From NCBI GenBank assembly GCA_902802815.1, contig CADCNQ010000014.1:1-64000 (forward strand): 64,000 nt of DNA, written 5' to 3'. Shown here piece after piece: positions 1 to 64,000 of the stretch; position 1 is the first letter of the stretch; every line of letters begins with the position of its first letter. Source of the stretch: an uncultured Bacteroidales bacterium. GTDB taxonomy: Bacteria; Bacteroidota; Bacteroidia; Bacteroidales; Bacteroidaceae. Both the position numbers and the translations under genes were made by a program. Below the pieces are notes generated by a model, which ran no database searches, was not told where the DNA came from, and saw nothing but the letters and a program-made list of their open reading frames with translations.

Positions 1-1
1 T

Positions 2-3000
2 GCGCTTGCTGCTGATGAGCGCTACCTGACACGTTTTGAGTTCTATCGACGAATGCTCAATTCAAACGGAGAACTGGCTGCTTGGTATGCTACTGGCAGC
101 ACTGAAAACCGTTCTGAGATGTACAAATGGATATTGCTGCCCAGCAGTTATGGTACAGAACATCCGTTCCCAGTATTAGCTCCTCAGGATATCTATCCAT
201 CAGTAATAAACCTGGATACTGACAATGCACCAACAACTGACGAGCCTAACAAGGGAAGGAATATGGGTACGCTGTCAGTAACCATACAATCTGGCAATGG
301 TGCCCAGTTTAACGCTCCAACAGGTGCGTCTATCGTAACAAATCATCTCGACCTAACCATCACGGATAAGGACTATGACCACTTCAACTACAATTATCGC
401 AAGGTGCAACTTCCTTATTATAATGAAGTGGGAACAGGCAATTATACCGGTAATCGCGTTGTGACTGGATGGAAGATTGTTAGTGTCAGTGGAGGAACTA
501 CCCATTATAGTACAGGAGACGATGTGGTGTTCAATGATGACGGTTCTATAAAATCCACTCCATATAACTTTGCCGACCGCAAATGTACAGACAAGGATCT
601 CTACGGAACAGGCGGCAGCAATCGTATTTTCTCACAAGGAGCTTATTGGGATGTTCCCGACGGAGTAACCTCTATCACCATAGAACCATATTGGGGTAAG
701 GCAGCATATCTTTGTGATCAATACTGGAATGTGGTCTATAGCAAGGATCATACAACATCCTATAATGTGACCATCATGGGTGAACACTATCAGAATGGCA
801 CAAGTTATGACATTGCTGGTAGTTCTCAAGAGGTTTATAACACCTTAAGCAATGCTGTCGATGCTCTATCTTCTGATGCAAGCCATAGTGTATATGATTA
901 TGCTGTGGTACTCGTAGGTAACTACCATTTGGTAAAACAGGCCGCTTCTATCAATGATGGAACAAATCCTTTCACTGTGATGTCAGCTGACTTTGACAAA
1001 GACAATGAACCTGACTACTCTTTCATTTTGCAGTTTAGCAGTCGTCAGAATACAGCCCCTATCCGATTCGACTTCATAAATATCCCTGGTCTTGGTATGG
1101 CACAAAAGAGTTATGAAGCTACGTCAATGCCTAATGTAGGTATCTTTAAGCCTAGCGGTTGGTTTGAGATTACTAACACTACAACGATTCTGTTGGGACA
1201 GTTCGAATACGATCGTGGCGCCAAAGTACTGGCGCCCCTTATCCTGCATGGTGGCATCATTGAACAGATTGTATCCAACAATGATGGCAACACAGCGCTG
1301 ACCAAAACGCAGTATATACATATGGGAAGCAATGTGTGGCTTGCTAGTTTCACCCCAGGAATTCACCAAGATAGAACGGCTGCTACTAAACATGTACCCG
1401 TCTCGGTAACCGGTGGTGAATATCAAGAGTTCCACCTGACAGGAATGTATCGTGCTGACGCCAGCATCTATAATGACGATGCAGAGTGCTATATTCATGG
1501 TGGCAAGTTTGGTGACATAACAGGAACTGGACTCGAAGGTATTGGTCATCCTACTAATCACACTAAAGGAAATATCACTTGGGTGATAGACCAGGCTGAT
1601 ATCACAAACTTCTTTGGTGGTGGTATCAATGCAGCAAAACCAAGTCAGGGTAATATCTATACGGAAATTACCAACAGTAACGTTACCCTCTTCTGCGGTG
1701 GACCAAAGTTTGGCGATATGCAGACTGGCAGGACTGTAACCACCAAAGCCACAGACTGCACCTTCGGCACCTTCTTTGGTGCAGGATATGGTGGAAACTC
1801 TTATAACCGATTCTCGCCTAAGAATAAGACGGATGCCATCAACTACGAGTGGAACACATGGATTAACGCTAATTATACATGTGCCTATAGTAGTGATGCC
1901 GACAAAAATGGTATCTCTACCAATTTCGATTACGAGTTCATCCCCATGTCGGGTGGTATGACGACCAATGTTGCCCGTCTGTTTGTCAACTACCTCTCTT
2001 TCTCTTTGGCAACCACAGGAAATGTCACATCCACGTTGACAGGTTGTAAGGTGACAGGCAACTTCTATGGTGGCGGTAGCTTGGGTAAGGTAAATGGTAA
2101 TGTTACATCTACGTTGACAGACTGCACCCTTGAGCAGAACGCCTTTGGTGCAGGATTCTCTGCAACACTGCCTACTGTGGACGTGATGAATACAGGTGGT
2201 TTCACTACAGAACCCGAATACGACCCCGATGGTGGTGTATATTCACAAGGTGTTTTCCCAGGAACAGTACCATACACTTGGAAACATGCAGCATCGCCAA
2301 GTATAGATAAAGATAATCACATTCTTTATACTACTGCAGACCTCACATCTCTCGGTACCGTAACAGGCAAGGCAACTTTGAATATTGAAGGCACAACCAC
2401 CGTTGCAAAGAGTGTTTATGGCGGTGGAGAGGAATCTGGTGTAGGAGACGGAACTGAAGGCGACGGAACCGAAGTGAATGTAACCGGAGGTACAATTGGT
2501 ACTACAGGCGAGGGCGGAGCAGAATATGGCAACGTCTATGGCGGCGGTAAGGGTAAAGCAGATGATGTCGCTGCAGGACAGGTAAAGGGCAACACAAATG
2601 TAAACATCAGCGGCACAGCCGAAGCGACCAAAATCCTCCACAATGTCTATGGCGGTGGTGCCTTCGGTTCTGTAGGTTCATTTACCGCCTTTGATGCTAA
2701 AGGATTTCCTACGGATCTTACCAGCGAAACAGGTACAACAAACGTAACCATCACTGGTGGTACCATTGGAAGCAACGGTAATAATAACGGTATGGTGTTC
2801 GGTTCTTCACGTGGTTCAGAAGGTGATCCTACCAGTAATGAGAATGTTGATAAAATAGCATGGGTCGGCAGCACAAATGTGATAATTGGAACCGAGAGCT
2901 CTGAAACTAATGCAAATCCGTTGATTAAAGGCTCTGTCTATGGCGGTGGCGAGAACGGGCATAACTTCCAGAATGCTTCGGTGACCATACATAGTGGTAC

Positions 3001-6000
3001 TATTGGTATTCCCTTTGGGGAAAAAGTAACAATAGGGGATATTGAATATGAAGGGGCTCGCTATCCCTATCGCGGTAATGTCTATGGTTCCGGTTGCGGT
3101 ACTGACACGTATGAAAAGACAGAAGACGAGCAAACATACACTTACTTCGACTTCAATGCCGGTATCGTACGTGGTAATACTACTGTGCTGATAGATGGTG
3201 GTCATGTGGTGCACAACGTCTATGGCGGTGGTGCTATGGCTTCGGTTGGAACTTATACCCATGCTGATGCTGCTTACCACGAAGCGCATCCCGAAGTGCC
3301 TGTTGGCAAGCCAATCTCATGTGCAGATGGCACCGGCACCTGTACAGTTACCGTAAGCGGAGGCAAGATCGGTCTTGCCGGTGCCAGGATGGCAGGATAT
3401 GGCAAGGCTGGTCCTGATGACTATGGTCATGTGTTTGGCGCTGGTCGTGGTGAGATGCATGATCCTGACCATTATCCTAACGTTGAGACTTGTGCATACT
3501 ATAACAAGACGGTGTTGACTATCAGCGGTACGGCCTTCCTGACAGGTTCTGCCTATGGAGGAAGTGAGAACGGACATGTGCTGGGTGATACCGAAGTTAA
3601 CATCTCCGGCGGACAGATTGGTTGTGGCAGAGATGCTTCAGAGCCGTATAGTGATGCTGTGTGGGCTGATGACTATATCCCAACAGGAGCAGAAAACCTT
3701 GATTGTAACAGCTGGCCATTTACAGCACCTTTCGCACCGTACGACCCGTTTGCAAACGCGACAGAGCCCTTGGATCAGTACCCTAACGGAGAATCAACTG
3801 ACGGTGGCAGACTTGAGGCTTCCGACGGACATACCTACTATGGCAATGTATTTGGCGGCGGTTCGGGTAGTGTGCCTTATTTCGACGAAACCGAAGGCAT
3901 CAGTAAATATCTGAGCACGGCAGGTAGCGTAGAGGGTAAGACCACTATCAATATCACTGGCGGACACATCATCACGAATGTCTATGGTGGTTGTGAGGCT
4001 ACGAATGTGAAGGGCTCTGCTACCATCACAATGACTGGCGGTACCGTGGGCGTGCCACGTACCGTCGCTCAAATCGTAGCACATCCGAATACGGGCTACA
4101 TCTTCGGTGCCGGTAAGGGCGACCAGCGTATCTTCTTCAACAAGGAGACGAATGTGGACCGTACTGAAGTCAACATCGAGGGCGGCAGAGTCTATGGTTC
4201 CATCTTTGGCGGTGGAGAAGATGGTCACGTATTCCAGAATGCGATAGTGAACATCGGCCAGGCCGAAACAGAAGGTCCGACGATTGGCACAAGGGGTACC
4301 TCGTACGTAGATGGTAACGTCTTCGGTGGAGGTCGCGGATTCGGCGGTGAGGCACTGACAGCAGGTAATATCGGTGGTTCTATCGAACTGAACATCAAGA
4401 GCGGTAAGATACTGGGCTCCGTCTATGGAGGAGGCCGTATGGGATCGGTAGGATATGGCCTTTATCTGGTGGATGAAGAGATTGAAGAAGGAGGGGAAAC
4501 GATAAAGCCCTACGGCATCTTGCGTCCGGACGACAAGTACGACGGCTCTTATCCGAATCCCAGCACGGAGCCTGCCTCGACTTACTATGATAAAGGTCGT
4601 GGCTACATTGTAATCAACATCACTGGCGGCACCATTGGTAACGACTATGAATACATCTACAATCCAACTGCTGAGCAGAAGGCCACTATACCAAACACAA
4701 CCTTCGACTATCAGAACCATCTGCAATATACCAAGGGTGGTAACGTGTTTACGGGCGGTATGGGACGACTCTACGCATTGGATAATACGACACTACTTCC
4801 ACTATGGTCAAAGCTGGGCAAGTGTAAGCAGACCACACTGAACATGACTGGCGGTACTGTGAAGAGCAGTGTCTATGGCGGTGGTGAGATTGGTGCTGTG
4901 GCACAGAATGCAACGGTGAATATCAACGGTGGTACTGTAGGTACGAAGGTCGAGGATCCGGAAGATGCTACTAAATATTACTACTTCGGAAGCGTGTTCG
5001 GTGGTGGTAAAGGCAGTGTCGACAATATCACCTACCCTGGGGATACTCCGGAAGAAGATAAAATTCCTATCAGCGAGGCCGGAACGACAGGAGGCAATGT
5101 ACAGGTGAACTTGAATCAAGTGCATGCAGCAAATGATGAAGCAAAGGGTGCTGTCGTCAGTCAGGTGTTCGGTTGCAACGATATGAACGGTTCACCCAAG
5201 GGCACTGTCACCGTACACATCTATGCAACTCAGAATGCAGACAAAGAAAACATCAGTACCAAATACGAAAAAAACACTGAGCAATTTGATGTCATGGCAG
5301 TCTATGGCGGTGGCAATCTGGCAGTTTATGAGCCTACTGATTTAGAAACGGGTAAGACCAAAGTTATCATTGACGGCTGCGGACTGACCAGTGTACGTCA
5401 GGTGTACGGTGGCGGTAACGCGGCCTCTACGCCAGCTACGGATGTGGAGGTTAACGGCACCTACGAGATACAGGAACTCTTTGGCGGCGGTAACGGTTAT
5501 GACAAACTGCCTAATGGTGATCCGAACCCCGGTGCTAACGTGGGTTATAGGGACTATCACTTGGTGGAGAATGACCCTGCCTATGCCACGAAGGAGGCCA
5601 GAGTGGATGGTGACGCTTTTGCTCCCTATCGCTATGGCACCGGTCAGGCGACTGTGAATATCAAGGGCGGAACAATTCACCGCGTCTTCGGTGGTTCCAA
5701 TACCAAGGGCAACATCCGCAAGACGGCGCTCACCATGCTGGAGGAAGTGACAGACGGCGGAGCACCAAAGTGTACGTTCTGTGTCGATGAAGCCTACGGC
5801 GGCGGCAAGAGCGCACCTATGGATGCTGAAGCCAAGCTGCTCATGGCATGTATCCCGGGTCTTCAGGAAGTATATGGCGGTGCACAGGCTGCCGACATCA
5901 ATGACGATGTAACACTGACCATCACAAACGGCACCTTCGACCGTGTATTTGGCGGAAACAACGTCAGCGGTACAATCAGCGGCTCCATCACGGTGAACAT

Positions 6001-6715
6001 TGAGGAGGTGGGATGTCGTCCCATTATCATCGGTGAGCTCTATGGCGGCGGCAACCTGGCAGCATACTCCATCTACGGCTACAACGATGACGGCACGCCA
6101 AAGACTGAGGGCGCAAATCCTTCCAAAGACCCGGAAGTCAACGTCAAGCTATTCACAAGTATCGGTTCCGTCTATGGCGGCGGTTATGGTGAAACAGCAA
6201 AGATGGTGGGAAGTCCTACAGTTAACATCAATGAGGTGGCTGACCCGACCAGCGTAGCACAGGAGAGAAAAAATCCTGAAGATGACACCTACATTTCCAA
6301 TTACGCCGGCGAGACCAAAGAAATTAGTGGACATTCTGTTATCATCCCTTCTCACGAGAAGGGTAAGATGGGCTCTATCTACAATGTCTTCGGTGGCGGT
6401 AACGCAGCTCAGGTGATGGGTGACACAAGGGTCAATATAGGTACGACAGTAGGTGATGACATCTATCTGGAAGTACCTGTTGAAGAAGGCACAGAGATGA
6501 CAGGTGAAGGCTACTACACCCGCAGCGGAGCTGGAACAGAAGAAAGTCCTTATGTATATACAGAGGTGACATCCGGCACAGCAGCAGCGGACGTGACATA
6601 CTACAAGAAATACACCGTGATTGGTGTGGACATCCGCGACAACGTCTATGGTGGAGGCAACAATGCCGAAGTAACAGGCAACACCAACGTGAATATCGGA
6701 AAGAAAATCGAATGA
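2..6715 (+). CDS. Giant YGGG-repeat surface-type protein, 5' end outside the window
   Basis: The reading frame is open from base 2, before the first ATG at 53, so the gene begins outside the window and at least 2,237 residues are visible. From about residue 650 to the end it consists of degenerate beta-rich units that alternate a V-N-I-x-G-G strand with V/I-Y/F-G-G-G turns. I count about 25 to 30 of these glycine turns. Units are separated by variable inserts, some acidic. This layout suggests a long solenoid or beta-helix adhesin-like surface protein, but that is inference. The last unit runs to the stop codon, and I see no C-terminal sorting tail. The stop overlaps the ATG of the next gene (ATGA). 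I do not recognise a named family and assign no function. Signal peptide and true length cannot be judged here. Confidence 0.85.
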   Translation, partial: ALAADERYLTRFEFYRRMLNSNGELAAWYATGSTENRSEMYKWILLPSSYGTEHPFPVLAPQDIYPSVINLDTDNAPTTDEPNKGRNMGTLSVTIQSGNGAQFNAPTGASIVTNHLDLTITDKDYDHFNYNYRKVQLPYYNEVGTGNYTGNRVVTGWKIVSVSGGTTHYSTGDDVVFNDDGSIKSTPYNFADRKCTDKDLYGTGGSNRIFSQGAYWDVPDGVTSITIEPYWGKAAYLCDQYWNVVYSKDHTTSYNVTIMGEHYQNGTSYDIAGSSQEVYNTLSNAVDALSSDASHSVYDYAVVLVGNYHLVKQAASINDGTNPFTVMSADFDKDNEPDYSFILQFSSRQNTAPIRFDFINIPGLGMAQKSYEATSMPNVGIFKPSGWFEITNTTTILLGQFEYDRGAKVLAPLILHGGIIEQIVSNNDGNTALTKTQYIHMGSNVWLASFTPGIHQDRTAATKHVPVSVTGGEYQEFHLTGMYRADASIYNDDAECYIHGGKFGDITGTGLEGIGHPTNHTKGNITWVIDQADITNFFGGGINAAKPSQGNIYTEITNSNVTLFCGGPKFGDMQTGRTVTTKATDCTFGTFFGAGYGGNSYNRFSPKNKTDAINYEWNTWINANYTCAYSSDADKNGISTNFDYEFIPMSGGMTTNVARLFVNYLSFSLATTGNVTSTLTGCKVTGNFYGGGSLGKVNGNVTSTLTDCTLEQNAFGAGFSATLPTVDVMNTGGFTTEPEYDPDGGVYSQGVFPGTVPYTWKHAASPSIDKDNHILYTTADLTSLGTVTGKATLNIEGTTTVAKSVYGGGEESGVGDGTEGDGTEVNVTGGTIGTTGEGGAEYGNVYGGGKGKADDVAAGQVKGNTNVNISGTAEATKILHNVYGGGAFGSVGSFTAFDAKGFPTDLTSETGTTNVTITGGTIGSNGNNNGMVFGSSRGSEGDPTSNENVDKIAWVGSTNVIIGTESSETNANPLIKGSVYGGGENGHNFQNASVTIHSGTIGIPFGEKVTIGDIEYEGARYPYRGNVYGSGCGTDTYEKTEDEQTYTYFDFNAGIVRGNTTVLIDGGHVVHNVYGGGAMASVGTYTHADAAYHEAHPEVPVGKPISCADGTGTCTVTVSGGKIGLAGARMAGYGKAGPDDYGHVFGAGRGEMHDPDHYPNVETCAYYNKTVLTISGTAFLTGSAYGGSENGHVLGDTEVNISGGQIGCGRDASEPYSDAVWADDYIPTGAENLDCNSWPFTAPFAPYDPFANATEPLDQYPNGESTDGGRLEASDGHTYYGNVFGGGSGSVPYFDETEGISKYLSTAGSVEGKTTINITGGHIITNVYGGCEATNVKGSATITMTGGTVGVPRTVAQIVAHPNTGYIFGAGKGDQRIFFNKETNVDRTEVNIEGGRVYGSIFGGGEDGHVFQNAIVNIGQAETEGPTIGTRGTSYVDGNVFGGGRGFGGEALTAGNIGGSIELNIKSGKILGSVYGGGRMGSVGYGLYLVDEEIEEGGETIKPYGILRPDDKYDGSYPNPSTEPASTYYDKGRGYIVINITGGTIGNDYEYIYNPTAEQKATIPNTTFDYQNHLQYTKGGNVFTGGMGRLYALDNTTLLPLWSKLGKCKQTTLNMTGGTVKSSVYGGGEIGAVAQNATVNINGGTVGTKVEDPEDATKYYYFGSVFGGGKGSVDNITYPGDTPEEDKIPISEAGTTGGNVQVNLNQVHAANDEAKGAVVSQVFGCNDMNGSPKGTVTVHIYATQNADKENISTKYEKNTEQFDVMAVYGGGNLAVYEPTDLETGKTKVIIDGCGLTSVRQVYGGGNAASTPATDVEVNGTYEIQELFGGGNGYDKLPNGDPNPGANVGYRDYHLVENDPAYATKEARVDGDAFAPYRYGTGQATVNIKGGTIHRVFGGSNTKGNIRKTALTMLEEVTDGGAPKCTFCVDEAYGGGKSAPMDAEAKLLMACIPGLQEVYGGAQAADINDDVTLTITNGTFDRVFGGNNVSGTISGSITVNIEEVGCRPIIIGELYGGGNLAAYSIYGYNDDGTPKTEGANPSKDPEVNVKLFTSIGSVYGGGYGETAKMVGSPTVNINEVADPTSVAQERKNPEDDTYISNYAGETKEISGHSVIIPSHEKGKMGSIYNVFGGGNAAQVMGDTRVNIGTTVGDDIYLEVPVEEGTEMTGEGYYTRSGAGTEESPYVYTEVTSGTAAADVTYYKKYTVIGVDIRDNVYGGGNNAEVTGNTNVNIGKKIE

Positions 6716-7182
6716 CAATGACGGGAAAACGCCAGTATGCGTTGGGGCTTCTGCTGCTCTTTGCTGTGGCGCTGTGGTCGCAGGATTTGCTCTATGAGCG
6801 AACAGACGGACGCTCCCTGACGATTGACAGCCTGCCCGACAGCCGCATGACGCTGTTGCTGTTTTACGACCCCGAGTGCAGCGACTGTCAGCAGGAACTC
6901 TTCGTGATGCGACACTCCTCACAACTGCGGCAGGCCATAGCAGAGGCCCGCCTGCAGGTGTTGGCCGTCTGCACGGAGCCCAACGACTCCCTGTGGCGAC
7001 ACACCGTCAGCGAGATGCCCTCCACATGGGTGCCAGTGATGCTGCGCTCAGACAACTGGTTTGACTCCCCCTACGACCTTTCATCTCTCCCAGCAATGTA
7101 TCTGCTGGGAAGAAACCGGGAGATACTGCTCAAGGAAACCGACCTCTATCAGGTGCTCGAACTCCTGAGAAAGACAGAGTGA
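6712..7182 (+). CDS. Secreted thioredoxin-like protein with a CxxC motif (DUF5106-like)
   Basis: This protein of 156 residues starts with a hydrophobic signal segment (residues 9-24). It then has a strand followed by D-P-E-C-S-D-C at about residues 53-59, the position and spacing of a thioredoxin-fold active site. A later S-L-P-A-M-Y-L-L segment matches the cis-proline strand region of that fold. It resembles short periplasmic thiol proteins of Bacteroidales, which makes a redox or disulfide role plausible but unproven. The start overlaps the stop of the giant repeat gene by four bases, so the two are probably translationally coupled. A second ATG two codons in (6718) is also possible. An 11-bp repeat array begins six bases after the stop codon. 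Confidence 0.75.
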   Translation: MTMTGKRQYALGLLLLFAVALWSQDLLYERTDGRSLTIDSLPDSRMTLLLFYDPECSDCQQELFVMRHSSQLRQAIAEARLQVLAVCTEPNDSLWRHTVSEMPSTWVPVMLRSDNWFDSPYDLSSLPAMYLLGRNREILLKETDLYQVLELLRKTE

Positions 7183-7187
7183 AGTCT

Positions 7188-7253
7188 TCTACTACCTATC
7201 TACTACCTACGTACTACCTATCTACTACCTATATACTACCCATGTAGTTGTCT
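7188..7253 (+). repeat. 11-bp-period tandem array A (six units)
   Basis: Six consecutive 11-base units run in unbroken register. Units 1, 2 and 4 are identical (TCTACTACCTA), units 3 and 5 differ at two or three bases, and unit 6 (TGTAGTTGTCT) carries the inverted core GTAGT. The array is non-coding and starts just after the stop of the thioredoxin-like gene. No named repeat family is recognised. Confidence 0.85.
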
Positions 7254-7270
7254 CGCCCTTCCCATACTGA

Positions 7271-7358
7271 TGGCAAGCTTTTGGCAAGCTCAAACAGCTT
7301 GCTTGGGCTTGCGAAGTCCTTGCCATCTCCTTGCCAAGTCCTTGCCTAGGGCTTGCGA
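7271..7358 (+). repeat. 11-bp-period tandem array B (eight units)
   Basis: Eight 11-base units run in continuous register. The first two carry the core GGCAAGC and the remaining six carry its inverse, CTTGC or GCTTGC, so the array can fold on itself. The core is unrelated to that of array A, which ends 17 bases upstream, yet the period is the same. Together the two arrays fill most of the 264 bases between the thioredoxin-like gene and the rlpA-like promoter. Confidence 0.85.
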
Positions 7359-7423
7359 AGACAAAAAATCCCGATTTTATACATACTCTAAACACTAAAT
7401 TCTAAACTCTCCACTTTTTTTTG

Positions 7424-7431
7424 TATCTTTG
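7424..7431 (+). promoter_or_regulatory. Bacteroidetes -7 box of the RlpA-like gene
   Basis: TATCTTTG matches the Bacteroidetes -7 consensus TAnnTTTG. No clear TTTG lies 19 bases upstream, although a T-rich tract does. The box lies only 15 bases before the first possible ATG (7447), so the 5' leader would be very short. Confidence 0.6.
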
Positions 7432-7455
7432 CCATACGAAAACGAAATGAATACC

Positions 7456-7920
7456 ATGAAAAGGATAATCATTATCATGCTGTGTGCTGCACTCCACATA
7501 AAAGGACAAGCGCAGCAGATAATGACTATTCGCGGAAAAGCATCGTACTACGCTGACAGATTTCATGGCAGGAAAACAGCCAACGGAGAACGCTACCACG
7601 TAGACAGCATGACATGCGCACACCTGCGCTTCCCGTTCGGCACACGACTGCGTGTGAAGCATCTGGAGAGCGGAAAGGAGGTCGTAGTGAGGGTGAACGA
7701 CCGGGGCCCCTACTCCAACCGCTATATTATCGACCTGTCGAAGACTGCCGCACGGGAACTGGGAATCCTGCAGCACGGACATGCCGATGTGGAGTTGTCG
7801 CTCTACGACATTGTGGTGCCCTACAAAAAACAGGAAGAGCAGCTTATATTGCCGCCCTTCCAAGAATATCCTGACAGTTTCCCGCTGTTTATTCCGATAC
7901 CAGACGACCTGCAGCCTTGA
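7456..7920 (+). CDS. rlpA: RlpA-like septal/cell-wall double-psi beta-barrel protein
   Basis: The protein opens with a signal peptide (M-K-R-I-I-I-I-M-L). A single double-psi beta-barrel RlpA domain of about 90 residues follows. Its hallmarks are G-K-A-S-Y-Y-A near the start, H-G-R-K-T-A-N-G-E, F-G-T-R-L-R-V, and V-R-V-N-D-R-G-P-Y with the conserved acidic D. RlpA proteins bind, and in some species cleave, denuded peptidoglycan. There is no SPOR domain, so it is a short form. Codons for a longer start exist at 7447 and 7429, but the -7 box overlaps the latter. I chose 7456 for leader length and signal-peptide shape; 7447 is nearly as good. Its 3' end overlaps the convergent TolC-like gene by 32 bases. 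Confidence 0.85.
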   Translation: MKRIIIIMLCAALHIKGQAQQIMTIRGKASYYADRFHGRKTANGERYHVDSMTCAHLRFPFGTRLRVKHLESGKEVVVRVNDRGPYSNRYIIDLSKTAARELGILQHGHADVELSLYDIVVPYKKQEEQLILPPFQEYPDSFPLFIPIPDDLQP

Positions 7921-9283
7921 GATAGGCCACTGAGGATAGATAGCGCTGGAACTTAGCCTCTATGCTGCGCTGCCATGCCTGCTGCCACAGAGCCTGAGCC
8001 TCAAGAAGGTCAGTGAGTGTCTCCCTGCCCACCTCATACTGACGCTCGGAAAGCTGACGGCTGAGTGTGGCCTGCTCCAGAGCCTTCTCCGTGAGCGACA
8101 CCTCAAGAGTGCTCTCCTCCAGACGGTTGCCCTCCTGAGCAAGCTGCAGCTGCATCATCTCGACAAAATTATCACGGTCCACCTCTGCCTGAAGAGCACG
8201 CGCCTTGGCTGCCTTCACCTTGTTGATCTCCACGCCGAAGTGGTATATGGGTATGGAGAGTGTTACACCGCCCGTAAAGCCCCAGCTGTCAATAAGCTTG
8301 CGACCGTTGATATTGACACCGTTGGCATAGCCATAGTTGGCAAGGAGAGCCAGCTGAGGCAGGTATCCGGCACGGGCACTCTTCACTTCCTGGCGGGCCA
8401 CCTGCACCTTAGCCTCGAGAAGAGCGTACTCAGGACGGTCCATCACATCGCCGCCCTGCAACATCAGAGCATCGTCCACACGGGGATACTCTCCCGTCAC
8501 AGACACACGTGAACGGAGAGGGAGTCCGGTGACATGACACAGACTCATCGTGGCAAGGCGTATGGCATTCTCAGCCTGAGTGAGCTGAAGGCGCACCTCG
8601 TCGAGCTTCACCTGCACCTTGAGACGGTCGTTCTGCAGTTTCACACCATTGCGCACGGCACTCTCCACATTGCGGTCGAGAGCCTCCAAGAGAAGGACAT
8701 ATTGCTGTGCCACACGACGCAGTTCCACAGCCTTGACAACATTGGCATAAGCCTGATCTGCCTCCTCGATAACCTCCGCCTTGGTCTTGCGCTCATTGTG
8801 ACGCGCTGCCTCCAGGGCATATTTCGACATACGGTAGCCGGCAAATATCCTGCCGCCCATGAAGAGGGGCTGGCGAAGCATCACACCGGCGGTGTACATC
8901 CATCCGAATTCATAGTCAACTACATTGAATTTGCTCGGCATAGAGGACGTGATACGAGAGAGAACGGCCTGCTGACCCGGTGTGAGCGAAGGCATCACGC
9001 GACTCATGAGTGCCGTAGCCGTGCTGCGCAAATCCCAACCTAAACCACCGGAAGAATTGGAATAGCCTACCGCACCGTTGATTGAAATATTGGGAAAGAA
9101 AAGACCCCAAGTGCTGCGCTTCGTATGGTAGGCCGCCTCCGTGGCCAGACTTGCCGATTTAATCGACTTATTGTGCTCCAAAGCCATCTCGCGACACTGC
9201 TCGATAGAAAGAGAGAGCGTATCCTCCTGAGCAAAGACAGAAGACGAAAGGAGGATGAACAGGAAAAAAATCAGTTGCCTCAT
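7889..9283 (-). CDS. TolC-family outer membrane efflux channel
   Basis: This 464-residue protein has a signal peptide ending in V-F-A-Q and two OEP-type repeats of long amphipathic helices. The helical parts are rich in Ala, Gln, Glu and Leu (for example near residues 170-250 and 385-450), as expected for a trimeric TolC-like channel across the outer membrane. It is the last gene of the operon and starts three bases after the stop of the RND pump. It should form the exit duct for the pump and adaptor encoded upstream. The substrate cannot be read from the sequence. Confidence 0.92.
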   Translation of the reverse strand: MRQLIFFLFILLSSSVFAQEDTLSLSIEQCREMALEHNKSIKSASLATEAAYHTKRSTWGLFFPNISINGAVGYSNSSGGLGWDLRSTATALMSRVMPSLTPGQQAVLSRITSSMPSKFNVVDYEFGWMYTAGVMLRQPLFMGGRIFAGYRMSKYALEAARHNERKTKAEVIEEADQAYANVVKAVELRRVAQQYVLLLEALDRNVESAVRNGVKLQNDRLKVQVKLDEVRLQLTQAENAIRLATMSLCHVTGLPLRSRVSVTGEYPRVDDALMLQGGDVMDRPEYALLEAKVQVARQEVKSARAGYLPQLALLANYGYANGVNINGRKLIDSWGFTGGVTLSIPIYHFGVEINKVKAAKARALQAEVDRDNFVEMMQLQLAQEGNRLEESTLEVSLTEKALEQATLSRQLSERQYEVGRETLTDLLEAQALWQQAWQRSIEAKFQRYLSSVAYLKAAGRLVSE

Positions 9284-9286
9284 AGT

Positions 9287-12200
9287 TTATTTTGTGTTAA
9301 CGCCAAAGAACATGGCATATAGTACAGGAACAAAGATAAGAGTGATGAAGGTGCCGAAGAGCAAACCGCCCATGATGGTGGCTGCCATGCTGCCAAACAT
9401 CGCATCGGTGAGAAGAGGTATCATACCCAGAATAGTGGTAAGCGAAGCCATCATCACAGGACGCAGACGCGACTGCGACGATAGGATGAGAGCCTCCAGG
9501 GGAGCCTTGCCCTCGGAAAGCTGGAGGTCTATCTCGTCCATCAGGACAATACCGTTTTTCACCACCATGCCTATCAAACCCAAAGCACCGACAATGGCAC
9601 AGAAGGTGAACGTCATACGGGTGACAAGCATCGTTGCCACCACACCGACAAAGACGAGAGGTATCGTCAGGAAGATAATCGTGGGTTTCCTGGCATCACC
9701 GAAGAGCATGATGAGAATAGCTATCATGAGTATGATGGCAAGGGGGAAGTTGGCGAAGAGATACTTCATAGAGCGGTCGCTGGCCTGCTTCTCACCCATC
9801 CACTCGCAACGGTAACCGGGAGGAAGCGTCAGTTTGTCTATCTTTCTGGCAATGGCCTTGCGTGCCGCCTCCGTCTCCAAACCCTCCACAGGAGAGCACT
9901 GCACACGCTGCTGGCGTATGCCGTTGTAGCGCGGGATGAGGGGGTCTTCCCAACATATATCAACAGAGCGCGTCACCTGACGCAAGGGAGTGGTGCCCAT
10001 AAGACCGGAAAGAAGTTTCGACTTGTCCATCCTGCCGGAACGGATACTAAGAAGATTCTCCTCCGTGAGCAGTCCCATCAGCGACGGCATGACGGAGAAC
10101 ACCTGCAGATTCTGCAGATTGTCGATACTGTTACCCTGCTCGTCCGTCAATTTGACGTATATATTGTTAGGATATATTCCATCATAGAAATCACCCACAG
10201 GGATGCCACCGCCCGCTGTCATGAGTGAGAGGGAGAGGTCGTTGCGCGAGAGACCTATGGCACGGGCGGCCTCCTGGTCGTAGTCAACGGAAATGAGAGG
10301 CACCTTGGGTTCCCAGTTGGTGGTGATGAGACGCACCTTACCACTCTCCTCCATGAGAATACGGGCAGAATCTGCCAAAGCGTGAAGCACCGCAGGATCG
10401 GGACCTGAGAACTGTACCTCGATGGGATACTTCTTGAACATCAGGTTGTAGAGCTTTATCTTGGCATAGGCCTGAGGAAACTCGCGGTTGAGATAATCCT
10501 GTATCTCCTCGACATTCTTAACCAGAGCATCGGGGCTCTCGAAATCGATGATAAGTTCACCGTAAGCCAAAGAGGGCGTAGCTATGGTGCGCACCAAATT
10601 GTAACGGCCTGGAGTGCCACCTATGCTGGCCGTGATATGCTTCACGGGATAGTGCTCGCGAAGATATGTCTGCATCCTCTCCAAATCCTTCTCCACCTGA
10701 GTGGAATTTGCACCCTCGGGGAGTTTATACTCCAGGTAGCACTGGTCGTAAACCATATCCGGGAAGAAGCCCTGACGCATGAAAGGATACCCCACAGCGG
10801 CAAGAATCACCAGGACGACCATAACGGTGGTCATCGTCTTGCGATGCTTAAGGCAGAACTCCATGGCACGGCGCTGCAGCTTGTAAACCTTGCCGCCATA
10901 AGGATCTGTCACTGGCTCCGAACCCTTTGAAGGACTCCTGAACATGTGGTCGGCCATCAAAGGCACGTGCACGAGAGCCAACACCCAGCTCAGCAGAAGG
11001 GACACGGCAAGAATGATGAAGAGGTCGCGCACGTAGATACCGGCCGTGTCGGGAGAGAGGAAGATGGGGAAGAACGACAGAATGGCTATAATCGTGGCAC
11101 CAAGCAGAGGCATGGCAGTGCGGTGACCTATATCGGTGAGCGCCTCCGCGCGGGGCTTGCGGCCCTGAAGGTCGACCAGAATGCCGTCGATGATGACAAT
11201 GGCATTGTCGACAAGCATACCCATAGCCAGAATGAATGCAGCAAGAGAAACACGCTGCATCGTACCGTCAAGAGGACCCAGAAGCAGGAAACTGCCAATA
11301 ACGATGACACACAGCGAGGTGCCGATAATGATACCGCTCTTGATACCCATGAAGAACATGAGGATAACAACGACTATCACGACACTCTCGATAAGATTGA
11401 TAACGAAAGTGCCAAGAGACTCTTTCACGCGGTCGGGCTGATAGAAGACCTTGTGTACCTCGACACCAGTGGGGAAACGCGTCTTACGCAACTCCTCCAG
11501 ACGGTGTTCCACCTCGACACCGACCTTGGTGATATCAGCCTTTGAGGATGCTGACACCAGAATACCGAGGGCACGGTTGCCGTCGTATGTCATGGCATTG
11601 CGCACAGGCTTCTCTATGCTCTTCTCCACCTCGGCAATATCCGAAATGCGGAGCTGGTCCTTCTCATGGCCCTGAATAAGCATACGACGGATGTCTGCCA
11701 CCTTCTGGAACTTATCCGTAACGGTGACGCGGACACGCTGGTCGCCGTTGTCATAATATCCTGCATAGGATGTCTTGTTCTGCCCGCTGAGCGTGGAAAG
11801 GACCTCAGCAGGCATCACACCCAGTGCAGAGAGTTTGTCCTGAAGCAGACGTATCTCAATGCAGTCATGCTGGGCACCGTAAACCTCCACCCTCTCAACA
11901 GCTTCGATACTGTAAAGCTCATTCTTCAGCAGGTCGCTGTATTTGATGAGTTCACGTTCGGAAAGACCATCCGCAGTGAGGGCATAGAACATACCATAGA
12001 CGGCAGAGAAATCTTCCTTGGTGACGGATACACCCGCTCCGGAAGGAAGTTTTGCCTGAGCGTCGTACACCTTCCTGCGCAGGCGGTCCCAGCACTGCTC
12101 CACCTCTTCATTGGCAATGGTAGAGCGCAGCTCCACCTGAATGATGCTCAAATCATTGAAACTGCTCGACTCAATGTTGTCGATATCGCCCATGGTGCGG

Positions 12201-12415
12201 ATTTCCTTTTCCAGGACATCCGTAACCTCCATCTCCACCTGATGAGCCGAAGCTCCGGGATATGTGGTGACAATCATGGCTACCTTCACCTTCACCTCGG
12301 GATCTTCAAGCTTGGGCATCTCGTAGATGGAGAGCATACCGCCCACCACGAGAACCGTCACCAGAAAGTAAACGAGGAGTCTGTTGGAGAAGGCCCACTT
12401 ACCGAGATTCATCAT
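9287..12415 (-). CDS. RND-family efflux pump, inner membrane permease (AcrB-like)
   Basis: At 1,042 residues the protein is the usual length for an RND permease. It has an N-terminal membrane segment, a large periplasmic porter loop, a membrane block near residues 335-490, a second periplasmic loop, and a closing membrane block near 865-1030. Helix 4 contains G-M-L-V-D-N-A-I-V, the proton-relay region. Only the first aspartate of the AcrB D-D pair is present there, as in several multidrug-type and related RND subfamilies. It exchanges protons for substrate export. The ATG overlaps the adaptor stop by four bases, and the TolC-like gene follows three bases after the stop. No regulator gene is adjacent. 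Substrate class is unknown. Confidence 0.95.
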   Translation of the reverse strand: MMNLGKWAFSNRLLVYFLVTVLVVGGMLSIYEMPKLEDPEVKVKVAMIVTTYPGASAHQVEMEVTDVLEKEIRTMGDIDNIESSSFNDLSIIQVELRSTIANEEVEQCWDRLRRKVYDAQAKLPSGAGVSVTKEDFSAVYGMFYALTADGLSERELIKYSDLLKNELYSIEAVERVEVYGAQHDCIEIRLLQDKLSALGVMPAEVLSTLSGQNKTSYAGYYDNGDQRVRVTVTDKFQKVADIRRMLIQGHEKDQLRISDIAEVEKSIEKPVRNAMTYDGNRALGILVSASSKADITKVGVEVEHRLEELRKTRFPTGVEVHKVFYQPDRVKESLGTFVINLIESVVIVVVILMFFMGIKSGIIIGTSLCVIVIGSFLLLGPLDGTMQRVSLAAFILAMGMLVDNAIVIIDGILVDLQGRKPRAEALTDIGHRTAMPLLGATIIAILSFFPIFLSPDTAGIYVRDLFIILAVSLLLSWVLALVHVPLMADHMFRSPSKGSEPVTDPYGGKVYKLQRRAMEFCLKHRKTMTTVMVVLVILAAVGYPFMRQGFFPDMVYDQCYLEYKLPEGANSTQVEKDLERMQTYLREHYPVKHITASIGGTPGRYNLVRTIATPSLAYGELIIDFESPDALVKNVEEIQDYLNREFPQAYAKIKLYNLMFKKYPIEVQFSGPDPAVLHALADSARILMEESGKVRLITTNWEPKVPLISVDYDQEAARAIGLSRNDLSLSLMTAGGGIPVGDFYDGIYPNNIYVKLTDEQGNSIDNLQNLQVFSVMPSLMGLLTEENLLSIRSGRMDKSKLLSGLMGTTPLRQVTRSVDICWEDPLIPRYNGIRQQRVQCSPVEGLETEAARKAIARKIDKLTLPPGYRCEWMGEKQASDRSMKYLFANFPLAIILMIAILIMLFGDARKPTIIFLTIPLVFVGVVATMLVTRMTFTFCAIVGALGLIGMVVKNGIVLMDEIDLQLSEGKAPLEALILSSQSRLRPVMMASLTTILGMIPLLTDAMFGSMAATIMGGLLFGTFITLIFVPVLYAMFFGVNTK

Positions 12416-13473
12416 AGCAGGCCTCCTACATTCGTTTTACTGACGGAAGGTAAAGGAGTCACCTTGTCGCCGGACTTGATATGGTTTACACCCGTACTTA
12501 CCACCAGATTACCGGGAAGAAGAGCCCCCGACACCACTGCCGTGCCGTCGGTGTGCAGACGCAGCACCTTGACATCGCAGCGACGTACCGTCTGGTTTTT
12601 ATCCTCGTAGATATACACAAAACAATCATCCTTGTCCTCCACCAAGGCTGTCGCAGGTACACGCGCCTCCGACTCCTCGGAAGCGTCAGCAGCAACGATA
12701 CTCACCCATGCCGACATGCCCGGAGCCACACCCCTGGCATCACCCTCAATACTCAGGCGCATGGTGTACAATTGGTTGGCGTTGGCCTTAGGCATCACAT
12801 TCAGCATCTTGAGAGGAACTGTCTGCCCGGGAAGCACATCGAACTGTGCGCTGTAGCTCAAGAAGGTGGAACGGCGCAGATAGCTGGTGGCCGGAAGGTT
12901 TATCTCTATCTCCGGCTTGGACTGCGACACCAGCATCAGAACCGGCATACCAGCGGTGACATTCTCACCCTCATTGAAGAAACGTCTCTGAACGGCACCT
13001 GTGAAGGGAGCGTATATCTTGCAATAAGCCACCAAGTCACGATGATTCTTTAACTTCGACTCTATCTGCCGGAGTCCGAAACGCGCCTTATCGTAGTCGC
13101 TGGCTGTTGCCGCGCCGTCTTTATAGAGCGACATGACACGCTCTGCTTCTGCCTTTATACCGGCATACTCCGCCTCTGTGGCAGAAAGTTGCACAATATA
13201 ATCCTTGGCATCAATCTCAGCAACCAGCTGGCCTGCCTGTACATGAGAACCCTCATCGACATATATGCGGGAAATAGTGCCTGACGTCTTGAAACTCAAA
13301 TGAGCATCCTTACTGCTCACCACACGGCCCGGGAACTGTAGCGTAGCATCGGCATTGGCAACTTGCACAGTGTCGAGACGTACCGTTGCAACAGAATCAT
13401 CCGCTGCCTTTTTATCCCCGCAGGAAATCATAAACAGAACCGACAAAAGCGCTGTAAATGCAATTCTATTCAT
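12412..13473 (-). CDS. RND efflux periplasmic adaptor lipoprotein (HlyD/MFP family)
   Basis: This membrane-fusion protein of 353 residues links the pump to the outer-membrane channel. The start at 13473 gives a lipoprotein signal ending M-I-S-C; a longer reading frame to 13572 would run through the promoter and the rplQ terminator. A lipoyl-type half motif (V-D-E-G-S-H-V-Q-A-G-Q-L-V) lies near residue 75. A short helical hairpin follows, then the second lipoyl half (A-P-F-T-G-A-V) with F-N-E-G-E-N-V, and a beta-barrel domain. It is the first gene of the adaptor-pump-channel operon and overlaps the pump by ATGA. Confidence 0.93.
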   Translation of the reverse strand: MNRIAFTALLSVLFMISCGDKKAADDSVATVRLDTVQVANADATLQFPGRVVSSKDAHLSFKTSGTISRIYVDEGSHVQAGQLVAEIDAKDYIVQLSATEAEYAGIKAEAERVMSLYKDGAATASDYDKARFGLRQIESKLKNHRDLVAYCKIYAPFTGAVQRRFFNEGENVTAGMPVLMLVSQSKPEIEINLPATSYLRRSTFLSYSAQFDVLPGQTVPLKMLNVMPKANANQLYTMRLSIEGDARGVAPGMSAWVSIVAADASEESEARVPATALVEDKDDCFVYIYEDKNQTVRRCDVKVLRLHTDGTAVVSGALLPGNLVVSTGVNHIKSGDKVTPLPSVSKTNVGGLL

Positions 13474-13506
13474 TTTCGGATAATTTATACTAACTTTATA
13501 CGGGCG

Positions 13507-13540
13507 CAAAGGTAATAAAAAAATATGAAATAAGTCCAAA
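13507..13540 (-). promoter_or_regulatory. Promoter of the RND efflux operon
   Basis: On the minus strand TACCTTTG (13507-13514) fits the -7 consensus TAnnTTTG, 33 bases before the adaptor ATG. A TTTG at 13537-13540 lies 22 bases upstream, slightly longer than the usual 19-base spacing. It overlaps the U-tract of the rplQ terminator. Confidence 0.6.
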
Positions 13541-13570
13541 AAAAAGCCCCTCATCTGTAAGATGAAGGGC
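13538..13570 (-). terminator. Intrinsic terminator ending the ribosomal protein operon
   Basis: On the minus strand an 11-bp stem (GCCCTTCATCT with AGATGAGGGGC, one G-U pair) and a three-base loop are followed by eight T residues. It lies 25 bases after the rplQ stop and should end transcription that began before rpsL. Confidence 0.9.
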
Positions 13571-13595
13571 ATTTTTAAAGTATCGTGACAATAAG

Positions 13596-14114
13596 TTACT
13601 CAGCAGCTTTCTCTGTAGCCTCTGCAGCAGGAGCTTCTTCTGCCTGCTCAGCAACAGGAGCCTCGGCAACGGGAGTCTCAGCGGCGGGAGCCTCTGCAGA
13701 CTTCTTACCGGAACGGCGTGTGCGCTTTGCCTTCTTGGCAACCTTAGCCATATTCTCATCAAAGTCAACCAACTCGATGAAGCACATGGGAGCGTTGTCG
13801 CTGGCACGGAAACCGGTCTTGATGATACGTGTGTAGCCACCCTGACGGTCGCCTACCTTAGCGCTGACAGTAGAGAACAACTCTGTGATAGCAGCCTTGT
13901 CCTGCAACTTACTGAACACCACGCGACGGGCGTTGGTGGTATCCTCCTTGGAGCGGGTAATCATAGGCTCCACATACTTCTTGAGCGCTTTGGCCTTGGC
14001 CAGAGTCGTAGTGATTCTTTTGTGCATGATCAAGCTCACTGCCATATTGCTCAGCATGGCAGCCCTGTGGGATGCAGTACGACTCAAATGGTTAAATTTC
14101 TTATTGTGTCTCAT
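13596..14114 (-). CDS. rplQ: 50S ribosomal protein L17 with Ala/Glu-rich tail
   Basis: L17 lies near the exit tunnel of the large subunit. Residues 1-120 match the conserved core ([12 protein letters not shown], then N-M-A-V-S-L-I). The last 40 or so residues form an Ala/Glu/Pro-rich tail with repeats of A-P-V-A-E. E. coli L17 stops at about 127 residues, so this low-complexity tail is an extension. It is the final gene of the long operon, eight bases after rpoA, and is followed by a clear terminator. Confidence 0.97.
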
Positions 14115-14122
14115 AGGACTTT

Positions 14123-15115
14123 TTAATCTTTATCAAGTTTATATTTTTTGATATCAGTTCCAAACGAAAGATTCATACTCTCGAGCAAATCATCAAGCTC
14201 CGTGAGCGATTTCTTACCAAAGTTGCGGAACTTCAGGAGGTCAGTCTTGTTGTACTGCACCAAATCGCCAAGTGTCTCCACATTGGCAGCCTTGAGGCAA
14301 TTCAGAGCACGAACAGAAAGATCGAGGTCAACAAGACGAGTCTTCAGCTTCTGACGCATATGCAGCATCTCCTCGTCAAACTCATCTCCTGTGTCACCAT
14401 CCATATTGTCAAGCGTAATCTTATCGTCAGAGAACAGCATGAAATGATGGATGAGGATACGGGCAGCCTCCTTCAAAGCATCTTTGGGGTGAATGGAACC
14501 GTCGGTGGTGATTTCGATAATCAACTTCTCGTAGTCCGTCTTCTGCTCCACACGGAAGTTTTCAACAGCATACTTGACGTTGCGAATAGGAGTGTAGATA
14601 GAATCGATGGGAATTACGTTCACGTCAGTGCAGAACACACGGTTCTCCTCTGCGGGGACATAACCACGACCCTTATTGACACTGATGGTGATTGTCATTG
14701 AGGCACGGCTCTCCAGATGGCAGATAACCAACTCAGGATTGAGCACCTCAAAGCTCGTCAGAACCTTGTTCAAATCACCAGCCTTGAATTCTGTCACGCC
14801 CTCAATTTTGAGCGTCACCTTCTCTGTATCGTAATCATCCACCAACCGCTTGAAGCGTACCTGCTTCAAGTTGAGAATAATGTTGGTGACATCCTCCTTC
14901 ACACCCTGAATAGAGGCAAACTCATGCTCAACACCTTCAATAGAGATGGTGTTAATTGCGTAGCCGTCTAAGGACGAGAGAAGAATGCGGCGAAGAGCAT
15001 TACCAATGGTAGTACCGAAGCCACCTTCCAGAGGACGAAATTCGAACTTGCCGACATAATCGTCCGCCTCCAACATTATTACCTTATCGGGTTTTTGAAA
15101 TGCTAATATCGCCAT
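14123..15115 (-). CDS. rpoA: RNA polymerase alpha subunit
   Basis: The protein of 330 residues has the usual two-domain layout. The N-terminal dimerisation and assembly domain (about residues 1-230) includes [16 protein letters not shown], and an acidic linker near 240-250 follows. The C-terminal domain, with [12 protein letters not shown] and R-N-F-G-K-K-S-L, binds DNA and activators. It nucleates assembly of beta and beta-prime, which are encoded at 42-50 kb in this window. It sits between rpsD and rplQ, nine and eight bases from each. Confidence 0.98.
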
Positions 15116-15124
15116 TATTAATTT

Positions 15125-15730
15125 TTATTTAGAGTACAACTCAACAATCAACTGCTCCTTGATATTCTCGGGAATGTCTGCACGGTCGGGACGGTGCAAC
15201 AGCTTACCAGCCTTCTTGCTCTCATCCCACTCCAACCAAGGATACTTAGCGTGATTGAAACCAGCCAAAGCGGCTGCAATCACCTCCAGAGACTTGGCAC
15301 GCTCGCGCACACCGACAATCTGACCGGGCTTCACTGCGTAAGAAGCAATACCAACCACCTTACCGTCAACAGTAATGTGCTTGTGGTTCACCAACTGACG
15401 AGCTGCAGCACGGGTGGGAGCAATACCCAGACGATACACGATGTTATCAAGACGGCACTCGAGGTTCTGCAACAGAATCTCACCGGTAATGCCACTGGTA
15501 CGGGCAGCCTTCTCAAACATGTTACGGAACTGCTTCTCCAGAACACCGTAAGTGTACTTTGCCTTCTGCTTCTCTGCGAGCATGATACCATACTCAGAGG
15601 TTTTGCGACGACGGTTGTTACCATGCTGGCCAGGAGGGAAATTACGCTTTGCCAGCACTTTGTCATCACCAAAGATTGCCTCGCCGAAACGACGGGAAAT
15701 TCTTGACTTAGGTCCAATATATCTTGCCAT
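15125..15730 (-). CDS. rpsD: 30S ribosomal protein S4
   Basis: S4 is a primary 16S rRNA-binding protein that starts assembly of the 30S body. This 201-residue copy begins M-A-R-Y-I-G-P-K-S and has the S4 RNA-binding domain near residues 93-155 ([10 protein letters not shown]). It lacks the zinc-binding cysteine cluster found in the N-terminal region of some S4 forms. In many bacteria S4 represses its own operon; no leader structure that would show this was identified here. It is 26 bases after rpsK. Confidence 0.97.
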
Positions 15731-15756
15731 AATTCTACTTATTTTAACGGGTTAGG

Positions 15757-16146
15757 TTAGACTCTTCTTCTCTTCGGAGGACGGCAACCATTGTGAGGAA
15801 GCGGAGTAACGTCGATAATCTCTACCACCTCAATGCCGGCACCATGACAAGTGCGGATAGCACTCTCACGGCCATTGCCGGGACCCTTGACATAAGCCTT
15901 CACCTTGCGCAGACCCAAGTCATAAGCGGTCTTTGCACAATCCTGTGCTGCCATCTGGGCGGCGTAAGGAGTGTTCTTCTTACTGCCACGGAAGCCCATC
16001 TTGCCGGCGGAAGACCAAGAAATCACCTGACCCTCACTGTTGGCCAAAGACACGATGATATTGTTAAAGGAACTGTGAACATGCAGCTGACCCATTGCGT
16101 CAACCTTCACTGTTCTTTTCTTTGTTGCAACTGCTTTCTTTGCCAT
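15757..16146 (-). CDS. rpsK: 30S ribosomal protein S11
   Basis: S11 forms part of the 30S platform near the mRNA exit. The protein has 129 residues. A Lys-rich start is followed by the core [13 protein letters not shown] and the highly conserved [11 protein letters not shown]. The C-terminus, [12 protein letters not shown], is typical. It lies between rpsM and rpsD with gaps of 31 and 26 bases, the standard alpha-operon order. Confidence 0.97.
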
Positions 16147-16177
16147 ATTGCTATTATTTCTATTTCGTTTGCGCTAA

Positions 16178-16558
16178 TTACTTCGTAGCCTTCTTCTTGT
16201 TGGCAACGGTCTTCTTCTTACCCTTACGTGTACGGGCGTTGTTCTTCGTGCTCTGACCACGAACGGGCAAGCCGTTACGATGACGGACACCACGGTAGCA
16301 ACCGATATCCATCAGACGCTTGATGTTCATTGCAATCTCACTGCGAAGATCACCCTCTACCTTGCACTCAGCAGCAATCACCTCACGGATCTTACCTGCT
16401 TCTTCATCAGTCCAGTCGCAAACCTTCTTGTCCTTGTCTACGCCTGCCTTTTCCAAAATCTTTGCTGAGCTACTGCGACCGATGCCATAGACATAGGTCA
16501 AAGCGATTTCCCCTCTCTTGTTCTGGGGTAAATCAACACCAACAATTCTTATTGCCAT
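16178..16558 (-). CDS. rpsM: 30S ribosomal protein S13
   Basis: S13 sits in the 30S head and contacts the P-site tRNA and the B1 bridges. This 126-residue protein shows [11 protein letters not shown], the helix-two-turns-helix [17 protein letters not shown] and a basic tail rich in lysine. It follows rpmJ after 30 bases. Confidence 0.97.
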
Positions 16559-16588
16559 ATACTTGTATTATTCTGTTTGTTGCGGATG

Positions 16589-16705
16589 TTAACCCTGACG
16601 CATCTTGTACTTGGGGTTCTTCTTGTTAATCACATAAAGACGTCCTTTTCTGCGGACAATCTTGCACTCGGGGGTGCGTTTCTTTAATGAAGCTCGTGTT
16701 TTCAT
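16589..16705 (-). CDS. rpmJ: 50S ribosomal protein L36
   Basis: This 38-residue gene reads [11 protein letters not shown] at the start and ends N-P-K-Y-K-M-R-Q-G. Only one cysteine of the usual zinc ribbon is present (C14 in P-E-C-K). This is therefore the zinc-independent, C-minus type of L36. It lies 14 bases after infA and 30 before rpsM, the place L36 normally occupies. The start was read directly from the minus strand. Confidence 0.93.
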
Positions 16706-16719
16706 ATTTCTAATCTTGC

Positions 16720-16938
16720 TTATTTGTATCTGAACACTATACGGCCTTTTGTGAGGTCATAGGGACTCATCTCCACTTTGACCTTGTCTCCAGGTAGGAT
16801 CTTAATGTAGTGCATACGCATCTTGCCCGAGATGTTGCATATGATTTTTGCGCCTATCTCTAACTCAACACGAAACATGGCATTGGAAAGTGATTCCAAA
16901 ATAACGCCATCCTGCTCTATAACTGCCTGTTTTGCCAT
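16720..16938 (-). CDS. infA: Translation initiation factor IF-1
   Basis: IF-1 binds the 30S A site during initiation. The 72-residue protein is one S1-like OB fold. It begins [13 protein letters not shown] and contains [12 protein letters not shown] and [10 protein letters not shown], which match the family closely. It lies nine bases after map, inside the spc-alpha junction. Confidence 0.97.
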
Positions 16939-16947
16939 TTAATTCTT

Positions 16948-17739
16948 TTAATATTGGTTCTCTATCTTTTCAATTTCTTCAAATGAGGAAAGAATCTCCG
17001 TCCTGCCCTGATGCACCGCAATCGTGTGCTCGTAGTGGGCTGCCATACCGCCATCGCGTGTGACAATCGTCCATTTGTCCGGCAACATCCATATTTGTGG
17101 ACTTCCGCTGACAATCATCGGCTCAATAGCTATACATAAGCCGTTTTTTATCATCTTGCCATCACCGCGCCTGCCGTAGTTGGGCACCTGAGGTTCCTCG
17201 TGCATATCACGGCCTATGCCGTGCCCCACGAACTCCCTGACCACTCCGTAGCCGTTGCTCTCCACATGCTGCTGCACAGCAAAGCCCACATCACCTATAC
17301 GTTTACCGACGCGGGCAGCCTCTATACCGAGGTACAGAGCCTCCTTGGTGACCTTGAGCAGGCGGTTGGTCTCCTCGCTGACCTCACCCACACGGAACGT
17401 GTAGCAAGAATCACCGTTGAAGCCGTCCAGGAGAGCGCCACAGTCCACAGAGACGATATCACCGTCTTTCAACGGTTCGTCTGAGGGAATCCCATGCACC
17501 ACCTGTCCGTTTACCGATGTACAGATGCTTGCAGGAAAAGGCTCACCACTCGGATTGGGGAATCCCAGAAATGTAGGTATCCCACCGTGGTCGCGGATAT
17601 ATTCCTCTGCCACCTTGTCAAGCTGTCGGGTTGTCACACCCGGAGTCACAATCTTTCCGACCTCTGTCAGAGTCTTTGCAACCAGCTGGTTGGCGGCTCG
17701 CATTAAGTCAATCTCGTCCTCAGTCTTTAGAAATATCAT
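16948..17739 (-). CDS. map: Type I methionine aminopeptidase
   Basis: The enzyme removes the initiator methionine from new proteins and uses two metal ions. All five metal ligands can be seen. They are the two aspartates of V-D-C-G-A-L-L-D-G-F-N-G-D-S, the histidine of F-V-G-H-G-I-G, the glutamate of I-E-P-M, and the glutamate of A-H-Y-E-H-T. At 263 residues it is a plain type Ia enzyme without an N-terminal extension. It is placed between secY (20 bases) and infA (9 bases), the usual position in the spc region. Confidence 0.96.
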   Translation of the reverse strand: MIFLKTEDEIDLMRAANQLVAKTLTEVGKIVTPGVTTRQLDKVAEEYIRDHGGIPTFLGFPNPSGEPFPASICTSVNGQVVHGIPSDEPLKDGDIVSVDCGALLDGFNGDSCYTFRVGEVSEETNRLLKVTKEALYLGIEAARVGKRIGDVGFAVQQHVESNGYGVVREFVGHGIGRDMHEEPQVPNYGRRGDGKMIKNGLCIAIEPMIVSGSPQIWMLPDKWTIVTRDGGMAAHYEHTIAVHQGRTEILSSFEEIEKIENQY

Positions 17740-17759
17740 AGAGATAGTTTCGAGACTCT

Positions 17760-19097
17760 TTAGGACATTCCGTTTCTTCCGTGGATTCTGCCACTGGAAA
17801 GAAGACCATCATAGTGACGCATCAAGAGATGACTCTCTATCTGCTGTAGCGTATCAAGCACAACACCCACGAGAATCAACAGACTCGTACCGCCAAAGAA
17901 CTGAGCGAACTCAGGTGTCACATTCAGCAGGCCTGCAAAAGCCGGCATACATGCGATGGCAGCCAAGAACAGCGAACCGGGAAGGGTGATGTGAGACATT
18001 ATCTGGTCTATAAACTCAGCTGTGTCACGACCTGGACGCACACCCGGAATGAATCCGTTGTTGCGCTTCATGTCTTCTGCCATCTGAGTGGGGTTGAGAG
18101 TGATTGCCGTGTAGAAATACGTGAAGGCAACAATCAGAAGAGCGAATACCACATTGTAGGCAACGCTCGTGTGATCACTCAACATAATGAGTATCGCACT
18201 GGGATTCTCACCTCCCGCTACCATATTCAGCAACGTGATGGGGATGAACATGATGGCCTGAGCAAAAATGATTGGCATCACGTTTGCAGCAAACACCTTC
18301 AGAGGAATGTACTGACGCACACCGCCAACCTGCTGGCCACCCATCATACGCTTTGCATACTGCACGGGAATCTTGCGGGTGCCCTGAACCAGAAGGATTG
18401 CGGCACAGATAACCACCAACAGAAGTATCAACTCTATGGCGAACATTATCATACCACCACCATTCAGATTGTTCAAACGGTTCACGAACTCCTGAGAGAA
18501 TGCCTGAGGCAGACGGGCAATAATACCGAGCATGATAATCAGTGAAACACCGTTACCGATGCCCTTGTCCGTAATACGCTCACCAAGCCAGAGAATAAAC
18601 ATCGAACCTGCAGCCAAGATAATAGTACTTGAAATAAGGAACAATGTCCAGTCAACCTGGAGGGCGCCCACAGCCAACCCTTTAAATGTATAAACCAAAT
18701 AACCTGGAGCCTGGAACAGCAGGATGAGAATGGTCAGATAGCGAGTGTACTGATTCATCTTGCGACGACCGCTCTCTCCCTCACGCTGCATCTTCTGGAA
18801 ATACGGTACCACGAATGCAAACAACTGTATCACGATGGACGCAGAAATGTAAGGCATGATACCCAACGCAAAGATTGATGCGTTGGAGAAGGCACCACCC
18901 GAGAACATGTTCAGCAGAGACATCAGACCTGTGCTCGTCTGCTCACGAAGTGCAGACAATGCCTCGGGATTTACACCAGGAAGCACTACGAATGAACCGA
19001 AACGGTACATTGCAGCAAAACCCAGCGTGATGAGGATTCGCATGCGCAAATCCTCAACGCTCCAAATATTCTTTAATGTTTCAAAGAACTTTTTCAT
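17760..19097 (-). CDS. secY: Preprotein translocase channel SecY
   Basis: SecY forms the protein-conducting channel of the inner membrane with SecE, encoded at 53 kb. The protein has 445 residues and ten predicted membrane helices. Markers include R-F-G-S-F-V-V-L-P-G-V in the first helix and plug region, G-I-G-N-G-V-S-L-I-I after the fourth helix, and the cytosolic loop A-K-R-M-M-G. It starts six bases after rplO. Confidence 0.97.
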   Translation of the reverse strand: MKKFFETLKNIWSVEDLRMRILITLGFAAMYRFGSFVVLPGVNPEALSALREQTSTGLMSLLNMFSGGAFSNASIFALGIMPYISASIVIQLFAFVVPYFQKMQREGESGRRKMNQYTRYLTILILLFQAPGYLVYTFKGLAVGALQVDWTLFLISSTIILAAGSMFILWLGERITDKGIGNGVSLIIMLGIIARLPQAFSQEFVNRLNNLNGGGMIMFAIELILLLVVICAAILLVQGTRKIPVQYAKRMMGGQQVGGVRQYIPLKVFAANVMPIIFAQAIMFIPITLLNMVAGGENPSAILIMLSDHTSVAYNVVFALLIVAFTYFYTAITLNPTQMAEDMKRNNGFIPGVRPGRDTAEFIDQIMSHITLPGSLFLAAIACMPAFAGLLNVTPEFAQFFGGTSLLILVGVVLDTLQQIESHLLMRHYDGLLSSGRIHGRNGMS

Positions 19098-19103
19098 TTG
19101 TCC

Positions 19104-19547
19104 TTAGAGTTTGGTAACTGTACCTCCTGCTGCAGTGATACCCTCCTCTGCACTCTTAGAGAATGCATTGGCAGATACCTCTACCTTGGCAGAAAGCTTG
19201 CCATTACCCAAAACCTTGACCATCTGGCCTTTCTTTGCAATACCAGCTTTCACGAACTCCTCGAGGCCAATCTTCACGATACCCTTGTCGGCCAAAACCT
19301 GAAGAGCAGCGAGATTTACAGCCTGATACTCCACATGGTTAACGTTCTTGAAACCGAACTTGGGAAGTCTGCGCTGCAAAGGCATCTGTCCACCTTCAAA
19401 GCCTACCTTGTTCTTGTAACCGGAACGAGCCTTGGCACCCTTGTGACCACGAGTAGAAGTGCCACCGAGACCACTGCCAGCACCGCGACCGAGGCGGCGG
19501 CGAGAGTGGGTGGAACCTGCTGCGGGTTTGAGATTATTTAATTTCAT
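19104..19547 (-). CDS. rplO: 50S ribosomal protein L15
   Basis: L15 is a late-assembling large-subunit protein. The 147-residue sequence has the Gly/Arg-rich N-terminal tail ([14 protein letters not shown]) that threads through 23S rRNA, then [14 protein letters not shown]. It lies between rpmD and secY, with a six-base gap to secY. Confidence 0.97.
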
Positions 19548-19582
19548 ATTGATTGTACGTTTTCGGATTATACTTCAATTGC

Positions 19583-19759
19583 TTAATCGAGCACCTTCAC
19601 CAAATGGTGTACGGCCTGGATGAGACCACGTGTAGAGGCATTGTCCTCCAACTCAACAATCTGGTTGAGCTTCTTCAGTCCCATTGTGTCCAACGTAGCC
19701 TTTTGTCTCTTAGGAGCGTGGATACGGCTCTTCACTTGCTGTACTTTAATCGTTGCCAT
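19583..19759 (-). CDS. rpmD: 50S ribosomal protein L30
   Basis: This 58-residue protein was read directly from the minus strand. It starts M-A-T-I-K-V-Q-Q-V-K-S-R-I and contains R-Q-K-A-T-L-D-T-M-G-L-K-K-L-N, both typical of L30. It lies 22 bases after rpsE and 35 before rplO, the expected slot in the spc region. Confidence 0.95.
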   Translation of the reverse strand: MATIKVQQVKSRIHAPKRQKATLDTMGLKKLNQIVELEDNASTRGLIQAVHHLVKVLD

Positions 19760-19781
19760 AATACTTATTCTCCTTTAAGAT

Positions 19782-20291
19782 TTAACCGTTGAATACTTTG
19801 CTCATGCTCACACCACGCATCTTGGCTATCTGACGAGCGTCACGCATAGAAGTCAAAGCTGCGATTGTTGCCTTCACCAGATTGTGAGGGTTGGAACTAC
19901 CTCTGCTCTTAGCCAGACAGTCCTTCACACCAACACTCTCCAGAACAGCACGCATAGCGCCACCGGCAACCACACCAGTACCAGTGCTGGCAGGCATAAT
20001 GAATACGTCTGCACCACCGAACTTGGCCTTTGCCTCATGAGGCACTGTACCCTTGAGCACAGGTACCTGTACGAGATTCTTCTTTGCGGCCTCAACAGCC
20101 TTGGCAATAGCAGCTGTTACTTCGCCTGCCTTACCAAGACCCCAGCCAATAACGCCATTTTCGTTACCGACAACGACAATAGCTGCGAACGTGAAAGTAC
20201 GACCACCCTTGGTCACCTTGGTAACACGGTTGATGGCTACCAAGCGATCCTTCAATTCTTCGCTGTTGATATTGATATTCTTAATTGCCAT
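19782..20291 (-). CDS. rpsE: 30S ribosomal protein S5
   Basis: S5 helps set decoding accuracy and lines the mRNA entry channel with S3 and S4. The 169-residue protein has the double-stranded RNA-binding-like domain ([14 protein letters not shown]) and the C-terminal domain with [11 protein letters not shown] and [14 protein letters not shown]. It lies six bases after rplR. Confidence 0.97.
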
Positions 20292-20297
20292 AATTCA

Positions 20298-20639
20298 TCA
20301 GAATTTAAGTCCACCATTACGTGCGGCATCAGCCACTTCCTTCACTCTTCCGTGGTACAGATAACCATTACGATCAAACACCACCGTGGTGATACCCGAC
20401 TCTATGGCTTTCTTGGCAATCAACTCACCAACCTTGGCAGCCTGCTCCTTCTTGGGGCAAGACTCCAGTCCGAGGCTAGAGGCAGAAACCAGTGTAGCAC
20501 CGGACAAATCGTTGATGATTTGCACGTAAATCTGCTTGTTACTGCGGAACACGCTCATACGAGGACGCTCTGCCGTACCAGAAATCTTATTACGAACTCT
20601 GTATTTAATCTTGATTCGTCTTTCCAATTTTGTAGTCAT
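20298..20639 (-). CDS. rplR: 50S ribosomal protein L18
   Basis: L18 binds 5S rRNA with L5. The protein has 113 residues. The Arg/Lys-rich N-terminus ([10 protein letters not shown]) is followed by [16 protein letters not shown], and it ends [13 protein letters not shown]. It lies 20 bases after rplF and six before rpsE. Confidence 0.97.
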
Positions 20640-20659
20640 AATCTTACTTCTTTTAACGG

Positions 20660-21229
20660 TTACTTAGCACCAGCTGATTTACCTGACTTCCTGCGAATCT
20701 GCTCACCGACGAACAGAACACCCTTGCCCTTGTAAGGCTCGGGCTTACGGAACGAACGAATCTTGGCACAAACCTGACCCAAAAGCTGCTTGTCGCAACT
20801 CTCGAGAATGATCTGCGGGTTCTGGTTTCTTTCACTTTTGGTCTCAACCTTAATCTCAGCGGGAAGCTGGATGAAGATGCTGTGGGTGTAGCCCAGTGAG
20901 AACTCCACGATGTTGCCCTGATTGCTGACACGGAAACCGACGCCAACCAGTTCGAGCTGCTTCTTATAGCCCTCGCTTACACCTACGACCATATTATTTA
21001 CGAGAGAACGATAGAGACCGTGGAAAGCCTGCTTCTGTTTTACATCAACATCAGCCTGCTCGTCGATCTCGAAAGTAACCTCTTTCTCACTCACATTAAC
21101 CTTGATAGCGGGGTTCACTGCCTGGGTCAGTTCACCTTTCTTACCTTTCACGGTAACGACATTATCAGCATTCACTGTCACGGTAACACCTGCAGGAATG
21201 ATAATGGGCATTTTACCTATTCTAGACAT
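20660..21229 (-). CDS. rplF: 50S ribosomal protein L6
   Basis: L6 sits near the factor-binding region and the peptidyl-transferase base. It has 189 residues in two similar domains. The N-terminal domain begins [12 protein letters not shown]. The C-terminal signature P-E-P-Y-K-G-K-G-V is near residue 157. It lies 18 bases after rpsH. Confidence 0.97.
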
Positions 21230-21247
21230 CTAGTGTTCCTCCTATCA

Positions 21248-21643
21248 TTAATAAACGTAGCAAAGAACCTCACCTCCGATTTTCTCTTCGGCAGCTTCCT
21301 TGTTAGTCATAACACCCTTAGACGTGGAAATCAATGCGACACCCAGTCCATTAATAACTCTTGGCATATCTTTGTAACCGGTGTACTTACGCATACCGGG
21401 CTTAGATACACGAATCAACTTCTGGATTGCATTCTTACGAGTCTCTGCATCGTACTTCAATGCAATCTTGATGGTACCCTGAGGTCCGTCCTCGACGAAC
21501 TTGTAGTTCAGGATATAACCTTTTTCAAAGAGGATCTTTGTGATCTCCTTTTTCAAATTTGACGCGGGGCATTCTACCACCCTGTGTTTTGCTTGGATGG
21601 CGTTGCGCAGGCGAGTCAAATAATCTGCAATAGGATCTGTCAT
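21248..21643 (-). CDS. rpsH: 30S ribosomal protein S8
   Basis: S8 is a primary 16S rRNA-binding protein and, in E. coli, the repressor of the spc operon. The 131-residue protein starts at 21643 (M-T-D-P-I-A-D-Y-L-T-R-L). A longer in-frame start at 21682 lies in the 76-base spacer and lacks family similarity. The C-terminal S-T-S-K-G-V-M-T-N-K-E-A binding motif is intact. The spacer before it is among the longer ones in this operon. Confidence 0.96.
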   Translation of the reverse strand: MTDPIADYLTRLRNAIQAKHRVVECPASNLKKEITKILFEKGYILNYKFVEDGPQGTIKIALKYDAETRKNAIQKLIRVSKPGMRKYTGYKDMPRVINGLGVALISTSKGVMTNKEAAEEKIGGEVLCYVY

Positions 21644-21719
21644 ATCTTTTTTTTGGTTTAATTGATCGGGACTCCCCGACAATATTAAAAACTCTGTTTC
21701 TTCTGTTGGAACGCTAAAC

Positions 21720-22025
21720 TTACCAACTTGCCTTCTTCACACCGGGGATGAGACCCTGAGAGGCCATCTCGCGGAACTGAATACGGCTGAGGCCGAACAA
21801 ACGGATATAGCCCTTTGGACGTCCCGTAATCTTACAGCGATTGTGCAAACGGATGGGGTTTGCATTACGGGGAATAGCCTGAAGCTTCTGAGCAGCTTCA
21901 TAAGCAGCAGCGGGATCCGAGTTGGGATCGTTTACGATCTTCTTCAGTGCTGCACGCTTTTCAGCATACTGGGCTACCAGTTTGGCACGCTTTACCTCAC
22001 GCGCTTTCATTGATTCTTTTGCCAT
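21720..22025 (-). CDS. rpsN: 30S ribosomal protein S14, zinc-independent long form
   Basis: S14 belongs to the 30S head near S3 and S10. This 101-residue copy is the long form without the C-x-x-C zinc pairs of the short bacterial form. It contains [12 protein letters not shown] and [15 protein letters not shown]. It follows rplE by nine bases. Confidence 0.96.
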
Positions 22026-22034
22026 ACTTATTGC

Positions 22035-22589
22035 TTAGTTTTTAGCGTTCTTAAACGGAAGGCCGAATTCCTTCAACAGTGCATAACCTTCTTCATCGGT
22101 CTTGGCTGTGGTAACGAACGTAATGTTCATACCCAGGATGCGATCGATGGCATCAATGTTGATTTCGGGGAAAATAATCTGCTCCTCAATACCCAAGGTA
22201 TAGTTGCCGCGGCCGTCGAACTTGCTCTGAATACCCTTGAAGTCACGGATACGGGGCAGAGCCACGCGAACCAGCTTCTCCAGGAACTCATACATGCGCT
22301 CACGACGCAATGTTACCATCACACCGATAGGCATCTTCTTACGCAGCTTGAACTGAGCCACGTCCTTCTTACTGACGGTAGCAACTGCCTTCTGACCGGT
22401 AATAGCTGTAATTTCGTTTACTGCTACTTCGATAATCTTCTTGTCTGCAGTGGCCATACCCAAACCCTGATTGATAACAATCTTCTTCAGAACGGGAATC
22501 TGCATGGCAGAAGAGTAACCGAACTGCTTCATCAGAGCAGGAGCGATTCTCTCTTTGTATTCTTGCTTTAGACTTGCTGTATTTGCCAT
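22035..22589 (-). CDS. rplE: 50S ribosomal protein L5
   Basis: L5 binds 5S rRNA and contacts the P-site tRNA through bridge B1b. The protein has 184 residues and shows [23 protein letters not shown] and F-P-E-I-N-I-D in the expected order. It starts three bases after rplX. Confidence 0.97.
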
Positions 22590-22592
22590 AGC

Positions 22593-22910
22593 TTAAATCT
22601 CCTCTCCTGATTTTTTTGCATAACGGACCAACTTGCCCTCTGCATTCAACTTTCTACCAACGCGAGTGGCCTTACCGGTCTTGGGGTCAACGGGATTCAG
22701 ATTGGAAATCTGGATGGGAGCCTCCATCTCCACAATGCCACCCTGAGGGTTCTTGGCACTGGGCTTCTGGCTCTTCTTCACCTTATTGACACCTTCAACC
22801 AAGGCACGCTGCTCCTTGACGAACACCTTCAACACCTTACCGCTCTGGCCTTTTGACTCTCCAGCGTTTACGATAACGGTGTCGCCTTTCTTAATATGTA
22901 ACTTACTCAT
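22593..22910 (-). CDS. rplX: 50S ribosomal protein L24
   Basis: L24 starts 50S assembly and lies at the tunnel exit. The 105-residue protein opens with a KOW motif ([17 protein letters not shown]). It contains [10 protein letters not shown] and [10 protein letters not shown] near the middle. It lies 26 bases after rplN and three before rplE. Confidence 0.97.
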
Positions 22911-22936
22911 TGTTCTTTATTTTTCTTTAGGATAGA

Positions 22937-23302
22937 TTAAAGAACCTCAGGTGCCAGAGATACGACCTTCATGTTTGTGGCACGAAGTTCACGGGCAACA
23001 GGACCGAAGATACGACTTCCGCGAAGCTCACCGGCATTGTTCAGGAGAACACATGCGTTGTCATCAAAGCGGATATAAGAGCCGTCGGGACGACGAACCT
23101 CTTTCTTTGTACGTACGATCAGGGCCTTTGATACGGCACCTTTCTTGACATCACTGGTGGGAATTGCGCTCTTCACAGAAACGACAATCACGTCACCAAC
23201 AGAGGCATAGCGACGGCGGGTTCCACCCAACACACGGATGCACAATGCTTCCTTGGCACCGCTGTTGTCTGCTACGACCAATCTAGATTCTGCTTGTATC
23301 AT
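22937..23302 (-). CDS. rplN: 50S ribosomal protein L14
   Basis: L14 forms bridges B5 and B8 with the small subunit. The 121-residue protein starts [16 protein letters not shown] and includes [11 protein letters not shown] and [10 protein letters not shown]. Both are near-invariant in the family. It follows rpsQ by two bases. Confidence 0.98.
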
Positions 23303-23304
23303 TT

Positions 23305-23562
23305 TTACTTAGCTCTTTCAACGATTTCTACTACTCTCCATCTCTTAGTCTTGCTCAAGGGACGAGTCTCCATGATGAGCACGGTGTCGCCTTTGTGGCA
23401 CTCGTTCTTCTCATCGTGAGCATGGTACTTCTTTGTCTTAGCAACGAACTTACCATAGATGGGGTGCTTCTCCTTGAACATGGTAGCAACGACAATGGTC
23501 TTGTCCATTTTATCGCTTACTACTACACCCGTACGGGTTTTTCTCAAATTTCTTGCTTCCAT
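23305..23562 (-). CDS. rpsQ: 30S ribosomal protein S17
   Basis: S17 is a primary 16S rRNA-binding OB-fold protein. It has 85 residues, with [14 protein letters not shown] near the start and [17 protein letters not shown] in the second half. It lies between rpmC (12 bases) and rplN (two bases). Confidence 0.97.
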
Positions 23563-23574
23563 ATCTGAAGTACC

Positions 23575-23769
23575 TTATTTATTCAACTCTTTTTGGCGGA
23601 GCACCGTCTTCATGCGAGCGATGTTACGACGAGCAATCTTGATCTGAGAGTTGTTCTCCAAGGGAGCAACGGCATGGTTGAGCTTCAACTGATTGTAACT
23701 TGCAACCTCAGCCTGGATGCGCTCAGTGAGATCCTGAACGGTCATCTCATTAATTTCAACTGTCTTCAT
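23575..23769 (-). CDS. rpmC: 50S ribosomal protein L29
   Basis: L29 is a small two-helix protein at the tunnel exit near L23. It has 64 residues and carries the family motif region I-K-I-A-R-R-N-I-A-R-M-K-T-V-L in the second helix. It starts two bases after rplP. Confidence 0.94.
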   Translation of the reverse strand: MKTVEINEMTVQDLTERIQAEVASYNQLKLNHAVAPLENNSQIKIARRNIARMKTVLRQKELNK

Positions 23770-23771
23770 CT

Positions 23772-24197
23772 TTAAGCGTTCTTATCGTAATCGCGTCTAA
23801 CAATAAACTTAGTGGTCACGGGCAATTTCTGGGCAGCCAGGCGAAGTGCTTCCTTGGCAACCTCATAGCTCACGCCTTCAATCTCGAAAATAATGCGACC
23901 CGGAGTGATGGGGAACACGTAGCCTACGGGATCACCCTTACCTTTACCCATACGCACGTCAGCGGGCTTCTTGGTAATTGGCTTATCGGGGAATATTCTA
24001 ATCCAGCTCTGACCCTCACGCTGCATGTAGCGGGTCATAGCAATACGTGCTGCCTCAATCTGGCGGGCAGTGATCCAGTGTGTATCAAGTGACTTGATGC
24101 CAAAGGATCCGAAAGCCAGCTGGTTGCCGCGCATGGCATTACCCTTGCAACGGCCTTTTTGCGGCCTTCTGTATTTGGTTCTTTTGGGCTGTAACAT
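23772..24197 (-). CDS. rplP: 50S ribosomal protein L16
   Basis: L16 shapes the A-site tRNA-binding region of the 50S subunit. It has 141 residues and starts [11 protein letters not shown]. It contains [13 protein letters not shown] and [11 protein letters not shown], the region modified in some bacteria. It lies 27 bases after rpsC. Confidence 0.98.
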
Positions 24198-24224
24198 GAC
24201 TTTATTATTCTTTCAGATTAGTGT

Positions 24225-24962
24225 TTAACGATTTCCAGCCTTCTTACGACGGAAGTTTCTGCGATCACCACCCTCGCGGTTGAAACCGCCACGGGAGTTG
24301 TCCTTCTGCTGCTGGAAGTTAGGAGTCAAATCCTTCTTGCCATAAATTTCGCCACGGCAAATCCACACCTTGATACCCAGAAGACCTACCTTTGTCAATG
24401 CCTCAGCCTGACAGAAGTCGATATCTGCGCGAAGTGTATGCAGGGGAGTACGACCCTCCTTGAACATTTCGCTGCGTGCGATTTCAGCACCGTTGAGACG
24501 GCCGCTGATCTGCACCTTGATGCCTTCTGCACCGGCACGCATCGTGTTGGCAATAGCCATCTTGATAGCACGACGATATGCAATCTTGCCTTCTACCTGA
24601 CGGGCAATGTTGTTACCAACGATGTTGGCATCCAACTCAGGACGCTTCACCTCAAAGATATTGATTTGAATCTCCTTGTCCGTAACCTTCTTCAGCTCCT
24701 CTTTGAGCTTATCCACATTTTCACCGCCACGGCCAATAATCAGACCTGGACGAGCGGAGCAGACGGTGATGGTCACCATCTTCAAAGTGCGCTCGATGAC
24801 AATGCGACTGATGCTGGCATCACCCAAACGAGCCATCAAATACTTGCGGATCTTAGAGTCCTCAAGGATGGTGTCGCCATAGTTATTGCCACCAAACCAG
24901 TTGGAGTCCCAACCGCGGACGATACCCAGACGGTTGCTTATCGGATTAACTTTCTGTCCCAT
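24225..24962 (-). CDS. rpsC: 30S ribosomal protein S3
   Basis: S3 forms the mRNA entry ring and has helicase-like activity with S4. This 245-residue protein has a KH domain ([14 protein letters not shown] near residue 80) and a C-terminal domain. A Gly/Arg/Asn-rich basic tail (about residues 220-245) extends past the usual end. It starts five bases after rplV. Confidence 0.97.
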
Positions 24963-24967
24963 GTCTT

Positions 24968-25363
24968 TTAATCTTTCTTAGTGTCAACGAAGAGGGTGAC
25001 GTGGTTAGAACGCTTACGGATTCTGTAGCCACGACCCTGAGGAGCCGGTCTCATACGCTTGAGGGTAGCACCCTCGTCAACAAAAATCTTGGTGATGAAC
25101 AATTCACCATCTTCAGCCTTACGCTCGTTCTTCTGTTCCCAGTTTGCAATAGCGCTACGCAGAACTTTCTCTACATCAGCACTGGCAGCCTTGGCACAGA
25201 ACTTCAGCGTGCCGAGAGCACGATTCACCTCCATGCCGCGAACCAAGTCCACAACGTATCGCATCTTGCGGGGAGAAGAGGGCACATTCTGAGCCTTCGC
25301 GAAGCTCATAGCCTTACGAGCCTCTTTTCTTGCATCAGCTGCTAATTTCTTTCTTTTTCCCAT
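24968..25363 (-). CDS. rplV: 50S ribosomal protein L22
   Basis: L22 lines the nascent-peptide tunnel through a beta hairpin. The 131-residue protein has an N-terminal Lys/Ala-rich stretch, then [17 protein letters not shown]. The hairpin [14 protein letters not shown] is the region where macrolide-resistance mutations arise; no deletion or insertion is seen there. Confidence 0.97.
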
Positions 25364-25401
25364 TATCTTATTTTTCTTATTTTAAGTTTGGAATGCCCAT
25401 C

Positions 25402-25671
25402 TTACTTCTTCTTCTGACCGGCATGACCACCAAACTTACGTGTGGGAGCGAACTCTCCCAACTTGTGGCCTACCATATTCTCAGTTACGTAGACGGGAAT
25501 AAACTTGTTGCCGTTGTGAACTCCTATTGTATGTCCCACAAAATCGGGAGAAATCATAGAAGCACGAGACCAAGTCTTGACTACGGTCTTCTTGCCACTC
25601 TCATTCATGGCCAGAATCTTCTTCTCAAGACTCACCTCAATATACGGACCTTTCTTCAATGAACGACTCAT
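25402..25671 (-). CDS. rpsS: 30S ribosomal protein S19
   Basis: S19 forms the 30S head with S13 and contacts the A-site tRNA. This 89-residue copy starts [11 protein letters not shown] and includes [16 protein letters not shown] and [11 protein letters not shown]. It lies 28 bases after rplB. Confidence 0.98.
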
Positions 25672-25699
25672 ATTATGTATTTGTCTTTAAAGTCTGTTA

Positions 25700-26527
25700 T
25701 TACTTCTTGTTAGCTCTCTCAATAATGTACTTGTTGGACTGCTTCTTCGGAGCGCGAGTCTTGAGACCCTTAGCGTACAAGCCCTTGCGTGAACGCGGGT
25801 GACCACCGCTCTGACGACCTTCACCACCACCCATGGGATGATCATGAGGATTCATCACGACGCCACGGTTGTGAGGACGACGGCCCAACCAGCGGGTGCG
25901 ACCGGCCTTACCACTGCTCTCAAGAGCGTGATCGCTGTTACCTACGCTACCAACAGTAGCCTTGCAGGCAGAAAGAATCTGACGTGTCTCTCCAGAAGGC
26001 AACTTGATGACGCAGTAGCGACCTTCGCGGCTGGTGAGCTGAGCGAAGTTGCCGGCGCTGCGCACAAGCAGAGCACCCTGACCGGGACGCAACTCAATGT
26101 TGTGAATCACTGTACCTACAGGGATATTCTGCAGAGGAAGAGCGTTACCTACCTCGGGAGCTGCTTCAGCACCACTCATAAGAGTGCTGCCTACCTTCAG
26201 ACCGTTGGGAGCGATGATATAACGCTTCTCACCGTCAGCATAATAAAGCAGAGCGATACGAGCTGAACGATTGGGATCGTACTCAATGCTCTTAACGACT
26301 GCTGGAACACCATCCTTCTCACGCTTGAAATCAATGAAGCGGAACTTCTGCTTGTGACCACCGCCAATGTAGCGCATGGTCATCTTGCCCGTAGCATTAC
26401 GGCCACCAGTAGAACGCTTGCCGCAAACGAGAGACTTCTCAGGTACCGATGCAGTAATCTCTTCGAAGGTACCTATAATCTTGTGTCTTTGGCCCGGAGT
26501 TGTGGGCTTAAATTTACGTACTGCCAT
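25700..26527 (-). CDS. rplB: 50S ribosomal protein L2
   Basis: L2 is needed for subunit joining and the peptidyl-transferase centre. The protein has 275 residues. The RNA-binding domain is followed by [16 protein letters not shown] and G-G-G-E-G-R, which contain the conserved histidine near the catalytic site. It lies six bases after rplW. Confidence 0.98.
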
Positions 26528-26533
26528 TCTCTA

Positions 26534-26824
26534 TTAAATATTGCTATAGAAATCAATTACATCGCCTTCCTTCAGCGTCACAATAGCCTTCTTGAAAGCG
26601 TTGGTGCGACCCTTGATAAGGCCGGAGCGAGTGTAGCGGCTCTTGTTCTTACCGGCATAGCGGCAAGTGTTGATATCCGTTACCGTCACGCCATACTTCT
26701 GCTCGATCTCCTTCTTCAGTTCGATCTTGCCAGCCTCAGGACGCACGATGAAGCCGAACTTGTTCTGCTTCTCTGTGATAGAGGTCATCTTCTCAGTGAC
26801 CAGAGGTTTGATGATATTTGACAT
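26534..26824 (-). CDS. rplW: 50S ribosomal protein L23
   Basis: L23 at the tunnel exit is the docking site for trigger factor and SRP. The 96-residue protein starts M-S-N-I-I-K-P-L-V-T-E-K-M. It has the family pattern E-I-E-Q-K-Y-G-V-T-V-T-D-I-N-T. It lies 17 bases after rplD. Confidence 0.96.
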   Translation of the reverse strand: MSNIIKPLVTEKMTSITEKQNKFGFIVRPEAGKIELKKEIEQKYGVTVTDINTCRYAGKNKSRYTRSGLIKGRTNAFKKAIVTLKEGDVIDFYSNI

Positions 26825-26841
26825 AACTTTTCAGCTCCTTT

Positions 26842-27471
26842 TTACTTGGTTAAGTTACCCTCAATCACCGCAAGCGCGCTCTCTGCAATGACCACCACCT
26901 CTGCGTCCATCACCTTGTAGGTATTGAGTGCAGAAGCAGCCATCACAGCAGTACGCTGCAGGTTACGGGCCGACAAATATACGGCTTTATCCGCACCTGG
27001 GGTGACGAAGAGAACCTTCTTGTCGCTGACTTTAAGATTATTTAACACTTCAATCATGCTCTTTGTCTTGGGAGCCTCGAAAGTGAAGTCCTCAACAACG
27101 ATAATTGCATTCTCCTTAGCCTTGTAGGAAAGGGCGCTCTTGCGAGCCAATTGACGCTGCTTCAGATTCAGCTTGAAACCGTAGTCACGGGGCTTGGGAC
27201 CGAAGACTCTGGCACCACCTACCAGCACGGGGCTGTTGATGTCACCGCGACGTGCACCGCCACCACCTTTCTGGCGACCGAGCTTACGTGTTGAGCCACT
27301 GATTTCGCTTCTCTCTTTAGACTTTGCCGTACCCTGACGCTGATTGGCCATGATGAGCTTCACGTCGAGATAGATGGCGTGGTCGTTGGGTTCGATGGCA
27401 TAGATAGCATCGTTGAGAACAGCCTTCTTGGCGGTCTCCTTACCCTGAATATTCAGTACACTAACTTCCAT
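26842..27471 (-). CDS. rplD: 50S ribosomal protein L4
   Basis: L4 lines the tunnel opposite L22; in E. coli it also represses the S10 operon. The 209-residue protein has the loop [15 protein letters not shown], which reaches the tunnel. G-P-K-P-R-D-Y is also intact. It starts one base after rplC. Confidence 0.97.
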
Positions 27472-27472
27472 C

Positions 27473-28090
27473 TTACTTGATTACGCTAACGATTGAACCT
27501 TTGTAACCGGGAACACTACCCTTGATAAGAAGCAGGTTGTGCTCGGGAATTACCTTTAATACTTGCAGGTTGTGTGTGGTCACACGCTGTGCGCCCATCT
27601 GGCCGCCCATACGCATACCCTTGAACACCTTCGCGGGATACGAGCAGGCACCGATAGAACCCGGCTTTCTCTGACGGTCGTCCTGACCATGAGTGATCTG
27701 ACCTACGCCACCGAAACCGTGACGCTTCACAACACCCTGGAAACCGCGACCCTTGCTCGTGGCGATAACATCCACGAACGCCGTGTCGGCAAACATCTCT
27801 ACAGTGAGTTCCTGACCCAAAGTCAGCTCACCTTCAAAACCTGTGAACTCGGCCAAGTGTCTCTTGGCGGTGGTTCCTGCCTTCTTGAAGTGACCCATCA
27901 TAGGAGCAGAAGTGTTCTTCTCCTTAGCCTCTTCAAAACCAAGCTGAACAGCCTCGTAACCGTCTTTTTCAACGTTCTTCAGCTGAGTAACCACGCAAGG
28001 ACCCAATTCGATAACAGTGCACGGCACATTCTTGCCGTCGGCACTGAAAACGGAAGTCATTCCGATTTTCTTTCCTAATAATCCTGGCAT
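27473..28090 (-). CDS. rplC: 50S ribosomal protein L3
   Basis: L3 begins 50S assembly and reaches toward the peptidyl-transferase centre. The 205-residue protein shows K-K-I-G-M-T-S-V-F near the start, [14 protein letters not shown], and [15 protein letters not shown]. It lies 65 bases after rpsJ, one of the wider gaps of the block. Confidence 0.97.
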
Positions 28091-28155
28091 TTCAGTTTGA
28101 ATTTATTGTTATTATACTATTTTTTTTAAACTTACCTTTCACATCAGAAAGGGCA

Positions 28156-28470
28156 TCACACCTTGATCTCAACCTCAACGCCGCTGGGCAACTGAAGCTT
28201 CATGAGGGCGTCAACGGTCTTTTCGTTGCTGTTGAAGATGTCAATCAGACGCTTGTAGGCGCTGAGCTGGAACTGCTCACGGCTCTTCTTGTTGACGAAA
28301 GTGGAACGGTTCACAGTGAAGATACGCTTGTGTGTGGGCAAGGGAATAGGACCGCTCACAATAGCACCCGTGATCTTCACGGTCTTCACGATCTGCTCTG
28401 CAGACTTGTCGACGAGCATGTGATCGTAGCTCTTCAACTTGATACGAATCTTTGGCTGATTCTGACTCAT
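28156..28470 (-). CDS. rpsJ: 30S ribosomal protein S10
   Basis: S10 is part of the 30S head and, as NusE, of antitermination complexes with NusB. It has 104 residues, with [17 protein letters not shown] and Q-L-P-S-G-V-E-V in order. It opens the S10 section, 72 bases after fusA. No separate promoter with a TAnnTTTG box was recognised in that gap. Confidence 0.97.
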
Positions 28471-28542
28471 AATTTTCTTCTTTTTACTGTTTTTACTGTT
28501 TCTTTTTATCTTCTCAATCCGTAAGAGTCATTTGCTACGGAT

Positions 28543-30660
28543 TTACACGAGGTCTACTCTACCCTTCATTTCCTCGAGTACGCTCTTGGCGATACTGCTG
28601 GAAACGGGAGCGTGATGATCATACGTCATGCTGCTGGTGGCACGGCCGGAGGTGATAGTACGCAGAGCGGTAACATAACCGAACATCTCTGCCAGAGGCA
28701 CCATAGCCTTCACCAGACGGGCACCGGTACGGGTGGTATCCATACCCTCTACCTGACCGCGACGCTTGTTCAAGTCACCGATGACGTCACCCATGTTCTC
28801 CTCGGGAGTAACAACCTCGAGACGCATGATGGGCTCCATCAGTACGGGCTTAGCCTTTGCGCAGCAAGCCTTGTATGCCAGCTGGGCTGCAATTTCGAAC
28901 GAAAGCTGGTCGGAGTCAACGGGGTGGAACGAACCGTCAACGAGCTCTACCTTCAGGCTGTCGAGAGGGAAGCCGCCGAGCACACCATTCTTCATGGCTG
29001 CCTCGAAGCCCTTCTGCACACTGGGGATGAACTCCTTGGGAATGTTACCGCCGGTGACGCTGTTGATAAACTGGAGAGGAGTATCCTTATAGTCTTCGTC
29101 GCGGGGACCTACGTTGACGATGATGTCAGCGAACTTACCACGACCACCTGACTGCTTCTTGTAAACCTCACGGTGGTTAACGGTCTGAGTGATAGCCTCC
29201 TTATAGTTAACCTGGGGCTTACCCTGGTTGCACTCTACCTTGAACTCGCGCTTCAGACGGTCGATGATGATATCCAGGTGAAGCTCACCCATACCGGAAA
29301 TCACAGTCTGACCGCTCTGTTCGTCGGTGCGAACCGTGAAGGTGGGATCCTCTTCAGCCAGCTTGGCAAGACCGTTGGAGAGCTTGTCGAGGTCCTTCTG
29401 GGTCTTGGGCTCTACGGCGATACCGATAACGGGATCGGGGAAGTCCATAGACTCCAGTGTGATGGGTGCATCCTCGTCGGCGAGGGTATCACCTGTGTGG
29501 ATATCCTTGAAACCAACACCTGCACCTATATCGCCAGCACCGATTTCCTCTACGGGGTTCTGGTGATTGGAGTGCATCTGGAAGAGGCGGCTTACGCGCT
29601 CCTTCTTACCGCTGCGTACATTGTAGATATAAGAACCGGCAGCAATCTTACCGCTGTATACGCGGAAGAATGTCAGACGGCCTACATACGGGTCGGTGGC
29701 AATCTTGAATGCCAATGCGCTCGTCTTCTCGTCCTCGCTGGGCTTACGCACCTCCTTCTCGCCAGTCTCGGGATTTGTGCCCTCGATGTCGGGGGTATCC
29801 AGAGGAGAGGGAAGGAACATACATACGTAGTCGAGCAGAGTCTGCACACCCTTGTTCTTGAAGCTGGAGCCGCAAGTCATGGGCACGAGGCTCAGGTTCA
29901 GCGTACCCTTACGGATAGCAGCGATGAGCTCATCCTCCGTGATGCTGTCGGGATCCTCGAAGAACTTCTCCATGAGAGCCTCGTCCTGCTCGGCAGCCTG
30001 CTCCAGGAGCTTGGCACGCCACTCGTCACACTCAGCCTTGAGGTCAGCGGGAATCTCCTCCACGTCGTACTCTGCACCCATCGTCTCGTCGTGCCACAGA
30101 ATGGCCTTCATCTTGATGAGGTCGCAGATACCCTTGAAGTTCTCCTCTGCACCGATGGGCACAGCGACTACTGCGGGGTTGGCACCCAGGATGTCCTTCA
30201 TCTGGCGCACCACCTCAAAGAAGTCGGCACCAGAGCGGTCCATCTTGTTAACATAGCCCATACGGGGCACGTTGTACTTGTCGGCCTGACGCCATACAGT
30301 CTCTGACTGGGGCTCTACGCCACCTACGGCACAATATGTTGCCACAGCGCCGTCCAGCACACGCAGAGAGCGCTCCACCTCAGCGGTGAAGTCCACATGT
30401 CCCGGGGTGTCGATCAGGTTGAACTTGTACTTGTTACCGTTCCAGTTCCAGTAAGCTGTGGTAGCAGCAGAGGTGATGGTGATACCACGCTCCTGCTCCT
30501 GCTCCATCCAGTCCATCGTGGCTGCACCTTCGTGCACCTCACCGATCTTGTGGGTCTTACCGGTATAGAAAAGAATACGCTCCGACGTTGTTGTCTTACC
30601 GGCATCGATGTGAGCCATGATACCGAAGTTGCGCGTCAAATGAAGATCTTGTTTTGCCAT
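28543..30660 (-). CDS. fusA: Elongation factor G
   Basis: EF-G is the GTPase that moves tRNAs and mRNA through the ribosome. It has 705 residues, the normal length. The P-loop [10 protein letters not shown], the switch [10 protein letters not shown] and N-K-M-D are intact, followed by domains II to V. It lies between rpsG (24 bases) and rpsJ (72 bases). No change suggesting fusidic-acid resistance was sought residue by residue. Confidence 0.98.
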
Positions 30661-30684
30661 TTCCTTTTACCTTAATATATATTA

Positions 30685-31161
30685 TTAGAAACGGAAGTGG
30701 GCAAATGCACGGTTTGCCTCAGCCATGCGGTGCATGTCTTCCTTACGCTTGAAGGCACCGCCCTGCTCATTGTAGGCGTCCATGATCTCAGCAGCCAGCT
30801 TGTCGGCCATTGTCTTGCCGCCGCGCTTACGTGCAAACTGAATCATGTTCTTCATGCTGACACTCTCCTTACGATCGGGACGAATCTCCGTGGGCACCTG
30901 GAAAGTGGCACCACCGATACGGCGACTCTTAACCTCCACCTGAGGAGTGATCTTGTCGAGAGCCTCCTTCCAGATCTGGAGGGCGGGCTTCTCCTCACTC
31001 TTCATCTTCTCACCGACAATCTCAAGACTGTTGTAGAAAATATCGTAGGAGATACTCTTCTTACCATCGAACATCAGATGGTTCACGAACTTTGACACCT
31101 TCACGTCACCGAATACGGGATCCGGAAGGATGATTCTCTTCTTTGGTTTAGCTTTACGCAT
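30685..31161 (-). CDS. rpsG: 30S ribosomal protein S7
   Basis: S7 organises the 30S head and contacts the E-site tRNA. The 158-residue protein begins M-R-K-A-K-P-K-K-R and has [23 protein letters not shown] and the C-terminal [14 protein letters not shown]. It lies 112 bases after rpsL, the widest gap in the str section. No hairpin was recognised there. Confidence 0.97.
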
Positions 31162-31273
31162 TTTCTTTCGTTTGTTCTTTGTGTTCAGGGCTGTAGGATT
31201 TCCTTGTCTTCAACTTCTCCCTCTGGAGCGTTTACTCAGGCCTGGCAACTGAACGGGTTAGTGATGGATTTCT

Positions 31274-31660
31274 TTACTTCTTCTTGTCTCCTTTAGGACG
31301 CTTGGCACCGTACTTGGAACGACGCTGTGTGCGGTTTGCAACACCTGCCGTATCAAGCGTGCCGCGCACGATGTGATAACGAACACCGGGAAGGTCCTTC
31401 ACACGACCGCCGCGCACCAGCACGATGCTGTGCTCCTGCAGGTTGTGACCCTCTCCGGGAATGTAACTGTTGACCTCCTTAGAGTTGGTCAAACGAACAC
31501 GGGCTACCTTACGCATAGCCGAATTAGGCTTCTTCGGGGTGGTCGTGTAGACACGAACGCAAACACCGCGACGCTGAGGACAGCTGTCCAAAGCGGGGCT
31601 CTTGCTCTTGTCTGCCATCACCGAGCGGCCTTTTCTTACCAATTGTTGGATTGTAGGCAT
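31274..31660 (-). CDS. rpsL: 30S ribosomal protein S12
   Basis: S12 guards decoding at the A site. The 128-residue protein is the first gene of the 18-kb translation operon. The loop [10 protein letters not shown] keeps the lysine whose change gives streptomycin resistance, and V-K-D-L-P-G-V keeps the second lysine, so the sequence looks like the sensitive type. A -7 promoter box lies about 72 bases upstream. Confidence 0.98.
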
Positions 31661-31731
31661 TTTGTTTGATTTTTAGTTTATTTTGTGTGTATATATGTGC
31701 GTTTGTGTGCGCATTATGCGCATTCGGTTGG

Positions 31732-31739
31732 CAAAGGTA
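31732..31739 (-). promoter_or_regulatory. Bacteroidetes -7 box before rpsL
   Basis: TACCTTTG on the minus strand fits TAnnTTTG. The nearest upstream TTTG leaves a spacing of only 12 bases, so the -33 element is uncertain. This is the only box I found for the rpsL-rplQ operon. The rest of the 281-base gap to the BspA-like gene holds a G/T-rich stretch and nothing else recognised. Confidence 0.6.
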
Positions 31740-31941
31740 CGGTTTTTTCTCCAAATACTTGCCACATTTTACCAACTTTTTTATTAAAAAAATGCATTTT
31801 TGTGTCGATTAGGACCATTTTTGAACAGGAACACCCCAAAAAGCCATCTTTAGCACCCTCTGACAGCAACATTACGGACAACACGCTCCGTCCGTTGCAG
31901 CAGAGCCGAACTGCCCCCTTATTCCAGGTCTGCTGTTTGCC

Positions 31942-33330
31942 CTATTTCACCCGATATTTCTTTCCGTCGCGAATGAAATATCCGGAAGCGGGTTTCTCGG
32001 AAAGTCTTCTCCCCAGAAGGTCGTAAATGGGCTGGTCTGTTTCCTGCTCCCTTTCTTCCGGAAGGTCTTCAAGGCCGGAAGGTTCGACGGGCAGAATCGT
32101 GCCGAAACTCTTCCAGGGAGACGACGCACGATAGCGATTCAGCGCAATAGCAGGTACGTAAAGTGTTGCGGCGCTGCAATCAACACCGTAGAAAGCATCC
32201 AGACTGGTGGTCGGCACCTTTTCCGCCATACAGGTGACAGAGGAAATATTACGGCAAAAACTGAAAGCACAGCTCCCAATGCTTTCCACTTTGGAGGAGA
32301 TGCTTATTTCGCTGAGACTGTCGCAGTTTGAAAACGCCAGATTCCCGATGGAAACGACGTTTTCCGGTATGGTGATGCTGTGAAGTCCGGAATTGCAGAA
32401 CGCCTCCCGGCCTATACTCGTGATGCTCTCGGGAATAGTAATCGAGGTCAATTCCTCACACCCGTAGAACGCAAGCCGTGAGATTTTTTTCACGCTTTCG
32501 GGTATCTCTGTATTAAAGCATCCAAGCAGCAGCGTGCCGGAATAAGTCTCTATCACAGCATTACTCCCATCCCGACTGTCGTAGACGGCATTTTCCTCAT
32601 CAACGGTGATGGACGAGAGGGCCGGACAATCGTAGAAGGCGCCGTCTCCGATGGACGTCACACCGCTGCCGATATGCAGTGACTCCAGCGAATCGCAGTA
32701 GCGGAACACATACCAGTCAATACGCTCCACACCGTCGGGAATTGTGACTGAAGTGAGAGCTGAGCAACCGAAAAAAAGTCCGTCGCGCAGAATTTTCACG
32801 CCATCCGGGATGTTTATGTCCGTGAGTGCAGAGCATCCCTGAAAAGCAGAAATGCCGATATTCGTCAGACTCCCGGAAAGGGTGAGCGACTGCAGCGAGA
32901 CGCAGTCCTGAAAAGCAAAGCGTCCCACAGTCTTTACGCCGTCGCCCATCGTTATGGAAATCAGGTCGGTACAGAAATAAAACGCATAATTCCCTATACG
33001 CTGCACACTCTCGGGAACAGAAACCGCGTGGAGACGGAGGCTGCGGAAGAAAGCCCAGTCGCTGATGCCCGTCACATAGTAGCTGATGCCGTCGTGCTCC
33101 ACAAAGGATGGAATCGCAACATCCCCCGCATACGAATTCCCATATACAGAACCGTATGTTACGGAAACCGTTTCTTCCGAGGTTTTGTCATAGTATATCC
33201 CACCCTCCCTGAAGTCGTAGGCCCACGCAAGGGAGGCAACGGCCGCAGAAAAAGAAATCGCCAGCAACCGTTTGTTTTTCAGCAGGTAACCGGCACGCAA
33301 CACAGGATAAAAAAGACTTGTGAAGCTCAT
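31942..33330 (-). CDS. BspA-like leucine-rich repeat surface protein with C-terminal tail
   Basis: The protein of 462 residues starts at 33330, because a consensus promoter overlaps the longer reading frame. A hydrophobic signal-like segment (L-L-A-I-S-F-S-A-A-V) precedes about ten LRR_5-type repeats of roughly 23 residues. Typical phrases are S-I-T-I-P-E-S, I-G-x-x-A-F and C-x-x-L-x-S-I. BspA-type repeats mediate binding to host or bacterial surfaces in oral Bacteroidetes. The end, I-Y-D-L-L-G-R-R-L followed by G-Y-F-I-R-D-G-K-K-Y, resembles the short sorting tails of Prevotella secreted proteins. The gene is monocistronic and divergent from the next. Confidence 0.88.
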   Translation of the reverse strand: MSFTSLFYPVLRAGYLLKNKRLLAISFSAAVASLAWAYDFREGGIYYDKTSEETVSVTYGSVYGNSYAGDVAIPSFVEHDGISYYVTGISDWAFFRSLRLHAVSVPESVQRIGNYAFYFCTDLISITMGDGVKTVGRFAFQDCVSLQSLTLSGSLTNIGISAFQGCSALTDINIPDGVKILRDGLFFGCSALTSVTIPDGVERIDWYVFRYCDSLESLHIGSGVTSIGDGAFYDCPALSSITVDEENAVYDSRDGSNAVIETYSGTLLLGCFNTEIPESVKKISRLAFYGCEELTSITIPESITSIGREAFCNSGLHSITIPENVVSIGNLAFSNCDSLSEISISSKVESIGSCAFSFCRNISSVTCMAEKVPTTSLDAFYGVDCSAATLYVPAIALNRYRASSPWKSFGTILPVEPSGLEDLPEEREQETDQPIYDLLGRRLSEKPASGYFIRDGKKYRVK

Positions 33331-33338
33331 TGACGCCG

Positions 33339-33369
33339 CAAAGGTACGCATTTTTCACGACTCCGCAAA
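33339..33369 (-). promoter_or_regulatory. Consensus promoter of the BspA-like gene
   Basis: On the minus strand TTTG (33366-33369) and TACCTTTG (33339-33346) are separated by exactly 19 bases, a full match to the Bacteroidetes vegetative promoter. The ATG at 33330 lies only eight bases beyond the -7 box, so the transcript would be almost leaderless. Confidence 0.8.
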
Positions 33370-33443
33370 ACAAGTGACGGAATTTTACTCTATTTTTGCC
33401 TTCACACCCCCGTCTCATGGTCCGTTCATACTGCCTTCAGAGG

Positions 33444-33597
33444 CCGAGTAGAGACCGAGCAGAGTCCGCTCAGTTAACGAGTGGTGTACGAGTGGACTAC
33501 GAGCAGACTACGAGTGGTGTACGAGAAAACTCGTTAACTGCTCGTTAACTACTCGTTATTAACTCGTATTCCGCTCGTATTGCAGTCGGCACGAGTA
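33444..33597 (+). repeat. 11-bp-period tandem array C (fourteen units)
   Basis: Fourteen 11-base units run without a register break. Units 4-8 carry ACGAG (units 4 and 7 are identical, ACGAGTGGTGT). Units 9-13 carry the inverted core (C)TCGT, and unit 14 carries ACGAG again. The array lies between divergent promoters in the 487 bases between the BspA-like gene and the next gene. The rest of that gap holds the two promoters and AT-rich sequence with nothing else recognised. Confidence 0.85.
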
Positions 33598-33750
33598 AGG
33601 ACTCTGCCCGAACTCTGAACGGAAGTATGGACAGAACTGTATTGGCTGGGCAGATTTTGCTCAATTTTACGAAATTATCTCTTAAATTGTCAAGAAAAGA
33701 CCAAATATTTGCGTTTTACCCCTCCCCTATGTATTTTTTTTACCATTTTC

Positions 33751-33781
33751 TTTGTCATTTCGGGATAATGACTTACCTTTG
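33751..33781 (+). promoter_or_regulatory. Consensus promoter of the duplicated-domain secreted protein
   Basis: TTTG (33751-33754), 19 bases, then TACCTTTG (33774-33781) match the Bacteroidetes -33/-7 consensus exactly. The chosen ATG at 33818 lies 36 bases beyond the box. Confidence 0.82.
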
Positions 33782-33817
33782 CGCCAAAGCATATTACAAA
33801 GCATAATACAGAGACTT

Positions 33818-35347
33818 ATGAACAACAGAATCTTTACTCTTCTCATCGCACTCTTTGCAACTATGTTGTGCACGCAGGCATCAGATGCCCTGACCAGTCT
33901 TAAGATTACAATTAGCGAAAACGGCGGCACCCCGCATACGGAAACACTTCCGGCTTCAGGTATGCCGGTTATTGACCTGACCAATGAAATGATGACATCT
34001 CTAGCTATCAACGGAGTAGAGGTGGGGACAACAGGTACAGTCAAGAACGTAAAGGCCGTCGGCTCCGTCTACAAACAGGGTAATACGCCATCGGAATGGC
34101 GGGATATCCCACTTCAAAACCAAGGCGACGGCATTTGGAGCATTTCGGGTATCAGCGCAGACCTCATCGACGAGGGCATGGGCTCATCTGCCAGAGTGTT
34201 TGAGTTTTACGTAAGTGCCACCGACGCCAACGACAACCCCATCTACTTCAACAACGGTGGGCAAAACTACAAGGTAATCTTCGTTCCGGCTGGAAGTTCA
34301 GATGCCATCACATCCCTCAATCTCAGAGTGCGTGTGAACAACGGAGCTTCTTTTGAGACGTCGTTCCCCGCTTCCGGTTTCGAGCCTCTTGACATTACTG
34401 ACGAAGAGACCACCTCGATCATTCTCGAGCGCGTGAAGGCAAAAACTGCCGGCAACGTCAGCAACGTGCAGATTTTCGGCACTATGTACAAGCAAGGCAG
34501 AACTCCGGAAGGCTGGATGGGATTCCCACTCAACGAGGAGGAAAGCGGTGTCTGGAGGTTGGAAATGAATCAGGAACTCATTGAGGAGGGAATGGGTGAT
34601 GACCCCAGAGTGTTTGAGTTCTATGTCTGCGCCACCGACGGCAACGACAACACCATTTACTACAACAACGGCGGGCAGAACTACAAAATCATCTTCAAGC
34701 CCAGCACCGGCGGCGGTGGCGGTGGAGGAGGCGATGATAAGGTGAAGTTCTTCAAAGACAACACCGCATCCATCACGCTCAATTTCAACGACAACGACCA
34801 GGAGTACATCTACGACGGCGATGGGAAACGCGATCCCGGCACCAGTCAGCAACCCGGCGGACTCTCCTCTCTCACCATCAAGGAAACCAGCATCCGCTTC
34901 GTACGCAACGACAATTCGTATATTAAAGACGTAAGCTTACAGTACAAGGTGTACGAAGACGGCCAGAGCACAGGCTGGAATCGCATCGACATTAAAAACA
35001 TCCAAGAGGAGAAAACCTACAATCCGGAGAAAGAGACCTTTGAGACGAAAGTGACTTGCAACGCCGACAACCTCGAACTCAACGTCTCAAGCGGTCTCGT
35101 GCCCAAGAAAAACTACAACCTGGAAATCATGTATCAGATTGTCACATACGACGGTGACTACATTATGTTCCTGCAGAACAAAGAAACCAGTATCTTTAAG
35201 TTCTCGATGTCCACCAGCGGTGTGGGGAGTCTGAAGGCTGACGGCAAGAAAAAAGCTGTTCGCTATGACCTCAACGGTCGCAAACTCAACAGCAAGCCCA
35301 CCAGCGGACTTTACATCGAAGACGGAAAGATCTATCTGGCTCAATAA
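33818..35347 (+). CDS. Secreted protein with duplicated domain and C-terminal sorting-like tail
   Basis: I do not recognise this 509-residue protein. A signal peptide (residues 1-22, ending C-T-Q-A-S) is followed by two similar domains at about 25-157 and 163-296. Both contain Y-K-Q-G-x-T-P-x-x-W, E/D-E-G-M-G, R-V-F-E-F-Y-V-x-A-T-D and N-N-G-G-Q-N-Y-K. An eight-glycine linker (298-305) leads to a third beta-rich region (306-480). The end, Y-D-L-N-G-R-K-L then G-L-Y-I-E-D-G-K, resembles tails of type IX-exported Prevotella proteins. Export to the surface is inferred; the function is unknown. The start at 33818 was chosen because the longer frame begins inside the promoter. Confidence 0.8.
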   Translation: MNNRIFTLLIALFATMLCTQASDALTSLKITISENGGTPHTETLPASGMPVIDLTNEMMTSLAINGVEVGTTGTVKNVKAVGSVYKQGNTPSEWRDIPLQNQGDGIWSISGISADLIDEGMGSSARVFEFYVSATDANDNPIYFNNGGQNYKVIFVPAGSSDAITSLNLRVRVNNGASFETSFPASGFEPLDITDEETTSIILERVKAKTAGNVSNVQIFGTMYKQGRTPEGWMGFPLNEEESGVWRLEMNQELIEEGMGDDPRVFEFYVCATDGNDNTIYYNNGGQNYKIIFKPSTGGGGGGGGDDKVKFFKDNTASITLNFNDNDQEYIYDGDGKRDPGTSQQPGGLSSLTIKETSIRFVRNDNSYIKDVSLQYKVYEDGQSTGWNRIDIKNIQEEKTYNPEKETFETKVTCNADNLELNVSSGLVPKKNYNLEIMYQIVTYDGDYIMFLQNKETSIFKFSMSTSGVGSLKADGKKKAVRYDLNGRKLNSKPTSGLYIEDGKIYLAQ

Positions 35348-35365
35348 CAACACTATTTGCAGATA

Positions 35366-35411
35366 AACAGTTATCTCCTTCCTGCCACCGAGCCGGGAGG
35401 AGATAATTGTT
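35366..35411 (+). terminator. Long hairpin after the duplicated-domain gene
   Basis: A near-perfect stem of about 17 pairs (AACAGTTATCTCCTTCC with GGGAGGAGATAATTGTT) lies 18 bases after the stop codon. The sequence after it is A/T-rich but has no T-run, so it may be a terminator or a 3'-end stabilising structure. Confidence 0.55.
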
Positions 35412-35505
35412 AATATAGGACACACAGATATGCATCAAGACTTAAAAAAACTTATCGTCACGTAAATTTCTCGCAGGAAACGTTTCATCCGAAACATTTT
35501 TGTTG

Positions 35506-35513
35506 TACCTTTG
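35506..35513 (+). promoter_or_regulatory. -7 box of the lemA-htpX pair
   Basis: TACCTTTG fits TAnnTTTG. A TTTC lies at the expected 19-base distance in place of TTTG. The lemA ATG is 34 bases downstream. Confidence 0.6.
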
Positions 35514-35547
35514 CATTGAAATACATAACTATAAAAAGAAAAAAACT

Positions 35548-36114
35548 ATGAGCACAAGTATTATTATCGCAATCGTCGTTGCCGTTATCATCGTATTCTG
35601 GATTATCAGCATCTACAACACGCTGGTGCATCTCCGCAACAACCGCGAGTCCGCATTTGCCAATATTGACGTGCAGCTGCAGCAGCGCTACGACCTCATC
35701 CCCCAACTGGTATCATGCGTCAAAGGATATGCTGCACACGAGAAGACGCTGCTCGAGAGCATCACGGCTGCGCGTTCTGCTGCGATGTCCGCCACAAACA
35801 TCAACGATAAGATTGAGGCAGAAAACGCCCTCACAAAGGCTCTTGGTGGTCTGAAAGTGGCTGTGGAGGCATATCCCGACCTCAAGGCCAATCAGAACTT
35901 CATACAGCTGCAGAATGAGATCGCAGACATAGAGAACAAGCTGGCTGCCGTACGCCGCGCGTTTAATTCCTCCACAAAGGAACTGAACACCGCATGCCAG
36001 TCGTTCCCCAATAATCTATTCGCCGGAATGTTCGGATTCCACACGGAACCGATGTTCGAAGTAGACCCCACCAACCGCGCTGCCCTCAACAAAGCTCCTG
36101 AAATCTCATTCTAA
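35548..36114 (+). CDS. lemA: LemA family membrane protein
   Basis: This 188-residue protein has one N-terminal membrane helix (I-I-I-A-I-V-V-A-V-I-I-V-F-W-I). The LemA helical domain follows, with Y-N-x-L-V-H-L-R-N-N, V-Q-L-Q-Q-R-Y-D-L-I-P-Q-L and the P-N-N-L-F-A-G-M-F-G-F end motif. LemA proteins are membrane-anchored helical bundles of unclear function and often pair with HtpX-like or TPM-domain proteins. Here the stop is followed at once by the ATG of an M48 protease, which supports a joint role in envelope quality control (inference). The start at 35548 follows a promoter box; the longer frame starts within it. Confidence 0.92.
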   Translation: MSTSIIIAIVVAVIIVFWIISIYNTLVHLRNNRESAFANIDVQLQQRYDLIPQLVSCVKGYAAHEKTLLESITAARSAAMSATNINDKIEAENALTKALGGLKVAVEAYPDLKANQNFIQLQNEIADIENKLAAVRRAFNSSTKELNTACQSFPNNLFAGMFGFHTEPMFEVDPTNRAALNKAPEISF

Positions 36115-37113
36115 ATGCGCTACGTCGGCATCTATACGCAGCAGGTGCGCAACAACACACGCAGCCTGCTTCTCCTGGCACTCTTCCCATGCATCCTGAT
36201 CGGTATGGTGTGGGTCTTTCTTGCCGTCATTTCATATCTTTCTTCTGGGCAGGACTATGACGGCAACGCTGTCGGAGTGGATTGGTACTTCGTGAACGGC
36301 AATCTGCTGACTCTCCTACCCTGGATACTCGGCATCGTCGGCATCTGGTTTCTCATTTCCTACGCATTCAACACCACTATGGTGCGACAGGCCACAGGAG
36401 CCCGTCCTCTAAAGCGCAGCGAGAATCCGCGCGTGTACAACATCGTGGAGAACCTCTGCATGACGGCCAATATGGATATGCCCCAAATCAACGTCATCGA
36501 CGATCCGCAACTCAACGCCTTCGCTTCCGGAATTGACAAGGGCAGTTACACCGTAACTGTAACAACGGGATTGTGCCAACTGCTCAATGACGAGGAACTG
36601 GCCGGAGTCATCGGGCACGAACTCACGCACATACGCAACCGCGACACACGCCTCCTTATCATCAGCATCATCTTTGTAGGCATCATGTCAACACTCATGT
36701 CGCTCGCCATCCGTCTTTTGTGGAACACGATGCTCTTCGGAGGAGGAAGTCAGCGCAGTTCACGCAAGGGGGGCAACGGAGTGTCGATGATTGTGGTGAT
36801 GGCTATCGCCGTTGTGCTCGCCATCATCGGATATGTGTTCACGCTACTCACCCGTTTCGCCATTTCGCGAAAGCGTGAATATATGGCAGATGCCGGAGGT
36901 GCTGAACTATGCGGCAATCCCCTTGCACTGGCCAGCGCACTCAGGAAGATAAGCGGAAATCCTGCGCTGGGAGAAATAAACAGGGAAGATGTGGCCCAGC
37001 TCTTTATCATCCACCCGCAAGCGCTCACTTCGGGCTTCTCCTCGTGGTTCTCCGGGTTGTTCTCCACCCATCCTTCCACAGAAAGCAGAATAAAATATCT
37101 GGAGCAGTTCTAA
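36115..37113 (+). CDS. HtpX-like M48 family membrane metalloprotease
   Basis: The protein has 332 residues. Two membrane helices (about 16-45 and 68-88) precede the zinc protease core with G-H-E-L-T-H at about residue 164. Another membrane region follows (about 178-250), then the third-ligand glutamate region (R-E-Y-M-A-D-A-G-G). H-P-S-T-E-S-R-I near the end is typical of M48. HtpX-type enzymes degrade damaged membrane proteins. The ATG directly follows the lemA stop (TAAATG), so the pair is probably coupled. Confidence 0.9.
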   Translation: MRYVGIYTQQVRNNTRSLLLLALFPCILIGMVWVFLAVISYLSSGQDYDGNAVGVDWYFVNGNLLTLLPWILGIVGIWFLISYAFNTTMVRQATGARPLKRSENPRVYNIVENLCMTANMDMPQINVIDDPQLNAFASGIDKGSYTVTVTTGLCQLLNDEELAGVIGHELTHIRNRDTRLLIISIIFVGIMSTLMSLAIRLLWNTMLFGGGSQRSSRKGGNGVSMIVVMAIAVVLAIIGYVFTLLTRFAISRKREYMADAGGAELCGNPLALASALRKISGNPALGEINREDVAQLFIIHPQALTSGFSSWFSGLFSTHPSTESRIKYLEQF

Positions 37114-37152
37114 CACAGCAGCGGGTCAGCGAATTTGCTGACCTGCTGTGTT
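37112..37152. terminator. Hairpin between convergent genes
   Basis: AACACAGCAG and GGTCAGC pair with GCTGACC and TGCTGTGTT around a short loop, giving about 16 pairs with a small bulge. The structure spans the end of the M48 protease gene and the last codons of the convergent nuclease gene. It could serve both strands, but neither side has a T-run. Confidence 0.5.
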
Positions 37153-39417
37153 ATAGCGCGAACCCTCTTTAAGGATTACGATACGGCCGTCCTCAAGGAT
37201 CTTGCGCTCTGAATTTTTCATCTGTTCTACATCCGCATCGATAACACCAATCCCGTCGGGGTTATCGGGATTTCCCAGATAGAACAGACGGAAATTGTCG
37301 AAACACGTCCATCCTGATGTAGTCTTCGTAGTTACCGGCTTACCGACAGCAATAGTCAAATTACCGTCATTGACCACTATCGTCAACTCATTCTCATAGT
37401 AACCAGCATTGAAGAAATGAGTCGCGTCTTCCATCGAATTTGGAATAAAATTCCCGTCTCTGTCCTTATTTGTTACGCTTGCATCCGGAGCCTTCGTGCA
37501 ATGTGCTTCGTACATACTCATCAACGGGATCTGTTCCTCTGCCCCACCAGAACGGAGATAGAATCTTGCATGCTGAGCACCGGGATTATTCTGATTCATA
37601 TCCCCGTCGCGATAGAATCCCTGCATCGTAGCTTTGTATTTGCCGTTTGGAAGACCACGCAGAGTCTGGCTTACCTCCCACGTGGTACCGTAATCCGTCC
37701 AGCCGCTATAGCTCTGGCAATATACCTCCGCGCATGGATTACCGTTGGCTATATCCGTAACACCTCCGGCTTTATTGTACGTCATCTTTGTCGCACCGTA
37801 GGGCCATCCCTGCCATTCCTCAACAGTATTGTCATATCTGTCAAAGTTGGCACCGGACAATAGGAATGTACATTCAAAAGGTGTTGACTCCGTAGCATTG
37901 TCTACCATCTCGGCCATTATCTGCTCCTTTGTGACAAGTTCCCAACGCTGAAGTGTACTGCTTGCTGTTGTGATTTCTCTCAGAGCACACTTATTCGGCC
38001 CGTAAGGGTAATCTTTATTTGTGGCACCGCACAGATATTTTGTTGATGAACCGGAACCGTATTTGATATTATATGTTTTGCGGTCGGATGTGAGATTTAC
38101 ACTCCACATCTTTTGGGAAGAACCGTCCACAAACATACTTTCACCCTGAGTGAGAAAACCAATCGGACTCTGGATAAGATACTTTCCGGAAATTCTCGTA
38201 AGCTTCATCAAAGAACCATAGGTTCCAAGCACAGCTTGTGTGCCGTACCATCCGCCTTGCTTGATATACTGTTTGCTGTATACGTTACGAATATAGTATT
38301 CACCGGACAGTCCGCCCCCCGTCGTTTCCTTGTCGTCTATAGCCGGGTCGTAGTCATGAATGTCAAACTTTACGACAATGGGCCAATGGTCTGCCAAGGG
38401 TTCGTTGTCATCGTTGACAAAGCTGTATTCCATCTTATAGCTCTTAGCAGAAATACGCTTTCCACTCTCCGTAGTATTGATGTAGAACACCTTGTCCACC
38501 ACCTCACCATAATCATAACCGTGAAGGGCACGATTGGCAGTAATACTGCCCTGATCCATAATGGCATTCGCACCGACAGAAGGACACACACCATTCATCA
38601 CGAGGTCAATATATGCATCGTGTACAGAGAAACGCTCATCTGCCTCAATACGACGCATAAAATTTTTCTCAATCTCGTCGCGTGTATATCTGCAGTTTGT
38701 ATCGCCCATAACAACGATGGGACGGCCATTGTGATTTGCCAGAATAGCATCCGCAAGTTGTTTCAATTGCGAGTCACGAGCAGCATTGTCTTCCGCTGAA
38801 GTTTCCGCATCCATATGCAGAATATACACATCTATCTGCTCCCCTGTAGCGAGAGTAACTAGATAATAGCGATAGCCTTTGTCTATCATTCCGTCTGCAC
38901 CGTCACCAGTATAACCGTAATGGGTATTCCACGATGTCCATGACTCATTCGACGGAGTTACGCGATTCCATCGGTAAAACAGACACAAACCGTCAATATC
39001 AAAGACCGGGCTCTGCCGAGCCAGAAAGCGAGCGACAGCAGTAGGAGTGACAGAAATATTCCCCCTGTGCGTAGTAGAGTTAAATGATGAAAAACCTCCA
39101 CCGTTCACACCTCCGTTCCAGGCGGCATCCCATATATCACCATGATAATTAAAATCCTCAGAAGCAGCCACAATATCCCAATCTTCTGTCTTGAGTTTAT
39201 TGCCAATCGCTATGGCTCCCGCCGATTCTTTCGCATCTGGATTCAAATCCACATTGACACCGGCCACACTAATTGAGCGTGGCATTCCGTCCACATTAAA
39301 AGCGGCTACGGTGAATTCCTCGGCCCTTAACTGCGCTGCGCTACATATACATGCGGAAAGTGTAGCGAATACCCCAAGTTTGCGTACCCGGGCGCAAATA
39401 GTTGATACGGTGAACAT
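37126..39417 (-). CDS. Secreted endonuclease/exonuclease/phosphatase-fold protein with extra C-terminal domains
   Basis: The protein of 763 residues begins with a signal peptide (C-I-C-S-A-A-Q-L-R-A-E-E). Residues about 30-330 form an EEP domain of the DNase I / sphingomyelinase / inositol phosphatase superfamily. It has F-N-V-D-G-M near the start, S-E-D-F-N-Y, the catalytic histidine region H-M-D-A-E, G-D-T-N-C-R and the closing D-H-W-P. A beta-rich, ricin-like segment follows (about 350-490), then a carbohydrate-binding-like jelly-roll region. The end, D-G-R-I-V-I-L-K-E-G then Y-N-T-A-G-Q-Q, looks like a type IX sorting tail. The substrate could be DNA, a lipid head group or another phosphodiester. 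The start at 39417 lies 77 bases inside the upstream gene; no later start would keep the signal peptide. Confidence 0.82.
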   Translation of the reverse strand: MFTVSTICARVRKLGVFATLSACICSAAQLRAEEFTVAAFNVDGMPRSISVAGVNVDLNPDAKESAGAIAIGNKLKTEDWDIVAASEDFNYHGDIWDAAWNGGVNGGGFSSFNSTTHRGNISVTPTAVARFLARQSPVFDIDGLCLFYRWNRVTPSNESWTSWNTHYGYTGDGADGMIDKGYRYYLVTLATGEQIDVYILHMDAETSAEDNAARDSQLKQLADAILANHNGRPIVVMGDTNCRYTRDEIEKNFMRRIEADERFSVHDAYIDLVMNGVCPSVGANAIMDQGSITANRALHGYDYGEVVDKVFYINTTESGKRISAKSYKMEYSFVNDDNEPLADHWPIVVKFDIHDYDPAIDDKETTGGGLSGEYYIRNVYSKQYIKQGGWYGTQAVLGTYGSLMKLTRISGKYLIQSPIGFLTQGESMFVDGSSQKMWSVNLTSDRKTYNIKYGSGSSTKYLCGATNKDYPYGPNKCALREITTASSTLQRWELVTKEQIMAEMVDNATESTPFECTFLLSGANFDRYDNTVEEWQGWPYGATKMTYNKAGGVTDIANGNPCAEVYCQSYSGWTDYGTTWEVSQTLRGLPNGKYKATMQGFYRDGDMNQNNPGAQHARFYLRSGGAEEQIPLMSMYEAHCTKAPDASVTNKDRDGNFIPNSMEDATHFFNAGYYENELTIVVNDGNLTIAVGKPVTTKTTSGWTCFDNFRLFYLGNPDNPDGIGVIDADVEQMKNSERKILEDGRIVILKEGSRYNTAGQQIR

Positions 39418-41962
39418 ACTCAATATGTATAAGTTTAAAGATGTTGTGAATACCAGCAACTAATTCTATGTATGGCCTCGACGGATCAAGGGGTTGATAT
39501 AGCGTTTTGTATGTACCGTTCCTTTGGAAATAACCCGGGAAATACATAAGATTACTTCCGTCACGATTTCTTTCCGAGAACGGGTTGTTCTTTTCTGAAA
39601 GGTCGCCCCAGAAGAATCTGACTCCGATGAATTCATGAATTTTCAGCTTACGGATACCGGGAATTCTATTGAAAAGTTTACCATTCATTTCCCATGAAAG
39701 CATCAAAGTGGCATTCATATCCGTAAGGAACTCATAGTTATCGATGAGCGAGAACGTATTGTCCTGTATGACGTATGAGAAGTTGGCAGCCGGCATCACA
39801 AGCATTGGGAACGGCACCTGATTCCACTGGTATTGAGCCTTGAAATTAATATCGAAACGACCCCAGGAACGCATCCAGAATCTTTTACCTAATTCGATAA
39901 ACGTCTGGTTTGAGTTATAGTTGCCGCCAAGGAAATCCTTAACACCTACAATATGTCCTATTGCCACCACAGGCGAGTCGTAGTTTGTCTTACGACGACG
40001 CTGCTTGGAATTCAGCCATGTCACACCAGGCTGCCATTCCAAACGCACATGGAACTCACTCAATGTCAAAAAGCGACGATTGAACGGACGGTCAAACCTA
40101 AAGTCCATTTCAGGCATCGTCCAGTCCTGACCTTCTCCGTGAGAGTGTACATCCTGATAGAAAAGGTTTCTGGCTCCCTCCATACGTTCTCTACGGTATC
40201 CGACAGTAAAACGCAAGCCGTTCTCCCACTCACGGTCATACTGCAGATGTATTCTCTGAGTGTAAGCCTGATGATCAAGGCTTGTCCATTTCCAAGCCGT
40301 AACGACATTATCCTTATCTGTATCGATGAATCGGTCTGTTGGGGTCACAACATCATAATAATATTCTGCGGAGAGATTGTTCACAGGATATTCAAAGGGA
40401 AGAGCCTTTTTCTCATTGAAAGAATATGTAAACTTACCCATACCCTTCACCTGCTTATCCGAGAAACCGTAACCCACATATCCTTCTGCAAAAGCATGAG
40501 GATTCAATGCGGCCGTTGTCATACCGGAAAGACGCAACTTGAATCCTTCCACTTTATTCCATGCAAAAGTCGTATTCACCGGACCGAAGTCAAACTTGGA
40601 CGGCTTCGTGGGATCCATATTCGTTTCAATATAGTTCTCGATGAACGCTTTCAATACCCACAACACCTGTTTGAATCCCGGCACATTGGACAGACGTTTT
40701 ACGAACAAATCCATTGTACTCTCCGTCTTCGTAAGGGGTACGGGACGCACATTTTCCCAGAAGGCCTCGTCACGCATCTCAGCAGATGAATTTATCTTTG
40801 TATCGCCATTGAACTTGAACACGGTCTTGTCAATGGGATCGAAACTGAAATCCGTCATTCGCTCTACGCGCTCCACCTGTGCCTTTTGAATCCAGTTTGC
40901 CAGTTTGAGCTGAGCTATCATCTTCGAATCAAAGAGCACCTGATCGCCTGTGGGCAGAGTCATGAAATTTTGATGGAGATCCAACTGGTCCATATAGTTA
41001 AGATTTGCCATCTTGGGTATTGAAATTTCCGCTCTCTTCACACGCCACGATGAATCCGCCTGTATAAACAGGGCACCGGAAAATCCTACATCGTAACTGT
41101 TATTAGGCGTGAAATCCAATTGATAACACTTTGTCCCGGCTATTTCTAGTGTATCTACAATAAAATAACGATAGAAAGCTATTGCATGTCCCGTGGAGAT
41201 TGGAGATACGAACTCATGCTGCATAAAACGTATATTATCCTGATATATGTCTATCTCCCTGAACAGATCGCCGATAATGGTTTCAAACATGTCCATGGAG
41301 AAGAATTCGTTCACACCGTTGTCACGTTTACCGTCAATGATGGTTTTCTCTGTCTTAGGTTCTTTACGGTATACGCGCCTCATTACCTGCTCCTGCACCA
41401 TGAGGGGAAGTATGAGTTTACCTGTTTCCGGACAATATTCCACATGCTCCCTCAACTGTGGAAAGCGCTTGAAATGATCATCATCGAACACTTTTTCCGT
41501 AAACTCATTAAGCGAGAATGTCACTTTCTCGTATTTCTGATAAGAGAAGAACGCATTCCTGCGAAGGTCATTGTCCGTCTTGGCGGCAATCACCTTTTTC
41601 ATCATTTCCACCGCAGGATTATTCTTTCGGGAATATTTCTGTTTTTTTACCTTAACCTCAACCTCCTTCATTTGGGAAGACGACTCCTTCAGACGCACCG
41701 TCATACGCCTTGAACCGGAAATCTTCTCGGTGTACGTTTCAAAACCCATCATTGACACCTGTAATGTGCCTTTACGGATTGGTATCTTGAAATGTCCATT
41801 ATAGTCCGTCACTTGCATGGTGGACTTATCTTCCAGATAATAGACATGAGCGCCCGGCAACGGTTCACTGAGCGCATCATCCAGTACAACACCCTGAACG
41901 TATTGTGCCAGAGCATTGAAACTCAAAAGAGTGAATAGGAAAAAGAAGAAGATTCTCCTCAT
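39341..41962 (-). CDS. DUF5686-type outer membrane protein with carboxypeptidase-regulatory-like domain
   Basis: The protein has 873 residues. The signal peptide (F-N-A-L-A-Q) leads to a beta-sandwich domain (about 20-100) with G-V-V-L-D-D-A and P-L-P-G-A-H-V, the carboxypeptidase-D regulatory-like fold common at the N-terminus of Bacteroidetes outer-membrane proteins. N-P-A-V-E-M-M-K-K-V-I and Y-Q-K-Y-E-K follow, as in the DUF5686 family. The C-terminal half is rich in aromatic, alternating beta strands and ends Y-T-F-R-M-Y-M, as in a barrel. The function is unknown; an outer-membrane barrel is inferred. The start at 41962 was chosen for its signal peptide. A near-consensus -7 (CACCTTTG) lies about 22 bases upstream. 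Confidence 0.82.
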   Translation of the reverse strand: MRRIFFFFLFTLLSFNALAQYVQGVVLDDALSEPLPGAHVYYLEDKSTMQVTDYNGHFKIPIRKGTLQVSMMGFETYTEKISGSRRMTVRLKESSSQMKEVEVKVKKQKYSRKNNPAVEMMKKVIAAKTDNDLRRNAFFSYQKYEKVTFSLNEFTEKVFDDDHFKRFPQLREHVEYCPETGKLILPLMVQEQVMRRVYRKEPKTEKTIIDGKRDNGVNEFFSMDMFETIIGDLFREIDIYQDNIRFMQHEFVSPISTGHAIAFYRYFIVDTLEIAGTKCYQLDFTPNNSYDVGFSGALFIQADSSWRVKRAEISIPKMANLNYMDQLDLHQNFMTLPTGDQVLFDSKMIAQLKLANWIQKAQVERVERMTDFSFDPIDKTVFKFNGDTKINSSAEMRDEAFWENVRPVPLTKTESTMDLFVKRLSNVPGFKQVLWVLKAFIENYIETNMDPTKPSKFDFGPVNTTFAWNKVEGFKLRLSGMTTAALNPHAFAEGYVGYGFSDKQVKGMGKFTYSFNEKKALPFEYPVNNLSAEYYYDVVTPTDRFIDTDKDNVVTAWKWTSLDHQAYTQRIHLQYDREWENGLRFTVGYRRERMEGARNLFYQDVHSHGEGQDWTMPEMDFRFDRPFNRRFLTLSEFHVRLEWQPGVTWLNSKQRRRKTNYDSPVVAIGHIVGVKDFLGGNYNSNQTFIELGKRFWMRSWGRFDINFKAQYQWNQVPFPMLVMPAANFSYVIQDNTFSLIDNYEFLTDMNATLMLSWEMNGKLFNRIPGIRKLKIHEFIGVRFFWGDLSEKNNPFSERNRDGSNLMYFPGYFQRNGTYKTLYQPLDPSRPYIELVAGIHNIFKLIHIEYVHRINYLRPGTQTWGIRYTFRMYM

Positions 41963-41985
41963 CACTTTTTCTTTTTTATTTATCA

Positions 41986-42030
41986 AAGGTGGGGAAACGA
42001 AACGACATTATGCCGCACGCCCCCCACCTT
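41986..42030 (-). terminator. Possible hairpin after rpoC
   Basis: AAGGTGGGG and CCCCACCTT (nine pairs, 27-base loop) lie directly after the rpoC stop. There is no T-run on the minus strand, so this is only a candidate end of the rpoBC transcript. Confidence 0.3.
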
Positions 42031-42036
42031 CAATTA

Positions 42037-45000
42037 TCAATATTCAAAATCGTAGTCGAATACAGCACGGGAAATCGGGCGACGACGCTCCATCTCCTCA
42101 CGTGTATGAACTACAATCTTCTCAAACTCACGCAGGCCGGTACCGGCAGGAATCAAGTGACCGCATATAACGTTCTCCTTCATACCCTCAAGCATATCGC
42201 TCTTGCCGTTGATAGCCGCATCGTTGAGCACCTTCGTAGTCTCCTGGAAGGATGCTGCCGACATGAAGCTGGAAGTCTGCAGGGCTGCACGGGTAATACC
42301 CTGAAGTATCTGCGTTGATGTAGCAGGCACTGCATCACGCACCTGAACAGTGCGCAGGTCGCGACGCTTGAGCTGAGAATTCTCGTCGCGCAGCGCACGG
42401 GCGCTAACGATCTGACCCTTTTGGAACTTCTCACTATCTCCGGCATCCGTCACGACCTTTTTGCCCCAGATACGGTCGTTTTCCTCGTTGAATTCGAGTT
42501 TATCAACCATCTGCTGCTCCAAGAAACGAGTATCACCAGGCTCTACAATCTGCACCTTGCGCATCATCTGACGCACAATCACCTCAAAGTGCTTGTCGTT
42601 AATCTTAACACCCTGCAGGCGATAAACATCCTGCACCTCGTTGACAATGTATTCCTGGACAGCCGTAGGACCCTTGATGGCCAGGATGTCTGCAGGAGTC
42701 ACCGCACCGTCGGACAAAGGAGTGCCGGCACGAACATAATCGTTGTCCTGTACCAGAATCTGTTTTGACAGAGGCACAAGGTACCTGCGCTGGTCGCCCA
42801 CCTTAGTCGTAATTATAATCTCGCGGTTACCGCGCTTGAGCTTACCCATTGTAACCTCACCGTCCACCTCGGCAACAATGGCGGGATTGGACGGATTGCG
42901 GGCCTCGAACAACTCTGTGACACGGGGCAGACCACCGGTGATATCACCACCGCCTGCCACGACACGGGGAATCTTGACAAGAATACCGCCGGCACTGATT
43001 TCCTGACCGTCCTCAACAACTATGTGGCCTCCGATGGGAAGGTTGTAAGTGCGCAGTACCTCACCGTCTTTGCTGACAATATGCACTGCAGGCATCTTTG
43101 TCTTGTCCTTGCTCTCAATTACAATAAGTTCTCTCAGACCTGTGGCATCATCCGTTTCTACACGATAGGTAACATTCTCGATGACATCGACAAATTCTAT
43201 CTTACCGGGAACTTCCGTTACGATAACCGCATTGAACGGATCCCATTTAGCAATAATGTCACCTTTCTGCACCAGTTCCTTGTCACCCTTGAAAAGAGTG
43301 CTACCATAAGGCACATTCTGAGTCAAAAGCACAATACCGGTCTTAGGCTCAATGAAGCGAACTTCCGTCAGACGTCCTATAACAACCATTGCAGCCTTAC
43401 CTTCTTCGTCATGCACATCCACAGTACGCAGTTCATCAAACTCAACACGGCAGTCGTACTTTGCCTTAATCATCGCATTTGCAGCCGCATTACCTGCCAC
43501 ACCACCGGCATGGAACGTACGCAGAGTAAGCTGTGTACCAGGCTCACCGATACTTTGTGCTGCAATGACGCCAACAGCCTCACCTTTCTGCACCATACGA
43601 CGTGTTGCAAGGTTACGACCGTAACACTTCATACAGACACCCTTGCGGCTCTCACAAGTAAGCACACTTCGGATTTCCACCATTTCTATCGGGCTCTCTT
43701 CAATCTCCTGAGCGATAGATTCTGTGATTTCTTCACCTGCAGCTACAATGAGCTTGCTGGTAAGAGGATTTATGACATCATGAACACTGACACGACCGAG
43801 AATACGATCATACAGGCTCACCTTCACTTCATCGCCATCCTTCAAGGCGGTGCACTCCAAGCCACGCAAGGTGCCGCAATCCTCTTCTGTGATGATGACA
43901 TCGTGAGAGACATCCACCAGACGACGAGTCAGGTAACCTGCATCGGCAGTCTTCAAGGCGGTATCAGCCAGACCCTTACGGGCACCATGAGTAGATATAA
44001 AGTACTCCAACACCGACATACCCTCCTTAAAGTTTGAAAGAATGGGGTTCTCAATGGTGTCTGGCTCTGCACCGGCCTTCTGAGGCTTGGCCATCAGACC
44101 ACGCATACCAGAGAGCTGGCTAATCTGACCGGACGAACCACGGGCTCCGGAATCCAGCATCATATATACGGCATTGAATCCGTCTTCCGCAGCTGCCATC
44201 TCCTTCATCAACACCTTTGTCAGGTCGTTGTTGACCTTGGTCCAAGTCTCAATCACTTTGTTGTGACGGTCCTTGTCGGTGATGATACCCATTGCATAGT
44301 CGTCGGTAATACGCTCGATTTCCTCGTTTCCGGCATCCACAAGGGCTTTCTTCTCCTCAGGCACGATAATATCACCCAAGTTGAAGGACAGACCGCCTTC
44401 GTATGCCATCTTGTAGCCGAGGTTCTTGATTCCATCGAGGAACTCGCACGCACGGGCCACACCAACGCTCTTTATCACATTGGTAATAATACCACGCAAG
44501 GTCTTCTTTGAGATGATATCGTTAAAGAAGCCTATTTCATTGGGGATTACCTCGTTGGCGATAACACGACCTACAGAGGTCTCCACAAGATGCTTTCCAT
44601 ATGTGCCGTCTTCAAGGATGTCGTCTACCAGCACATGTACGGGGGCATGTACATCCACCTTCTTCTCATTGTAAGCAATGATAGCTTCTTCCGTACCATA
44701 GAATGTGCTACCACTACCTTTGGCACCGGGACGGAGTTTCGTGATGTAGTACAGACCCAACACCATATCCTGAGAGGGCACAGTGATAGGATCACCGTTT
44801 GCAGGGTTCAGGATATTGTGGCTCTGCAGCATCAAAATCTGGGCCTCCAGAATTGCCTCATTAGACAAAGGCAAATGCACAGCCATCTGGTCACCGTCGA
44901 AGTCGGCATTGAATGCCGTACATGCCAACGGATGCAACTGAATTGCCTTGCCTTCGATCATCTTAGGCTGGAAGGCCTGAATACCAAGTCTGTGCAGTGT

Positions 45001-46350
45001 CGGAGCACGGTTTAGGAGCACGGGATGTCCCTTCATCACATTCTCCAATATATCCCAAATCACAGGTTCCCTGCGATCCACAATCTTCTTTGCACTCTTC
45101 ACCGTCTTCACCACACCGCGCTCTATCAGCTTACGTATGATAAACGGCTTGTAGAGCTCTGCTGCCATCAACTTAGGCAGACCGCACTCGCCCATCTTCA
45201 ACTCAGGACCGACAACGATAACGGAACGCGCTGAATAGTCAACACGCTTACCCAGCAGATTCTGACGGAAGCGGCCCTGCTTACCCTTAAGGGAGTCACT
45301 GAGAGACTTCAGAGGACGATTGTTCTCGCTCTTCACAGCAGAAGCTCTGCGACTGTTGTCGAACAGGCTGTCTACAGCCTCCTGTAGCATGCGCTTCTCG
45401 TTGCGAAGAATCACCTCGGGAGCCTTAATCTCCATGAGACGTTTGAGGCGGTTGTTACGGATTATGACACGACGATAGAGATCGTTCAGGTCGCTCGTAG
45501 CAAAACGGCCGCCGTCCAGTGGTACGAGGGGACGCAATTCAGGCGGGATCACCGGCAGAATCTTAATAATCATCCACTCGGGCTTGTTGCGTCCTGCACT
45601 TGCACGGAAGCTCTCCACTACCTGCAGACGCTTCAAAGCATCGCTCTTACGCTGCTGCGCACCTTCCACGCTTGCCATATCGCGTAACTGGTAACTCAAA
45701 CTGTCCAAGTCCAGTCTTACCAACAGATCGTAGATAGCCTCGGCACCCATCTTGGCAATGAACTTCTGAGGATCGTCATCGGGCAACATCTGATTCTCTC
45801 TTGAGAGTTTGTCCATTGCTGCCTGATACTCTTCCTCGGAAAGCACATCATACTGACGGTATACTCCATCCTCGATAGAGCGGTCGTCGTTCTCATTCTT
45901 GGGGCCTAACACACCGGGCTGAATCACCACGTATCTCTCGTAGTAGATTACAGAGTCCAGTTTCTTGCTGGGCAAACCCAGCAGATAACCAATCTTGTTG
46001 GGCAGTGAACGGAAATACCAGATGTGAGCCACCGGCACAACGAGACTGATGTGACCGCTACGCTCGCGGCGTACTTTCTTCTCTGTTACCTCCACGCCGC
46101 AACGGTCGCAGACAATACCACGGTAACGGATGCGCTTGTATTTTCCGCAATGACACTCGAAATCCTTTGTGGGACCGAAAATGCGCTCGCAGAACAGACC
46201 GTCACGCTCTGGCTTGTACGTACGATAGTTGATAGTTTCGGGCTTCAACACTTCACCATAAGAGTTCTCGAGAATCTCCTCGGGAGAAGCCAGTCCGACT
46301 GTGATCTTAGTAAAGTTATTCTTTACTTTGGTTTCTTTCTTGAAAGCCAT
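42037..46350 (-). CDS. rpoC: RNA polymerase beta-prime subunit
   Basis: Beta-prime forms the catalytic cleft with beta. From the start at 46350 ([10 protein letters not shown]) it has 1,437 residues; the longer frame would run into the end of rpoB. Visible landmarks in order are the N-terminal zinc ribbon (C-H-C-G ... C-D-R-C-G), the catalytic N-A-D-F-D-G-D-Q-M with its three metal-binding aspartates, and the bridge and trigger regions. The second zinc site ([11 protein letters not shown]) and the C-terminal [13 protein letters not shown] follow. It lies 25 bases after rpoB. Confidence 0.98.
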
Positions 46351-46375
46351 ATATCGTATAAGTTCCTTGACGTTA

Positions 46376-49300
46376 TTAATCCAGTGAAACACTCAAGCCG
46401 AGACCTCTCAATTCGTGCAGCAACACGTTCAGAGACTCCGGAATACCGGGAGTAGGCATAGGATCGCCCTTGACGATAGCCTCGTATGCCTTTGCCCTGC
46501 CCATCACATCATCACTCTTAATAGTGAGGATTTCCTGCAGCACGTGGCTTGCTCCGAAGGCTTCGATAGCCCATACCTCCATCTCACCAAAACGCTGACC
46601 ACCAAACTGTGCTTTACCACCCAGAGGCTGCTGTGTAATGAGACTGTACGGACCGATTGAACGGGCATGCATCTTGTCCTCCACCATGTGACCGAGTTTA
46701 AGCATGTAGGCAATACCAACTGTAGCCAACTGGTCGAAGGGCTCGCCTGTAGCACCGTCATACAACTGCGTTGAGCAGTAGCGAGGCAGACCGGCCTTGT
46801 CAGTCCATTCGTTGAGGTCATCCAATTTAGCACCGTCGAAGATAGGTGTGGCAAACTTCACACCGAGCTTCTTACCGGCTGCACCGAGCACCGTCTCAAA
46901 TATCTGACCTATATTCATACGAGAAGGCACGCCCAGAGGGTTCAGTACGATATCCACCGGTGTACCGTCAGCCAGGAACGGCATGTCCTCCTGACGCACC
47001 ACCTTAGACACGATACCCTTATTACCGTGACGACCGGCCATCTTGTCACCAACACCGATCTTTCTCTTCTTGGCGATATACACCTTAGCCATCTGCATGA
47101 TACCGCTTGGCAGATCGTCACCGATAGTAATAGCAAAGTGACGACGCTGATTCTCGGCACCCAGCAACTTGAATTTCTTTATGAAGTTCATGATGAGCTG
47201 GCGAATAAGCTCATTGGTGTGCTTGTCTGATGTCCAACCACTGAGCTGAACGGCAGTATAGTCAATGGTCATGAGCATACCTTCCTCAAACTCCTTGCCT
47301 GCGGGAATAATCTCTGCACCGCTATAGTCCACCACTCCTGCACTCTTCTTACCGTTGGTCAACTCCAGGAGCTTGTCAACAAGAATCATGCGCAAATCTT
47401 CCACCTTGCTGTTGAATTCCTCATCAACGGCAGCCAGACGCAACTTGTCCTGAGCGCGGCTCTTGCGGGTCTTGACAGCCTTGGAGAAGAGTTTCTTGTC
47501 GATTACCACACCAGACAGCGAAGGAGTTGCCTTGAGTGAAGCATCCTTCACATCACCTGCCTTGTCACCGAAGATGGCTCGCAGCAACTTCTCTTCAGGA
47601 GAAGGATCGCTCTCACCCTTCGGGGTAATCTTACCAATCATGATATCACCTGGCTCTACGCGAGCGCCCACACGTATGATACCATTTTCATCAAGATCCT
47701 TGGTAGCTTCTTCGCTCACATTGGGAATGTCGCTGGTAAGTTCCTCCATACCACGCTTTGTCTCGCGCACTTCCAAACTGAACTCCTCCACGTGTATACT
47801 CGTGAGGATATCCTCCCTCACGATACGTTCGTTGAGCACGATAGCATCCTCGTAGTTGTAACCCTTCCAAGGCATGTATGCCACGAGGAGGTTACGGCCC
47901 AGAGCAATCTCACCGTTCTCGGTAGAGTAACCTTCTGTGAGAATATCACCGGCCTTCACACGCTGACCCTTCTCGCAGATGGGACGCAGGTCGATGGTCA
48001 TATTCTGATTCGTACGACGGAACTTGGGAATACGGTATTCCTTCAGAGCGGGTTCGAAGCTTACGAACTCCTCCTCTTCCGTACGGTCATAGAGAATACG
48101 GATTGTAGTAGCATCCACATATTCCACTATACCGTCACCTTCAGCAGTAATCATTGTGCGGGAGTCCTCACAAAGCTGCTTCTCAATACCGGTACCTACG
48201 ATAGGAGCTTCACAACGTACCAGGGGCACGGCCTGACGCATCATGTTTGATCCCATCAGTGCACGGTGTGCGTCATCGTGCTCCAGGAACGGAATCATGC
48301 TGGCGGCGATAGAGGCAATCTGCTGAGGAGCCACGTCCATCAGATTCACCTGCGCAGGGGGTACCACGGGATAGTCGTCATCCTTACGGCACTTTACCAC
48401 CTTGCGGATAAATGAACCGTCATCTCTCAGGGGAGCATTACCCTGACCGATAACCAGACCCTCCTCCTCTTCTGCCGTCATATACTGAACACCGGCATCC
48501 GTGAGATCCACCATAGAATCCTTCACCTTACGATACGGAGTCTCGATGAAACCGAGGTCATTTATCTTAGCAAACACACAAAGTGAACTGATAAGACCGA
48601 TGTTAGGTCCTTCAGGAGACTCAATGGGACAGAGACGTCCATAGTGTGTGTAGTGTACGTCACGCACCTCGAAACCAGCTCTCTCACGCGACAGACCGCC
48701 GGGACCCAGGGCAGAAAGACGACGTTTGTGTGTCACCTCTGCAAGAGGGTTCGTCTGATCCATGAACTGCGACAGGGCGTTCGTTCCGAAGAACGAGTTG
48801 ATTACCGATGCGATAGTCTTGGCATTGATAAGGTCAGCAGGAGAGAACTTCTCGTTGTCACGCACATTCATACGTTCACGGATTGTGCGAGCCATGCGGG
48901 TCAAACCGATTGAGAACTGGTTGGCCAGCTGCTCACCCACCGTACGTACACGGCGGTTGGACAGGTGGTCGATATCATCCACGTTTGCCTTTGAGTTGAC
49001 CAACTCAATGAGGTACTTGATAATGGCGATGATATCCTCCTTGGTCAGCACGCGGATGCTGTCATCGATATCCAGGTTCAACTTGTGGTTGATACGATAG
49101 CGGCCCACATCACCCAAGTCGTAGCGCTTGTCAGAGAAGAAGAGGTTGATGATTACCTCTCGTGCACTGGCATCATCTGCAGGCTCTGCGTTGCGAAGCT
49201 GGCGATAGATGTAGTAGATGGCCTCGTGCTCTGAGTTGGACGTATCCTTCTGCAGAGTGTTGAATATGATATTGAAGTCTGTTCCCAGAGCATTGTGCTT

Positions 49301-50185
49301 GTGCACCAGAATACTCGACACACCGCTCTCCAGAATGAGATTGATGTTATCATCGCTGAGTTCGCTCTCACGGGGCAGCAACACCTCGTTACGCTCGATA
49401 CTTACCACCTCACCCGTATCCTCGTCCACGAAATCTTCGTGCCAGGTGTGCAGCACATTGGCAGCAAGTTTCTCTCCGGCATATGTCTTGAGGTTCTGGC
49501 GAGTCACCTTCACCTCTTCTGCCAGGTCAAATATCTCGAGAATCTCACGGTCGCTCTCGTAACCGATAGCACGGAGCAACGTCGTCACGGGCAACTTCTT
49601 CTTACGGTCGATATAAGCGTACATCACATTGTTGATGTCCGTGGCAAACTCAATCCAGCTGCCTTTGAACGGGATGATACGGGCTGAATACAGCTGCGTG
49701 CCGTTCGTGTGGAGCGAGCTTGAGAAGAACACACCGGGCGAACGGTGCAATTGGCTTACGATGACACGCTCAGCACCGTTGATTACAAACGTGCCGTTGT
49801 GAGTCATATACGGGATGTTGCCCAGGAAGACTTCCTGAACTTGCATGTCAAAATCGACATGTTCGGGATCCGTGCAGTAAAGTTTCAGTTTTGCCTTGAG
49901 GGGCACACTGTAGGTCAGACCGCGCTCCAGACACTCTTCGATGGAGTAGCGAGGCGGGTCGATATAGTAATCCAGAAACTCAAGAACGAAATTGTTTCTA
50001 GTGTCCATGATGGGGAAATTCTCACTGAACACTTTATACAGACCGTCGTTCTTGCGCTGTTCTGGTGGGGTATCCAACTGGAGGAAGTCATGAAACGACT
50101 TCAGCTGCACCTCCAAGAAATCGGGATAGGGCATCGGGTTCTTGATAGATGCAAAATTGACACGGTTGTTGATAATTTTAGCCAT
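46376..50185 (-). CDS. rpoB: RNA polymerase beta subunit
   Basis: The protein of 1,269 residues has the full set of beta regions. The rifampicin pocket reads [10 protein letters not shown], then [13 protein letters not shown], with the usual D, H and S at the main resistance positions, so the sequence looks sensitive. The C-terminal [17 protein letters not shown] and the end L-G-L-S-V-S-L-D are normal. It is preceded by a 139-base gap with a strong terminator-like hairpin. Confidence 0.98.
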
Positions 50186-50239
50186 GAACTTTTTCGCTTT
50201 TCTCTTTGCGTATGTGTGTACGTATTATTTTTTAGACGC

Positions 50240-50277
50240 AAAAAGGTAAAGAACCCCCTACCAGGGGATTCCTTACC
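50240..50277 (-). terminator. Attenuator-like terminator between rplL and rpoB
   Basis: On the minus strand a 14-pair stem (GGTAAGGAATCCCC with GGGGGTTCTTTACC, two G-U pairs) and a five-base loop are followed by five T residues. It lies between rplL and rpoB within one operon, so it probably lets only part of the transcription reach rpoBC. Confidence 0.82.
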
Positions 50278-50324
50278 GTATATCCTGATTTACAGGTAAT
50301 TACGTTTTGGGCTTTCGAACTGAA

Positions 50325-50702
50325 TTACTTCAACTCGATCTCTGCACCAGCCTCCTCAAGAGTCTTCTTCAGGCTCTCGGCGTCAGCCTTGGCGATACCC
50401 TCCTTCAGAGTGCTGGGAGCAGCATCTACGAGATCCTTAGCCTCCTTCAGGCCAAGACCACAAGCTTCCTTCACTGCCTTAACAACAGCGAGCTTGTTAG
50501 CACCGGCAGCCTTCAGAACAACGTCGAAGCTGTCCTTCTCCTCAGCTGCCTCAGCAGCGGGACCAGCAGCGGGACCAGCAACAGCAACAGCTGCAGCGGC
50601 GGGCTCAATTCCATACTCATCCTTCAGGATGGTTGCCAACTCATTAACTTCTTTCACAGTCAAGTTAACCAACTCTTCTGCAATAGCTTTCAAATCTGCC
50701 AT
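50325..50702 (-). CDS. rplL: 50S ribosomal protein L7/L12
   Basis: L7/L12 is the flexible stalk protein that recruits the GTPase factors. The 125-residue protein has an N-terminal dimer domain (residues 1-30), an Ala/Gly/Pro-rich hinge (A-A-A-V-A-V-A-G-P) and the C-terminal factor-binding domain with [11 protein letters not shown] and G-L-G-L-K-E-A-K. It lies 51 bases after rplJ, and a terminator-like hairpin follows before rpoB. Confidence 0.97.
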
Positions 50703-50753
50703 TTTCGTATAAATTTATTTGTTTGTTAATTTTAGTTTTTCTTTTTCTCTCGA

Positions 50754-51272
50754 TTAACGCTTCTCCAACGTCTGGAGCACGCCGTGAATCGTATTCTGAC
50801 CACTCTGCAGGGCTGACAGCACGTTCTTTGCAGGAGACTGCAGCAGAGCAACGATATCTGCGATAACCTCGTTCTTGCTCTTGATAGCGCAGAGAGCCTC
50901 GAGCTGACCTTCACCCACATAGATACCTTCTTCAGCATAAGCTGCTTTCAGAGCGGGTTTCTCGAGCTTCTTGCTCTTCATCTCCTTCAGCATCTTGGCA
51001 GGCACGTTGGCTACCTCTGTGAACAACACTGCGGTAGTGCCCTTCAGGACAGGCTTCAGAGCCTCGAAATCCGTACCGGTAGCCTCGAGAGTCTTCTCAA
51101 GAAGGGTGTTCTTCACGAGCACCATCTTAAGATTGCTCTTAAAGCATGCACGACGCAGATTGCTTGTAGCTGTTGCATCCATTCCCTCTACGTCTATCAG
51201 GTAGAAGTGAGGGTATTTCTGAATCAATTCACCCAATTGAGCGATGATTACACTCTTATCTTCCTTTCTCAT
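50754..51272 (-). CDS. rplJ: 50S ribosomal protein L10
   Basis: L10 anchors the L7/L12 dimers to the ribosome. It has 172 residues, with F-Y-L-I-D-V-E-G-M, L-R-R-A-C-F-K-S-N-L and V-K-N-T-L-L in the rRNA-binding domain, then a C-terminal helix that binds L7/L12. Only 15 bases separate it from rplA, so a long autoregulatory leader like that of E. coli is absent here. Confidence 0.96.
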   Translation of the reverse strand: MRKEDKSVIIAQLGELIQKYPHFYLIDVEGMDATATSNLRRACFKSNLKMVLVKNTLLEKTLEATGTDFEALKPVLKGTTAVLFTEVANVPAKMLKEMKSKKLEKPALKAAYAEEGIYVGEGQLEALCAIKSKNEVIADIVALLQSPAKNVLSALQSGQNTIHGVLQTLEKR

Positions 51273-51287
51273 GATTCGTAGCAGTTA

Positions 51288-51986
51288 TTAGATTTCGTCA
51301 ATAGCCTTCGGATCAATCTTGATGCCACGGCTCATTGTACTTGAAAGATAAACACTCTTCACATAGGTACCCTTGGCTGCACTGGGCTTGAGTTTCTGGA
51401 TAGTAGCCATAAACTCTTTTGCATTCTCTGCAATCTGCTCCGGGGTGAAGGAAACCTTACCGATGGAGGTATGCACGATACCAGTCTTGTCGACCTTGAA
51501 GTCGATCTTACCAGCCTTGACCTCACGGATAGCCTTAGCGACATCCATTGTCACAGTACCGCTCTTAGGGTTGGGCATCAAGCCACGGGGACCGAGCACA
51601 CGACCCAGAGCACCAATCTTACCCATGATAGCGGGCATCGTGATGATTACGTCGATATCTGTCCAACCACCCTTGATTTTCTCGATATATTCGTCGAGAC
51701 CTACGTAGTCGGCACCAGCCTCCTTAGCAGCTGCTTCTGCATCGGGAGTACACAGGCAAAGCACACGAGTCACCTTACCCGTTCCGTTGGGCAGAGACAC
51801 AACGCCACGTACCATCTGGTTAGCCTTACGAGGATCTACGCCAAGACGCACGTCAATATCGACGCTAGCGTCAAACTTGGTAGTAGTAATCTCTTTTACC
51901 AAGGCAGCAGCCTCTTTCAGAGTGTAAGCTTTCCCTGCTTCAATCTTCTCGGCTACCAACTTCTGGTTTTTCGTCAGTTTACTCAT
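51288..51986 (-). CDS. rplA: 50S ribosomal protein L1
   Basis: L1 forms the mobile stalk that handles the E-site tRNA; in E. coli it represses rplKA translation. The 232-residue protein has [30 protein letters not shown] and [11 protein letters not shown]. It lies 21 bases after rplK. Confidence 0.97.
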
Positions 51987-52007
51987 AAGTTAATTGAAGT
52001 TTAAAAG

Positions 52008-52445
52008 TTATGCAGGGAATTCACCCTTTACCTTGATACCCATGCTGCGAGCTGTACCTGCAACGAGACGCATAGCGCTCTCTACAGTGAAACAGTTCAG
52101 GTCGGGCATCTTATCCTCTGCAATAGTCCTCACCTGATCCCAAGTGACCTCAGCCACCTTTTTACGGTTGGGCTCTGCAGAACCACTCTTGATTTTGCAC
52201 ATCTCCATCAGCTGTACTGCTACGGGAGGAGTCTTAACGATGAAATCGTATGACTTGTCGGCATAGTACGTGATGACAACAGGGAGAGTCTTACCAGCCT
52301 TATCCTGTGTACGTGCATTGAAGGCCTTGCAGAAATCCATGATATTGATTCCCTTAGAACCCAATGCGGGGCCTACTGGAGGAGAAGGATTAGCTGCGCC
52401 GCCCTTTATCTGCAATTTGATAAATCCAGCAACTTCTTTTGCCAT
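52008..52445 (-). CDS. rplK: 50S ribosomal protein L11
   Basis: L11 binds the GTPase-associated 23S rRNA centre and is required for RelA-type stringent response. The 145-residue protein has [11 protein letters not shown], the proline-rich thiostrepton-site helix, and the C-terminal [11 protein letters not shown]. It lies 15 bases after nusG. Confidence 0.98.
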
Positions 52446-52460
52446 TTTCTTTTTACAATT

Positions 52461-53015
52461 TTAGAGTTTTTCAACCTGCATAAAACCAAGTTCCAAAGGC
52501 GTTTTGCGCCCGAAAATCTTGACTCTCACCTTCAGCTTGCGCTTCTCATTGTTCACCTCTTCCACTACTGCATCGAAGTCCTTGAACGGTCCGTCGGTCA
52601 CCTTGACGTTCTCGCCCACCTCGTAAGGTATGACGATATCCTCAGGCACCTCCTGAAGTTCGTCCACAGTGCCAAGCATCTGTGAAACTTCTGCATCGGA
52701 AAGAGGCATTGGCATCTGACTTCCTTTGGAAGCTGACAGGAAGCCGAGCACATTGGGCACACTCCTGAGAGTGGCCTGTGTTTCGCCCACAAGTTCTGCT
52801 TCAACGAAGACATAACCGGAAAAACGGTTCTTCTCCTTGACAACGCGCTTGCCGTTACGCACGGCCAGCACCTTTTCTGTGGGGATGAGCACCTGAGACA
52901 CGTGACAAGCAATATCGGGATGCTGAGCTATCAGCGCCTCGATATACTCTTTCACCTTGCTTTCTTTGCCGCTAATGGCACGCATCACGTACCACTTCTT
53001 GTTGCTTTCAGCCAT
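52461..53015 (-). CDS. nusG: Transcription termination/antitermination factor NusG
   Basis: NusG binds RNA polymerase and links transcription to Rho or the ribosome. From 53015 it has 184 residues. The NGN domain ([12 protein letters not shown]) is followed by F-S-G-Y-V-F-V-E-A and a KOW domain ([13 protein letters not shown]). A longer frame to 53168 would run through secE and is rejected. It lies 17 bases after secE. Confidence 0.97.
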
Positions 53016-53032
53016 CTCGAGTACTCTATTTA

Positions 53033-53230
53033 TTAGCGCAACCAACCATAAATGCCTTCCATTCCTGACTGGAATACGAAGTCCATAGCGAAGATAACCA
53101 GTGCAATGCAGAGGGAAGCTGTTAATACTACTACTGCACTGTTCATCAGCTCCTGACGTGAAGGCCAAGTGGTCTTATACACAAGTTCTTGGTAGGAATC
53201 TTTGCAATACTTGATGATATTCTGTAACAT
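53033..53230 (-). CDS. secE: Preprotein translocase subunit SecE
   Basis: SecE clamps the SecY channel. This short form has 65 residues and one membrane helix ([16 protein letters not shown]) after the amphipathic segment with T-T-W-P-S-R-Q-E-L. The start at 53230 was chosen because the longer frame translates through the tRNA-Trp gene. It follows the tRNA by 23 bases. Confidence 0.95.
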
Positions 53231-53253
53231 ATTCCTATTTTCGTTTTTCTTAG

Positions 53254-53326
53254 CACGGGAAGAGAGGCTCGAACTCCCGACACCTGGTTTTGGAGACCAG
53301 TGCTCTACCAACTGAGCTATTCCCGT
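53254..53326 (-). tRNA. trnW: tRNA-Trp (anticodon CCA)
   Basis: A 73-base cloverleaf was read on the minus strand. The acceptor ACGGGAA pairs with TTCCCGT, the D arm is TAGCTCAGTTGGTAGAGC, and the anticodon loop is CTCCAAA with anticodon CCA. The discriminator base is G and CCA is not encoded. It sits between tuf and secE. Confidence 0.95.
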
Positions 53327-53331
53327 AATTA

Positions 53332-53364
53332 GTGTGGACGATGAGCCATCGCCCACACTTTTTT
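53332..53364 (+). terminator. Terminator-like hairpin on the strand opposite the operon, between tuf and tRNA-Trp
   Basis: On the plus strand GTGTGGACGATG, a loop and CATCGCCCACAC form 12 pairs followed by six T residues, an intrinsic terminator shape. Plus-strand genes are absent nearby. On the minus strand the same stem forms in the tuf to tRNA-Trp spacer without a T-run and could mark an RNA-processing site. Confidence 0.6.
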
Positions 53365-53398
53365 ATTTTCTTCAGCTTGGGAGCTGAATTGACTTTTA

Positions 53399-54580
53399 TT
53401 AGTCAAAAACCTCAGTGATCTGACCAGAACCTACGGTACGACCACCCTCACGGATAGCGAAGCGCAGACCTACGTTCAGAGCCACAGCGTAGATGAGCTC
53501 TACAGTGATCTCAACATTATCACCGGGCATTACCATCTCGATTCCATCGGGGAGCTTGATCTCACCGGTGCAGTCCATGGTGCGCAGGTAGAACTGAGGA
53601 CGATACTTGTTACCGAACGGAGTGTGACGACCACCCTCTTCCTTCTTCAGCACGTAAACAGAAGCCTTGAAGCCCTTGTGAGGAGTGATAGCACCGGGGT
53701 GTGTGATAACCATACCACGACGAACCTCGTTCTTATCGATACCACGGAGCAGCAGACCTACGTTATCGCCAGCCTCACCCTGATCGAGCAGCTTGCGGAA
53801 CATCTCAACGCCAGTGATGACAGACTTCTTGTCCTCACCGAGACCGAGGATCTGAACTTCGTCACCTACCTTAACGATACCAGTCTCAACACGACCAGTG
53901 GCAACAGTACCACGACCAGTGATAGAGAATACGTCCTCGACGGGCATCAGGAAGGGCTTATCAATGTCGCGAACGGGCTCCTGGATCCAGTTGTCACAAG
54001 CGTCCATCAGCTCCATCACCTTCTCCTCCCACTCGGGTACACCGTTCAGGGCACCGAGAGCAGAACCGCGGATGATAGGAGTATCCTCCTCGAAGTCATA
54101 CTGAGCGAGCAGCTCACCCATTTCCATCTCAACGAGTTCCAGCATCTCCTCGTCGTCCACCATATCACACTTGTTCAGGAAGACAACCAGACGGGGAACG
54201 TTCACCTGACGAGCGAGCAGGATGTGCTCACGAGTCTGAGGCATAGGACCGTCAGTAGCAGCAACTACGATGATAGCACCATCCATCTGAGCAGCACCAG
54301 TTACCATGTTCTTCACATAGTCGGCGTGGCCCGGGCAGTCAACGTGAGCATAGTGACGCTTAGCGGTCTCGTACTCTACGTGAGCGGTGTTGATGGTGAT
54401 ACCGCGCTCCTTCTCCTCGGGAGCGTTGTCGATCTGATCGAAGCTCTTAACCTCAGACAGACCCTTCTTTGCCAACACAGTGGTGATAGCAGCAGTCAAA
54501 GTAGTCTTACCGTGGTCAACGTGTCCAATAGTACCAATGTTTACATGCGGTTTGGTACGTTCGAATTTCTCTTTTGCCAT
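53399..54580 (-). CDS. tuf: Elongation factor Tu
   Basis: EF-Tu brings aminoacyl-tRNA to the ribosome. The protein has 393 residues with the P-loop [22 protein letters not shown] and the C-terminal domain ending G-S-G-Q-I-T-E-V. It is the only tuf copy in the window. It lies downstream of two tRNA genes and upstream of tRNA-Trp and secE, the arrangement seen in many Bacteroidales. Confidence 0.98.
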
Positions 54581-54589
54581 AGCAATTTT

Positions 54590-54607
54590 TAATTAAACGT
54601 TTAATTA
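54590..54607. other. Perfect 18-bp palindrome in the tuf leader
   Basis: TAATTAAACGTTTAATTA reads the same on both strands (nine-base arms, no loop). It lies nine bases before the tuf ATG, in the spacer from tRNA-Thr. It could be a protein-binding site or a processing signal; neither is shown. Confidence 0.6.
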
Positions 54608-54642
54608 TATTAATATAAATAATGTATGTTGCTCCAAAAGTG

Positions 54643-54714
<72 letters not shown>

Positions 54715-54755
54715 AACATCTTTTTCTCTCCTCTCAGGCACCCCTGAGCAACTTG

Positions 54756-54828
54756 AGCGGAAGACGGGGCTCAAACCCGCGACCCCCAGCTTGGAAGGCT
54801 AGTGCTCTATCGACTGAGCTACTTCCGC
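54756..54828 (-). tRNA. trnG: tRNA-Gly (anticodon TCC)
   Basis: A 73-base cloverleaf on the minus strand has acceptor GCGGAAG/CTTCCGC, D arm TAGCTCAGTCGATAGAGC and anticodon loop CTTCCAA with anticodon TCC. CCA is not encoded. It is the first recognised gene of the tRNA-tuf-secE-nusG-rpl-rpoBC run. Confidence 0.95.
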
Positions 54829-54865
54829 ATCATCTGACATACCTCTCTCGGGGCTAAGTCGGGCA

Positions 54866-54873
54866 CAAAGGTA
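54866..54873 (-). promoter_or_regulatory. -7 box before tRNA-Gly
   Basis: TACCTTTG on the minus strand fits TAnnTTTG, 37 bases before the tRNA. No clear TTTG is seen 19 bases further up. It is the likely promoter for the operon that runs through tuf to rpoC. Confidence 0.6.
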
Positions 54874-54973
54874 CAACATTTTACTGAAAGAGAATGCCAA
54901 TTAATATAGTTTTTTTCAAAAAAAACGTTTTTTCTTCCTTTTCGACCCTCATTTTTTACATTTAGGGTGGTTT

Positions 54974-55849
54974 TCAGTCCCTCGGATGCGCTTTTTTGTA
55001 TGCTTTTTTCAAATCCTCAAACACCAGATGGGTATATATCTCTGTTGTCCCCACACTCTCATGTCCAAGCAGTTCCTTGATACTCATCAGGTCGGCATCG
55101 TGGTTGAGCATCGCCGTAGCAAAACTGTGACGCAGCACATGCGGACTCTTTTTCTTCTGGTCGGTCACCAAAGCAAGGTTTCTCGTAGTTGTCTGCCTTA
55201 CGTCTCCGTAGTTGATTCTCTGCGTCTTGCGTCTGTTTAGGAAAAAAGCTCTCTCAGCCCCCGTCTCCCCACGCAGAACGAGATATCTCTGCACAGCCTC
55301 CTTCAGTTCGTTTCCGAAGGGCACGATACGCTGTTTGTTACGCTTACCTGTCACTTTGAGCTGGCACTGGTTCAGGTCCACATCCTCCACATCCAGCGAT
55401 ATGAGTTCGGCGGCACGCAGTCCTGTGGAGTAGAGCATCAGCAGAATGAGCCTGTCCCTCTGTCCGTTGTAGTCGGGGGAGAACTGCACATCCTCAAAGA
55501 GCCTGTTCATCTCCCCTTCCGGAATGAAGCCCGGCAACGTGCGCTCGCGCTTGGGCGGTTTAAGTCTGTAGGCAGGATCCTTTTCCACTATACCCATTTT
55601 CAGCAGATAGCGGTAAAAGGACTTCACACCACTCAGATTTCTCGCCACCGTAGTGGCTTTCAGCCCGTTGTCCATCATCTGCATAATCCAAGCGCGGATA
55701 ACATCCGTACTTATCGTCTCCCAGGTGAGTTCCGAATCCAGGGAAAACCAAAAAGCCTGGAACTTTTCCAGGCAATCTCGGTACGTGGTAAGCGTTCGCT
55801 CCGAAGCGTTGCGCTCGTAGCGAAGATAATCGATGAAGCGGTTTAGCAC
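54974..55849 (-). CDS. xerC: Tyrosine recombinase, XerC/XerD type
   Basis: Xer recombinases resolve chromosome dimers at dif. The 291-residue protein has the SAM-like N-terminal domain and a catalytic domain with the first arginine in S-T-G-L-R-A-A-E-L, H-V-L-R-H-S-F-A-T, the second histidine in L-G-H-E-S-V and the tyrosine in T-E-I-Y-T-H. All catalytic residues are present. It starts with GTG inside the end of rpsU (seven-base overlap), so it is probably coupled to it. XerC versus XerD cannot be settled from this sequence. No dif-like site was identified nearby. Confidence 0.9.
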   Translation of the reverse strand: MLNRFIDYLRYERNASERTLTTYRDCLEKFQAFWFSLDSELTWETISTDVIRAWIMQMMDNGLKATTVARNLSGVKSFYRYLLKMGIVEKDPAYRLKPPKRERTLPGFIPEGEMNRLFEDVQFSPDYNGQRDRLILLMLYSTGLRAAELISLDVEDVDLNQCQLKVTGKRNKQRIVPFGNELKEAVQRYLVLRGETGAERAFFLNRRKTQRINYGDVRQTTTRNLALVTDQKKKSPHVLRHSFATAMLNHDADLMSIKELLGHESVGTTEIYTHLVFEDLKKAYKKAHPRD

Positions 55850-56037
55850 TCCTCGGCGCGCTTGAGCTGCTGTACGTATACGGCACGCTCCATAGCCAGG
55901 CGCTTCAGGACGCTGGGCTTGTCAAATTGCTGACGGCTGCGGAGCTCCTTGACCACACCAGTCTTTTCAAACTTACGCTTGAACTTCTTCAACGCTCTTT
56001 CGATGTTCTCACCGTCTTTTACAGGTACTACAATCAT
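55843..56037 (-). CDS. rpsU: 30S ribosomal protein S21
   Basis: S21 sits beside the anti-Shine-Dalgarno end of 16S rRNA. The 64-residue protein has M-I-V-V-P-V-K-D-G-E-N-I-E-R-A-L-K-K and F-E-K-T-G-V-V-K-E-L-R-S-R. In Bacteroidetes it is thought to help hide the anti-Shine-Dalgarno sequence, consistent with the lack of such motifs in this window. It overlaps xerC and has its own promoter box. Confidence 0.95.
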   Translation of the reverse strand: MIVVPVKDGENIERALKKFKRKFEKTGVVKELRSRQQFDKPSVLKRLAMERAVYVQQLKRAEEC

Positions 56038-56083
56038 CTGTGTTTGTAATTACTTTATATGTACGTTCTTAAATTTGCGACCG

Positions 56084-56091
56084 CAAAGGTA
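56084..56091 (-). promoter_or_regulatory. -7 box of the rpsU-xerC operon
   Basis: TACCTTTG on the minus strand lies 46 bases before the rpsU ATG. The ten bases before it (AAAATGTTG plus the box start) resemble those before the tRNA-Gly box, but no -33 TTTG is found. Confidence 0.6.
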
Positions 56092-56154
56092 CAACATTTT
56101 TTATGAAATAACCCACTTCGGAGCAATTTTTTTCACATTTTTCCATAAAAATTT

Positions 56155-56190
56155 AAAAAAGTAGGCTCTTGCCAAACGCAAAGAGCCCAC
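56155..56190 (-). terminator. Intrinsic terminator after the mdh remnant
   Basis: On the minus strand GTGGGCTCTT and AAGAGCCTAC form ten pairs (one G-U) with a ten-base loop, followed by six T residues. It lies 35 bases after the mdh stop. Confidence 0.85.
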
Positions 56191-56224
56191 TTTATCCCTA
56201 TCTGAGATTTCTGTGAAGACCTTT

Positions 56225-57174
56225 TTAGAGGTTGGGATTCATCTTGCTCCACTCATCTACGGGAGGAATGATGCCCAGACCGATAATCTCGTCTCTCATC
56301 TTCTGCAGGTGCTCGTAGGAAGCCTGCAGGGCAGCCATCTCTTCTGCTGTGCCTTCGGGAGCTGTGAAGCGCACGCCGTCCTTGTCGATAACGGTGGGCA
56401 TTGCCATCATCACGTTCTTGAATCCGAATGCATTCACATAGCAACCTGCGGGCCAAGCGAACGACTCACCGCCCATTGCACCCTCAATCATCTTGACAGC
56501 CTGATATGCGGGGCTCTGGAATGAAGAACGACCGCGCAACTTGATGATGTTGCTGCCGCCCTGAGTTGTCATGTGCTTGATTTCAGCCCAGCGCTCTGCG
56601 GAGAGAGGAAGCTGTGAGAGAGGCTTGCCGTCGATCATTGCCTTGGAAGCGAATACTGCCATCTGCTCGCCGTGACCGCCGTAAGTGTAGGCACCGGTCA
56701 CCTTGTCCTGCTTCACACCGAACTCCTGAGCCAGCTGCTGCTGCAGACGTGTGGAGTCGAGAGCTGCCAGAGATGTCAGCTGGTTGGGCTTCAGACCGCT
56801 GTGGATATTACCACCACGTGCTTCACGTCGGGGCAATACTTCTTGATGAAGTCGCCGAACTCTGCTGCGATCTGGCAGTTGCCCTTCAGCAGATCCTCAC
56901 GTGTCATACCTTCCTTACGGGGTGCGCCACCGCTCGACACGATGTACTTGGCACCGGTGAAAGCCTCTTCGGGATTCGTCGTCCACGTGATGTTGGCACC
57001 GGGGAAGGCGCAGTGCGCCATTTCGTCAGCCACACCGTGCACGCCGGGCTCGAAGATGTCATACAAACAAATGTTAGGAGTGAGACCCAGCATCAAAGCG
57101 CTCTGCACCATGTTGCTGCCAATCATACCACCTGCTCCAACAATGAGGAGCTTCTCGTCTGTCAAAAAAGCCAT
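56225..57174 (-). pseudogene. mdh: Malate dehydrogenase, disrupted by an internal frameshifting deletion
   Basis: Two out-of-frame parts together make one NAD-dependent malate dehydrogenase of the roughly 330-residue Bacteroidetes type. The N-terminal part (57174 to 56791) has the Rossmann start L-I-V-G-A-G-G-M-I-G and S-S-G-G-A-P-R-K-E-G. It reaches V-V-V-I and then reads four wrong codons to a stop. The C-terminal part resumes near 56804 with H-S-G-L-K-P-N-Q and runs to the normal end. It keeps D-S-T-R-L, G-G-H-G-E-Q-M and R-G-R-S-S-F-Q-S. The join lacks the expected F-N-P-A-D-I-T-G-L-V-T-L-I, about 12 codons plus one base. Promoter and terminator are intact. A new mutation or an assembly artefact are both possible; an active enzyme is unlikely. 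Confidence 0.85.
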
Positions 57175-57216
57175 AGTTGTGTAGATTTTTATAGTTTTTT
57201 ATATGTATTCGATACG

Positions 57217-57247
57217 CAAATATACCGTTTTTTCTCTAAAATACAAA
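57217..57247 (-). promoter_or_regulatory. Consensus promoter of mdh
   Basis: On the minus strand TTTG (57244-57247) and TATATTTG (57217-57224) are separated by exactly 19 bases. The ATG follows 42 bases later. The promoter is intact although the gene is broken. Confidence 0.8.
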
Positions 57248-57277
57248 TCAACGATGGCTTTTTTTGATACTTTTTGG

Positions 57278-57285
57278 TACTTTTG
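57278..57285 (+). promoter_or_regulatory. -7 box of the gamma carbonic anhydrase gene
   Basis: TACTTTTG fits TAnnTTTG, eight bases before the chosen ATG. No TTTG is found at the 19-base distance. It is divergent from the mdh promoter 30 bases away. Confidence 0.5.
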
Positions 57286-57293
57286 TAGCATTA

Positions 57294-57869
57294 ATGGCAA
57301 TTATAAAGACTCTCAAAGGTATGCCCGCACCGCATTTCGGGCATCACTGTTATTTCTCCGAAGGTGCTGTCATTGTAGGTGACGTCACTATGGGCGACGA
57401 CTGCACCGTTTGGTTCAATGCTGTCGTGCGCGGGGACGTACATTTCGTAAAGATAGGAGACCGCACCAATATCCAGGACAACTCCTGTATCCACACTCTC
57501 AACGGCAAGGCTCCCTGTATCTTAGGCAACGATGTTACCATCGGCCATAGCGTCACACTTCACGGTTGCGAGGTGAAGGACGGTGCTCTCATCGGTATGG
57601 GTGCAACGGTGCTCGACCATGCTGTTGTGGGTCGCGGCGCCATTGTTGCGGCGGGTGCTCTTGTGCTTTCAGGCACCCAGATTGGCGACGGTGAACTGTG
57701 GGGCGGAGTTCCCGCGAAGTTCATCAAAAAAGTGGATCCTGAGCAAGCTGCTTCATTGAATCAAACCTATGCCCGCCATTACATCGAATATTCCGACTGG
57801 TTCCGCGAAGCCGACAACGACCCATCCAACACTCAGATCATCACCCGCAGTGAAGACTATATTGAGTGA
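57294..57869 (+). CDS. Gamma-class carbonic anhydrase family protein
   Basis: The protein has 191 residues and a left-handed beta-helix of hexapeptide repeats. The order G-D-V-T-M-G, V-V-R-G-D-V, I-G-D-R-T-N-I-Q-D and I-G-H-S-V-T-L-H-G-C is that of the gamma carbonic anhydrase / PaaY / YrdA group. The zinc histidines are visible (C-I-H-T, G-H-S, and H in L-H-G). Carbonic anhydrase activity is not guaranteed in this group. The start at 57294 fits the family; the longer frame begins upstream of the promoter box. Confidence 0.85.
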   Translation: MAIIKTLKGMPAPHFGHHCYFSEGAVIVGDVTMGDDCTVWFNAVVRGDVHFVKIGDRTNIQDNSCIHTLNGKAPCILGNDVTIGHSVTLHGCEVKDGALIGMGATVLDHAVVGRGAIVAAGALVLSGTQIGDGELWGGVPAKFIKKVDPEQAASLNQTYARHYIEYSDWFREADNDPSNTQIITRSEDYIE

Positions 57870-57884
57870 ACGGTGAATGCCTTC

Positions 57885-57994
57885 ATCTATCGGGCATCTA
57901 TCGAGCATCTATCGGGCATCTATCGAGGATCTATCGAGGATCTATCGGAAAACCCCGATAGATATGCCTGCCATCTCTACCCTATCGTGCATCC
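57885..57994 (+). repeat. 11-bp-period tandem array D (ten units)
   Basis: Six near-identical units (ATCTATCGGGC, ATCTATCGAGC, ATCTATCGAGG and variants) are followed in the same 11-base register by AACCCCGATAG and then A-T-rich, weaker units. The seventh unit carries the inverse of the core (CCCGATAGAT). The array starts 15 bases after the carbonic anhydrase stop and lies between convergent genes. Confidence 0.85.
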
Positions 57995-58017
57995 TAATGA
58001 GGTCAACCTTGCCGGTT

Positions 58018-58719
58018 TCAGCAGAACTCAATAATTGCACTCACATCTTCACCTATTGACAGAGAGACGATTGTTACAGCGTCATTCTTATAGATAGTCG
58101 GAACGAGCATATCACCCAACTTTGCCGCAATCCGATATTCCACGCGCAAACCGCTTACGACAAAGTCCTCCGGCAACAGTTCCATAGCCATGCGGACATA
58201 GTTGGCATTGTTAAGATGTCTGTTATAATCAATGTCGGCACGAAGCACTTTGACAGGCTCCAGAACTTCACCCTCCGTCTTGGGCAATATAATACGACGA
58301 TCCTTATAGTTCATCTCCAACTGAGGTTCCAGTTTCATGGATTGTATTGTCGCATCGTCCACGCGCTTCAGTTTGCCAGCCACCTTATCGACAAATGCTC
58401 CCATGCTCCACGTCTTGTAGCACGGATTTCCCTGCGCATCGTAGATGAACGTATTCCGGAATCCGAACATGGGCTTCATACCATAGACGGAGGATGTCAC
58501 CGTCAGTTCTTCCTTATATTCGGGCACACGTATCACTTCCACCTGACGGGTTGCCAACAGTTGCGCCATATTCTGCTCCGCAAAATACTGCTTTACGCCA
58601 GGCTCTGAATCTATCCACATCTCTGAGCAGTCCTGCATCATCTGGAGAGCAGAATAGAGCTTCAGTCGTCCCTCACTGTCGCAGGTGCTTGTTGTCACCT
58701 TATATTTCAAACTATACAT
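58018..58719 (-). CDS. Acyl-ACP thioesterase
   Basis: This 233-residue protein has two hotdog folds. The first has C-D-S-E-G-R-L-K-L-Y-S-A-L-Q. The second has D-I-D-Y-N-R-H-L-N-N-A-N-Y-V-R, the FatA/FatB-type signature with its conserved asparagine and histidine. The enzyme releases fatty acids from acyl carrier protein. It follows priA by 24 bases on the same strand and is probably co-transcribed with it. Confidence 0.88.
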   Translation of the reverse strand: MYSLKYKVTTSTCDSEGRLKLYSALQMMQDCSEMWIDSEPGVKQYFAEQNMAQLLATRQVEVIRVPEYKEELTVTSSVYGMKPMFGFRNTFIYDAQGNPCYKTWSMGAFVDKVAGKLKRVDDATIQSMKLEPQLEMNYKDRRIILPKTEGEVLEPVKVLRADIDYNRHLNNANYVRMAMELLPEDFVVSGLRVEYRIAAKLGDMLVPTIYKNDAVTIVSLSIGEDVSAIIEFC

Positions 58720-58743
58720 TGGCTTTATATTTTAACAATTTTC

Positions 58744-60735
58744 TCAAAGCGGATCAACATCCAGAGTAACTGTGGCAGAACGGAAAGCATCCTTTGACTT
58801 GACGTGAGCGATAACCTCACGGAGCCTCGCCACAACGAGAATGGGATTGGCCGTGAGTTCCACTTTGAGCGACAGTTTGAGGATATGCAGCGACTGCATA
58901 CGGGCCACAGGAGGAGTCATGGGACCGAGCACCCTCTCACCAAACACCTGACGCAGCAAAGCTGACATCTCCTCTGCCATATGTTCCACCACATGTTCGT
59001 CCTTATGCTTCAGATAGATATCCATAAGTCTGCAGAAAGGCGGGAAAAAGAAGCACTGACGCTCTTCACTCTGACTGAGGAACATCGCCTCGTAGTCGTG
59101 ACGCACCACCTGCCCTATCACATCGGAAGAGGCTTCCTTCGTCTGCAAGATAACCTTACCCTTGAAAGCATGTCTCCCCGCACGTCCTGCCACCTGAGCC
59201 ATCAACTGGAAACCGCGTTCGTGAGCCCTGAAATCCGGCAGGCGCAGCATAGCCGAGGCATCCAGAATGCCCACCAGACGGACATTGGCAAAATCAAGTC
59301 CTTTGGCAACCATCTGAGTACCCACAAGGATGTCGGTGCGACCCTCCTGGAAATCCTCTATTATCTTCTCGTAGGACGAACGTGAACGCGTCGTGTCGAG
59401 GTCCATACGCTGTATGCGTGCCTCCGGGAATATCTGCGACAGCGTATCCTCCACACGCTCTGTACCGAATCCCTTAGTGCGGAGGCTCTCCGTCTCACAC
59501 TGGGGACACAACGCAGGCACCTCCGTAGTGTAGCCGCAATAGTGACACGAGAGACGGCCCAGACGCTTGTGAAACGTCAGCGACACATCGCAGCGGGGGC
59601 ACTGAGGCACCCAGCCGCATGTCTTGCACTCCACCAACGGAGAATAGCCCCTGCGGTTCTGGAAGAGTATTGTCTGATAACCGTCCTCCAACGTGCGGCG
59701 CACCTCTGCCAGAAGACGCGACGAGAAAAGTCCCGTGGCCGTCTTGCGGCGGATTTCCTCCTTCATATCCACCACCTCCACCTCGGGCAGTTCAAGTCCC
59801 TCGTAGCGAGTAAGAAGTTTCACAAGTCCGTATTTGCCCCTGCGGGCGTTGTCGTAGCTCTCCAACGAGGGTGTGGCACTACCCAAAAGTGTCTTCGCAC
59901 CGGCAGAGGCTGCCATCATAAGAGCAACATTGCGCGCATTGTAACGGGGCGCAGGATCCTGCTGTTTGAAACTCGTCTCATGTTCCTCATCTACAATCAC
60001 AAGTCCCAATCTGCGGAAAGGCAGCAGCACACTGCTTCTCACACCTACGATAATGTCATAGGGCTCGTCGGAGAGCTGCTTGCGATACACCTCCACCCTT
60101 TGCGCGTCGCTGTATTTACTGTGATAAATACCCAAACGGGAACCGAACACGCTCCTCAAACGCTCTGATAGCTGTGTGGTGAGCACAATTTCGGGCAGGA
60201 GATAGAGTACCTGACGACCCTGACGGATAGCCTCATCAATGAGATGTATGTATATCTCTGTCTTGCCGCTGGACGTAACACCGTGCAGGAGACACGTGGG
60301 CTGACTGCGCCATACAGACTTTATCTGTTCCAACGCCTGTTGCTGCACATCGGAAAGGGCATGCATGGGAGATGTCTCTAAGGGCAAATCAGCGGAGGAA
60401 CGCCTTCGGGCTCTGGGTTTGACATATTTCTTGAGAGTGGAAGGAATGGCAGCCTTGAACACCTCGCCCAAACTGCAGGCATAGTAGTCGGCAATCCATT
60501 TCCATAGTGACATCTGCGATTGAATCACTATGGGAGCGTCGTCCATCACCTCGACGATATCCTTTGTGGCGTACTCAGGCTTCACATCATGTACCCTGAC
60601 CACCAACGCAATATAATGCTTCGAGCGCCCCAAGGGAACAAAAACACGTTGGCCGACTTGCGGAAACAAGCCGGCCGGAACGCTATAGGTGAGACTGCTC
60701 TCTAACGGCAGCGGAAGTATACAGTCACAATACAC
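58744..60735 (-). CDS. priA: Primosomal helicase PriA
   Basis: PriA restarts stalled replication forks. The 663-residue protein has the N-terminal DNA-binding domain and helicase motif I (H-G-V-T-S-S-G-K-T-E). It also has the DEAH-like D-E-E-H with the aromatic-rich loop, and the two zinc sites between the helicase lobes (C-K-T-C-G, C-P-R-C, C-H-Y-C-G, C-P-Q-C). V-A-G-R-A-G-R is motif VI. All cysteine pairs are present. It starts 13 bases after gldN, an unusual neighbour, so it may be read from the gld operon. Confidence 0.97.
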   Translation of the reverse strand: MYCDCILPLPLESSLTYSVPAGLFPQVGQRVFVPLGRSKHYIALVVRVHDVKPEYATKDIVEVMDDAPIVIQSQMSLWKWIADYYACSLGEVFKAAIPSTLKKYVKPRARRRSSADLPLETSPMHALSDVQQQALEQIKSVWRSQPTCLLHGVTSSGKTEIYIHLIDEAIRQGRQVLYLLPEIVLTTQLSERLRSVFGSRLGIYHSKYSDAQRVEVYRKQLSDEPYDIIVGVRSSVLLPFRRLGLVIVDEEHETSFKQQDPAPRYNARNVALMMAASAGAKTLLGSATPSLESYDNARRGKYGLVKLLTRYEGLELPEVEVVDMKEEIRRKTATGLFSSRLLAEVRRTLEDGYQTILFQNRRGYSPLVECKTCGWVPQCPRCDVSLTFHKRLGRLSCHYCGYTTEVPALCPQCETESLRTKGFGTERVEDTLSQIFPEARIQRMDLDTTRSRSSYEKIIEDFQEGRTDILVGTQMVAKGLDFANVRLVGILDASAMLRLPDFRAHERGFQLMAQVAGRAGRHAFKGKVILQTKEASSDVIGQVVRHDYEAMFLSQSEERQCFFFPPFCRLMDIYLKHKDEHVVEHMAEEMSALLRQVFGERVLGPMTPPVARMQSLHILKLSLKVELTANPILVVARLREVIAHVKSKDAFRSATVTLDVDPL

Positions 60736-60748
60736 AGACGTATATTTT

Positions 60749-61822
60749 CTACCTTCTCTGACGACGTACGCTCACGCGGGGAGCACTGGAGGAACTTCCG
60801 CCGCTCTTGCCTGCAGAGGAAGAACGGGACGCGCGGGCTGAACTGCTGCTGCGCGAAGCCGTAGTTGTGCTCTTGGCCTTGACGTTCTTCTGCTTTCCCT
60901 GCGCTGCAGCAATACTGTCCTGACGAGCAATTCTCAAGCTGTCTTCGTGAGAAAGATGTCCCCACACATTGTTTTGGAAAAGGCTGATTTCATTCTCAAT
61001 TTTCTTCTGCTCCTTCACCATATCGGAATCCGTCTTGCAGTAGTTGGCAAGAGCACGCCCCTGCATGTTGTTGGTTTTGTAGATACGGCCTTCGTAGCGG
61101 TTCATCGTGAAGTAGTCGTCAGCAGTCATATTGTTGACGTTATTGTAGTTGGACGCCATCATAGGCAGTTTTGCAAGCCAGGGAGCCACATCGTCGTAGT
61201 TCACCCAGAACAGAGGATACGGTGTAGCATCCCCGCCCCACTCATCTGCACCACGCATCAGCACAGGACATATCGCAGTGACCTTCGTAGAGAAAGTACC
61301 CGTGCGCTGATCCAGATAGACACTCTCCTTGATATAGTAGCGCGTAACCTCTGCAGATGGCACGTCGTTGTTCTCAACCGTGTACTTCCCGTCCTTCTCC
61401 TCATAATAGATGCCATATCTGTCGAGAACATCCTTGACGGCAAGTTTGTCCTTCGCCTCGAAAGACTCCACACCATCCAGCTTGTAGGTATATGCTGTGA
61501 TACGCCCCGTAAGCATAAGACGGAACAGATAGGTAAAAAGGTTCACCTGACGGCCTATGGGCTCCACAGGATAATAGAGAGGAGCATTCTTGTCCTGCAT
61601 GAGGTCGAGAGTGCGGTAAATGTCACGCTTCCACACAACATCCTCTGGCATCTCTGCAGCTGTCGGGAACGACATCGAAGCACGGTCGGAGACCGTCTGC
61701 TGCTTCTTCTGCTGTGCTGCCTGTGCTGCAGCATTACTTGTTGTGACACGTCGCTTGGTAGGTTGAGCATTCATGCCCACAACCACCATCATCAGTATTA
61801 CTAGTAACAGACTCTTTTTCAT
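60749..61822 (-). CDS. gldN: Type IX secretion / gliding protein GldN (PorN)
   Basis: GldN is a periplasmic part of the type IX secretion system that works with the GldK ring. The 357-residue protein has a signal peptide (V-V-G-M-N-A-Q). The conserved D-V-V-W-K-R-D-I-Y-R-T-L-D-L near residue 60 and P-L-F-W-V-N-Y follow. The C-terminal 70 residues are a low-complexity Ser/Ala/Arg/Gly tail. It starts nine bases after gldM. Confidence 0.93.
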   Translation of the reverse strand: MKKSLLLVILMMVVVGMNAQPTKRRVTTSNAAAQAAQQKKQQTVSDRASMSFPTAAEMPEDVVWKRDIYRTLDLMQDKNAPLYYPVEPIGRQVNLFTYLFRLMLTGRITAYTYKLDGVESFEAKDKLAVKDVLDRYGIYYEEKDGKYTVENNDVPSAEVTRYYIKESVYLDQRTGTFSTKVTAICPVLMRGADEWGGDATPYPLFWVNYDDVAPWLAKLPMMASNYNNVNNMTADDYFTMNRYEGRIYKTNNMQGRALANYCKTDSDMVKEQKKIENEISLFQNNVWGHLSHEDSLRIARQDSIAAAQGKQKNVKAKSTTTASRSSSSARASRSSSAGKSGGSSSSAPRVSVRRQRR

Positions 61823-61831
61823 AGCCTATAT

Positions 61832-63382
61832 TTAATTTACTATTACTTCCATTGCGCCGTTGAGTGTTCGCTCAATACCGTCGGGACCTGTGGCGCGAAT
61901 CTTTGTTATGTAGAAGCGCTTTCCTCTGGAGAGGGAACGCATCATTGTCTTCTGTCTGTCCGTGAAGGAAGCCGACTGACTGACCTCGGGCACGGCATTA
62001 CCCATATTGTCATAGAATACCGTCTCGAATCCGTGCACCGTGAACGGGATATTAAGCAGGCCGTCATCGATAGCAGCACCCAACTTGTCGGTGTTCATGA
62101 GTATCTGCTTGGGCAGGCGTCCGCCAAGGAAATGGTCGTCACCCACAGGGATATATGCCGTTGGGTCAGGCAATTTACGCACACGGAAAGTAAACTTGCC
62201 CATTTCCTGACTGCGTCCCTCGTTCTGAGCCACTACAGTGAAGACAGCATCGCCTCCCACATTTGTGGGACGTGCAATATAGTGTCCGTCACCCTTGGGA
62301 GTCAGCTGTCCACCTGTCATCGAAACTGAAAGTTTGGAGGAGGCCACACCCGGAACCGATACGCTCATCGGGTTGTCATAACCGGCATACAGGACATTCA
62401 TTATATCAGCAGACATCGTGGCAGAGGGAGCCACTACGCTATATTTCTGTTCGAAGTCGCGCTTCACACGCTGCCCCTCACCGTTGAGCATCTCTATATA
62501 ACCGGAAAGAGTGAAGTCGCCCGTGGAAGAACAGACTGTCTCATAGAGACCGTTCTCGCTCTTGTACTCCTTACCACCTATATATATGGTAGGTTTGTTG
62601 GTGGAGTCCACAGCAGCCATGATTATCTGTGCCGAGAAGCGTCCTCCCTGTACCACTGTCTGACTTTGAGGAATCACATAGGCATTGAGCTGATTGACGC
62701 GGATATCTTTCACATCGATGTTCTGCACCAAATTGTGCAACACTTCACCCTCCGCGTAGCGCACGTCACTCTGTAGCTTGGTAAGCAGCGTCACAGCTGC
62801 AGCGGTAGGCATATTCTCAAACATATACTCGGGCCAATCCTTACCCATCATACGCTCCTTGACAGGAACATCGGTGGAGAGGTTGGAGGCAATAATCTCT
62901 TTCTGCCCCTTGTCCTCCACCATGCGCAGGATACGCTCACGATAGTGAATGATGGCCTCATAAAGTTCTTTACCCTTTCCTGTGCCGGGAGCCAGCATCA
63001 CCTGAGTGGATGCCTCCAGGTCCTCACGGTTACGGATATTATTCACATCACCGTCCTTACCGTCGCTCTCCTTGACAATCCTGATCTTGAGGTCCTCCGC
63101 CATGTCATAGATGCTGTCACTCATCACTTGAACGAAATGAGCTTTGTCGTACCATACCTTAACCTTTTGGGGGTTGGTCTTCATCTGCGCCTCAAACTGC
63201 TCAAGAATAGCCTCATTGGTACGCGAAGCATTTGCAGTAGAACGCGTCAGTCCCTGACTCACCAATGAGAAACCATTCAGTACGTCGCTCGACACATTAA
63301 GGGCGAGCATGGCCATGAGGACCACGTACATGAGGTTGATCATCTTCTGGCGAGGCGAAACTCTTATCTTCTGTATAGGCAT
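61832..63382 (-). CDS. gldM: Type IX secretion / gliding motor protein GldM (PorM)
   Basis: GldM spans the inner membrane once and, with GldL, forms the proton-driven motor of the type IX system. The 516-residue protein starts M-P-I-Q-K-I-R-V-S-P-R-Q-K-M-I-N-L-M-Y-V, with one N-terminal membrane helix. A long periplasmic part of four domains follows and contacts GldK/GldN. It lies 16 bases after gldL. Confidence 0.95.
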   Translation of the reverse strand: MPIQKIRVSPRQKMINLMYVVLMAMLALNVSSDVLNGFSLVSQGLTRSTANASRTNEAILEQFEAQMKTNPQKVKVWYDKAHFVQVMSDSIYDMAEDLKIRIVKESDGKDGDVNNIRNREDLEASTQVMLAPGTGKGKELYEAIIHYRERILRMVEDKGQKEIIASNLSTDVPVKERMMGKDWPEYMFENMPTAAAVTLLTKLQSDVRYAEGEVLHNLVQNIDVKDIRVNQLNAYVIPQSQTVVQGGRFSAQIIMAAVDSTNKPTIYIGGKEYKSENGLYETVCSSTGDFTLSGYIEMLNGEGQRVKRDFEQKYSVVAPSATMSADIMNVLYAGYDNPMSVSVPGVASSKLSVSMTGGQLTPKGDGHYIARPTNVGGDAVFTVVAQNEGRSQEMGKFTFRVRKLPDPTAYIPVGDDHFLGGRLPKQILMNTDKLGAAIDDGLLNIPFTVHGFETVFYDNMGNAVPEVSQSASFTDRQKTMMRSLSRGKRFYITKIRATGPDGIERTLNGAMEVIVN

Positions 63383-63398
63383 CTTTCAAAACCTTGTC

Positions 63399-64000
63399 TT
63401 ATTCATCTTTTTTTTCTGCACTCTTGGCAGGAGCACCGCCCATATTGATTGTCAGTGCGCCTATCATACGTCCGTAAACGTTGTTGAGTTCCGTAATCTG
63501 GTCGGCCATGCGGCGCGTCTGCTCATCAATCTGCTCGATAGTGTTCACCTGCTTGGAGATATTACGCAACTGCAGTTCATAAACCGTAGCAATACCAGTG
63601 AGTGTGCGGTTGAGATTCTCCATCTCCTCCGAATCCGTGGACATGCGAGCAGCCTGCACCTTAACACGTTCAAGCACTTCGGTAAGTTCCTTGAGTTCCT
63701 CTGCATAGTTCCTTACAGCTTCTTCTATTGCAGCGGGATTGGTGGCCTTGATACTGTCGGGATTGATACTGCCACCCTGACCGTTCTGCAACTGCGAGAG
63801 TGCCAGTTGAGCCTGTGTAGCAGCCTGTCCGGCAGCGGCGAGATTTGCGGCAGCTGCACTCAGAGAAGCACCTTGGGCCAGCTGTTCCGGATTCATGGGT
63901 GCACCGCCTCCCATTACTACAGTGCCGGACACAGGAGCTCCGCCACCGATTACAACTGTACCACCTGCTGGATTTATCTCAGAACTCTCTGCGGAGGCTG
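63399..64000 (-). CDS. gldL: Type IX secretion / gliding motor protein GldL (PorL), C-terminal part
   Basis: The frame is open through the window edge, so the N-terminal membrane region is missing. The visible part of about 200 residues begins with a Gly/Ala-rich stretch containing two copies of T-V-V-x-G-G-G-A-P. A long helical region follows, with Y-A-E-E-L-K-E-L-T-E and the GldL pattern M-E-N-L-N-R-T-L-T-G-I and Y-E-L-Q-L-R-N-I-S-K-Q. The order gldL-gldM-gldN is standard. gldK should lie just outside the window. Confidence 0.9.
   Translation of the reverse strand, partial: ASAESSEINPAGGTVVIGGGAPVSGTVVMGGGAPMNPEQLAQGASLSAAAANLAAAGQAATQAQLALSQLQNGQGGSINPDSIKATNPAAIEEAVRNYAEELKELTEVLERVKVQAARMSTDSEEMENLNRTLTGIATVYELQLRNISKQVNTIEQIDEQTRRMADQITELNNVYGRMIGALTINMGGAPAKSAEKKDE

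Follow-up and report, generated by a model that had tools for sequence, protein, structure and literature searches.

A dispersed, fixed-plan array of 11-bp repeats in an uncultured Bacteroidales bacterium that looks like a protein-binding array

The array C locus

Our analysis of a 64,000-nucleotide stretch of an uncultured rumen Bacteroidales genome, here referred to as the window, centered on a repeat array, array C, that lies between two divergently transcribed genes. One of them (31942 to 33351, minus strand) encodes a 469-amino-acid (aa) BspA-type leucine-rich-repeat (LRR) protein (Pfam PF13306; E value of 5.6e-76). The other is a 531-aa open reading frame (ORF) on the plus strand, called from a TTG codon (33752 to 35347) but with a likely start at the ATG at 33819, for which no Pfam match was obtained. 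A sequence-only reading had proposed type IX export of both products. The two proteins do end with the same tail, YDLxGRxLxxKPxxGxxIxDGK, but neither matches an NCBIfam model of the type IX C-terminal domain at an E value of ≤1.

Direct reading confirmed that the array lies between two divergent promoters, both of which, judged by eye, fit the Bacteroidetes consensus. The promoter of the LRR gene (33339 to 33369, minus strand) consists of TAnnTTTG, a 19-nt gap, and TTTG, the elements appearing as CAAAGGTA at 33339 to 33346 and CAAA at 33366 to 33369; its TACCTTTG motif is 181 bp from the array center. The promoter of the 531-aa ORF (33751 to 33781, plus strand) comprises TTTG at 33751 to 33754, a 19-nt gap, and TACCTTTG at 33774 to 33781, the latter 246 bp from the center. 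Both promoters point outward and are positioned beyond the array.

Array C contains five ACGAG cores in 11-bp steps (starts at 33477, 33488, 33499, 33510, and 33521), followed by five inverted CTCGT cores (starts at 33530, 33541, 33552, 33563, and 33574), so that the ten-core plan spans 33477 to 33578. The four inner left units (33477 to 33520, plus strand) follow the pattern ACGAG-YRGWNW, with the spacers TGGTGT, TGGACT, CAGACT, and TGGTGT, and a core of at least 4/5 is present at these positions in 90 to 100% of the 30 copies compared below. The center (33521 to 33534) is the dyad ACGAG-AAAA-CTCGT, both cores of which occur in 30 of 30 copies, and the four inner right units (33535 to 33578, minus strand) carry inverted CTCGT cores of at least 4/5 in 80 to 100% of them. 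The 11-bp periodicity extends further, from about 33433 to 33622, through diverged, CCNNTCAGAGT-like units that have lost the core. On the left (33433 to 33476, plus strand), these are of the CCNNYCAGAGT type and alike in other copies, with a core frequency of 0 at unit L5; on the right (33579 to 33622, minus strand), they likewise keep the 11-bp period but have diverged. The claim of fourteen units thus captured a real 11-bp repeat, but its count mixes the ten ACGAG/CTCGT units with diverged outer ones. The inverted half had also been placed in one register with the direct half, which is incorrect, as the facing innermost cores are 9 bp apart and not 11. The lag-11 identity of array C was 33/44. 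In none of 60 Markov-simulated windows of 64 kb did it exceed 26/44, nor did any of them contain a 5-mer recurring four times in 11-bp steps. A chance origin of the array is thereby excluded.

Copies, positions, and conservation of the family

Array C belongs to a dispersed element family, here called F1. Searching the host genome (G000; 2.46 Mb in 37 contigs) for the pattern yielded 12 copies, each on a different contig; this distribution hints at even spacing but, by a rough hand estimate with partly known contig sizes, is not significant (P of ~0.08). Laid out from the center, the copies exhibit the same order of parts and often the same spacers, with TGGTGT, TGGACT, TGGTGT, and CAGTTA recurring on the left and TAACTG on the right, and their outer units are loosely inverted. 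The common order and spacers indicate that the copies derive from one ancestor and are not independent products of slippage. When named genomes were scanned, the majority of matches fell in metagenome-assembled genomes of rumen or gut Bacteroidales, mainly Tb.RUG.95 and RGIG10342, which we equated by matching coordinates with the sister-species genomes G031 and G030, respectively; we disregarded a few isolated hits from unrelated taxa. Within the genus, 37 genomes were searched, the host included, and only 4 of them had the F1 core. A description of 11-bp arrays of such type in Prevotella-like bacteria was not found in the open-access collection of papers searched.

At 11 of the 12 loci, the array lies between the same neighbor genes in G030 and/or G031, and most of the neighbor proteins differ by roughly 5 to 10% between the host and these sister species. 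The shared positions suggest that F1 copies barely move. Across 30 copies, core presence ranged from 0.80 to 1.00 at the ten positions and dropped to 0.00 to 0.07 one unit outward, a fall sharp enough to conclude that the unit number is fixed; at least nine of the ten cores were kept in 28 of these copies. Identity between orthologues reached 0.902 in the cores versus 0.623 in the spacers and 0.674 in the flanks (21 comparisons, partly nonindependent). At the level of sequence, this pattern amounts to a phylogenetic footprint that covers ten 5-bp sites in fixed phase, and the selective conservation of the cores speaks against the proposal that the array is just a spacer.

Spacer likeness was 0.67 among copies within the host genome and 0.73 between host and G031 orthologues, compared with 0.52 between orthologues of the host and G030, the most distant of the three species, and 0.53 for nonorthologous pairs. 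At 7 of 7 loci, the G030 orthologue fell below the paralogue mean, narrowly in two. Spacers of paralogues are thus closer than those of G030 orthologues, which points to spacer turnover per lineage. Such turnover may reflect conversion between copies or a shifted preference of a putative partner protein, while place and cores stay. Neither sister species has an F1 counterpart of the copy that precedes the cytochrome bd gene; at this site (stretch L193), G030 carries a different 11-bp array of the CAGACTCCTCG type and G031 carries none. Conversely, G030 has a TraB/PrgY/gumN-family gene together with an F1 array beside lpxB, both of which are absent from the same site in the host and G031 (L061, 3992 to 5340, versus L198 and L199), so that the empty site misses the gene along with the array. 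These two cases suggest that some gain or loss of F1 continues.

Nine of the 12 copies lie between divergent genes, one at a convergent border, and two between codirectional genes. In an unbiased 400-kb sample, 24 of 69 intergenic regions were divergent borders; against this background, the bias yielded a P value of 0.005 (0.0005 when weighted by length), with the reservation that genes were called by a simple codon-based script and individual border assignments may be wrong. Most genes reading away from an array are preceded by an outward TAnnTTTG motif beyond the inner array, at most loci 113 to 286 bp from its center. Between orthologues, these distances are near constant at some loci (113/113/113 and 168/168/168) and shifted by about 10 to 11, or roughly one helical turn, at others (149/138/138 and 182/182/172). 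The neighbors, named by Pfam matches and otherwise by eye, include an alpha-galactosidase-like enzyme, an MscS-like channel, an FKBP-like isomerase, an RsmH-like methyltransferase, an ArgF-like transferase, an acyltransferase, clostripain, and cytochrome bd, and no function common to them was found.

At the array C locus itself, G030 has the order rpsL-array-lemA and lacks both the LRR gene and the 531-aa gene, while G031 has the LRR gene as a 162-aa ORF and lacks the 531-aa gene, which among these three genomes is thus found only in the host. The LRR genes are numerous, and the LRR gene therefore could not be used as an anchor for orthologous loci. The order seen in G030, rpsL-array-lemA, appears to be the older one. 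Since both genes are missing in a sister species, array C was probably not installed to serve either of them. The sequence-only reading of the array as a shared upstream region with about one site per helical turn holds in outline, as phased sites conserved over their spacers do lie upstream of promoters on both sides. A control region private to the two secreted proteins is not supported, however, since the element stands beside at least 10 unrelated gene pairs and is also present where these genes are absent.

Mobile-element, slippage, operator, and hairpin explanations

A doubtful but possible alternative is that F1 is a MITE- or BrickBuilt-like nonautonomous repeat that expanded in an ancestral genome and has since become largely immobile, with its 11-bp repeats constituting a minisatellite and its core either a relic of transposase binding or a product of conversion. 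The BrickBuilt MITE of Porphyromonas gingivalis occurs in 19 dispersed intergenic copies with 1 to 22.8 internal tandem repeats of 23 nt; it has segments with promoter activity, many positions common to strains, and a distinct leader and tail that carry IS5-like terminal repeats (PMC4596501). F1 resembles it in being a dispersed intergenic element of Bacteroidales with internal tandem repeats (the BrickBuilt unit corresponds to about two helical turns), and its dozen copies, overall inverted layout, and spacers that are closer within the host than to G030 would all fit such an origin. Moreover, the host genome contains a second 11-bp family, F2, of the form (ATCTATCGRGC)n-AAAA-CCCGA with the center CGG-AAAA-CCCGA, at about 16 loci, including 57884 to 57966 of the window. 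With its variable unit number (about 3 to 8) and conserved leader and tail, F2 is BrickBuilt-like (PMC4596501), whereas F1, with a fixed 5+5 inverted plan, unrelated sequence, and no comparable leader or tail seen, is not. The sharing of 11 of 12 positions with sister species and the fixed unit number further argue against this origin for F1, and conversion should homogenize the spacers as well, yet only the cores are kept. A search for the Y1 (RAYT) transposase (PF01797) gave no match in the draft genomes of the host, G030, and G031. The background of repeat dispersal nevertheless makes an old MITE-like origin of F1 quite possible. REPINs, which are dispersed short inverted doublets long kept in extragenic DNA that form hairpins and are linked to RAYT transposases (PMC3116915, PMC8049555), share with F1 the inverted layout and the long persistence; their identity with F1 was rejected because no Y1 transposase was found in the three draft carrier genomes and pairing between the arms is not maintained (see below).

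F1 might instead be a neutral intergenic minisatellite generated by replication slippage and serving at most as a promoter spacer, an idea that we strongly disfavor. The genus is indeed rich in intergenic arrays with periods of 7, 8, 11, and 22 bp, and the larger indels inside orthologous F1 arrays are mostly of 11 or 22 bp, with occasional gains or losses of whole units. However, unlinked copies follow one and the same unit order, conservation is far higher in the cores than in the spacers or flanks, and the unit number does not vary between copies and orthologues in the manner of a VNTR. Among the other arrays of the host genome (L158 to L177) are many intergenic 7-bp arrays (TTTCAAC, ATTATCA, and GAAACCT types) and 8-bp arrays (CAACTTGT); one 45-bp segment of the latter type matches dozens of places in the host and G031. 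A third 11-bp family, F3, is a composite of CTACTACCTA and GGCAAGG blocks at about eight loci, among them 7188 to 7360 of the window, L025 (3454 to 3658), and L173 (3001 to 3239); three of its copies are located no more than about 150 bp from a contig end, which suggests a repeat that breaks the assembly. Randomly sampled congeners carry 22-bp arrays between genes, built on different and often palindromic cores, and in G003, G011, G012, G017, and G024 (L090 to L109) these cores are species specific (GGTTAACC, CTGCAG, ACACGTGT, and GGTCGTGACG). At the threshold used, the sampled congeners yielded no 11-bp arrays, and the four outgroup families sampled yielded neither 11-bp nor 22-bp intergenic arrays. 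The notion that all short arrays in the host genome are helically phased was dropped, given that arrays with a period of 7 bp are no rarer and that 8-bp ones are present as well; helical phase is therefore not the sole rule in the genus.

Operators of the PhoB/OmpR type consist of tandem 11-bp direct repeats that bind one subunit per turn, usually few in number and located at genes of one regulon. Direct-repeat spacing of 11 bp upstream of promoters, as in F1, is typical of this family, but ten sites in two facing blocks would be unusual for such operators, and the neighbors of F1 are without a common theme. A conventional response-regulator operator of this type controlling a regulon is thus highly unlikely, and a shared-function regulon in general was rejected because the neighbors are unrelated.

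Finally, it is hardly credible that the palindromic layout folds into a hairpin (as RNA) or a cruciform (as DNA) to terminate transcription or absorb supercoiling. Single strands of F1 do fold better than shuffled sequences (z of −2.7 to −7.6), and this stability is explained by the inverted cores. Facing in-register spacers, however, paired at 0.401 compared with 0.454 (standard deviation, 0.014) in same-species between-copy controls, with 0 of 2,000 shuffles as low. Pairing below chance indicates that no hairpin is maintained between the arms, and when shifted registers were allowed, the best register within a copy was no better than that between copies (0.738 versus 0.741). An off-centre 22-bp stem is 0.41 to 1.00 paired in the host but decays to 0.55 to 0.82 in G030. 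The array lies upstream of outward promoters and is therefore probably not transcribed from them; an Rfam search matched only tRNAs and not the array, and no terminator-like site was found at it. The failure of both the in-register and shifted-register tests led us to reject a hairpin or RNA element.

A putative multi-site binding array

The reading that we prefer, at a probability of roughly 45%, is that array C is a member of a scattered family of fixed-plan DNA elements, each constituting a multi-site array for a putative sequence-specific, cooperating protein. This reading draws on the common plan and number of the copies, their shared positions, the conservation of cores over spacers, the fixed unit number, the larger indels of mostly 11 or 22 bp, the bias toward divergent borders, the promoters placed outside the array at nearly constant distances, and the lack of maintained pairing between the arms. 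Ten ACGAG(YRG) sites, five facing five around the central AAAA dyad and one helical turn apart, would be read by this candidate protein, probably with nucleation at the dyad. The protein may then line up cooperatively in both directions along one face of the DNA and build a nucleoprotein block that would lie upstream of both flanking promoters. The outcome could be regulation, insulation of the two promoters from each other, or anchoring of the nucleoid, and the unrelated neighbors make a metabolic regulon less likely than a general role in insulation or in the nucleoid. Cores conserved above spacers and flanks at orthologous sites are what an operator array predicts, and F1 looks like a DNA-level footprint resembling a protein-binding array rather than a filler repeat.

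Several observations weigh against a binding array. No candidate binding protein is linked to F1 arrays, and three copies occupy nondivergent borders, with some copies apparently gained or lost. The genome has a general process that generates repeats, as its other short intergenic arrays (periods of 7, 8, 11, and 22 bp) show, and the turnover of F1 spacers within lineages resembles that in repeat families whose members stay similar through conversion or recopying.

Among known binding arrays, F1 recalls the parC centromere of plasmid R1, in which ten direct repeats flank a promoter and ParR requires a minimum of two 11-bp repeats (PMC9426499 and its reference 5). Both have ten 11-bp repeats in two blocks of five, but the F1 blocks are mutually inverted and occur in about 12 chromosomal copies, as opposed to a single plasmid locus beside parM/parR. 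The genes flanking F1 are unrelated to this pair, and a search of the genome for ParM (PF06406) gave no match, although the search control also matched nowhere. A broader speculation, which we consider unlikely, is that many helically phased arrays, with a period of 11 bp in this clade and 22 bp in congeners, organize the chromosomes of this rumen Bacteroidales genus as a dispersed centromere-like or insulator system. Each array type would have its own core and its own partner protein, with array and protein co-evolving fast enough to give every clade a private "code" at conserved positions.

If array C and its relatives are indeed multi-site binding arrays, each would serve as its own bait, and one labeled oligonucleotide could identify the binding protein. 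The unpaired arms and the lineage-wise turnover of spacers also provide a testable case of how long inverted arrays are kept stable. F1 would represent an unusually clear footprint of a putative chromosome-binding protein in a large group of gut and rumen bacteria whose nucleoid organization is poorly known.
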